Assembly: GCA_012729055.1 (NCBI GenBank)
Contig: JAAYDW010000044.1
Location: forward strand, 1-36,102
Length of the DNA: 36,102 bases
DNA from: Deltaproteobacteria bacterium
GTDB taxonomy: Bacteria > Desulfobacterota > Syntrophia > Syntrophales > Smithellaceae
Reading direction: 5' to 3'
Part shown: positions 1 through 36,102 of the stretch, piece after piece
Layout: each line of letters begins with the position of its first letter
Position numbering within the stretch: the first letter of the stretch is position 1
Made by a program: the position numbers and the translations under genes
Notes under the pieces: model-generated
What the model saw: the letters and a program-made list of their open reading frames with translations, nothing else
Database searches by the model: none
What the model was told of the DNA's origin: nothing

Positions 1-114
1 CTCGCCTTCGCCCTCAAAAAGCGCCTCGGCCGGCCGTAAGGCCGCCGCAGCAGACAAAATCATTGACTTGAACATTTCAAAGTGATAGGTGTTTCCGTCC
101 TCGGCGGGAACCAT
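1..114 (-). CDS. Possible 5' end of a gene leaving the window
   Basis: From an ATG at 114 the minus strand is open for 38 codons to the window edge, starting MVPAEDGNTYHFEMF. It would be transcribed divergently from serS. There is no clear Shine-Dalgarno sequence before the ATG. The plus strand is also open to near here: one frame stops at 37-39 and another at 83-85, and either could be the tail of an upstream gene. I do not recognise the product and cannot decide between the strands from so short a piece. Confidence 0.25.
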   Translation of the reverse strand, partial: MVPAEDGNTYHFEMFKSMILSAAAALRPAEALFEGEGE

Positions 115-139
115 CAGCCGGGGGTGATGAAGGTTATTT

Positions 140-1414
140 ATGCTGGATATCAAGTATTTAAGACAGAACATCGATCTCGTTCAAAAAAAGATGAACGAGC
201 GGGGTCAAAAGATCGATTTTGACCGTTTTTTAAATCTGGAAGCAAAAAGACGCGACATCCTGCAGGCGGTGGAAACCCTGCGCAACGAACGCAACAGCGT
301 TTCCAAGCAGGTCGGCGAACTCAAGAAGAAAAAAGAGGACGCCTCGGCGCTCATCGCCCGGATGGGCGAGGTTTCCGCCAAGATCAAGGAATATGACGAA
401 AGCCTGCGCCTGACCGAAGAAGAACTCGGCGCCTTTGTCATGATCGTGCCGAATATTCAGCACGAATCCGTGCCGCCGGGCGGCGGTTCGGAAGACAATA
501 CGGTCGTCCGCACCTGGGGCGAAAAGCCCGTGCTGGACTTCGAGCCCAAACAGCATTTCGAGCTCGGCGAAAATCTGAACATCCTGGATTTCGCCCGCGG
601 CGCCAAAATCACCGGAGCGCGCTTCACGCTTTACCGGGGCGCCGCCGCGCAGCTGGAACGGGCCATCACCAACTTCATGCTGGATCTGCACACCCGGGAG
701 CACGGCTACACCGAAGTGCTGACGCCCTTCATGGTCAACGCCGACAGCATGACCGGCACCGGACAGCTTCCGAAGTTCAAGGAAGACCTGTTCAAAATCG
801 AAGGCATGGAGTACTACCTGATTCCGACGGCCGAAGTTCCGGTCACCAACATCTACCGGGATGAAATCCTCGACGAAGAACTGCTGCCCGTGTACTTTGT
901 GGCGTATTCGCCCTGCTTCCGCGCTGAGGCCGGCTCCTACGGCAAGGACACGCGGGGGCTGATCCGCCAGCACCAGTTCAACAAGGTGGAAATGGTGAAG
1001 TTCTCGAAGCCGGAGACGTCCTACGACGAGCTGGAAAAGCTCACGGCCAACGCGGAAATGGTGCTCAAGAGGCTCGGCATCCACTATCGAACGGTTTGCC
1101 TGTGCACGGCCGATCTGGGGTTTTCCTCGGCCAAAACGTACGACGTGGAAGCGTGGCTCCCCGGACAAAACACGTACCGGGAAATTTCGTCATGCAGCAA
1201 TTTTGAAGACTTCCAGGCCAGACGGGCGGCCATCCGCTATCGCCGGAAAGACAACGGCAAGGTGGAATTCGTGCATACGCTGAACGGTTCGGGCCTGGCG
1301 GTCGGCCGGACGGTCGTGGCGGTCATGGAAAACTATCAACAGGCGGACGGGAGCATCATCATCCCCGAAGTCCTGCGTCCTTATATGAGAGGTCTTGAGC
1401 GCATTACTCCTTGA
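140..1414 (+). CDS. serS: Seryl-tRNA synthetase
   Basis: This class II aminoacyl-tRNA synthetase charges tRNA-Ser with serine in the cytoplasm. Its 424 residues match the usual bacterial SerRS length. Residues 1 to about 110 are the charged, heptad-rich N-terminal arm that clamps the long variable arm of tRNA-Ser. The catalytic core follows: a TAE serine-binding motif at 230-232, class II motif 2 starting FRAEAGSYG at 260 with R261, and motif 3 with GSGLAVGRT near 390. The ATG at 140 is preceded by AAGG about 7 nt upstream. Two tRNA-Ser genes follow within 310 bp and I see no clear terminator between, so enzyme and substrate RNAs may share a transcript. Family assignment is certain; co-transcription is inferred. 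Confidence 0.97.
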
Positions 1415-1449
1415 GGTCTTCCAGGGGATAACCGAAAAAAACACTGTAC

Positions 1450-1536
1450 GGAGGGATGGCCGAGTGGTCGATGGCGGCGGTCTTGAAAACCGTTGGACGA
1501 AAGTCTCGCGGGTTCGAATCCTGCTCCCTCCGCCAG
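1450..1536 (+). tRNA. tRNA-Ser (UGA anticodon)
   Basis: Acceptor arms GGAGGGA (1450-1456) and TCCCTCC (1526-1532) pair perfectly and are followed by discriminator G and an encoded CCA (1534-1536). The anticodon stem GCGGT/ACCGT encloses loop CTTGAAA, with anticodon TGA at 1484-1486, reading UCA and related UCN codons. A long variable arm (GGAC-GAAA-GTCT core) is present as expected for tRNA-Ser, as is the GGTTCGAAT T-loop. It lies 35 bp after serS. Confidence 0.97.
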
Positions 1537-1714
1537 ATAAAACAGACAGGGTCAGGAGAAGATAAACACGCGGGGTTGGCCGCCGGAAGGCGGCGCAGGC
1601 ACATCATCGGAAGATCGCGCCGCGAAAATCCTTTTTTTTCTGACTGGAAAAGCATGAGGCGTCTTGCTTTTTCGGACGCCATGTTTTAAGAATACAGGCC
1701 TGAAACAAATCAGC
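1537..1714. other. Spacer between the two tRNA-Ser genes
   Basis: I see no convincing gene in these 178 bases. They hold a T8 run at 1632-1639 and an inverted repeat GGCGTC/GACGCC (1658-1663/1675-1680) without a following T tract. The spacer is probably processed out of a serS-tRNA-tRNA transcript, or the second tRNA has its own promoter that I cannot identify. Confidence 0.5.
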
Positions 1715-1809
1715 GGAGAGATGGCTGAGTGGCCGAAAGCGATCGCCTGCTAAGCGATTGTACGCCCTTTAAAGGTGTACCGCGGGTTCAAATCCCGCTC
1801 TCTCCGCCA
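1715..1809 (+). tRNA. tRNA-Ser (GCU anticodon)
   Basis: Acceptor arms GGAGAGA (1715-1721) and TCTCTCC (1799-1805) pair, followed by G and an encoded CCA (1807-1809). The anticodon stem ATCGC/GCGAT carries loop CTGCTAA with anticodon GCT at 1749-1751, reading AGC/AGU. The variable arm is long, with a 7-bp stem GTACGCC/GGTGTAC around CTTTAAA. Runs of T directly downstream (1810-1832) may end transcription. Confidence 0.97.
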
Positions 1810-1869
1810 TTTTTGTATTTTTCTTTCAACCGTCCCGGAAGATATCTTAAAGAAAAGCCCTGTTCCCTC

Positions 1870-3252
1870 TCACGATGTCCGGCCGTTTTCGTACTTTTCC
1901 AGCTTCTTGCGCAGGGTTTTACGGGTGATGCCCAGGCGGCGGGCGGCCTCGCTTTTGTTGCCGCCGACCGCGGCCAGCGCCTCCAGAATGCTTCTTTTTT
2001 CCACTTCTTCAAGCGACAATCCCGCCCCGGCGGCGACGTCGCCCGCACCCCAAGTACCGGCGGGAGGCTCCGCCTGTTCCGCCATCGGAAACACCAGATC
2101 CTCCGCGTCGATCACAGCGCCCCGCGCCATCACGACGGCCCGTTCCACGGCGTTCATCAGTTCCCGGACGTTGCCGGGCCAGGAATACTGTCCGAGTTTG
2201 ACGAGCGCCCGCGGCGTGAAGCCGGAAAGGATCCTCGCGTTTCGTTCGGCAAATGTCGCAAGAAACTGCTGCGCCATGAGCGGAATGTCCTCGGCTCGTT
2301 CCCGCAGGGGCGGCACGGTCAGCGCGACGACGTTGAGACGGTAAAACAGGTCTTCCCGAAAGCGTCCCTCCCGAATCTCCTTTTTCAAGTCCTTGTTGGA
2401 GGCGGCTATCACGCGGACGTCGACCTGGACGACTTCCGAGCCGCCCACGCGCGTAAGTTCCCGCTCCTGGAGCACCCGCAAAAGCTTGACCTGCATGGCG
2501 GGAGACATTTCGCTCACTTCGTCGAGAAAAAGGCTGCCGGTGTCCGCCTGGACGAACTTGCCTTCCCGGCGGCGGTCCGCGCCGGTAAACGCGCCTTTTT
2601 CGTGGCCGAAGAGCTCCGATTCCAGGAGCGTCTCGGCGAGCGCCGCACAGTTGATCTTGATGAACGGCGCGGCGGCGCGGTTGCTGTTGGCGTGGATGGC
2701 GTTGGCGATCACTTCCTTGCCCGTGCCGGATTCGCCGGTAATAAGAACGGTCGCCTGGGTCGCGGCCACCTGCTCGACCATTTCCAGAAGCCGCACCATG
2801 GCGGGGCTCTGCCCGATAATGTTCTGACGGTCGAATTTCTCGCCGAGCCTCTGCTTCAGGTATTCGTTTTCTTTTTTCAGCAGGGAATGCTCGGTGGTCC
2901 TGGCGATCGCGAGCTGCAGTTCGTCAAAATCCAGCGGCTTGGTGAGGTAATCGTACGCGCCTTTTTTCAGCGCGCGGACGGCCGTCTCCACCGACGCATA
3001 GGCGGTCATGATGATCACCGGAATCGCCGGTGCGATCTTCTTGATCTGCTCCAGGGCCTCGATGCCCGAAACCTTCACCATGCGGATGTCCATCAGGATC
3101 ACGTCAAAAGACCGCCGGCGGACCTCATCGATCGCCGTCGCGCCGTCGTCCGCCTCGAAAACGGCATATCCCCAGCCGCCGATGAGTTTTTTCAACATCA
3201 GCCGATGGGCCGCGTCGTCATCCACAATCAGAACTTCCCCTGCATTTTTCAT
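1870..3252 (-). CDS. zraR: Sigma54-dependent response regulator, ZraR/AtoC-like
   Basis: A three-domain NtrC-family activator of 460 residues. The N-terminal receiver has acidic residues D11-D13, phospho-acceptor D55 in the ILMDIRM strand and a conserved lysine in LTKPLD. The central AAA+ domain has Walker A GESGTGKE and the GAFTGA loop that contacts RpoN. The C-terminus ends in a Fis-type helix-turn-helix (KSEAARRLGITRKTLRKK). When phosphorylated it should activate RpoN promoters, and a consensus one precedes the ZraP-like gene at 5077. Its start overlaps the kinase stop by ATGA, so the two are translationally coupled. The symbol rests on the ZraP-like neighbour; AtoC or HydG names would fit the protein alone. 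Confidence 0.9.
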   Translation of the reverse strand: MKNAGEVLIVDDDAAHRLMLKKLIGGWGYAVFEADDGATAIDEVRRRSFDVILMDIRMVKVSGIEALEQIKKIAPAIPVIIMTAYASVETAVRALKKGAYDYLTKPLDFDELQLAIARTTEHSLLKKENEYLKQRLGEKFDRQNIIGQSPAMVRLLEMVEQVAATQATVLITGESGTGKEVIANAIHANSNRAAAPFIKINCAALAETLLESELFGHEKGAFTGADRRREGKFVQADTGSLFLDEVSEMSPAMQVKLLRVLQERELTRVGGSEVVQVDVRVIAASNKDLKKEIREGRFREDLFYRLNVVALTVPPLRERAEDIPLMAQQFLATFAERNARILSGFTPRALVKLGQYSWPGNVRELMNAVERAVVMARGAVIDAEDLVFPMAEQAEPPAGTWGAGDVAAGAGLSLEEVEKRSILEALAAVGGNKSEAARRLGITRKTLRKKLEKYENGRTS

Positions 3253-4934
3253 TTTTCCACCTGACCGTCTGCCGTTAAAACAAAACGCAGCGTCACGGTC
3301 GTGCCCGCGCCGCGCGTACTTTCCACAAGAATTTTAGCGCCGTGCGCATCCATGATTTTTTGCGCCACGGCCAGCCCCAAGCCTGTGCCCGCCGGTTTGG
3401 AGGTAAAGTACGGATCGTAAATCCGCGGCAAATCCTCCTCACGAATGCCTTCGCCCGTGTCGGACACCGCTACATCCAGAAAACCGTCCTGCGCCGCCAG
3501 TTGAACGGAGAGCCTGCCGCCGCCGGGCATCGCCGCCAGGGCGTTGAGCAGGAGATTGAGCAGGACCTGCTTGATTTTGTCCGGATCGATCTCCGGATCG
3601 GGCAGCGGCTCCCGGACCCGCACGTCCACAGCCACGGCCTGCTTCTTCGCGTCTGCCTCCACCAGCCGGACGGTCTGCCGCGCCAGGTCCGCAAGAAGGG
3701 TTCGCTCCTTTTTCAACTGCAGCGGGCGGGCAAATTCGATGAGCTGGCTGATCACCCGGTTGAGCCGGTCCGTTTCGGCAATCATGATTTCCGCCGTTTC
3801 CTCGTCCTCGGCATTGCCGGCCAGCCGCTGCTTGAAATACACGGCAAAGCCCTTGATGGAACTGAGCGGATTGCGGATTTCATGCGCCACGCCGGCGGCG
3901 AGCGATCCGATGGCGTTCAGGTGGCGGCTGTGCGCGACTTCCCGCTCCATCTGGCGGAGGGCCGTCACGTTGCGGGCCAACAGCATCCTGCCCTCGTGCG
4001 CGTCTTCATCGGCAAAGAACGCCGCCGCCACTTCCCAGGTTTGGTTCGGCTCTTTGGCGGACGAAACAAAGACCTCCTTTTCCACCGGCGCGCTTTGCGC
4101 CGCAAGCCCCTCCAGAATCTGCAAAAACGGCTGACGGAGCGCCAGAGCGGCCTTCTTTCCGATCGCCTCGGCGCAGCCGGAGACGATGAGCGGCTGGGCC
4201 GGCTCATTGCAGGCGACCACTTCGCCTTCCTTATCCACCGCGAGCAGCGCGATGGGCATGTTTTTCACCAGGGCCTCCGAAAATACGGTCAGCCGGGACA
4301 GGGAGGACTGCGCCAAACGGTACGCCTGCACGAGAAACAGGGATACGATGGCCAGCGACCCGACGAGTGCCAGCACAAGCGCCATCAGCAGTGTCTGGAG
4401 CGTATCCTCCCGCGTGGCTTTTTCGATCTTCTCCATGTTGAAACCGACGAAAACCGCCAGGGAATGCGTCTTTCCCGCCAGAGGAGAAAAGCCCCGATAG
4501 ACCTCAAACGTATCTGCCCCTTCGGGATTGGCGGCCTGACGCCAGCGAAGCTCCCGGCTCGCGGCGATCTTTTGCACATCCAGATCCAGTCCGTAAGGCC
4601 GCCCCAGCATGCTGGGATCGCTGTCGGCCAGGATGTTCCCCTCGCCGTCCGTCACGATCATGTAGTCGATGTCCGGCTGTTTGGCGACTTCCATAAGCAG
4701 GGTTTGGAAATCGAACATCGTTTCCTCGCTTCGTAACCGGCAGCGCAACCCCGCTTCAAACGAGGAAATCAATGTCGCGCCTTTTTCGATAAAAAGCGTC
4801 TCCGCCTGAGTCTTGCGCTGCGAAAACTGCATGACCATCATCAGGCCCAGGATTCCGGCCAGCACCACAATCGCGCTTGCCGCAAGCCAGACGGAAATGC
4901 GCCGGCGGATTTTCTTCCTTTTCTTTTGCTGCAT
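3249..4934 (-). CDS. zraS: Membrane sensor histidine kinase, ZraS-like
   Basis: A 561-residue inner-membrane kinase. Transmembrane helices lie at about 13-36 and 181-206 and flank a periplasmic sensor of about 145 residues with a Cache/PAS-like look (IVTDGEGNILADSD at 93-106). A cytoplasmic PAS-like region (about 215-330) precedes the HisKA domain with phospho-acceptor H351 in AHEIRNPLSS, and the HATPase domain has N- and G-boxes (LLNLLLNAL, DTGEGI, GTGLGLAV). A strong ribosome site AGGAGGAACC precedes the ATG. It is operonic with the downstream regulator and divergent from the ZraP-like gene, the same arrangement as enterobacterial zraSR/zraP. The signal sensed (zinc, lead or envelope damage) cannot be read from the sequence. 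Confidence 0.9.
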   Translation of the reverse strand: MQQKKRKKIRRRISVWLAASAIVVLAGILGLMMVMQFSQRKTQAETLFIEKGATLISSFEAGLRCRLRSEETMFDFQTLLMEVAKQPDIDYMIVTDGEGNILADSDPSMLGRPYGLDLDVQKIAASRELRWRQAANPEGADTFEVYRGFSPLAGKTHSLAVFVGFNMEKIEKATREDTLQTLLMALVLALVGSLAIVSLFLVQAYRLAQSSLSRLTVFSEALVKNMPIALLAVDKEGEVVACNEPAQPLIVSGCAEAIGKKAALALRQPFLQILEGLAAQSAPVEKEVFVSSAKEPNQTWEVAAAFFADEDAHEGRMLLARNVTALRQMEREVAHSRHLNAIGSLAAGVAHEIRNPLSSIKGFAVYFKQRLAGNAEDEETAEIMIAETDRLNRVISQLIEFARPLQLKKERTLLADLARQTVRLVEADAKKQAVAVDVRVREPLPDPEIDPDKIKQVLLNLLLNALAAMPGGGRLSVQLAAQDGFLDVAVSDTGEGIREEDLPRIYDPYFTSKPAGTGLGLAVAQKIMDAHGAKILVESTRGAGTTVTLRFVLTADGQVEK

Positions 4935-4975
4935 GGTTCCTCCTGATACTCCCTGGATACTATCGAACCATTCGG

Positions 4976-5015
4976 TTACGGAAATCGGGTACCAATTATC
5001 CGCTCGCTACCGGTA
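4976..5015. promoter_or_regulatory. Candidate upstream activator sites
   Basis: Two short palindromes, GGTACC (4988-4993) and TACCGGTA (5008-5015), sit about 62-90 bp upstream of the -24 element. A TTACGG (4976) to CCGGTAA (5010) dyad overlaps them. The spacing suits enhancer sites for the adjacent NtrC-family regulator. An A/T-rich stretch with a near match to an IHF site (around 5049-5061) lies between them and the promoter. This is inference from position only. Confidence 0.3.
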
Positions 5016-5076
5016 AATGGCAAATCAAATTTCGTAAAATTTTAAAAATATCAATAATTACGGATAATTAAAATAA

Positions 5077-5092
5077 TGGCACGGGCATTGCT
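5077..5092 (+). promoter_or_regulatory. Sigma54 (RpoN) promoter of the ZraP-like gene
   Basis: TGGCACGGGCATTGCT matches the sigma54 consensus TGGCACG-N4-TTGC(T/A) at every conserved position, with GG at 5078-5079 (-24) and GC at 5090-5091 (-12). Transcription would start near 5103, leaving a leader of about 37 nt. The ribosome site AAGGAG (5127-5132) is 7 nt before the ATG. The divergent regulator carries the GAFTGA RpoN-contact loop, so the circuit is self-contained. Confidence 0.92.
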
Positions 5093-5139
5093 TTGATGAA
5101 AGGCAACTGATCAGAAATAAATATAGAAGGAGATGTACC

Positions 5140-5634
5140 ATGAAAAAATTCACCTTAACAGTAACAGCCGTTGTGGCAGGCTTGCTTTTAGCGACTTCAG
5201 CCTTCGCCTGGGGTCCCGGTCCCGGCAAGGGAAGAGGCTATTGCCAGGGGGCAGGTCTGGAAAGACTTAATTTGACGGACGATCAAAAAGCGAAAATCGA
5301 TGCGCTGCAGACGGAGCATGCAAAAGCCGTACAGCCGCTGCGCGAAAAGACATTCGACAAGGCGGTGGAGCTGCGCCGGTTGTGGCAGCAGACCAATCCC
5401 GACAAGGACAAGATCACGGCCGCGCAAAAGGAATTGAGAACGCTGCGCAACGAAATGGAAGACAAGGCGACGGCTTACAAGCTGGAAGTCCGCAAGGTCC
5501 TGACACCGGAACAAAATGAAAAACTGGCCGCCTTCGGCTGGGGTCCCCGGTCCGGTTTCGGTCCCCGCGGCGGCATGAGAGGCGCCGGACCGCAGGGAGG
5601 CGGACCGGGCTACGGAAGGGGATTTTGCCGATAG
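5140..5634 (+). CDS. zraP: Periplasmic ZraP/Spy-like stress protein
   Basis: A 164-residue exported protein. The signal peptide ends at AFA (residue 23) before WGPGPG. The mature part holds an LTxxQ-type segment (LNLTDDQKAKIDAL, about 43-56) and long charged helices typical of the Spy/CpxP/ZraP chaperone family (metal-binding, anti-aggregation). The C-terminal 35 residues are rich in Gly, Arg and Pro. There is one Cys near each end of the mature protein (C35 in GYCQG, C163 in GFCR), which may bind metal or link subunits. It is driven by the RpoN promoter at 5077 and followed by a strong terminator. Family membership is clear from layout and motif; the zinc link is inferred from the flanking two-component pair. 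Confidence 0.85.
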   Translation: MKKFTLTVTAVVAGLLLATSAFAWGPGPGKGRGYCQGAGLERLNLTDDQKAKIDALQTEHAKAVQPLREKTFDKAVELRRLWQQTNPDKDKITAAQKELRTLRNEMEDKATAYKLEVRKVLTPEQNEKLAAFGWGPRSGFGPRGGMRGAGPQGGGPGYGRGFCR

Positions 5635-5662
5635 TCAACGAATCAGTGCCTCCTTTCAAAAA

Positions 5663-5691
5663 GGGGGAGCCTCCGGCTCCCTCTTTTTTTT
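5663..5691 (+). terminator. Rho-independent terminator after the ZraP-like gene
   Basis: A 9-bp stem (5663-5671 with 5675-5683, one G-U pair) closes a TCC loop and is followed by eight T. It isolates the ZraP-like gene from the leucine leader promoter just downstream. Confidence 0.92.
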
Positions 5692-5705
5692 GATGAAAAA
5701 AACTT

Positions 5706-5734
5706 TTGACAAGCGTCGCCTTTTGCATTAAAGA
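5706..5734 (+). promoter_or_regulatory. Sigma70-type promoter of the leu operon
   Basis: A perfect -35 TTGACA (5706-5711) lies 17 bp from a weak -10, TAAAGA (5729-5734). Transcription would begin near 5741, about 33 nt before the leader peptide. The -10 choice is uncertain because the region is A/T-rich. Confidence 0.6.
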
Positions 5735-5773
5735 GAACGACACTTTGGTTTTGGTTTTAAAAGGATAGTTTAC

Positions 5774-5893
5774 ATGTTCAGTTTTACGGCAACGACGATT
5801 TCTGCATGCGCGCTTCTGACCCTGCTTCTGGGCCTCGCGTTGTTGCGCCTGTTACTTAAGGCCGCCTGCCCGTCGTTTTTAGGTCGTCACTGA
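5774..5893 (+). CDS. leuL: Leucine-rich leader peptide of the leu operon
   Basis: This 39-codon reading frame starts at ATG 5774, with AAAAGGA (5759-5765) 8 nt upstream. It contains 12 leucines, 11 of them in codons 14-28 (LLTLLLGLALLRLLL), using several Leu codons including two TTG and one TTA. It ends at TGA 5891-5893, just before a terminator hairpin and 103 bp before leuA. This is the layout of classic leucine attenuators: when charged tRNA-Leu is scarce the ribosome stalls in the leucine run, an antiterminator forms downstream and leuACDB is transcribed. The peptide itself probably has no other function. It has a hydrophobic stretch that could look like a membrane helix, but its position argues for a control role. 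Confidence 0.85.
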   Translation: MFSFTATTISACALLTLLLGLALLRLLLKAACPSFLGRH

Positions 5894-5935
5894 ACGTAAA
5901 GCATAACTGATTACCTGAAAAAGGCCGTGGGCGGC
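5861..5935 (+). promoter_or_regulatory. Antiterminator of the leu attenuator
   Basis: Bases 5861-5884 can pair with 5913-5935. GCCGCC pairs with GGCGGC, then T-G, G-T and C-G pairs follow. Two C-G pairs can form across a small bulge, then TTTTT pairs with AAAAA (5918-5922) and AGGT with ACCT (5913-5916) past one bulged G. This long stem would occupy the whole 5' arm of the terminator. Its left half begins 4 nt after the last leucine codon of the run, so a ribosome stalled earlier leaves it free. A ribosome resting at the stop codon would cover it. Confidence 0.7.
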
Positions 5936-5953
5936 AAATCCCACGGCCTTTTT
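5918..5953 (+). terminator. Attenuator terminator before leuA
   Basis: A perfect 9-bp GC-rich stem, GGCCGTGGG (5923-5931) with CCCACGGCC (5940-5948), is extended by A5/T5 and has an 8-nt loop. The T5 run (5949-5953) completes an intrinsic terminator. It lies 43 bp upstream of the leuA start and downstream of the leucine leader peptide, so it is regulatory rather than an end-of-gene signal. Confidence 0.92.
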
Positions 5954-5996
5954 CGTTTTGAAAAGTATTTTTGAAATACGGCAAAAGGAGCCCTTT

Positions 5997-7547
5997 ATGA
6001 AAAAAGATAAAAACCGCGTTTACATTTTCGACACGTCGCTGCGCGACGGAGAGCAGTCGCCCGGCAACAGCATGAACACGGAGGAAAAGCTGCTTCTGGC
6101 CCGGCAGCTCGAAAACCTCGGCGTGGACATCATCGAGGCCGGGTTTCCCATTGCCTCGGAGGGGGATTTTGACGCGGTCCGGCAGATTTCGCGCGTCATT
6201 CGGAAATCCCAGGTGGCGGGCCTGGCCCGCGCCAACAAAGCGGACATCGACCGCGCCTGGCAGGCCATCAAGGGCGCGGCGCATCCGCGCATCCATACCT
6301 TCATTTCGTCTTCGGACATCCACCTGAAATACCAGCTCAAGAAGAGCCGGGCGCAGGTGCTTGACGAAGCGGTCGCGGCCGTCCGGCTGGCGAAATCCTG
6401 CACAGACAACGTGGAGTTCTCGCCGATGGACGCCACGCGCTCGGACCGCGACTATCTCGTGCAGATGGTCGCGGCCGTCATCGACGCGGGCGCAATCGCC
6501 GTCAATATTCCGGACACGGTCGGCTACGCCGTTCCCGAGGAATTCGGCGACCTCATCGCCTATCTTTTCGCCAACGTTAAAAACATCGACCGGGCGATTC
6601 TCTCCGTCCACTGCCACAACGATCTGGGACTGGCGGTGGCCAACTCGCTGGCCGCCATCCGCGCGGGCGCGCGCCAGGTGGAATGCACGATCAACGGCAT
6701 CGGCGAGCGGGCGGGCAACACGGCCATGGAGGAAATCGTCATGGCGCTCGCCACGCGCAAGGATCTGTACGGCCTGTACACCAAAATCAAAACTGAGCAG
6801 ATTTACAAGACGTCCCGGCTCCTCACGCAGATCACCGGCATTGCGGTGCAGCCCAACAAGGCCATCGTCGGGACCAACGCTTTTGCGCATGAATCCGGCA
6901 TCCACCAGGACGGCCTGATCAAGGAAAAGATCACCTACGAGATCATGACGCCGAAATCCGTCGGCATCAGCGATACCCACATTGTCCTGGGCAAGCATTC
7001 CGGACGCGCCGCCATAGCGCACCATTTGAAAAAAATGGGCTACGAGCTAAGCGAGGAGCAGCTCAGCCGGGTGGCGGCCAAGGTCAAGGAACTGGCCGAC
7101 ATCAAAAAGGACATCTACGACGAGGATCTGCAGGCGATTATTTACGAAGACGTTTACCGCGGCGAAGAAAAGTACAACCTGATCTACCTCAATGTCGTAA
7201 GCGGCAACGTCGCCATTCCGACGGCCACCATGGAAATGAAAGTCGGCGCGGAAGTCGTGCGCGACGCCGGCTTCGGCAACGGCCCGGTGGACGCCACGTT
7301 TGCGGCCATCCGCAACATCACCAAGACCAACTACCCGCTTCTGAAATACGCGGTGAACGCCATCACCGGCGGTTCGGACGCCCAGGGCGAGACGATGGTC
7401 CAGCTCAAGTACAACGGGCACACGGTGGTGGGCCGCGGCGCGCATCCCGACGTCATCGTCGCGTCGGCCAAGGCTTACATCAACGCGCTCAACCGGCTGG
7501 AGTTTCTGAAAAGCAACGTCAAGAAGGTAAAAGTTGAATTAAGCTGA
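5997..7547 (+). CDS. leuA: 2-isopropylmalate synthase
   Basis: LeuA condenses acetyl-CoA with 2-oxoisovalerate in the first committed step of leucine synthesis. The 516-residue length fits the long form with a C-terminal leucine-sensing domain. The HMGL-like TIM barrel shows [12 protein letters not shown] near the N-terminus (catalytic Arg and metal Asp), the metal-binding [13 protein letters not shown] segment and a GERAGN motif. The C-terminal third (after about residue 395) is the regulatory domain, so feedback inhibition by leucine is expected in addition to attenuation. I chose ATG 5997 over an in-frame TTG at 5958 because AAAAGGAG (5983-5990) sits 6 nt before it and the TTG lies beside the attenuator terminator. 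Confidence 0.96.
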
Positions 7548-7614
7548 AAAATAGGTTAATGACAGCGTCTCATTTTAAAATTAAAGCGCTTTGGCCAGGC
7601 AAGGAGTTTACAAC

Positions 7615-8874
7615 GTGGGATATACGATAACGGAAAAAATTTTAATGGCGCATACGGATCTCAAGGACATCGCGCCGGGGCAGCTCATCAACGCCCGGGT
7701 CGATATCGCGCTCGGCAACGACATCACCGCGCCCATCGCCATCCGTGAGTTCCGCGCGGCCGGCGGAAAAGAGGTTTTCGACCGGGACCGCGTGGCGCTG
7801 GTCCTCGATCACTTTACGCCGAACAAGGACATCAATTCCGCCCAGCAGTGCAAAACCGTCCGCGAATTCGCCTTCGAACACGGCATCACGCATTTTTACG
7901 AAGGCGGCCAGGTGGGCGTCGAGCACGCGCTTTTGCCTGAAAAAGGCATCGTCCTGCCCGGCGACCTGGTGATCGGCGCGGACAGCCACACCTGCACGTA
8001 TGGCGCCCTGGGCGCCTTCGCCACGGGCGTGGGCAGCACGGATCTCGCGGCCGCCATGCTCACGGGCGAATTGTGGTTCAAGGTGCCGCAGTCGATCAAG
8101 TTCGTCATTTACGGAAAGCTGCAAAAATGGGTTTCCGGAAAGGACCTGATTCTGAACATCATCGGACGCATCGGCGTGGACGGCGCCCTTTATCAGGCGA
8201 TGGAGTTCACCGGGGAAACGGTCGCGGCGCTTCCGATGGCGGATCGCCTGTCCATGGCCAACATGGCCATCGAGGCGGGCGCGAAAAACGGCATTTTCCC
8301 GCCCGACGCCGTCACCGAGGAATACGTCAGCCCCCGCGCCGGCAGGCCTTACACGCTTTACGCCTCCGATCCCGACGCCGTTTACGCCAAGACCATTGAA
8401 ATCGACGCGGGCGCCCTCGAGCCGCAGGTGGCCTTCCCGCATCTGCCCTCCAACGTCCGGGGCGTAAGCGAAGCCGGCCGCGTGAAGATCGACCAGTCGC
8501 TCATCGGCTCGTGTACCAACGGCCGGATCGAGGATTTGCGCATCGCCGCCGGAATTTTGAAAAACCGCAAAGCCTCGCCCAGCGTCCGCCTGATCGTCGT
8601 TCCGGCGACGCCGCTCATTTACCGGCAGGCGATGCACGAAGGCCTGCTCGACATTTTCATGGACGCCAACGCGGTCATCTCGCCGCCCTCCTGCGGCGCG
8701 TGTCTGGGCGGCCATCTGGGCATTCTGGCCGACGGCGAAACGTCCATCGCCACGACCAACCGCAATTTCGTGGGACGCATGGGCCATCCCAACAGCGAAG
8801 TGTATCTGGCCAGCCCCGCCGTGGCCGCGGCGTCCGCCGTTTTGGGCCGGATTGCGTCTCCTGAAGAATTATAA
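7615..8874 (+). CDS. leuC: 3-isopropylmalate dehydratase large subunit
   Basis: With LeuD this aconitase-family subunit isomerises 2- to 3-isopropylmalate using a labile [4Fe-4S] cluster. The three cluster cysteines are C300 (GSCTNGR), C360 and C363 (SCGACLGG). At 419 residues it belongs to the shorter HacA-type branch common in anaerobes and archaea rather than the roughly 465-residue enterobacterial form. I chose the GTG at 7615 because AAGGAG (7601-7606) is 8 nt upstream; an in-frame TTG at 7591 lies upstream of that ribosome site. It follows leuA by 67 bp and precedes leuD by 20 bp. Confidence 0.95.
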
Positions 8875-8894
8875 AAGAAAGAGGAATACCATCC

Positions 8895-9386
8895 ATGATT
8901 TTTAAAGGAAACGTCTGGAAGTTCGGCGACAACATCGATACCGACGCCATCATTCCCGCGCGCTATCTGAACACGTCGGATCCCGCCCAGCTCGCCCGCC
9001 ACTGCATGGAAGACGCGGACCCGGACTTCGTCAACAAGATGAAGCCCGGCGATATCATCGTCGGCGGCGAGAATTTCGGCTGCGGCTCGTCGCGCGAGCA
9101 TGCGCCGATCGCCATCAAGGCCGCCGGCATCTCCTGCGTCGTGGCCAAAAGCTTTGCGCGCATTTTTTACCGCAACGCCTTCAACATGGGGCTGCCGATC
9201 TTCGAATCCGCCGCCCTTGCCGACGCGATCGCCGCAGGCGAGGAAATCGCCATCGACAGCGCCGGAGGAACCATCACGGTTTCCGGCTCCGGCCGGACCT
9301 TCACCATCAGCCCTATCCCCCCCTTTATGGAAGAGCTCATCGCCGACGGGGGGCTGATGCGGCATATCGCCAAAAACAGAAAATGA
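8895..9386 (+). CDS. leuD: 3-isopropylmalate dehydratase small subunit
   Basis: The 163-residue swivel-domain partner of LeuC. It opens with [20 protein letters not shown], the hallmark of the LeuD/HacB small subunits, and has the substrate-recognition [15 protein letters not shown] segment at about 57-71. Its length again matches the HacB-type branch, in agreement with the HacA-type LeuC. It sits inside the leu operon, 7 bp before leuB. Confidence 0.95.
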
Positions 9387-9393
9387 GGAATCC

Positions 9394-10488
9394 ATGAGCG
9401 CCAAAGGTTATCGCATCGCCGTTTTTGCCGGCGACGGCATCGGCCCGGAAATTATGAAGGAAGCCCTGAAGGTTTTAACGAGCGTCGCCGATCGCTCTGC
9501 CGTCGAGCTGCAGCTGACCCACGGGCTTCTCGGCGGCAGCGCCTACGACGCCTGCGGCACGCCCTTTCCCGAGGAAAGCCTGAAGCTCGCCCTGGAAAGC
9601 GACGCGGTTTTGCTGGGCGCCGTGGGCGGACCGAAATGGGAGGGCCTCGACTACAGCGTCCGCCCCGAACGGGCGCTTTTGGGCCTGCGCGAAAAACTGG
9701 GCCTCTTTGCCAATCTGCGGCCGGTGGTCGTTTTCGATGAGCTGGTGGATGCGTCCCCGCTCAAACCGGAGCTGGTGAAAGGCATCGATATTCTTATTCT
9801 GCGGGAGCTGACCGGCGACGTCTATTTCGGCCGGCCCCGCGGCGTGACCCGCGACGCGGAAGGAAAACGCACCGGCGTCAACACGATGATTTACACGGAA
9901 GAGGAAATCCGCCGCATCGCGAGGCGGGCCTTTGAACTCGCCCGCGGGCGGAGAAAAAAACTCCTGTCCGTGGACAAGGCCAACGTTCTGGAAACCACCG
10001 AACTGTGGCGCAACGTGGTTACGGAAACCGGCCGCGACTATCCCGACGTGGCGCTCGGCCACATGTACGTGGACAACTGCGCCATGCAGCTCGTGCGCCA
10101 TCCGGCGCAGTTTGACGTCATCGTGACCACCAACCTGTTCGGCGACATCCTGAGCGACGAAGCAGCCATGCTCACCGGCTCGATCGGCATGCTTCCCTCC
10201 GCTTCACTGGGCGCGGATCACGCGCTCTACGAACCGATTCACGGCTCGGCGCCGGACATCGCGGGAAAAAACATCGCCAACCCCCTGGCCACGATCTTGT
10301 CGGTCGCCATGCTGCTGCGGCATTCGCTCGACCTGCCTGACGCGGCGGCCGCCGTGGAAAAAGCGGTCGCGGACGTTTTAAAGGACGGCTGGCGCACCCA
10401 GGATATTTATTCGCCGGGCGGCCGTCTCGCCGGCACGGCGGAAATGGGCGACGCCGTTTTGAAAAAACTCATTTCCCCGGACCGCTAA
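9394..10488 (+). CDS. leuB: 3-isopropylmalate dehydrogenase
   Basis: This NAD-dependent enzyme oxidises 3-isopropylmalate, which decarboxylates to 2-oxoisocaproate. The 364 residues carry the family start ([13 protein letters not shown]), the substrate arginines in the [21 protein letters not shown] stretch, the [10 protein letters not shown] segment with its catalytic Lys, the metal-binding [12 protein letters not shown] motif, and the nucleotide-binding [15 protein letters not shown] loop. It is the last biosynthetic gene of the leuACDB operon, with the ribosome site AGGAA just before the ATG. Confidence 0.96.
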
Positions 10489-10510
10489 AAAAGGCAAAGG
10501 AGACGGAGCC

Positions 10511-10912
10511 GTGAAAGGAAAAATTCTCGTCGTGGATGATGAAGCATCGGTGCGCGAATTGTTTTCCGCCGTTTTCGCCGATGAAGATTACGAAGTCATC
10601 GCCGCCGAAGACGGCAAATCGGCGCTGGATATTCTCCAGAAGGACGACATTGACGTCATTTTTCTCGATCTCAAGCTCTTCGGCATGAACGGCATCGACC
10701 TGTGCCGCCAGATCCGCGAAAGCAAGCCCGTCTCCATGATTCTCGCGATCACCGGCTGGGCGCCTCTGTTTGAAATCGAGGAATGCCGCGAAGCGGGCTT
10801 CGACGATTATTTCGAAAAGCCGCTCGACATGGACATCCTGCTCGACGTCGTGGAGGATGCGTTTAAGAAACTGGACCGGTGGAAGAGGCGCTACAGCAAT
10901 CTTTCCAGGTAA
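10511..10912 (+). CDS. Single-domain response regulator (CheY-like)
   Basis: A 133-residue receiver with no output domain. Visible features are the acidic pair D9-D10, phospho-acceptor D53 (DVIFLDLKL), the threonine in AITGW and the lysine in FEKPLD. The GTG start at 10511 has AAAGGAGA 7 nt upstream. It begins 22 bp after leuB and is probably co-transcribed with the leu operon, which is an unusual place for a receiver. Its partner kinase and target are unknown. It could act as a phosphate shuttle or by protein-protein contact. Confidence 0.9.
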   Translation: MKGKILVVDDEASVRELFSAVFADEDYEVIAAEDGKSALDILQKDDIDVIFLDLKLFGMNGIDLCRQIRESKPVSMILAITGWAPLFEIEECREAGFDDYFEKPLDMDILLDVVEDAFKKLDRWKRRYSNLSR

Positions 10913-10940
10913 CCGCACCGTCAAACGGGGCCGTCCCGAC

Positions 10941-11561
10941 ATGCAAACCGCCGTCACTTTTCTCGACAAGATAACGATCGCGCCGCCTACGCCCAAGATT
11001 TACGCCCGCCTGGGCTTCCGGAAAAAAAGCACGGCCATCTCTGCGGCGCGCCGGGAAGAAACGGACCGGCACATCGGCGAAGCGGCGGCGCTTATCCACC
11101 TTTCGGGATCGTACCGCCCATTTTCCATCCTGCAAAACGACGGCCGAATCGTTGCGCTCGCGGGCGGTGTGTCTTTTTCCAGCGAAAAGCTTGCCGCTTT
11201 TCTGGGCCGGTCCCGCACGGCGCTCTTTCTGGGCGCGACGGCGGGATCCGCCGTTATGGACGCGATCCGGGAAAAAACCGCCATGGGCGACATGACGCGC
11301 GCCGTGGTTTACGACGCGACGGCGAGCGAAATGGCCGACGCCGCCCTGGACTGGATCATGGCCTACGTCAACCGCCAGCTGCTCAGGGAAAGCCGCCGGC
11401 TCCTTCCCCGGCGCTTTTCCGCGGGCTACGCGGACTTCGCCCTGGAAAACCAGAAGATTCTCCACGAACAGCTGCAGATGGAACGGCTGGGCGTGTCGCT
11501 GACGCCCCGCTTTCTTCTGGCGCCGGAAAAATCCGTCACGGCCATAGGCGCCATTCCCTAA
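10941..11561 (+). CDS. Stand-alone MetH-activation-domain-like protein
   Basis: A 206-residue protein resembling the C-terminal activation domain of cobalamin-dependent methionine synthase (the part that binds AdoMet for reductive reactivation of cob(II)alamin). The signature is in the last third: RRFSAGYADFALENQK, then ERLGVSLTPRFLLAPEKSVTAI, the usual R-x-S-x-G-Y-x-D-F and MxPxKSVS pattern. Separate proteins of this type occur in anaerobes whose MetH lacks the domain. I start at ATG 10941 from homology, since upstream frame sequence overlaps the receiver gene; the ribosome site is weak. It follows the receiver by 28 bp and ends the operon. The methyltransferase it would serve is not in the window. 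Confidence 0.8.
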   Translation: MQTAVTFLDKITIAPPTPKIYARLGFRKKSTAISAARREETDRHIGEAAALIHLSGSYRPFSILQNDGRIVALAGGVSFSSEKLAAFLGRSRTALFLGATAGSAVMDAIREKTAMGDMTRAVVYDATASEMADAALDWIMAYVNRQLLRESRRLLPRRFSAGYADFALENQKILHEQLQMERLGVSLTPRFLLAPEKSVTAIGAIP

Positions 11562-11563
11562 AA

Positions 11564-11607
11564 AAGCGGCGTCCGCCCGCCTGTGGCGGCGGGGCCGGAC
11601 GCCGCTT
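11564..11607 (-). terminator. Terminator between convergent genes
   Basis: A 12-bp perfect stem, AAGCGGCGTCCG (11564-11575) with CGGACGCCGCTT (11596-11607), holds an inner CCGCC/GGCGG hairpin (11577-11581/11585-11589). On the minus strand it runs into a T run, so it best serves the acyl-CoA ligase transcript. On the plus strand it lacks a T tract but could still slow the leu operon transcript. Confidence 0.75.
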
Positions 11608-11628
11608 GCGCTGCCGCAACGCGGGCCT

Positions 11629-13263
11629 TCAGGTTTTCGAACCCTTTTCCTCGCCGGAAAACCGCTTTTTTAATTCCTTCTTTAAAATCTTCCCCGTCGG
11701 ATTGCGCGGAAAGTCCGCCATGAACTCGACGAACTCGGGCAGTTTGTACTTGGCGAGTTTGTCGGCCAGGTAATCCCTGACTTCCTCGTCCGTCATCGTG
11801 CAGCCGTCCTGCAAAATGATGCAGGCGCGCACGCGCTCGCCCAGGGCCGGATCGGGCGCGCCCACCACCGCCGCCTCGGCAATCTTGGGATGCTGCTCCA
11901 GCGGAATTTCAATTTCGCGCGGATAGATGTTTTCGCCGCCCCGGTTGATCATCTCCTTCTTGCGGCCGGAAATATAGACGTAGCCCAGCTCATCCATGTG
12001 GCCCATGTCGCCGGTGTGCAGCCACCCGCCGCGCAGCGACTCCGCCGTGGCTTCGGGCTTGTTGAGATAGCCGATCATCACCGCGTCTCCCCGGACGCAG
12101 ATCTCGCCCCGCTCGCCGTAGGGCAGGATATTGTTGTCGTCGTCCATGATCTCCACTTCCAGCCCGGGATACGCCATGCCGATGGAACCGATATTTTCCG
12201 GAATGCCGGAGCAGGTGGTCGAAACGCCCGTGGCTTCGGTGAGCCCGTAGCCGTCCACGACCTCGATGCCGAATTTCTCCTTGAAGCCGTGGATCAGCTC
12301 CACCGGCATGGGCGCGGCGCCGGTAAAGGCCATCCGCAGCTTCATCCGGCTGAAGTCGATCGACGCGGGATCGATGGCGTTGTAGACGTAGGAAAACATC
12401 GCGGGCACGCCCTGGACGGTCGTCACGCCGTAGCGCAGAATCGCGGGCCAGAAATCCTTCGGCGAAAACGACTTGCGGATGCAGACGGAAAGCCCCTGGT
12501 AAATGATGGGATAGGTCCAGACGCACAGCGGATTGACATGAAACATGGGCAGAACAATCATGAACACGTCGCCGGGCTCGCTCCGGCCGAAGATCGCGCT
12601 CCCCTTGCAGATGCACAGTTCGTTGCGGTGGGAAAGCAATATCCCCTTGGGCATCCCGGTGGTCCCGGAGGAATACATCAGCATCACGGGATCGTCTGCT
12701 GCCTGGGGCACGAGGCATTCGTCCGGCGGGAAGGTCCGCAAAATCTCGTCCAGCGTCGTCTCGGCGATGGTTTCGGCATGCTGCGCGTCCGTGACCACTT
12801 CCACGACAACCGGCTTGTGCGCGGAGAGCCGCAGGCCTTTGGCGAATTCTTCCATGTACTCGCTCCCGACGAACGCGACCGAGGGCCGGGAGTCTTCCAG
12901 CACATAGGCGATTTCCGGCCCCTTCAGCATGTAGTTTACCGCGCCGGTGACGGAGCCCAGCTTCTGCGCGCCGAACATCGTGTAATAAATTTCCGGAGCG
13001 TTCAGCACCATCACGGAGATGATGTCGCCCTTTTTCACTCCTTTGCCCTTCAGGTAGTTCGCGACCGCGTTGGCGCGGTCGTTGACCTGCGCGTAGGTGA
13101 TCACCTCGTCGTAAAAATAGACCAGCGGATCGTCCGGCCGTTCGCGGACGCGCGTGAGGAACATCTCGGCGATGTTTTCAAAATCAAGTTTTCTGCCCGT
13201 AAGCTGGGGCACCTCCGCGAGCGGAACATAGGTCCGCACATAACGTTTGCTCTTATCCACCAT
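11629..13263 (-). CDS. AMP-forming acyl-CoA ligase
   Basis: An ANL-superfamily enzyme (544 residues) that activates a carboxylic acid via an acyl-adenylate to the CoA thioester. Seen directly: the P-loop YSSGTTGMPKG (about 197-207), GYGLTEATG, the WLHTGDMGHMDELGYVYISGR stretch with its hinge, and the C-terminal PRNPTGKILKKELK with the catalytic Lys. It resembles medium/long-chain fatty acid or CaiC-type ligases, but the substrate cannot be told by eye. ATG 13263 is preceded by AAGGAGAAG. An in-frame extension to 13491 would overlap the next gene and is rejected. It follows the HD-domain gene by 53 bp and is probably co-transcribed with it. Confidence 0.9.
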   Translation of the reverse strand: MVDKSKRYVRTYVPLAEVPQLTGRKLDFENIAEMFLTRVRERPDDPLVYFYDEVITYAQVNDRANAVANYLKGKGVKKGDIISVMVLNAPEIYYTMFGAQKLGSVTGAVNYMLKGPEIAYVLEDSRPSVAFVGSEYMEEFAKGLRLSAHKPVVVEVVTDAQHAETIAETTLDEILRTFPPDECLVPQAADDPVMLMYSSGTTGMPKGILLSHRNELCICKGSAIFGRSEPGDVFMIVLPMFHVNPLCVWTYPIIYQGLSVCIRKSFSPKDFWPAILRYGVTTVQGVPAMFSYVYNAIDPASIDFSRMKLRMAFTGAAPMPVELIHGFKEKFGIEVVDGYGLTEATGVSTTCSGIPENIGSIGMAYPGLEVEIMDDDNNILPYGERGEICVRGDAVMIGYLNKPEATAESLRGGWLHTGDMGHMDELGYVYISGRKKEMINRGGENIYPREIEIPLEQHPKIAEAAVVGAPDPALGERVRACIILQDGCTMTDEEVRDYLADKLAKYKLPEFVEFMADFPRNPTGKILKKELKKRFSGEEKGSKT

Positions 13264-13316
13264 TATCTTCTCCTTGCGGTTTATTGCGACATCGGCGCAG
13301 CGCCGGATGCGCTGCC

Positions 13317-14570
13317 CTACGGTTCGGCAGTGGGGATATCCTTTCCCCGGCGGGACGCGTCTTTTTTCGACCGGCGCGCTTCGATTCTCTTTTTGTACTC
13401 GCTGATGAATTCCCTGGACGACAGATACTTGTCCGCGAAAGAAACGATATAGGACTCCTTGTATTTCGGCGGCACAATGGTCAGCGGCCACATGTGCTTG
13501 CGGATGATATCCTCTTCGATATCGTTGAGAGAAAAATATTTTTTGGCGTTGGTCACGGCGATTTTCGGATGTTCCAGGCCGTGGAATTTTTCCCGGGGCA
13601 AATCCGGCGCGTCGTGATTGCGCCAGTCATAGAGAAAAAAGTCGTGCAGCAGCGCGCCCCGGGCCGCGGAGCGGTAATCGAGCTTGAGATACTTGCTGAT
13701 CCGGTAGGACAGGTAGGCCACGTCGTGAACGTGGGAGTAAATGGAGGAGTTGTGATGGAAGTACTCCTTGAGCTTCCGGAACTCCTCATGCGCGAGAATA
13801 TCCCGCACGGTCTCGTAATACTCCGCTTCGAAAGGCTTCCGTCCTTCGAGTTCCTGGAAGATTTTTTCCGAAACGGGCTTTAAATACGAATCGATCTTGA
13901 TCTTGATCCGCCGGTTGATGTGCGAGTTGACGTACGTGTTCAGATCCGGAAAGGCTTCCCGCAGGCGCTGGAACGATTTCAGGATATCCTCGATTTCGAG
14001 GCTGCTTAAGTTGAAGTACTCCTCATAGAGGTAGGCGACGCCCTTGCGGAAGGCGGCCAGCGAAATCACGGAAAAGGTGTAGTCGATCCAGAAATACACC
14101 ATGAAGACGATGGCGGCGATCTGCACCAGGCCCGCAGGCAGACTGGCCACCCGGCGGAAGGCTTCGGGATGAATAAAAATGACAAACGCCAGCGCCAGAA
14201 GCGTCCAGAGAAGGGAAAACCTCAGGCACACGCGGCCGTGGAGGTTGAACCGGCATTCCGAGTAGTTCCACAATGTCAGTTTAAAGATCTTTTCGGACAG
14301 ATAGCCGACCAGATATTCCAGAAGCGTAATCAAGAGACCGAAAGCGGCAAACCGCACCGCGATGGGCCAGTCCTGCAAAGCATACTCAAGAACAACGACG
14401 AGAAAAGCGCCGACGCCGTAAATGGGGATGAAAGGACCGAACAGAAATCCCGCGTTCACGAATTTCCGCTGGGACACAGAGCGGTAGATCACCTCCGCAA
14501 TCCACCCGACAAAGCAGTACAGCGCAAACAGGACAATGTAATAAAAGAAATTCAGATTGTGATCCAACAT
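13317..14570 (-). CDS. Membrane protein (CmpB-type) fused to an HD domain
   Basis: A two-part protein of 417 residues. The first 175 residues hold about five hydrophobic helices with GWIAEVIYRS, FGPFIPIYG and LEYLVGY, characteristic of the putative ABC-transporter type IV family (PF06541). Residues about 250-385 form an HD-superfamily domain with candidate ligands H280/H282, H309-D310 (LLHDFFLYDW), H334, H359 and D380. HD domains hydrolyse phosphate esters such as nucleotides. Function is unknown. The layout suggests a membrane-anchored phosphohydrolase. No strong ribosome site is visible before ATG 14570. It lies upstream of the acyl-CoA ligase on the same strand and is divergent from the DUF368 gene. 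Confidence 0.8.
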   Translation of the reverse strand: MLDHNLNFFYYIVLFALYCFVGWIAEVIYRSVSQRKFVNAGFLFGPFIPIYGVGAFLVVVLEYALQDWPIAVRFAAFGLLITLLEYLVGYLSEKIFKLTLWNYSECRFNLHGRVCLRFSLLWTLLALAFVIFIHPEAFRRVASLPAGLVQIAAIVFMVYFWIDYTFSVISLAAFRKGVAYLYEEYFNLSSLEIEDILKSFQRLREAFPDLNTYVNSHINRRIKIKIDSYLKPVSEKIFQELEGRKPFEAEYYETVRDILAHEEFRKLKEYFHHNSSIYSHVHDVAYLSYRISKYLKLDYRSAARGALLHDFFLYDWRNHDAPDLPREKFHGLEHPKIAVTNAKKYFSLNDIEEDIIRKHMWPLTIVPPKYKESYIVSFADKYLSSREFISEYKKRIEARRSKKDASRRGKDIPTAEP

Positions 14571-14708
14571 AGGTTTTGCCAGCCTTTGGTGTAGCCCGAG
14601 ACTACACGATTCCCCTCTTTTTGTGAAGATATTTTGCAGTCATCTGTGGTATGAAAAAAAAGAGGCGTTAAAAATTCTCTTTTTGGCAAAAAGCGGGAAG
14701 GACCCGGC
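14571..14708. promoter_or_regulatory. Divergent regulatory region with hairpins
   Basis: This 138-bp gap separates the leftward HD-fusion gene and the rightward DUF368 gene. It contains the inverted repeat GTGTAG (14589-14594)/CTACAC (14602-14607), a possible operator. It also holds two overlapping hairpins just before DUF368: AAAAAGAG/CTCTTTTT (14657-14664/14677-14684) and CTTTTT/AAAAAG (14679-14684/14688-14693). These two share one arm and cannot form together. I could not fix -35/-10 boxes on either strand. Confidence 0.4.
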
Positions 14709-15638
14709 ATGATCAAAGACTATCTCATCGCGGCGCTCAAGGGAATGGGCATGGGCGCGGCCAACGTCATTCCCGGCGTTTCCGGCGGCACAATCGCCCT
14801 CATCACCGGCATTTTTCAGCGACTCATCGACGCCCTGAAATCGTTCGATCTTCAGGCGCTGCGGCTTTTTTTCACGGGCCGGTGGCGGGCCTTCGCCCGG
14901 CACACCGATTTCATTTTTCTGCTGGCCGTCTTTGCGGGCGCGGCCGTAAGCGTCCTGTCGCTGGCCAGGCTGTTCCGGTTTCTGTTCGACCACTACCCCG
15001 TCTTCATCTGGTCGTATTTTTTCGGGCTCATCCTCGCTTCCGTCTTTTTCGTGGGAAAAACGATCGGCCGCCGGACGGCCGCGGTGGTCATCGTGTTTAT
15101 CCTGGGAACCGCCGTCGCCGCCGCCGTTTCGCTCTTAAGCCCGGCGGCGCAAAACGATTCCTTCTGGTATCTGGCGGTTTGCGGCGTGGTAGCGATCTGC
15201 AGCATGATTCTGCCGGGCATCTCCGGTTCCTTTGTGCTGATCCTGATGGGCAACTATGAATTGATCGTCATCGATGCGATAAACGCGCTGGACCTGCGCA
15301 TTCTGCTTCCCGTGGCCCTGGGCGCCGTCGTCGGACTGGTGGCCTTTTCCCATTTCCTGTCCTGGATTTTCCGCAGATTCCGCGCCGAAACGATCTCCGC
15401 GCTGACCGGCTTCATTCTGGGCTCTCTTTTGACTCTCTGGCCCTGGAAGACGGCCGTCTGGCGCCTGGACGCGGGCGGCGCCTCCATTGTGCGGAACGGC
15501 AAAAAACTGGTGGAGGGCTACACGTATTACCTGCCCCCGCTTGATGAAGAATTCTGGTGGGCGCTGGCCGTCATGGCGGCGGGCGTCCTCACGATATGGG
15601 CGACGGAGAAGCTGGCCGCTCGCGACGATACTCCGTAG
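14709..15638 (+). CDS. DUF368 membrane protein, probable undecaprenyl-phosphate translocase
   Basis: A 309-residue inner-membrane protein with about eight or nine hydrophobic helices. The N-terminus KGMGMGAANVIPGVSGGTIAL (about 10-30) and the internal repeat MILPGISGSFVLILMGNYE (about 165-183) are the paired signature of DUF368. Members of that family (PopT) have been reported to recycle undecaprenyl phosphate across the membrane for wall and surface polymer synthesis. Assignment to the family is firm, while the substrate is taken from family knowledge. The ribosome site AAGGA precedes ATG 14709. Confidence 0.88.
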   Translation: MIKDYLIAALKGMGMGAANVIPGVSGGTIALITGIFQRLIDALKSFDLQALRLFFTGRWRAFARHTDFIFLLAVFAGAAVSVLSLARLFRFLFDHYPVFIWSYFFGLILASVFFVGKTIGRRTAAVVIVFILGTAVAAAVSLLSPAAQNDSFWYLAVCGVVAICSMILPGISGSFVLILMGNYELIVIDAINALDLRILLPVALGAVVGLVAFSHFLSWIFRRFRAETISALTGFILGSLLTLWPWKTAVWRLDAGGASIVRNGKKLVEGYTYYLPPLDEEFWWALAVMAAGVLTIWATEKLAARDDTP

Positions 15639-15678
15639 CACATTCACCGGCCGCACGCGGCCCTGACAAGGAGGCATC

Positions 15679-16626
15679 ATGGAAAAAATCAGGCTCGGCA
15701 TCAGCACCTGTCTCCTCGGAGAAAACGTCCGTTATGACGGAGGGCACAAACTCGACCGTTTCCTGCGCGACACGCTGGGGCGATACGTGGACTACGTGCC
15801 TGTCTGTCCGGAAACCGAATGCGGCATGGGCATTCCCCGCGAGGCCATGCGGCTCGAGGGCAAGCCGGACGCGCCCCGTCTCGTCACGCGCGCCGGCCGC
15901 ATCGACAAAACGGACATGATGGTTTCCTGGGCGAAAAAGCGCATCGCAAAACTCGCGTCCGAAGACCTCTGCGGCTTTATTTTCAAAAGCGACTCACCGT
16001 CGAGCGGCATGGAACGGGTAAAGGTTTATGACGACCGCGGCATGCCCGCGCGAACCGGCGTGGGCATCTTTGCCCGGATGTTCATGGACGCCTTTCCCCT
16101 GCTTCCGGCGGAAGAGGAGGGACGCCTTCACGATCCGCAGCTTCGTGAAAATTTCATCGAAAGAATTTTCGCGCTCACACGCTGGCGCGACGTCCGCAAG
16201 GCCGGGTCCCCCCGGGGCGCCCTGGTGGATTTTCACACGCGGCACAAGCTGCTTTTGCTGTCGCACAGCACAAAACACTATCAGGCAATGGGAAAACTGG
16301 TTGCCGAACAAAAGGGCCACGCCCTGCAGGATCTCTGGGCAAAGTACGAAGAGCTGCTCATGGAAGCGCTGAAGCTCAAAACCACGCCGAAAAAGAATGT
16401 CAATGTGCTGATGCACATGATGGGCTACTTCAGAGAAAAGCTCTCCGCCGACGAAAAACAGGAGCTTCTGGAAATCTTCGGGCGCTATGCGCAGGGCATG
16501 GTCCCCCTCATCGTTCCCCTGACGCTGCTCGGCCACTATGTGCGCAAGTACGATGAGCCTTATCTCACGGAGCAGGTATACCTGAATCCGCACCCGCTGG
16601 AACTGCAGCTGCGCAACCACGTGTAA
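15679..16626 (+). CDS. DUF523-DUF1722 protein (YbgA-type)
   Basis: A 315-residue protein. Residues 1 to about 140 form DUF523 (GISTCLLGENVRYDGGHK, then VCPETECGMGIPRE) with cysteines C11, C43 and C48. The rest is DUF1722 (YbgA domain), including FHTRHKLLLLSHS and HPLELQLRNHV at the end. Some DUF523 proteins (TudS) are [4Fe-4S] thiouracil desulfurases, which makes the N-terminal cysteines of interest. In the later conserved SPSxG motif this copy has serine (S109) where I would expect cysteine. The biological role of the fused form is unknown. It has the ribosome site AAGGAGG and sits 40 bp after the DUF368 gene. Confidence 0.85.
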   Translation: MEKIRLGISTCLLGENVRYDGGHKLDRFLRDTLGRYVDYVPVCPETECGMGIPREAMRLEGKPDAPRLVTRAGRIDKTDMMVSWAKKRIAKLASEDLCGFIFKSDSPSSGMERVKVYDDRGMPARTGVGIFARMFMDAFPLLPAEEEGRLHDPQLRENFIERIFALTRWRDVRKAGSPRGALVDFHTRHKLLLLSHSTKHYQAMGKLVAEQKGHALQDLWAKYEELLMEALKLKTTPKKNVNVLMHMMGYFREKLSADEKQELLEIFGRYAQGMVPLIVPLTLLGHYVRKYDEPYLTEQVYLNPHPLELQLRNHV

Positions 16627-16659
16627 GACCGGAACGCGCCTTCTTCCAGCCGCACGGAC

Positions 16660-16684
16660 GCCTTCAGTACAGAAGGCTGTTTTT
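16660..16684 (+). terminator. Terminator after the DUF523-DUF1722 gene
   Basis: GCCTTC (16660-16665) pairs with GAAGGC (16672-16677) around a 6-base loop, followed by TGTTTTT. The hairpin overlaps the last codons of the convergent MshEN-like gene, so it doubles as coding sequence. Confidence 0.6.
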
Positions 16685-17305
16685 GTTGAAGGGGTCGTAA
16701 ACCCGGTCCAGACAGCTTTCGATTGCCGCGGGCGGGGCCAGGCAAAACAAGATGGATTTGCCCTTCGGCATCGCTTTTTCCAGCTGTTCAAAAACCACCG
16801 GGTCCGGTTGGGCCACCGCCACGGTCAACTGCCGGGGGCTGCTCTTCAAAACAACGATGCGGTTTCTGGCCGCAAACGCTTCGCCGATTTGCCGCTGCAG
16901 AGCGGCGGATGCCCGGCAATCCACCAGCGAAACGACGGGCATGCTGAAGTGGGCCGAAAGGGCGCTGAGATAATTTTCACCGCTCACGATCTTCCTCTGC
17001 ACGAGCAGTGTTCCCAGCGGAACGTAGACGCCTTTCTTCTTCAGCGCCTGCTGTTCCAGCAGGTATTCGTCGAGCGTCTCCTGCGCCAGCGCGCCGCGGT
17101 CGACCAGAATCTCGCCGATCCGCTTTCTTTTGTTGTTGCTGAAAATCGCCCTCACAATCCGGGACTGGGGAAACCCCATTTCGCACAGGATCTGCCCCAG
17201 ATATTTTCCGGGTTCCTGTTGCTGCCGCTCCATGGCCGCCTTCAGATCAGCTTCCGAAATGATCTTTTTCCGGATCAGAATCCGGCCGATTTGTTCAGAC
17301 ATCAT
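16664..17305 (-). CDS. MshEN-like repeat protein
   Basis: A 213-residue soluble protein with three copies of a short helical unit of the type found at the N-terminus of GspE/PilB ATPases. They are IGRILIRKKIISEADLKAAM (about 6-25), IGEILVDRGALAQETLDEYL (about 62-81) and LGTLLVQRKIVSGENYLSAL (about 96-115). The third continues into PVVSLVDCR as in T2SSE_N. In this family the L/R-x-G-x-x-L pattern can bind cyclic di-GMP, but no ATPase domain follows here. It could be a signalling adaptor for type II secretion or pili, or a free c-di-GMP sensor. Start is ATG 17305 or the adjacent ATG 17302. Confidence 0.7.
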   Translation of the reverse strand: MMSEQIGRILIRKKIISEADLKAAMERQQQEPGKYLGQILCEMGFPQSRIVRAIFSNNKRKRIGEILVDRGALAQETLDEYLLEQQALKKKGVYVPLGTLLVQRKIVSGENYLSALSAHFSMPVVSLVDCRASAALQRQIGEAFAARNRIVVLKSSPRQLTVAVAQPDPVVFEQLEKAMPKGKSILFCLAPPAAIESCLDRVYDPFNKNSLLY

Positions 17306-17411
17306 TACACACCATCCGGTCAGTCGCAGTCCCTGGCGACGTTCGGCTCTTTCCCTGAGCGCTGTGGGGGATTGTTTTTAAGGAAGGAAGGTATTTCCAA
17401 CACTGGGACGA

Positions 17412-17440
17412 AGCTTATGCAAAACCATGGACGATGTCAA
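17412..17440 (-). promoter_or_regulatory. Candidate promoter for the MshEN-like gene
   Basis: On the minus strand a perfect TTGACA (17440-17435) is 17 bp from TAAGCT (17417-17412), which is a weak -10. It would give a leader of about 100 nt to the start at 17305. This 206-bp gap (17306-17511) shows no other gene. Confidence 0.35.
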
Positions 17441-17511
17441 TCGCAACCCTGCGCCGGCGGGGCTGTCAGGGGATTTCCCGGACGCCCCGCGGCGGAGGAT
17501 TGCCGCGTCCG

Positions 17512-18315
17512 TCAGACTTTCATGCCCGGCAGGTTCAGCGACGCCGTATTGCCGCCGTCTACCGGCAGCGCCTGCCCCGTGATATAGCTTGCCTCGTCGC
17601 ATGCAAGAAAGCAGATCGCCCGGGCCACTTCCTCGGGGCGGCCGTAGCGCCGCAGTTCGCAGCGGCTGCCGAGCTTGTCCACCTTGCCTCTATCCCGCGC
17701 CAGGTCAAAGATCGGACGGGTCATTCCCGTTTCGATCAGCCCCGGACAGACGGCGTTCACCCGGATGTTGTAGGCGCCCAGGTCACAGGCCGCCGTCTTG
17801 GTGAAGTTGATCACGGCCGCCTTGCTCGCGCTGTAGGCGTTGAGGCCCGCTCCGGCGCGGATTCCCGCAACTGAAGCCGTGTTGACGATGGCGCCCGCGT
17901 TTTGCGTCCGCATGTGCGGGGCGGCGTGCTTGATCGCGTAAACCGCGCCCAGGACATTCACGGCGTAAACCTGCTGCCAGTCTTCACCCGATTCCTGCTC
18001 CAGTCCCAGAAACTGCCCCGTGATGCCGGCGTTGTTGCACAAAATATCGATCCGGCCGTAGGTCGCAACGGCCAGACGGATCAGTTCGGCGACGTCGCTT
18101 TCCTGCGACACGTCCGTCCGCCGGCCCACGACATCGGCCGTTTCCTCCTTGACCAGCTTAATCGTTTCCGCAAGGCCCTTTTCATTGATATCGGCCAGAA
18201 CCAGTTTTGCGCCCTCGCGGGCGAAAAGCACCGCCGCGGCCCGGCCGATGCCGTCGGCCGCCCCGGTGATCACAGCTGACTTGCCTGCCAGCCGCCCGTC
18301 TCTCCTGCTCGTCAT
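17512..18315 (-). CDS. Short-chain dehydrogenase/reductase
   Basis: A 267-residue classical SDR using NAD(P). Visible are the TGxxxGIG cofactor loop (T17-G24), NNAG (94-97), catalytic S148, Y161 and K165 (YSASK), and the PG motif after the active site. D42 after the second beta strand (LADIN) favours NAD. It lies downstream of a thiolase and 4-hydroxybutyryl-CoA dehydratase on the same strand, so a 3-hydroxyacyl-CoA or alcohol substrate in that pathway is plausible, but the sequence does not prove it. The ribosome site AGGAGG is 12 nt from ATG 18315, a long spacing. A strong hairpin separates it from the thiolase. Confidence 0.88.
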   Translation of the reverse strand: MTSRRDGRLAGKSAVITGAADGIGRAAAVLFAREGAKLVLADINEKGLAETIKLVKEETADVVGRRTDVSQESDVAELIRLAVATYGRIDILCNNAGITGQFLGLEQESGEDWQQVYAVNVLGAVYAIKHAAPHMRTQNAGAIVNTASVAGIRAGAGLNAYSASKAAVINFTKTAACDLGAYNIRVNAVCPGLIETGMTRPIFDLARDRGKVDKLGSRCELRRYGRPEEVARAICFLACDEASYITGQALPVDGGNTASLNLPGMKV

Positions 18316-18345
18316 AGCAATAACAAACCTCCTGCTGTAAAATGC

Positions 18346-18379
18346 ATCGTGGCTGGAGATAGAACGCTCCAGCCACGAT
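18346..18379. other. Perfect 13-bp hairpin between thiolase and SDR genes
   Basis: ATCGTGGCTGGAG (18346-18358) and CTCCAGCCACGAT (18367-18379) form a 13-bp perfect stem with an 8-base loop. On the transcribed (minus) strand only a short GCATTTTA follows, so it is at best a partial terminator. It may instead stabilise the upstream mRNA end and lower SDR expression relative to thiolase. Confidence 0.7.
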
Positions 18380-18417
18380 CGATGGTCAAACCGGATTTCT
18401 CCGCCCGAAAATGTCGC

Positions 18418-19596
18418 TTATCGATCGACTCTCTGCCACAGAGACGCGTTGGCGTTGCCGAAACCGCCGCAGAGCATGGCGACGCCGTATTTGGCGTCCT
18501 TGAAATCCGTCTTCATGATGTTGTTGAGCGTGACGAGAATGCGGCAGCCCGATTCTCCGAGTGGATGCCCCAGCGCGAGCGCCCCGCCCCAGACGTTCAC
18601 ATTGTCGAAAGGCGCGTTTTGCGCAATGCCCAGCTCGCGCAGGCAGGCCAGCGCCTGGCTGCCGAACGCTTCGTTGAGTTCCCAGATGCCGATGTCCTTC
18701 ACGGTCAAGCCGGTGCGTTTCAACAGCTTCTGCGCGGCATAGATGGGACCGACGCCCATGACGGTCGGATCGCATCCCGCCATCGCGCCTCCGGCGTATT
18801 TGATATGGTAGGAAAGTCCCAGTTCATCGGCCTTGTCCCGGCTCATGAGCAGGAGCGCCGCGGCGCCCGCCGTGAGCGGCGAAGACACGGCCGCCGACAC
18901 CACGCCGCCTTCCTTGAAAGGCGTTTTCATTGTAGCCATCTCTTCGAGCGACACGTTGTCGCGGATCCACTGATCCGTTTTCACCATGAACTTCGTTCCG
19001 TCTTCCTGCTCTCCCTCGATGGGAACAATTTCGTTGTCAAACTTCCCGGCATCGCGGGCCGCCGCCGCCTTCTTGTTGCTCCAGTACGCCATCACTTCGG
19101 CGTCCTTGCGGCTGACTTTCCACAGCTCGGCCACCTTCTCCGCCGTGTTGCCCATCGGAAGATCCATCATATTGTAGCGCTCGAGAAGTTTCGGCGCAAT
19201 GTCCATGGCGAACATCATGGGAACTTTCTCCATGTCTTCGACGCCGGAAGCGATGTAGATGTCGCCCTCGCCGCACATGATGGCCCGGGCTGCGTGCTCC
19301 GCAGCCGACATGCCCGACGGACACTGCTGGTTGATTCCATTGCTCGCCACGCATTCCGGAAATCCTCCGGCCAGCCAGGCAATCCGGGCAATGTCGTTCT
19401 GCATGCCGGCCTGATTGGCCGATCCGCAGAAAACCGCTTCAACCTCTTCGGGCTTTACCTTGGGGTTGCGTTTGAACAGGGCTTTGTAGACTTCAATCAG
19501 CACCTGATCCGGCCGGACATGCCGAAACCAGCCTTTATCCTTGTGGGCCCGTACATTCGCGCTTCTTACACCGTCAACCATCACACATTCCTTCAT
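18418..19596 (-). CDS. Thiolase-family acetyl-CoA acyltransferase
   Basis: A 392-residue thiolase that joins or cleaves acyl-CoA units. The nucleophilic cysteine is C92 in NQQCPSG. Further family motifs are WELNEAFGSQAL, the catalytic His in GGALALGHPLGESG, and the C-terminal Cys in MLCGGFGNANAS. That last motif departs from the usual CIGGGQG of acetoacetyl-CoA thiolases, suggesting a separate subgroup. I chose ATG 19596 because AAAGGA is 9 nt upstream; ATG 19605 is also in frame but too close to the ribosome site. It lies 86 bp after the dehydratase gene in the same operon, consistent with cleaving acetoacetyl-CoA formed from crotonyl-CoA. Confidence 0.9.
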   Translation of the reverse strand: MKECVMVDGVRSANVRAHKDKGWFRHVRPDQVLIEVYKALFKRNPKVKPEEVEAVFCGSANQAGMQNDIARIAWLAGGFPECVASNGINQQCPSGMSAAEHAARAIMCGEGDIYIASGVEDMEKVPMMFAMDIAPKLLERYNMMDLPMGNTAEKVAELWKVSRKDAEVMAYWSNKKAAAARDAGKFDNEIVPIEGEQEDGTKFMVKTDQWIRDNVSLEEMATMKTPFKEGGVVSAAVSSPLTAGAAALLLMSRDKADELGLSYHIKYAGGAMAGCDPTVMGVGPIYAAQKLLKRTGLTVKDIGIWELNEAFGSQALACLRELGIAQNAPFDNVNVWGGALALGHPLGESGCRILVTLNNIMKTDFKDAKYGVAMLCGGFGNANASLWQRVDR

Positions 19597-19682
19597 CGTT
19601 TTCATTCCTTTCTTTAGGTCAGTTTTTTCAAACTCCGCAGCGTCCGAGATTCCGGCCTCTGCCCGCGGGCCGGAGTCGTTGT

Positions 19683-21191
19683 TTACCTGCCGTTCTTCTT
19701 CGCGGCGGGGCTTAAAGCCTCGCGGTCGCCGCCGCTCATGCCGGCGATGTACTTCACCAGCTTTTTGCGGGATTCGATATCGTACTGGGTGGTGATGGCG
19801 ATCTGCTCCATGATGGGAGAACCGCCGCCGTGGTAGTTGCCCACGTTCATGATGCCGCCGGAGGCCGAACACAGGATATCGCCCAGGAACCGCCAGAACT
19901 GCGCCTGATCTTCCGCCGGGATGTTCGGATTGCGCTTCGTGTACTTCAAAAGCAGCTCGCCCGTTTCCGGATTGGCAAAATCCTTTTCATGGGGGAACGT
20001 CGCCGTGACACCGCCCGAAATGTCGCACAGAATTTCCGATTCATGATAAACGGCCTCGCCGGTGAGGCAGCGGCCCACGTTGGCGTAAATCGAATGGGGA
20101 ATATAGGATCCCGGACCGTAAGGCACGAATCCCAGGCCCGGCACGTAAAGCTCGGGGCGGCCCAGGTCGGAGGCCGTATAGCCGGCGGCATAGCCCAACT
20201 CGGAGGTCATGATGATTTCCGCGAGTTTGGCGCGCACGTGTTCGGTCTTGTGGATGTTGTTGACTTCCGCGGCCAGCGCGGCGATTCCCAGAATCACGTC
20301 GCCGATGGCCGGCTTGCAGCCGGAATAGGAATGGCGGTGGAACAGGGCGAACAAAAGCGCGCAGGCCCCGCCGTGCAGGTTTTCCCCGGCCAGGAAAACC
20401 CGCTCCCAGGGGACGAAGCAGTTGTCGAAGATCAGGTAGGAATCCGTCGCGCCCATGGTGAAGCCCCGGGGATAATGCTCGCGGAGACGCGCATTATGGA
20501 TGGTCACGACCTGCTTCATGCCGTCCCAGTCGCCGGGAACGGCAAACGCCACCGCGTAGTCCTTGTCCTCCTTGCGCAGCGCCCGCGTCGGCAGCACCAG
20601 CACCTCGTCCGCTACGGAGGCTTCCGAAATGTGCAGTTTGCAGCCTTCCACCACGATCCCGTCCTTGCGGCGCTCCTTGATCCGGACATAGGCCGACGGG
20701 TTCGGCTGTTCGGCGGGGCGGAGCATCCGGTCGCCCTTCACATCGGTCTGGGCGCAGCAGCCGACCAGGTCCTCCGTCTGGAAACGGGCGAGCCACTTCT
20801 TGAAGTTTTCGTGGTACTCTGTTGCGCCGTTGTTTTGCTTGTCCGCCTCATAGGAAACGTTGTAGATGGCGTTCGTTCCGTCGATCCCCATGCAGCGCTG
20901 GATGCAGCCGCCCACTTTCTGGCAGAGCATCCGCGTCATATCCTGTTTTTTATGCAGGTCGTCCGTGTTCTGGTGGACATGCGTGAAGCGGTTGATCCGC
21001 CGGCCCGTCAGGTGGGAAATCGCCGTACAGAGATCCTGGTTTTCGGGCTTGGCGGCCTCGTCGAACGTCGTGCCGATGGTGTTGAGACAGTCCATCTGCA
21101 GCTCGTCGGTCCGGTCGATCAGCCGGCCGTCAAAGTAAAGATTCCGCTTCATTTTGGAAAGACCTTCGATGTATTGTTCTTTGCTTCTCAT
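19683..21191 (-). CDS. abfD: 4-hydroxybutyryl-CoA dehydratase-like flavoprotein
   Basis: A 502-residue member of the HpaB/4-hydroxybutyryl-CoA dehydratase family, which dehydrates 4-hydroxybutyryl-CoA to crotonyl-CoA by a ketyl-radical route using FAD and an oxygen-sensitive [4Fe-4S] cluster. All four cluster ligands of the clostridial enzyme have counterparts: C96 and C100 (CIQRC), H285 and C292 (HRHSYSGCK). The following lysine K293 is also kept. This separates it from the oxygen-using HpaB hydroxylases, which lack the cluster. ATG 21191 has AAAGGAG 7 nt upstream. It is first in a leftward operon with thiolase and SDR. A related dehydratase acting on another CoA ester is possible. Confidence 0.88.
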   Translation of the reverse strand: MRSKEQYIEGLSKMKRNLYFDGRLIDRTDELQMDCLNTIGTTFDEAAKPENQDLCTAISHLTGRRINRFTHVHQNTDDLHKKQDMTRMLCQKVGGCIQRCMGIDGTNAIYNVSYEADKQNNGATEYHENFKKWLARFQTEDLVGCCAQTDVKGDRMLRPAEQPNPSAYVRIKERRKDGIVVEGCKLHISEASVADEVLVLPTRALRKEDKDYAVAFAVPGDWDGMKQVVTIHNARLREHYPRGFTMGATDSYLIFDNCFVPWERVFLAGENLHGGACALLFALFHRHSYSGCKPAIGDVILGIAALAAEVNNIHKTEHVRAKLAEIIMTSELGYAAGYTASDLGRPELYVPGLGFVPYGPGSYIPHSIYANVGRCLTGEAVYHESEILCDISGGVTATFPHEKDFANPETGELLLKYTKRNPNIPAEDQAQFWRFLGDILCSASGGIMNVGNYHGGGSPIMEQIAITTQYDIESRKKLVKYIAGMSGGDREALSPAAKKNGR

Positions 21192-21706
21192 ACCGCTTCT
21201 CCTTTCATTTAACGTCCCGGATGCCGAGACAATATCCTGATGGACTCGCCGCAGCGGCAATTTCCCGGGCGCTGCCGGCCTGCTGCCGCCTCCGTGTGCG
21301 GCGTTTCGCTTTGGCGCGCTCGCCGGGGTTCAGTCGGGAAGGGAGTGAATTTTCCTGGGGGTTTTGCATTGCCGGTTTTCCCGGCCGAAAAAAAAAGGCG
21401 CGGTCGCATGCTTGCAGACAATGGGAGCCGGTGTCGACCATGGACAAACCTTTGGAAAATTCCGGATGATTTTTCCCAGGCGGCTTTTTACTGCGGCAAA
21501 CCGGAGGTTATTTTTTCAGCCTGGCCAAACAGTATTGAGTAATGCTGCACACTAAACGCGTAATGCATTAATCCATTCATATATTACTGTCAATGTTTTC
21601 TTTCCCCCAAAGGAAAAAGACAAGGCGGCCGCCGGTCCAAAAAGAAGAGGAAACCCATCGGTTTCCTCTTCTTCAATTTCTTAAAGCGGCGCGTATCAGG
21701 GCCGGC
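21192..21706. other. 515-bp gap upstream of the dehydratase operon
   Basis: Several overlapping short reading frames occur here (for example 21205-21447 minus and 21240-21542 plus), but none has a ribosome site or recognisable sequence. I see the 10-bp palindrome TAATGCATTA (21561-21570) and a direct repeat GTAATGC at 21539-21545 and 21560-21566, exactly 21 bp apart. A minus-strand TTGACA lies at 21593-21588 with poorly matched -10 candidates. The region probably holds the promoter and operator of the dehydratase operon. Confidence 0.45.
21642..21673 (-). terminator. Terminator of htpX
   Basis: A perfect 14-bp stem, AAGAAGAGGAAACC (21642-21655) with its complement (21660-21673), has a CATC loop. 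On the minus strand it ends in a run of five T, placing a strong intrinsic terminator 34 bp after the htpX stop. Confidence 0.92.
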
Positions 21707-22597
21707 TTATGCCGCTTGGCCGGACAGGCGCTTCAGCGCCGCGATGCGGTCCTCGAGCGGAGGATGGGTCATGAACAGGAGCTTCAGCCCGCTCGTTGAC
21801 GGTTTGCCGCTGATGCCGAAGGCTTTCATCTGATCCGGCAGGGGTTCATACGCGCTGCGCTCAAGGCTCTCCAGCGCGGCAATCATGTTGCCCGCGCCGG
21901 CAAGCTTGGCGCCGCCTTCGTCCGCCCGGTATTCACGCCGGCGGCTGAACCACATGACGATGACGCTGGCCAGGATGCCGAAGACGATCTGGGCGACAAT
22001 CGTAGTGATGAAAAAGCCGATGCCGTGGCCCTCCTCGTTTTTGAGCACCACGCGGTCCACAAAATAGCCGACGACCCGGGAAATGAAGATGACGAAGGTG
22101 TTGACGACGCCCTGAATGAGGCTGAGCGTGATCATGTCGCCGTTGGCGACATGGCTGATTTCGTGGCCCAGAACCGCCTCGACTTCGCTGCGGGTCATGG
22201 TGTGCAGAAGCCCGGTGCTCACTGCGACGAGCGCGCTGTTCCTGTTCATGCCGGTGGCGAAGGCGTTGGGCGAATCCGATTCAAAGACCGCAACTTCCGG
22301 CATGCCGATGCCGGCCATCGACGCCTGCTTCTTGACCGTGTTGACAAGCCAGATTTCCGCCTCCGACCGGGGCTGCACGATCACCTGGGCGCCGGTGCTC
22401 CACTTGGCCATCCATTTGGAGATCGCGAGCGATATGAACGAACCGCCGAAGCCGAAGATGGCGGCAAAGATGAGCAGGCTCACATAATTGATTCCGTTGG
22501 CGTAGAGAAACTGGTCCGCGCCGACGATCTTCACCACGATGCTCAACACCAGAATGACGGCGATGTTGGTCGCGATAAACAGCAAAACTCTTTTCAT
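21707..22597 (-). CDS. htpX: Membrane metalloprotease HtpX
   Basis: A 296-residue M48-family zinc protease of the inner membrane that degrades misfolded membrane proteins. Hydrophobic helices lie at about 5-25 and 38-60. The zinc site is HEISH (H145, E146, H149) with the third ligand expected in the [12 protein letters not shown] segment, and two more helices lie between. [21 protein letters not shown] is typical of HtpX. The ribosome site GGAGGA precedes ATG 22597, and a TTGACA promoter lies 70-100 bp upstream. Confidence 0.95.
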
Positions 22598-22669
22598 TTA
22601 TTCCTCCTCCACCTTTTTCAAAAATGACGGCAGGTGGTCTGCAAATCCGGCCTTTTTTGAATGTACCTT

Positions 22670-22697
22670 ATCTTAATGTCCAGCCGTCAATTGTCAA
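22670..22697 (-). promoter_or_regulatory. Promoter of htpX
   Basis: On the minus strand TTGACA (22697-22692) is separated by 16 bp from TAAGAT (22675-22670), four of six matches to the -10 consensus. The start would be near 22663, giving a 5' leader of about 65 nt. Confidence 0.55.
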
Positions 22698-22716
22698 GGT
22701 GTTGCTTTTCGGCGGA

Positions 22717-23583
22717 TTATTTTGCATACGTTTGCAGAGAAAGCATGGTTATCCCGCCTATGCCGACGACAACGCCTATCCAGCCGACCAACCGGATTTT
22801 TTCCCGGTACATGAATGAAATGAACATGCCCAGCATAATCGGGGCGCTGAGCGTAACGGGAAATACAACCGCAGCCGGCATCAGTTTCAGCGCTTCGAGG
22901 GTGCAATATACGCCGACGTAGCTGGCAAAAGCCGCAAGGATTCCATACAACAAAGCCCGCGCTTTCACGCGTTTGCGCCTGATCAGGAAGAGAAGCAAGA
23001 GCAGGATAAAGCCGACGGCGTAGGACATAAAGAGGTAGGCAAATGAGTTCAGGTTTTGATGGCTGATTAAAAGCTGCCCGATTCTGGGAAGGCCGCTCAA
23101 TCCAAAGGCGCCGATAATCATGAAAAACCACAGCAGGTTCCCGGACTTTCTGTCCGCGGCAAAGGCTTCGTTGGACCAGGAAACCAGCACGATGGACGTC
23201 AGGATGCAGAGGATTCCGGCAACGGTTACGAAATTGAGTATCGCTCCGAAAAATGCAACGCTGAAAATAACGGGAATGAGAAACGATGATCGATAAATGG
23301 CATTGGAGTAGCCAAAATGACCGATCCGGACCGATTTGTTGAAAACAAAAACGGCCAGCCCGCCGCCGATTCCGGCCATCGCGGAGATGGAGCATAATTC
23401 AACGGTATAACTTGCCGTCGCCACATGATTGAAGATGGCGAAAAAGTACCCCAGCACACTGGCTGCCGCGAACATGACGAATGTTAAATCAAAGGATGAT
23501 ACGCCGCCTTTCGCCGAAAGCTTCGCGAGATAGGCGACGGATGTGATTCCGAGCACAATAAGCAACAAATATAGAAAGCTCAT
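22717..23583 (-). CDS. EamA/DMT-type membrane transporter
   Basis: A 288-residue protein of about ten hydrophobic helices arranged as two halves, as in the drug/metabolite transporter superfamily. The C-terminal half ends ALKLMPAAVVFPVTLSAPIMLGMF then a short helix and WIGVVVGIGGITMLSLQTYAK, the usual EamA ending. The substrate is unknown. I start at ATG 23583 (MSFLYLLL) because the upstream in-frame part to 23739 is polar and unlike a transporter. The ribosome site (GAGAAG) is weak. It is divergent from the M23 peptidase gene. Confidence 0.85.
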   Translation of the reverse strand: MSFLYLLLIVLGITSVAYLAKLSAKGGVSSFDLTFVMFAAASVLGYFFAIFNHVATASYTVELCSISAMAGIGGGLAVFVFNKSVRIGHFGYSNAIYRSSFLIPVIFSVAFFGAILNFVTVAGILCILTSIVLVSWSNEAFAADRKSGNLLWFFMIIGAFGLSGLPRIGQLLISHQNLNSFAYLFMSYAVGFILLLLLFLIRRKRVKARALLYGILAAFASYVGVYCTLEALKLMPAAVVFPVTLSAPIMLGMFISFMYREKIRLVGWIGVVVGIGGITMLSLQTYAK

Positions 23584-23723
23584 CTTCTCAACTTTTTTAC
23601 CGGAGGCCGGCCCTGTCTTTCGTCCTTTTTCACCCGCAAAACGAGCACTTCGTTCCCGACGGCACTGTCTGTGATTCATCGCCGCCATATCAAAAAACGT
23701 CCGGCGCGCAAAGTCTTTTTTTC

Positions 23724-23756
23724 TTGACAGACGCAACACCGATCAGTAGGTATAAA
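23724..23756 (+). promoter_or_regulatory. Candidate promoter for the M23 peptidase gene
   Basis: A perfect TTGACA (23724-23729) is followed by TAGGTA at 17 bp (23747-23752), overlapping a TATAAA (23751-23756) at a longer 21-bp spacing. The start codon lies 35-40 bp downstream. Confidence 0.45.
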
Positions 23757-23790
23757 CCGTTAACGAAAAGAACTCCAAGGGGGACACGGT

Positions 23791-25071
23791 TTGATTGGTA
23801 AAAAGACCGGCTGCGCGCTGTTGATCGTTTCTTTGCTGGGCATATTCGCCGCCCTGTACTTTTTTCTCTCTGAGCCGGCCGGCCGGCCGGGACAGGCGAC
23901 TCACGAGCCCTCTTCCTTCACCTCCATCGCCGGCGCCATCGCGCCGGGAGAAACCCTCTACTCGGTCTTTCAAAAACATGCGTTAAATCTTGACGACCTG
24001 TTTGCCATGAAACAGGCGGCGGCAAGTGTTCACCGTCTGAAGGAGGTATACCCGGGTCAGCCTTACCGTTTCACGGTTGACGCCGGAAACGTCGTTCGTT
24101 CCTTCACTTACGGCATCAATGAAAATACCTTCCTCGCCATCGAACGCGGCCCAAAGGGATTTCAGGCCCGTAAATACGAAATTCCCTACGAGTCGCGCGT
24201 TCTGACCGTCGGCGGCGACATCAGCGACAGTCTCGTCGCGGCGCTGGGCTCCGAACAGGAGGACATTGCCCTGGCCGTCGCGGTGTCGGAAATTCTGGCG
24301 TGGGACATTGACTTCAGCACCGATCTTCGGCAAGGCGATTCGTTCAAGGTCATCGTGGAAGGTTTGTACCTGCAGGGAAAATTCAGGAAATACGGAAAAA
24401 TCCTCGCCGTCGAGTTTCTCAACGACAACAACAAGCATGTCGCTTACCGCTTTGAACAAGACGGCCGCGCGGATTATTTCGACGCCGGCGGCAAATCGCT
24501 TCGCAAAGCTTTCCTTAAAGCGCCGCTCAGCTTCCGGAGAATCAGTTCGTCTTTTTCCCGCTCGCGCCGTCATCCGATTTTAAAAGTGCGCCGCCCCCAC
24601 TACGGCATCGACTATGTCGCCCCGCAGGGGACACCGGTCTCGGCAACGGCCGACGGCAGGATCTCCTTTGCGGGCCGCCGCGGCGGATACGGAAAACTGG
24701 TCGTTCTCGCGCACCGCGGCGGCCTTGAGACCTACTACGGCCATCTCTCGCGTTTTGCGGCGGGCATCCGCGCCGGACGATCCGTCCGCCAGGGGGACTT
24801 GGTGGGATACGTCGGCGCCACCGGACTGGCGAGCGGGCCGCATCTGCACTATGAAGTGCGCCGGGAGGCCCGGCCGATCAACCCGGTCCGCTTCAAAATG
24901 GCCGCGGGCGACCCGGTGCCGCCGCGGTCCATGGCAGCGTTCAGACAAACCGTCGCGCATCTCGATCGTACCCTGGCGTCGGCGGTCTTTTATGAAACGC
25001 AAGATGCGAAAAGCCGCGGCATGGCCGGCGCCCTGGCGCTTAAAGCCGATCCGCTTTCCTTCCTGAATTAA
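23791..25071 (+). CDS. M23-family murein endopeptidase
   Basis: A 426-residue envelope protein. A single N-terminal hydrophobic helix (about 8-26) anchors or exports it. An OapA/LysM-like region follows (about 45-110), then a linker, then the LytM/M23 zinc domain (about 265-370). Ligands are H270 and D274 (HYGID) and H353 of the HLH pair (H351, H353), with H318 (YYGHLS) nearby as in active enzymes. It should cut peptidoglycan peptide cross-links, as MepM does. The start is TTG 23791, supported by AAGGGGG 7 nt upstream; no better in-frame ATG exists near it. Confidence 0.9.
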   Translation: MIGKKTGCALLIVSLLGIFAALYFFLSEPAGRPGQATHEPSSFTSIAGAIAPGETLYSVFQKHALNLDDLFAMKQAAASVHRLKEVYPGQPYRFTVDAGNVVRSFTYGINENTFLAIERGPKGFQARKYEIPYESRVLTVGGDISDSLVAALGSEQEDIALAVAVSEILAWDIDFSTDLRQGDSFKVIVEGLYLQGKFRKYGKILAVEFLNDNNKHVAYRFEQDGRADYFDAGGKSLRKAFLKAPLSFRRISSSFSRSRRHPILKVRRPHYGIDYVAPQGTPVSATADGRISFAGRRGGYGKLVVLAHRGGLETYYGHLSRFAAGIRAGRSVRQGDLVGYVGATGLASGPHLHYEVRREARPINPVRFKMAAGDPVPPRSMAAFRQTVAHLDRTLASAVFYETQDAKSRGMAGALALKADPLSFLN

Positions 25072-25105
25072 GGCGGCCCGCGGCGGCTGCGCCGATAACC
25101 GCCTT
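25070..25105 (+). terminator. Candidate terminator after the M23 peptidase gene
   Basis: AAGGCGG (25070-25076) pairs with CCGCCTT (25099-25105) around an inner CGGCG/CGCCG hairpin. A TTTTT run lies 10 bases further on, which is late for a canonical terminator. Confidence 0.4.
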
Positions 25106-25125
25106 GATTGCCCCTTTTTATTGCA

Positions 25126-25154
25126 TTGACAGAAGCGCTCAATTTGCCTATAGT
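25126..25154 (+). promoter_or_regulatory. Strong sigma70-type promoter for rnk-like gene and bioB
   Basis: TTGACA (25126-25131), a 17-bp spacer and TATAGT (25149-25154) give eleven of twelve consensus bases at ideal spacing. Transcription should start near 25161, leaving a leader of about 110 nt. Confidence 0.85.
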
Positions 25155-25270
25155 GGCATTGAAAAAAGGTTTTCTCTGTCGGCCGTTTGTCACTGCGGTC
25201 CGATCATTTGTTTTATCACGTCCGTCGTCAGCAAAACCCTCGCAAAAAGTTAAATGGAGGATTCATCATT

Positions 25271-25687
25271 ATGGCAGAGCGTACAATACACATCACGAAA
25301 TTTGACATGGACCGGCTGCTGGAACTGATCGAAGGCCTGCGGGCGACGCCCAAAGCCGTTAAAATCGATCTCGACCTCCTGGAAAAGGAGCTTTACCGCG
25401 CCACGCTGGTCGAGCCGCAAAATATACCGCGCGACGTCATCACGATGAACTCCAAAGTCAGCGTCACGGACATCGACTCCGGCGAAAAGACGACCTATAC
25501 CCTTGTGTTTCCGTCCGCGGCCAACATCAGCGAAAACAAGCTCTCCATTCTGGCGCCGCTGGGCATGGCGCTTCTGGGGTACCGCGCGGGCGACATCATT
25601 GAATGGCGCATGCCGTCCGGCGTCCGCAAACTTCGGGTGGAGGGCATCCTCTATCAGCCGGAAGCGGCCGGAGATTATCATTTATGA
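25271..25687 (+). CDS. rnk: Rnk-like GreA/GreB-family protein
   Basis: A 138-residue protein of the Rnk type. It has a short N-terminal helical arm and the GreA/GreB C-terminal domain (LVFPSAANISENKLSILAPLGMALLGYRAGDIIEW, about 80-114), an FKBP-like fold that binds RNA polymerase. In enterobacteria Rnk influences nucleoside diphosphate kinase and polymerase. Here the role is unproven. The ATG at 25271 is 10 nt after GGAGG. It is 51 bp upstream of bioB and likely shares its transcript. Confidence 0.85.
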   Translation: MAERTIHITKFDMDRLLELIEGLRATPKAVKIDLDLLEKELYRATLVEPQNIPRDVITMNSKVSVTDIDSGEKTTYTLVFPSAANISENKLSILAPLGMALLGYRAGDIIEWRMPSGVRKLRVEGILYQPEAAGDYHL

Positions 25688-25738
25688 TTTGACGGACCGG
25701 TTTTTTTCGTCTATGCACTCTCGACAAGGATACGAGCG

Positions 25739-26791
25739 ATGATCGAGAGATTGAAGAAAAAAGCCATCCGGGAAAAGGGCATCGGACCTTCCGAAGCGCT
25801 GGAACTGTTCATCGAGGGGACCCATTTCCCCTACCGCGTCTTTGCCGCGGCCAGTGAAATCCGCGAACACTTCAAGGGCAAGGCCGTCATTCTCTGCGGC
25901 ATTGCAAACGCCAAATCCGGCAAGTGCTCCGAAGACTGCGCCTTTTGCGCCCAGTCGTCGCGCCACGCCGCCGAGGTTCCCTGCTACCCGCTCAAAAGCG
26001 CCCAAGAGATCGTCGCCGCTGCGCTTTCGGCCCAAAGGGACGGAGCGGAATTTTTCAGCATCGTCACCAGCGGCAAACGCATCGCGTCGCAGAAAGAGTG
26101 GAAGGAAATCTTCAGGGCCATTGAGGGCATGAACCGCATCGGTATCCGCCCCTGCGCGTCGCTGGGCATGATCGACGCCGTCCGGGCCCGTGAGCTCAAC
26201 GACGCCGGCCTCTTCCGCTATCACCACAATCTCGAAACGGCCCGCAGCTTTTTTAAAAACATCTGTACCACCCACGACTACGAAGAAAACCTGTCCACCG
26301 TCCGCGCCGCGCAAGAGGCGGGGCTTTCGGTCTGTTCCGGCGCGCTCTTCGGCATGGGCGAAGGGATTTCGCACCGCATCGAGCTTGCCGCTGCGCTCGC
26401 CGGACTCGGCGTCGATTCCATTCCGGTCAATCTGCTCCACCCGATCAAGGGAACGCCGCTTTCGCACATGCCGCTTTTGCCGCCCCTGGAAGTTCTCATG
26501 ACGCTTGCCGTCTACCGCTTCATGCTGCCCGACAAGGACATCAAACTGTGCGGCGGAAAGGAAAAAACGCTGCGCCAGCTGCTGCCGCTGGGACTGATCG
26601 CGGGCGCCAATTCCCTGATGACGGGCAACTACCTGACCACCGCCGGCCGCGACAGCCGGCTCGACCATGAAATGATCGCCGACCTGGGGCTGATCCCCAC
26701 GCGCGAGATCGATATCTGCCGCTGCGGGAGGGAAGGAGAAAACGGCTGCTCTTCCACGATACCCGCCAACGAAAAGCCGCCCCGAACGTAA
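25739..26791 (+). CDS. bioB: Biotin synthase with an all-cysteine auxiliary cluster pattern
   Basis: A 350-residue radical-SAM enzyme that inserts sulfur into dethiobiotin. The AdoMet cluster motif is CxxxCxxC at C63, C67 and C70 (GKCSEDCAFC). Compared with E. coli BioB, the [2Fe-2S] ligands C128 and C188 are kept as C139 and C199. The C97 position is not a cysteine (FFSIVTSG, about 105-112), and R260 is replaced by K269 in DIKLCGGKE. Two other cysteines appear, C53 and C271. This pattern fits the anaerobe-type (type II) enzymes reported to use a [4Fe-5S] auxiliary cluster. No other biotin gene is beside it, though an alpha-oxoamine synthase lies 5 kb away. Confidence 0.93.
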   Translation: MIERLKKKAIREKGIGPSEALELFIEGTHFPYRVFAAASEIREHFKGKAVILCGIANAKSGKCSEDCAFCAQSSRHAAEVPCYPLKSAQEIVAAALSAQRDGAEFFSIVTSGKRIASQKEWKEIFRAIEGMNRIGIRPCASLGMIDAVRARELNDAGLFRYHHNLETARSFFKNICTTHDYEENLSTVRAAQEAGLSVCSGALFGMGEGISHRIELAAALAGLGVDSIPVNLLHPIKGTPLSHMPLLPPLEVLMTLAVYRFMLPDKDIKLCGGKEKTLRQLLPLGLIAGANSLMTGNYLTTAGRDSRLDHEMIADLGLIPTREIDICRCGREGENGCSSTIPANEKPPRT

Positions 26792-26863
26792 ACCGCTTTT
26801 CCGCGGGCGGCGGGCCGCGCCCAAGCCGCCGCGGGGCTCCCAGCGCCGAAACGACATTTTTCA

Positions 26864-26892
26864 TTGACAGCTCCGGGGTTCTTTCTTATACC
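26864..26892 (+). promoter_or_regulatory. Promoter of the acyltransferase-like gene
   Basis: TTGACA (26864-26869), 17 bp and TATACC (26887-26892) precede the start codon by about 35 bp. The 14 bases around the -35 box (ATTGACAGCTCCGG) recur at 28914-28927 in the promoter of the LolA-like operon. Confidence 0.7.
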
Positions 26893-26927
26893 TCCCGGCG
26901 CAGGAAACAATGACAAGGAGAATTTCC

Positions 26928-27794
26928 ATGGGTTTTCGCGACCGCGCCGACGGCGTTCTGCTCACCAAAATATCCGGCTTCCGCAAAATGTGGCCCTACC
27001 TGATGCCCACCCGCGTGGAATCCACGCTCTATGCCACGCAGCGGATCCGGCTTGGCAACACGCTTTCCTGGCTGGAGCAGACAAACGCCGGGCGGGAAGA
27101 AAAGCTGACCCTGTTTCACGTCATCCTGGCCGCCAGCGTCCGCCTGTTTGCGCTTAGGCCGGACCTGAACCGCTTCGTCGCCGGCCGGCGTATTTATCAG
27201 CGGCGCGCCATCGACATCTCCTTTGTCGTCAAACGGGAAAAATCGGAACGGGGATCGGAAACCACGCTCAAGCTTACGTTTGATCCTTCCTCCACGATTG
27301 AAACCGTCGCCCGGCAGGTGGCGGCCGCCGTTTCGTCCACCCGAGAGAGCAAATCATCCCACGATGAAAACTTCGCCAATCTTCTGACGGTCATGCCCCG
27401 GTTTCTGATCCGGTCTCTGATTCGCTTCGGGCGCATCCTCGATTATTTCGGACTTCTGCCCGCCTCCTACATCCGCGGCGACGCCATGTTTGCCAGCGGC
27501 TTTTTATCCCATCTGGCCAGCATCAATCTGGATGCGGCTTACCACCCGCTGTTTGAATGGGGAAACACTTCATTTTTTCTGGTGGTCGGCAAAAAGAAAA
27601 AAGAGCCGGCGGTGAGCGATGAGGGCGAACTCCGGATCGAAGAGGTCATGGATCTCGCGTTCAGTCTCGATCACCGGGTGACCACCGGAGTGCATTTTTT
27701 CAAAGGCATCGCGCTGTATGTCGATCTCCTGGAAAATCCCGCTCCCCTGATGGAGCAACCGCAAATCCTTCCCGATCCGCTGGCACGAGCCTGA
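26928..27794 (+). CDS. CAT/E2-fold acyltransferase-like protein
   Basis: A 288-residue protein resembling the catalytic domain of 2-oxoacid dehydrogenase acyltransferases and chloramphenicol acetyltransferase. The C-terminal LAFSLDHRVTTGVHFFKGI (about 243-261) lines up with the family motif DHRxxDG: H249 is kept but the usual Asp is Thr (T253). There is no lipoyl or peripheral-subunit-binding domain, so it is not a normal E2 subunit. It may transfer an acyl group to a small molecule or lipid, or be inactive. I chose ATG 26928 over ATG 26910 because AAGGAG (26915-26920) is 7 nt before it. It is convergent with an extended-SDR gene. Confidence 0.7.
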   Translation: MGFRDRADGVLLTKISGFRKMWPYLMPTRVESTLYATQRIRLGNTLSWLEQTNAGREEKLTLFHVILAASVRLFALRPDLNRFVAGRRIYQRRAIDISFVVKREKSERGSETTLKLTFDPSSTIETVARQVAAAVSSTRESKSSHDENFANLLTVMPRFLIRSLIRFGRILDYFGLLPASYIRGDAMFASGFLSHLASINLDAAYHPLFEWGNTSFFLVVGKKKKEPAVSDEGELRIEEVMDLAFSLDHRVTTGVHFFKGIALYVDLLENPAPLMEQPQILPDPLARA

Positions 27795-27857
27795 CCGGTT
27801 GCGCCGCTTCATCCGGCCCTTTTTTCCGGCGGGCATCGGAGATGAGGCCCGGCCGTT

Positions 27858-28850
27858 TTACCGAAGCCACTTTTCTCTGCGGTACCAGTCGATCGTTTCC
27901 CTCATCCCGCGGGCGAGATCGTATTCGGAGCGGAAATTCAGCTCCGCACGGAGCGGTTCGACATCGCAGTTCCAGTTGCAGGCCGCCAGTTCATGAACCT
28001 TGTCCCGGTTCAGCACGGGGGCCTTTTTCAACATCCGGCAAGCCGGTTCCGCGGCGGCGGCGATGATCCGGACCAGCCACACGGGCAGGGCCACATGCGT
28101 TACTCTTCCGGCCAGACACATAGCGACAATTCGCCCCAGATCGCGGCTGCCGTAAAGATTGCCGTCGGCGGCGAAATAGGCCCGGTTGACGTGCGGCGAT
28201 TCCAGCGCGTCAAAAACCAGTCGGGCCAGATCTTTGACGTACATAAACGTGAGGCGCTGATTTTTTCTTCCCGCCTGCAAGGCCACGCCATGGCGGATCA
28301 GTTTGATCGCTTCGAAGATATCCCTTTCACCGGGTCCGTAAACCGCGGTGGGACGGATGATCATATACGGCAGGCCCTTTTCCGCAAGAATTCTTTCGGC
28401 GGCCAGTTTGCTTTCCCCATAGGCCGTGACAGGCCGGGGGGTCGCTGTGCGAAGAATCGGTTCTCCGCTTGCCGAATCGCCGGGACCGAACGCGGCCAGG
28501 CTGCTCATCAGCAGGAACTTGTCCGGCATCCGACCGGTTTGCAGCAGGGCATCGGCGAGCCGGCCGGTATTTCCGGCGTTGACTTGAAAATATTCATGCC
28601 GGTCGAGTGATTTGGTCACGCCCGCGTTGTGGATGACATAGTCGAAGCGCGGCAGGGAGCGGATCCGATCGTTTAAGCGGCCGCCGGCGGAAAAGTCGCA
28701 GGTCACCACGGGAAGGCGCATGGCGTCCAGATGACCGGTTTTGCTGGTTTGCCGGACGGCGGCCATCGGATCGTACCCGCGCCGCAGGGCTTCCGCAACA
28801 AGAAAACGGCCAATAAAACCGGTCGCGCCGGTAATGAGGATTCGTTTCAT
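27858..28850 (-). CDS. NAD-dependent epimerase/dehydratase (extended SDR)
   Basis: A 330-residue extended SDR. The cofactor loop is GATGFIG (8-14) and the active site has Y144 and K148 (YGESK) with MSS (115-117) supplying serine. A PTAVYGPGE segment follows, as in 4-epimerases and 3-beta-hydroxysteroid-type reductases. The substrate could be a nucleotide sugar or a lipid such as a ketosphinganine-type intermediate; the nearby serine-palmitoyltransferase-like gene makes the lipid option worth testing. It starts 318 bp from, and divergent to, the LolA-like operon. Confidence 0.85.
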   Translation of the reverse strand: MKRILITGATGFIGRFLVAEALRRGYDPMAAVRQTSKTGHLDAMRLPVVTCDFSAGGRLNDRIRSLPRFDYVIHNAGVTKSLDRHEYFQVNAGNTGRLADALLQTGRMPDKFLLMSSLAAFGPGDSASGEPILRTATPRPVTAYGESKLAAERILAEKGLPYMIIRPTAVYGPGERDIFEAIKLIRHGVALQAGRKNQRLTFMYVKDLARLVFDALESPHVNRAYFAADGNLYGSRDLGRIVAMCLAGRVTHVALPVWLVRIIAAAAEPACRMLKKAPVLNRDKVHELAACNWNCDVEPLRAELNFRSEYDLARGMRETIDWYRREKWLR

Positions 28851-29026
28851 ATGCAGCGCAGGGCTCCTTTTTTCTCACGCTATAGAAAGCGCGGAGCGCC
28901 TGTCAAGAAGATAATTGACAGCTCCGGCCAACTCCTCTATATTTTCGTCGCGGGTACAAACGCCCGTTAATTCGAACGTTCAGAATCGGTTGCCTTCAGA
29001 TCGGCAAAAAAGACGTTCAGGGGAAT
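28851..29026. other. Divergent intergenic region
   Basis: This is the gene-free part of the gap between the extended SDR and the LolA-like operon. It holds the rightward promoter at 28915-28943. I saw no clear leftward -35/-10 pair for the SDR gene. One plus-strand frame is open through it into the small reading frame at 29027. Confidence 0.4.
28915..28943 (+). promoter_or_regulatory. Strong sigma70-type promoter of the LolA-barrel-AOS operon
   Basis: TTGACA (28915-28920), a 17-bp spacer and TATATT (28938-28943) match the consensus at eleven of twelve positions. Transcription from about 28950 leaves an unusually long leader of about 220 nt before the LolA-like start codon. Confidence 0.82.
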
Positions 29027-29176
29027 GTGAAAAGACTGGACAAGATGTTTTTATTCCATTACACGCAAAACGTTGATGCGCCCGTTTATTTGGCCGGGCC
29101 CTCCGTCCCGGCCGGAATCCTTTTCGCGCGCCGGGCTGCAAAAAACCCTATCGTGGAGGCTCTGTCCTATGACTGA
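29027..29176 (+). CDS. Possible 49-residue leader ORF overlapping the LolA-like gene
   Basis: From GTG 29027 (or in-frame ATG 29045) the frame runs to TGA 29174-29176 and overlaps the start of the LolA-like gene by 8 bases (ATGACTGA). AGGGG lies just before the GTG but is closer than usual. The product, with a segment VDAPVYLAGPSVPAGILFAR, is not recognised. The overlap would suit translational coupling. The reading frame may equally be chance in G+C-rich DNA. Confidence 0.25.
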   Translation: MKRLDKMFLFHYTQNVDAPVYLAGPSVPAGILFARRAAKNPIVEALSYD

Positions 29177-29945
29177 CAAGCGGATTCTCTTTTTTCTCCT
29201 GGCGGCGCTTCTGCTGGTCCCGACCTGGGCCCACGCCATGAGCGGACGCGAAATCTTCGAAAAAATGCACGAACTGCGTCTGCGCATGCTCAACCAGAAA
29301 ACGGAAGCCACCATGGTGCTTTACGACCGCGGCGGCGGTAAACGCGTCCGCACGCTCACGCAGTACAGCAAAAACGCGGCGCCCGAAGCCTACAAGGTTC
29401 TTTTGATCTTCAACTCGCCCGCGGACCTCAAAAACGTCGGCTTCCTGGCGCATGCCCGCACGTTTTCCGACCGAAGCCTCTGGGCGTATTTTCCGGAATT
29501 CAAGCGGATACGCCGCATTCCCACGTCCGCGCAGGACGATTCCTTTTTCGGCTCCGACTTTTCCTACGACGACTTCAGCGGACCGCCGAATCTCGACGAT
29601 TATGCCTTCAAGGTCCTCCGGGAGGAGACGATTGACGATAAACCCTGCTACGTGGTGGAAGTCACTCCGAAGATTCCCCGCAAATATTCAAAATACATCG
29701 CCTGGGTGGCCAAAAACCTCTGGGTGAGCGCCAAAGTCGAGTTTTACCGGGAAAAGGAATTGTACCGTCTGGGGCGTTTCCGCGACATTCGCCTGGTGGA
29801 CGGACTTCCGACGCCCTTCATCCTGGAAATGCAAAACATCAAATCCAAACATCGAACGGTTGTCACTGTCGATAAAATCACCTACCGGACCAGTTTTCCC
29901 GACGACCTTTTCACCCAGCGGGCGCTGGAACGGGGGGGAAGATAG
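29169..29945 (+). CDS. LolA-like periplasmic lipid/lipoprotein carrier
   Basis: A 258-residue exported protein. The signal peptide has a hydrophobic core (about 6-18) and likely cleavage after AHA (residue 23). The mature part is beta-strand rich and resembles outer membrane lipoprotein-sorting proteins of the LolA-like superfamily, with VLLIFNSPADLKNVGFL, the Trp/Tyr-rich SLWAYFPEFKRIRRI and TPFILEMQN. Such proteins shield acyl chains between inner and outer membranes. This one is not the classical LolA (no LolCDE nearby). GGAGG is 9 nt before ATG 29169. An in-frame extension to 29073 lacks a signal peptide and is rejected. It is first in a three-gene operon with a barrel protein and an alpha-oxoamine synthase. 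Confidence 0.85.
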   Translation: MTDKRILFFLLAALLLVPTWAHAMSGREIFEKMHELRLRMLNQKTEATMVLYDRGGGKRVRTLTQYSKNAAPEAYKVLLIFNSPADLKNVGFLAHARTFSDRSLWAYFPEFKRIRRIPTSAQDDSFFGSDFSYDDFSGPPNLDDYAFKVLREETIDDKPCYVVEVTPKIPRKYSKYIAWVAKNLWVSAKVEFYREKELYRLGRFRDIRLVDGLPTPFILEMQNIKSKHRTVVTVDKITYRTSFPDDLFTQRALERGGR

Positions 29946-30000
29946 CCGCGTCCTGTGCGGATGCCTTGTGTCGCCGCAACAGCCTGAAGGAGATGCAAAC

Positions 30001-31362
30001 ATGAAAAAACTATGGATGGCAGCCGTCGTGCTGATTTTCTGGGCTTCCGGAAGTTACGCGGAAGACTTTCTGAGCGTTTCGGGCAAACTCCATTTACGGG
30101 GCGTCGTCCCGCTGCACAGTGAAAGCGTAACGGAGTACCCCAGCCTTCTGGGACAGCTCAAGGTGGACACCAAACCGTCTCCCCTGCGTTTCCACATGTG
30201 GCTCGAAGGCGGTTGGGACGGAAGCGTCACCCTGCCGGTGGAAGACCATTCCACCCTCAAGTTCGGCGACCGGGTTTATCAGAGCACCACGCCGTTTCTG
30301 GAATTCAAGGAACTCTACGGCTCCTACTCCACCGACTGGCTGGAAGTCCGCGCGGGCATCCAGCGCTTCGCCTGGGGCAGGCTGGACGAGTATCCCGTCA
30401 ACGACCTGCTCAATCCCTGGGACTACTCCCAGTTTCTGAGAAAACCGCTGGAAGACCGCAAGATCGGCGTTCCGTCCCTTTCGACCCGCCTCAGCCACGA
30501 CACCTGGAGCCTCGATGCGGTCTGGGTTCCCGTTTTCATCCCCTACCGTCTGCCGCTTTCCACCGAACGCTGGTCTCCTTTTAATCAGATGGTTGCCCGG
30601 TTCAACAATTTGCCGGTGAATTTTCTCACGAGCGACGCCGACCTGCCGTCGCGCAACCTGGCTTCCGGTTCGGGCGGCCTGCGCCTTTCGAAAACGGGCA
30701 TCGTGGACTGGAATATCAACCTGTTTCACGGATACGATCCGCGGCCGGTGATGAAAGCCACGCAACTCATCATCGCGCCCGTTGCCGGCCAGGTGGCCGT
30801 TGAGCCGGGAACGGTGGCCGATTTCCACAAGATGTCTTCCTTCGGCGTGGATGCGGCTTTCGTTACGGGTCCCTGGAGCCTGCGCGCCGAAGCGGCTTAC
30901 GCAATCGGGCGCTACTTCAACACCAATCTCGAGCGGTGGGGCTATCCGGCCGTCCCCGCGTTCGGCGTCTATCCGCTCGCCCCCAACGAGCACAAGAGCG
31001 ATTCGCTGGAATACGGCGTCGGCGCCGATTACCGCGTCTTCGAGGACTGCCTGCTCACCATGCAGGCCCAGCAAACCGTGATCCTGGACCGGCCGGATTC
31101 GCTCTACCAGCAGAAGTTTGAGACCATCTTCTGGGCCAACCTGAGAAACGGTTTCCTCAATCAGCGAATCCTGACCAATCTCAACGCCGCTTACAATCCC
31201 GAGCACGGCGGCGTCATGGCCCGGGCCAACGTCTGGTACGTGCTTTCGGATTTCTGGAAGGTCGGGATCGCGGCCGTCGGCTTCTGGGGACCCGACCAGT
31301 CTCTGTTCGGCAGATACAAAACCAATGATCAGGTGGAGGTGGATCTCGTTTTTTCATGGTAA
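30001..31362 (+). CDS. Outer-membrane beta-barrel protein
   Basis: A 453-residue protein with a signal peptide ending SYA (about residue 20). It has many alternating amphipathic strands with Trp and Tyr at the ends (for example LEVRAGIQRFAWGRLDEYPVNDLLNP at about 116-141). The last residues are VEVDLVFSW, ending in an aromatic residue as barrel proteins do for BAM-dependent insertion. It resembles DUF1302-type proteins that are often encoded beside LolA-like carriers and RND exporters; no RND gene is present here. The ribosome site GAAGGAGA precedes ATG 30001. It lies 55 bp after the LolA-like gene and 22 bp before the alpha-oxoamine synthase, so the three are almost surely one transcript. 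Confidence 0.82.
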   Translation: MKKLWMAAVVLIFWASGSYAEDFLSVSGKLHLRGVVPLHSESVTEYPSLLGQLKVDTKPSPLRFHMWLEGGWDGSVTLPVEDHSTLKFGDRVYQSTTPFLEFKELYGSYSTDWLEVRAGIQRFAWGRLDEYPVNDLLNPWDYSQFLRKPLEDRKIGVPSLSTRLSHDTWSLDAVWVPVFIPYRLPLSTERWSPFNQMVARFNNLPVNFLTSDADLPSRNLASGSGGLRLSKTGIVDWNINLFHGYDPRPVMKATQLIIAPVAGQVAVEPGTVADFHKMSSFGVDAAFVTGPWSLRAEAAYAIGRYFNTNLERWGYPAVPAFGVYPLAPNEHKSDSLEYGVGADYRVFEDCLLTMQAQQTVILDRPDSLYQQKFETIFWANLRNGFLNQRILTNLNAAYNPEHGGVMARANVWYVLSDFWKVGIAAVGFWGPDQSLFGRYKTNDQVEVDLVFSW

Positions 31363-31384
31363 GAAAAAGCGGAATACAGGACGT

Positions 31385-32650
31385 ATGGAAACTCAACAAC
31401 CGGATAAAAAAGCGAAACAGCATACCCATCAGGAATTCATCGAATTTCAGGGCGACGACCTCTTTGACGTTAAAAATTACTTCTGGGAATTTTTCCAGGA
31501 CGGCATCCGGCAAAAGCACTATATTTATCTCAACCCGCTGACCACCGCGCCCGTTTCCCAAGTGCAGGCCTACGACCGTTACACGAAAAGCGTCCGGCCG
31601 TATCTCAATTTTTCCTCCTACAACTATCTGGGATATTCCGTTTATCCCGAAGTGATCCGTGAAGTTCAGAACACGCTGGCCAAATACGGGACGGGCGCCG
31701 CCTCCGCGCCGCTCTTCAGCGGCTACTACGACGTCACCGAACGGCTGGAGAAAAAAATCGCCGCCTTTAAAAACAAGGAAGCGGCCATGGTGTTTTCCAC
31801 CGGATACAGCGCCAACGTGGGCGTCCTTTCCGGCCTGCTCAAGCCGGGCGACGTCGCCGTTCTGGACATCCTGGCCCATGCCTCCATTTACGACGGCGCG
31901 AAGCTGGCCGGGGCGGAAATCAAAGTCTTCAGCCACAACAGCCCGCGCCATCTGGAGCGGGTTCTCAAAAGCCTGAACACCCGGCGCGCCATCGTCTGCG
32001 TGGAGGGCGTCTACAGCATGGACGGCGACCTGGCCAGACTGCCCGAGATCGTCGCGCTTTGCCGGAAATACGGAATTAAAATTCTGATCGACGAGGCCCA
32101 CGCGACACTGATCTTCGGCGAACACGGCCGCGGCGTGGCCGAACATTGCGGCGTGGAAGACGGCATGGACATCAGCATCGGCACCTTCAGTAAGTCCTTC
32201 GGCGCCATCGGCGGTTTTGCCGCGGGCGACGAAAAGCTGATCAACTACCTGCGCTTTTCCGCCCGTTCCTATATTTTCTCCTGCGCGATGGCGCCGCACA
32301 CGGCGGCGGGCATTCTCAAAATCCTGGAAATTTACGACCGCGACAAAAGCCAGCGGGAAAAGCTCTGGAACAATATCCGCTACATGCACAAAGCGCTTAC
32401 AAACGCCGGCCTCGATATCGGAAACACGCAATCCCAAGTGGTGCCCGTCTTTGTCGGAGAAGAAATGCGCCTGCGGGAAATCGGCCGGCGGATTTATGAA
32501 AAAGGGTTGTACACCGGCATCGTGACCTACCCGGCCGTTTCCAGCAAACGCACGCGCCTGAGACTTTCCGTCTCGTCCTGCCACACGCAGGAGCAGATGG
32601 ACGCCTGTGCGGCTATCCTGAAATCGGCCTTTGACGAAATTCCGCAGTGA
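31385..32650 (+). CDS. Serine palmitoyltransferase-like alpha-oxoamine synthase
   Basis: A 421-residue PLP enzyme of the alpha-oxoamine synthase family, which condenses an amino acid with an acyl thioester (sphingoid base, biotin or haem precursors). PLP-binding K270 is in GTFSKSFGAIGGF. D236 and H239 (DEAHA) and H165 (AHASIYDG) hold the cofactor. The NFSSYNYLG, VFSTGYSANVG and VEGVYSMDGD segments resemble serine palmitoyltransferase more than BioF. A 70-residue N-terminal extension precedes the core. Oddly, the His normally found in GxxxxHxxLE is Thr118 (SGYYDVTERLE). ATG 31385 was chosen because AGGA precedes it and the upstream frame lies inside the barrel gene. BioF or KBL activity cannot be excluded. 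Confidence 0.8.
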   Translation: METQQPDKKAKQHTHQEFIEFQGDDLFDVKNYFWEFFQDGIRQKHYIYLNPLTTAPVSQVQAYDRYTKSVRPYLNFSSYNYLGYSVYPEVIREVQNTLAKYGTGAASAPLFSGYYDVTERLEKKIAAFKNKEAAMVFSTGYSANVGVLSGLLKPGDVAVLDILAHASIYDGAKLAGAEIKVFSHNSPRHLERVLKSLNTRRAIVCVEGVYSMDGDLARLPEIVALCRKYGIKILIDEAHATLIFGEHGRGVAEHCGVEDGMDISIGTFSKSFGAIGGFAAGDEKLINYLRFSARSYIFSCAMAPHTAAGILKILEIYDRDKSQREKLWNNIRYMHKALTNAGLDIGNTQSQVVPVFVGEEMRLREIGRRIYEKGLYTGIVTYPAVSSKRTRLRLSVSSCHTQEQMDACAAILKSAFDEIPQ

Positions 32651-32699
32651 AACAAAATGACGGCGGCGGCTTGGCTGTTTCCCGGCGGCGGGCGCGGCG

Positions 32700-34316
32700 T
32701 TATTCCGGCAGCGTAAAGTGAAAGGCGGCGCCTTTCCCGGGTTCTCCTTCCGCCCACACTCGGCCGCCGTGCAGGGCGACAATCCGGCGGACCGTGGCCA
32801 GACCGATTCCCGTGCCGGGAAATTCTTCCGGGCTGTGCAGGCGCTGAAAGGCGCTGAAAAGTTTCCCGACCTGGGCCATGTCAAATCCTACGCCGTTGTC
32901 CCGGACGCTGTAGACAGGACGGCCGTCCTCGACAGTCATCCCGAATTCAATCCGGGGATAGTCGGTCCGGCCGGTGAACTTCCAGGCATTTTCGAGCAGG
33001 TTGGCAAGAGCGATCCGCAGCAGATTGGCGTCTCCCCATACCGTGATGCCGTCCTCGATCACCAGCGTAACGCCCGGCCGGGGATTGTTCTGCCGGCACG
33101 AATCCGCCGCGCCGCGGGCCAGGGCGCTGAGATCGATTTTTTCCCGCTTTAATTCCAGCCGCGTCACCCGCGACAGCTTCAACAGATCCTCGATCAACTG
33201 CCCCATCCGCTGAGCGGCGCGGCGCACCCGGGCGAGGTAATCCTTCGCCTGATCGTCCAGCTTATCTCCATAGTCTTCCAGCAGCGTTTCGCTGAAGCCG
33301 TCGATGCTTCTGAGCGGCGCCCGCAGGTCGTGGGAAACGGAATAGCTGAAGGACTTCAACTCCTCGTTGGACGCCTCGAGCTGCATCGTCCGCTCTTTCA
33401 CCCGCCGCTCGAGCTCTTCATTGAGACGGCGGATTTCATCTTCCGCTCTTTTGCGCTCGGTGATGTCGCGGGCAATGGAAATGATGCCGATAATCGCCGC
33501 GTCCCGCATGACAGGCGAGCAGCCGACTTCGCCGTAGCGGACGCTCCCGTCGATTGCGATAAACGTATAAACCGCCATGGGAACGGACCGGCCCGCAAGA
33601 ACGGCCGACATGTCGGCGGCGGCGCGCGTAAACGATTCCGGCGTCATGATCCGCCGGAGGTCGTCAACCGGCCGGTTCAGAAAAGCCTCCGGCCGGTAGC
33701 CCAGAATTTTTGCGATGCTCGGAGACAGGCTCACAATGCGGAGATTCGCGTCAACGATAAAGACGACATCCGTGATATTTTCAAAGCTCAGGCGATATTT
33801 TTCCTCCAGCGCCCCCAGGTCCCGATTGGAGGCGTCCATATCCGCCATTTTTTTTTCCAGCTTGGCGGAAAGAATTTCATTGTGTCGCCGGAAAAATTCC
33901 ATTTTTTCATCCGGCCGGCCCTGCGGCGCGGCGCGGAAATTTTTCTTTTCTTCAAGCAGGTCCGCGAGGATTTTTACCAACGCCTGCGGTTGCAGCGGCT
34001 TAATCAGGAACCGGTCCGCCCCCAGATCCAGGGCAAAACGTTCCTCCCTCGGCTCTGTGTACGTGGCCGTGTAAAAAACAAAGGGAATGTCTTTGAGGCG
34101 CGCATCCGCTTTGCATTCCCGGCACAATGTGTAACCGTCCATGACCGGCATCAGAATATCCGCCACAATCAGATCGGGATTTTCCGCGCGCGCCTTCTCG
34201 AGCGCGATTTTGCCGTTTTCCGCCTCAAGCGCCTCCCAGCCCCGGGCTTCCATCATTTTTTTCAGCAAATACAAATTGGCGCTGTCGTCGTCAACGATCA
34301 AAACCTTTGTTTTCAT
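32700..34316 (-). CDS. Receiver-PAS-histidine kinase hybrid
   Basis: A 538-residue soluble signalling protein. Residues 1-122 are a receiver (phospho-acceptor D53 in IVADILMPVMDG, Lys in LIKPLQP). A helical linker follows to about 175, a PAS domain spans about 175-290 (FENITDVVFIVD, then DITERKRAEDE), and a coiled coil leads to the HisKA/HATPase kinase with H329 (SYSVSHDLRAPLRS) and the ATP site (NLLENAWKF, DNGVGFD, GTGIGLATV). The kinase resembles the phytochrome/Cph1-type HWE-like SHDLRAPL group. The receiver at the N-terminus suggests that another kinase controls it. A strong ribosome site GGAGGAAACA precedes the ATG. It is last in a leftward rmuC-receiver-kinase string. Confidence 0.9.
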   Translation of the reverse strand: MKTKVLIVDDDSANLYLLKKMMEARGWEALEAENGKIALEKARAENPDLIVADILMPVMDGYTLCRECKADARLKDIPFVFYTATYTEPREERFALDLGADRFLIKPLQPQALVKILADLLEEKKNFRAAPQGRPDEKMEFFRRHNEILSAKLEKKMADMDASNRDLGALEEKYRLSFENITDVVFIVDANLRIVSLSPSIAKILGYRPEAFLNRPVDDLRRIMTPESFTRAAADMSAVLAGRSVPMAVYTFIAIDGSVRYGEVGCSPVMRDAAIIGIISIARDITERKRAEDEIRRLNEELERRVKERTMQLEASNEELKSFSYSVSHDLRAPLRSIDGFSETLLEDYGDKLDDQAKDYLARVRRAAQRMGQLIEDLLKLSRVTRLELKREKIDLSALARGAADSCRQNNPRPGVTLVIEDGITVWGDANLLRIALANLLENAWKFTGRTDYPRIEFGMTVEDGRPVYSVRDNGVGFDMAQVGKLFSAFQRLHSPEEFPGTGIGLATVRRIVALHGGRVWAEGEPGKGAAFHFTLPE

Positions 34317-34420
34317 TGTTTCCTCCCGCTTTTCTGCCTGTGGAAACGCTCATCGGACAAAACCGGCATGACAGGCCCTAAACAAAAAAACCTTTGCGCT
34401 CAATTCGGCCGGCGATGATT

Positions 34421-34828
34421 TCAGGGGCGGGACAGGCCGAAACGGCGGGCGATATCCTCGCAGATTTGCCGGTAAAAGTTTTTTGCGTCAATGCTTTTCT
34501 CGAAGAAAGCACACCGCTTGCTCCGCTCGCCGGTAAGGATTTCCTCGCGGCTGTACCCGCTGATAATCAGGCAGGGAACATTTTTCAAATCGGGATGTTC
34601 GTCGTCGATTTTTTGAATAAGCTCGGCGCCGTTCATTCCGGGGAGCGAATAATCCAGAATCATCAGGTCCGGTTTCAGGCCGCCGGCAATCAGGTCGAGC
34701 GCCTCACGCGCCTCACGCGCCTCGACAAATTCGAATTCGGACTTCTTAAGCAGTCGCCGGATATGCAGGATGGAAAGGACGCGGAAATCTTCTTCATCAT
34801 CGACGAAGAGTACGACGATTTTATCCAT
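34421..34828 (-). CDS. Single-domain response regulator
   Basis: A 135-residue receiver with D10-D11 acidic residues, phospho-acceptor D59 (LMILDYSLPGMNG), Ser in LIISGYS and Lys in FFEKSID. There is no output domain. The ATG lies inside the rmuC tail with an 8-base overlap (34821-34828) and AAGGAG upstream, so it is translationally coupled to rmuC. It precedes the hybrid kinase gene by 104 bp, making the two likely partners. Confidence 0.88.
   Translation of the reverse strand: MDKIVVLFVDDEEDFRVLSILHIRRLLKKSEFEFVEAREAREALDLIAGGLKPDLMILDYSLPGMNGAELIQKIDDEHPDLKNVPCLIISGYSREEILTGERSKRCAFFEKSIDAKNFYRQICEDIARRFGLSRP
34699..34723. repeat. 9-bp tandem repeat inside the receiver gene
   Basis: The unit GCGCCTCAC occurs twice in full (34699-34707, 34708-34716) and then as GCGCCTC (34717-34723). 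Read on the minus strand it encodes the repeated AREAREA segment (residues 36-42). Because it is a multiple of three it keeps frame. Confidence 0.85.
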
Positions 34829-36102
34829 GGCCTTCTCCTTCGGAATCAGCCGTCTGAGCGGAAACCGGCGGTATTTCCATGGACGGCGCCTCCGTCTCCC
34901 CGGCGGAAATTGCCGCGGCGGCGTCGGGAAGCGCTTCCACCGACCGCAATTTCCCGGCCAGGGTTCGCGTCTTTTTCTGCGCCTCTTCCACGAAGCTCGC
35001 GGCCGAATCCAGTTTTCTGCGCACCGTATCGAGCGTATCACCGAAGCGGCTAAACGCCGTTTTCACCTCGCCCAGGACTTTCCACACTTCGCCGGAGCGT
35101 TTCTGGATGGCCAGCGCGCGGAAACCCATCTGCAGACTGTTGAGAAAGGCGGCAAAGGTCGAGGGACCGGATATGACAATGCGGTAATCGCGCTGCAGAA
35201 CAGCCACCAGCGTCGACCGGCGGATCACTTCGGCGTAGAGGCCCTCCGACGGCAGAAACATGATGCCGAAATCCGTGGTCTTCGGCGGCGCCAGATATTT
35301 CTGCGAGATGTCCTTCGCGGCCTTCTTGATGCTCGCCTCCAGCTGCCGGACCGCGTCTTCCGCAGCCGGAGCATCGCCGCGGTCCTGCGCATCCGTAAGT
35401 CTGGCGTAGTCCTCCACCGGAAATTTCGCATCGACCGGAATCAGCACGGCATCGGACGGGAACTCGCCCTGACCGGGCAGCCGGATGGCAAACTCGACGA
35501 AATCTCCTCCCTCCTCCCGGATCCGAACGTTTTTCAGGTATTGTTCCGGTGAGAGAATTTCCTCAAGCAGCGCGCCCAGCTGCACTTCCCCCCAGGTGCC
35601 GCGGGATTTGACGTTGGTGAGCACCTTTTTCAGATCGCCCACGCCGGCGGCCAGCGAGCGCATATCGCCCAGGCCCTGGTGAACCTGTTCGAGCCTTTCG
35701 GAAACCTGCCGAAACGATTCTCCCAGGCGCGCTTCGAGCGTCCCTTGCAGCTTTTCATCGACAGTCTGCCGCATGCGGTCAAGCTGGCGGGCGTTGTCTT
35801 CCTGAATCTGCTTGAGTTTATCGTCAATGATCCCGCGGATGTCCTCCATCTTCTTTTCATTGGCCGCCGTCAAGAGCCCCAACTGCCGGGAAAAGCTTTC
35901 CAGCTGATCGTTCTGGTTTCCGGCAATATCGGCCATGCGCGCCTGGACGCAATCGCTGAAGGAGGAAAGCGATCCCGCCAGTTCCGTTCTTTCCTCTTGG
36001 GACGACGTCCGCGCTTCCGCGCGCGAGCGGGCGATCTCATCGCGCAGCGAACGGTCGGTCCGCTCCTGAGCGTCCAAAAGCGCTTCGAGCTTCGTCGCCA
36101 GC
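34821..36102 (-). CDS. rmuC: DNA recombination protein RmuC (partial)
   Basis: The frame stays open to the window edge, so the N-terminus is missing; a TTG at 36077 is not a credible start. The first 140 visible residues are heptad-rich coiled coil. The RmuC core follows, with LTNVKSRGTWGEVQLGALLEEIL, the PVDAKFPVEDYARL segment and GIMFLPSEGLYAEV. The core is related to PD-(D/E)XK nucleases, and RmuC in E. coli limits rearrangements at inverted repeats. The C-terminal 60 residues are coiled coil, then a low-complexity tail. Its stop overlaps the receiver start. Confidence 0.93.
   Translation of the reverse strand, partial: LATKLEALLDAQERTDRSLRDEIARSRAEARTSSQEERTELAGSLSSFSDCVQARMADIAGNQNDQLESFSRQLGLLTAANEKKMEDIRGIIDDKLKQIQEDNARQLDRMRQTVDEKLQGTLEARLGESFRQVSERLEQVHQGLGDMRSLAAGVGDLKKVLTNVKSRGTWGEVQLGALLEEILSPEQYLKNVRIREEGGDFVEFAIRLPGQGEFPSDAVLIPVDAKFPVEDYARLTDAQDRGDAPAAEDAVRQLEASIKKAAKDISQKYLAPPKTTDFGIMFLPSEGLYAEVIRRSTLVAVLQRDYRIVISGPSTFAAFLNSLQMGFRALAIQKRSGEVWKVLGEVKTAFSRFGDTLDTVRRKLDSAASFVEEAQKKTRTLAGKLRSVEALPDAAAAISAGETEAPSMEIPPVSAQTADSEGEGHG

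Follow-up and report, generated by a model that had tools for sequence, protein, structure and literature searches.

A predicted leucine attenuator family of the Syntrophales stands ahead of leuA and of a 2-oxoacid:ferredoxin oxidoreductase operon

The leuACDB operon of a bacterium of the family Smithellaceae is preceded by what is very probably a ribosome-mediated leucine transcription attenuator, and comparison with related genomes places this element in an apparently conserved RNA family across the order Syntrophales. We analysed positions 1-36,102 of contig JAAYDW010000044.1 (Deltaproteobacteria bacterium), the whole of which is called the window below; the region under study is 5706-5996. 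The elements of the switch, the covariation of its alternative helices, the independence of its conserved RNA from reading frame, the placement of the leader stop codon and the two kinds of downstream target, leuA and a 2-oxoacid:ferredoxin oxidoreductase operon, are all read from sequence. Leaders that read one conserved RNA in three frames are a natural test of constraint, in which the RNA is kept and not the peptide. The second target links an unassigned oxidoreductase to leucine supply and yields a prediction for syntrophs that show no leuA, possibly the formation of leucine from isovalerate. A first-pass annotation had recognized the attenuator itself and overlooked the order-wide family, the second target operon and a possible partner of the antiterminator left arm near the leader start.

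Results

The element and the leu operon

The features of the region are collected in Table 1. The TTGACA hexamer claimed as a promoter by the first-pass annotation is present, 17 nt from a TAAAGA hexamer, and a similar arrangement recurs upstream in relatives. TTGAC[AG] lies upstream of 44 of 46 leuA-type sites, as against 62 of 580 coding control windows, with one of the 44 (G025) matching inside the leader and not at promoter distance; the hexamer 17 nt further on starts with TA in 41 of the 44. Promoter-like hexamers precede the leader at no fewer than 43 of the 46 sites. At the sites of the second set (n = 55, comprising 49 directly ahead of oxidoreductase genes and 6 unassigned matches), TTGAC[AG] is found upstream of 51, two of them inside the leader. 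A strict consensus promoter scan of the window, which requires a final T in the second hexamer, called no promoter.

The leader ORF follows a Shine-Dalgarno-like AAGGA (5761-5765) and encodes MFSFTATTISACALLTLLLGLALLRLLLKAACPSFLGRH followed by a stop. Its 39 codons read as had been claimed, with 11 leucines among codons 14-28, a density of 11 Leu per 15 codons that was never attained when the bases of the ORF were shuffled 20,000 times. The terminator, described earlier as perfect, indeed forms 14 Watson-Crick pairs (5918-5931 with 5940-5953). The competing pairing of 5861-5884 with 5913-5935 also stands, and gains three further pairs at 5886-5888/5909-5911; the cognate antiterminator duplex amounts to -32.7 kcal/mol. 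Folding places the stop codon in the antiterminator loop, where the first-pass annotation had put it. As hairpins, the antiterminator (-31.8 kcal/mol) and the terminator (-27.9 kcal/mol) are mutually exclusive, and when the left arm is masked, a check that had been proposed, only the terminator remains. The fold of the whole leader has a z-score of -2.35, with 2 of 200 shuffles equally stable. Only two sites in the 3.36-Mb assembly match the terminator pattern GGCCRTGG(N2-14)CCAYGGCCTTT, this one and another ahead of a DAHP-synthase operon, on which ground we rejected a generic terminator of the organism.

Profile matches agree with the reading of the operon as leuACDB with a HacA-type LeuC. 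Judged by LeuA, the closest named genomes are MAGs of Smithella and other Syntrophaceae/Smithellaceae, in keeping with the earlier guess of a likely deltaproteobacterium. A single-domain response-regulator ORF (10511-10912) lies immediately 3′ of leuB. Upstream of the leu operon, within 3249-5634 of the window, is a ZraS-like sensor kinase gene on the minus strand; a small ZraP/CpxP-like protein is encoded at 5140-5634 (below curated cut-offs), and a terminator-like hairpin, seen by eye, then follows at about 5661-5692.

Table 1. Features of the leader region and of the leu operon, in window numbering.
Feature	Position	Strand	Details
Promoter (predicted)	5706-5734	+	-35 TTGACA 5706-5711, 17-nt spacer, -10 TAAAGA 5729-5734, read from sequence
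Leader ORF	5774-5893	+	39 codons; Leu codons 14-28 at 5813-5857; stop TGA 5891-5893
Segment 1 (candidate)	5774-5797	+	start region of the leader; can pair with segment 2 and around the stop codon
Segment 2, antiterminator left arm	5861-5888	+	core GCCCGTCGTTTTTAGG 5868-5883, within the leader ORF
Segment 3, antiterminator right arm	5909-5935	+	includes the terminator 5′ arm
Intrinsic terminator, segments 3:4	5918-5953	+	14 bp, 8-nt loop, U-run 5949-5953
leuA, 2-isopropylmalate synthase	5997-7547	+	NF002086 and TIGR00973 over cut-off; Shine-Dalgarno AAGGAG 5985-5990
leuC, HacA-family large subunit	7591-8874	+	TIGR02083 and TIGR01343 over cut-off
leuD	8895-9386	+	TIGR02084 232.7 bits (cut-off 245.85, missed); TIGR02087 205 (cut-off 108.95)
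leuB	9394-10488	+	TIGR00169 over cut-off

Proposed mechanism and folding

In the mechanism that we propose, RNA polymerase begins at about 5740 and the leader is translated. A shortage of charged Leu-tRNA would stall the ribosome in the leucine codons and leave segment 2 free to pair with segment 3, so that the terminator would be blocked and leuACDB transcribed. With ample leucine, the ribosome would reach the stop codon and cover segment 2; the terminator would then form and transcription would end before leuA. Pairing of segment 1 with segment 2, possible in many members, perhaps favours termination if no ribosome initiates. We infer the stalling, the transcriptional outcome, the response to leucine and the role of segment 1.

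Folds of the window leader with the polymerase at 5936 give 24.0, 24.5 and 19.5 expected antiterminator pairs when the leader is free from 5829, 5859 and 5868, respectively, and zero when everything to 5903 is covered. Across the sites that could be placed (44 of 46 leuA and 49 of 55 second-set sites), a free segment 2 forms on average 20.0 and 18.8 antiterminator pairs; the loss of the antiterminator with a ribosome at the stop is by construction in this multi-site fold, where the arm is masked. Without a ribosome, the window fold still gives 23.0 expected antiterminator pairs, so that, by the fold alone, an untranslated leader might default to either outcome. For the complete window transcript with a stalled ribosome, equilibrium yields 2.6-5.9 antiterminator pairs versus 14.9-15.3 terminator pairs, and the terminator is dominant in every state. 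The antiterminator would thus have to act kinetically, by forming first.

Before the right arm exists, the left arm is mostly held by upstream RNA (mean 11.2 expected pairs per 16 nt), and ribosome loading alone could act on such an arrangement. The antiterminator might then sense translation in general, through the presence or speed of ribosomes, with the leucine run merely a slow stretch. We consider this very improbable given which codons are repeated. The 46 leuA-type leaders average 7.7 Leu per 15 codons (minimum 3), versus 0.9 in other frames, and all 55 second-set leaders average 7.05; in both site sets the leader frame was taken as the one with most Leu, which pushes these counts upward. 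Look-alike leaders ahead of aromatic and ilv genes, described below, are instead rich in Phe/Tyr/Trp or Val/Ile.

Conservation at leuA loci and in the class

LeuA or a paralogue is present in 58 of 59 genomes searched. The first-pass annotation had proposed looking in orthologous regions for the Leu-rich frame and both stems, and leader, motif and terminator indeed stand ahead of leuA in 46 of 48 loci examined, the window's included; fragmentary leuA copies lacking a start (for example in G017 and G046) were excluded from the 48. The two remaining loci were excluded before the 46 were aligned. One of them, in G035, has leuA without the element upstream. In the other (L013, contig 267 of G018), a group II intron (Rfam RF00029, RF01998) lies directly upstream of leuA and reaches the contig end. 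A match to R1, a covariance model built from leuA elements only, is found at the end of another G018 contig, so that the intron may separate the attenuator from leuA.

Covariation, likewise suggested for checking in the antiterminator, is seen in the 46-row alignment for both the terminator and the antiterminator. In the terminator, 95.5% of 552 cells are paired, as against at most 68.5% in slid versions, and 19 cells are double-changed, a number reached in 0 of 500 shuffles and compared with 0-9 in slid versions. The antiterminator has 84.8% of 919 cells paired versus 38-57% when slid, with 25 double-changed cells (0 of 500 shuffles; slid versions 9-19). The number of antiterminator pairs with a double change, 9, is not above the slid versions (6-10) and is attained by 18 of 500 shuffles. 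Six inner antiterminator pairs are each broken in 12-17 of the 46 rows, partly through misalignment, MAFFT having moved one right-arm base in several distant rows. Duplexes of cognate arms average -25.7 kcal/mol versus -22.9 kcal/mol for arms from different families, and among 14 family representatives 10 of 20,000 permutations are as good as the cognate combination. At 24 of the 46 sites, the antiterminator duplex does not reach the strength of the top 1% of pooled mononucleotide-shuffled controls.

The left arm of the antiterminator appears to be conserved as RNA and not as peptide, since leaders read its core, GCCCGTCGTTTTTAGG, in three frames. It is read as PSFLG-like in 42 of 46 leuA leaders and in a second, PPVVF-like frame in the other 4, while the 49 oxidoreductase leaders read it as PPVVFR-like (38), as ARRF followed by a stop (10) or as PSFLG-like (1); the 6 unassigned R1 sites have the motif in the PPVVFR frame. 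At 39 of 46 leuA sites the stop codon follows the motif by 7 nt, and at the remaining seven the offset is -5 (2), 0 (2), 3, 6 and 55; in 48 of 49 oxidoreductase leaders the offset lies within -4 to +12 nt (G117, where the motif call is poor, has +36). Because the stop stays near the motif in any frame, a finishing ribosome would cover the left arm in nearly all members, which is the requirement of an antiterminator blocked by a finishing ribosome. Conservation of segment 2 at the RNA level would follow from its need to pair with segment 3 and, in many members, perhaps with segment 1. From leader stop to terminator, 39 of 43 leuA sites measured have 21-24 nt. Between terminator and leuA, about a dozen relatives carry a palindromic repeat, seen by eye, that lengthens the gap (L007, L008, L010, L011, L014, L016, L022, L027, L028, L030, L031, L032, L047); its forms are GAGGCTCCAAT...ATTGG...AAGCCGAACAACCCCGC or GGGATAATTCGACTAACCAATTT...GAGTCTCA, with variants.

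At E <= 0.001, R1 has matches in 137 of 155 class genomes, including 91 of the 109 outside the model, and no match in 18 of the 155. It scores 137.4 bits on the window (E 1.8e-35), by construction, the window being in its alignment. Among the 150 matches listed, and with an adjacency limit of 700 nt, at least 94 immediately precede leuA (92 genomes, 20-405 nt; in G003 and G005 leuA was positioned from fragments) and at least 49 immediately precede the oxidoreductase gamma gene (49 genomes, 14-256 nt). That places 143 of these 150 directly ahead of one or the other and 7 elsewhere, five of the latter being oxidoreductase-type leaders, and 28 genomes have sites of both types among the matches listed. 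Of 80 named leuA loci, many of them from the same genomes as in R1, 59 have an R1 match upstream of leuA and 21 have none; the misses are loci starting inside leuA, the intron case, distant groups and a few Syntrophales. A search of the window's own genome gave 19 matches at E <= 10, the upper ones of which were inspected, and those on contigs C35 and C70 look by eye to be inside coding sequence.

These data also bear on the ORF as the gene of a small membrane protein with its own ordinary terminator, leuA being unregulated. Codons 11-28 of the peptide do appear hydrophobic by eye, and a perfect terminator follows. We rejected this reading, which is very unlikely: the C-terminal part of the peptide shifts frame between members while the RNA stays constant, the N-terminal residues differ between genera, both alternative helices covary, and the R1 matches listed lie, with the exceptions counted above, just before leuA or the oxidoreductase operon.

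A possible further pairing of segment 2 with the leader start

The left arm of the antiterminator can also pair with the start region of the leader in about half of the members tested. In the window, AUGUUCAGU (5774-5782) is able to pair with 5889-5897, and AACGACG (5791-5797) with 5871-5877. Three such pairings recur: many families could join CCUGAAAAUGAC to GUCGUUUUUAGG, other genera of the window's family AAAAACGAUG to CAUCGUUUUU, and the window's genus AUGUUCAGU to ACUGAACGU. Their mean energy is -14.5 over 44 of the 46 leuA sites and -16.0 over 51 of the 55 second-set sites, as against -9.3 to -10.8 in the controls (two windows and shuffles); leader starts were chosen with a simple rule based on purine runs, which has probably misplaced some of them. 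At 20 of 44 leuA and 27 of 51 second-set sites, no more than 5 of 100 shuffles are as strong.

At leuA sites, the cognate pairing is matched by 0 of 20,000 permutations among 18 genus representatives and by 9 of 20,000 among 12 family representatives; the preference is weak in the second set (498 and 1,258 of 20,000). The window's own pairing is modest, with 7 of 100 shuffles as strong, and in most genomes of its genus a stretch further into the leader pairs better with segment 2. If no ribosome initiates, segment 1 may shield segment 2. The pairing might also explain the C.C mismatch retained in many antiterminators, since those bases would lie opposite the start codon in the alternative pairing.

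A second target operon

The second target encodes a four-subunit, porGDAB-type 2-oxoacid:ferredoxin oxidoreductase in the order gamma, ferredoxin-like subunit, alpha, beta. For the pyruvate/2-ketoisovalerate family TIGR02175, the gamma subunit scores over the cut-off, and in the profile search the gamma and alpha subunits fell below every equivalog cut-off shown. At E <= 1e-60, 72 of 155 genomes have the gamma gene, none of them among the 20 of the window's genus; 24 of 73 gamma genes have no R1 match among the matches listed. In the 15 codons that precede the motif, the 49 leaders at the attenuated loci (L158-L164, L166-L175, L177, L192-L222) have about 7 Leu on average (3-10, counted in the best frame), with at least 5 in 48 of them and only 3 in G036.

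Among the matches listed, at least 17 genomes have an attenuated oxidoreductase operon and no leuA at E <= 1e-100, eight of which are at least 98% complete (G037, G039, G043, G056, G057, G142, G150 and G153). In the four that were checked (G037, G039, G043 and G057), the protein most like LeuA is a citramalate synthase, which exceeds the cut-off of TIGR00977 and falls far short of those for LeuA. LeuC is found at E < 1e-100 in 13 of the 17 genomes and a LeuB homologue at E <= 1e-60 in 12, seven of these being close homologues. In G039 and G057, the LeuC/LeuB homologues adjoin the citramalate synthase gene, which fits isoleucine synthesis.

The attenuator would switch the operon on when charged Leu-tRNA is short, so that the enzyme should make leucine and not degrade it. 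We infer an oxidoreductase under leucine-starvation control that forms leucine's 2-oxoacid by reductive carboxylation, its substrate and direction included. More specifically, it could be a leucine-biosynthetic 2-oxoisocaproate synthase that carboxylates isovaleryl-CoA, with the sign of the switch giving the direction, and serve as the main leucine route in leuA-less Syntrophales; we hold this proposal tentatively, at a little less than an even chance. Such a synthase would fit above all the genomes without leuA. Possible alternatives are a pyruvate synthase under leucine control, an enzyme for some other 2-oxoacid, or uptake as the actual source of leucine in these genomes.

Operon context was also considered as a guide to the substrate. 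In 13 oxidoreductase neighbourhoods, the operon stands alone; 12 of the 13 have a Kdo-transferase gene no more than about 8 kb away (one confirmed by Pfam), and these neighbourhoods gave no settled substrate. An acyl-CoA dehydrogenase gene in 3 of the 13 and an AMP-binding acyl-CoA ligase gene in 2, further off and on the other strand, are suggestive at most. Carboxylation of isovalerate followed by amination is given as a leucine source in rumen microbes in the excerpt consulted of PMC7356843, which cites Allison et al. (1962, 1966). That route shares the making of leucine by carboxylating isovalerate and would explain an attenuator before an oxidoreductase. It is cited for rumen microbes, and our literature search, over titles and the beginnings of abstracts, found no gene or regulation that ties it to the oxidoreductase operon and no description of a leucine-controlled oxidoreductase.

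Look-alike attenuators

Across 395 genomes of the phylum, R1 has a match at E <= 0.01 in 133, many of them weak, and eleven of the best matches outside the class were read individually. Leu leaders stand ahead of leuA at L241 and L244 and ahead of a nitronate-monooxygenase-family gene at L248 and L252 (Pfam for L248), and the Leu-rich leaders at L242 and L243 are followed by no gene that could be named. The remaining five comprise a Phe/Tyr leader ahead of DAHP synthase (L246, Pfam), a Trp/Phe leader ahead of aroK-aroC (L250 and L251, by eye), a Tyr/Phe-rich frame ahead of an aldolase-like gene (L247, by eye) and an Ile-rich leader (L249). Similar terminators go with the leaders at L242, L243 and L246-L252.

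The window's own genome holds two more candidates. At L178 (G000:C113:34700-37700), a Phe/Tyr/Trp-rich leader, MNRQIDANTPFFGYWFYYEVASVCLTLGRTW followed by a stop, and two tandem CCATGG hairpins stand ahead of genes for DAHP synthase (Pfam) and then dehydroquinate-synthase-like and chorismate-mutase-like proteins (by eye), making this a candidate aromatic amino-acid attenuator. At L181 (G000:C34:73200-76000), a Val/Ile/Leu-rich leader ending in MLRKNLDIGRILNPAIVRLLGVVVVRRGPAG and a stop, and then a terminator, stand ahead of an ilvB-ilvN-like pair (by eye) as a candidate branched-chain attenuator. The sequences suggest that one attenuator frame may be re-used with different codons, or that these systems may have converged on the same hairpin.

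Discussion

Leucine control by a tRNA- or metabolite-binding RNA (a T-box or riboswitch), with the ORF incidental, has a precedent in the T-boxes reported for Geobacter, another delta-proteobacterial lineage, in the excerpt consulted of PMC3766115, yet we rejected it as extremely improbable in view of the covariance-model searches, in which the window gave no T-box or riboswitch match at gathering score, none of the 8 Rfam matches with E up to 1 in 5640-6010 is of that kind, T-box RF00230 has no match in the window (gathering score; E up to 1) or in eight further loci (gathering score), and because the leaders are Leu-rich at both site types, which a tRNA-binding RNA would not need.

The literature search, over titles and abstract beginnings, returned no description of the element; papers on proteobacterial attenuators (Vitreschak 2004, Lopatovskaya 2010) may hold part of it. 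The excerpts consulted of PMC2965389, PMC4833913 and PMC545781 make no mention of a delta-proteobacterial leuA attenuator. Within the literature thus covered, the novelty lies in an order-wide family whose RNA is conserved irrespective of frame and, above all, in the oxidoreductase as a target. The family of leucine attenuators is fully specified, and it belongs to a phylum on which the same literature says little.

Leucine attenuation itself is of a known kind. The enterobacterial leuABCD attenuator (RF00512) has a leader peptide with a leucine run, an intrinsic terminator and a mutually exclusive antiterminator ahead of leuA, and the present element is alike in each of these. It differs in having 11 Leu spread over codons 14-28 and an antiterminator left arm inside the leader ORF, with a conserved 16-nt RNA motif, as well as in the leuACDB order, the HacA-type LeuC and the second target operon in relatives. 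The window has no match to RF00512 at gathering score or at E up to 1, and on the basis of the lack of an Rfam match an origin independent of the enterobacterial attenuator seems plausible. The lack of such a match fits with a suggestion, in the same excerpt of PMC3766115, that the Rfam amino-acid attenuators may have arisen in gamma-proteobacteria, the Geobacter T-box lineage being outside that analysis.

Two further systems can be compared from the excerpts consulted. The leucine-rich ilv-leu attenuator peptide of Staphylococcus aureus (PMC5794164) shares Leu-dependent leader-peptide attenuation and alternative terminator and antiterminator structures. It differs in using Ile and Leu codons, in standing ahead of ilvD and in an antiterminator that sequesters the poly-U tail, and its terminator lies 52 nt past the leader stop, well beyond the spacing found here at most leuA sites. 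The actinobacterial LEU element (PMC1262725) likewise stands ahead of leuA; it is a candidate pseudoknot whose base stem joins leucine codons with the Shine-Dalgarno box of leuA, whereas the element described here would act as a terminator/antiterminator switch.
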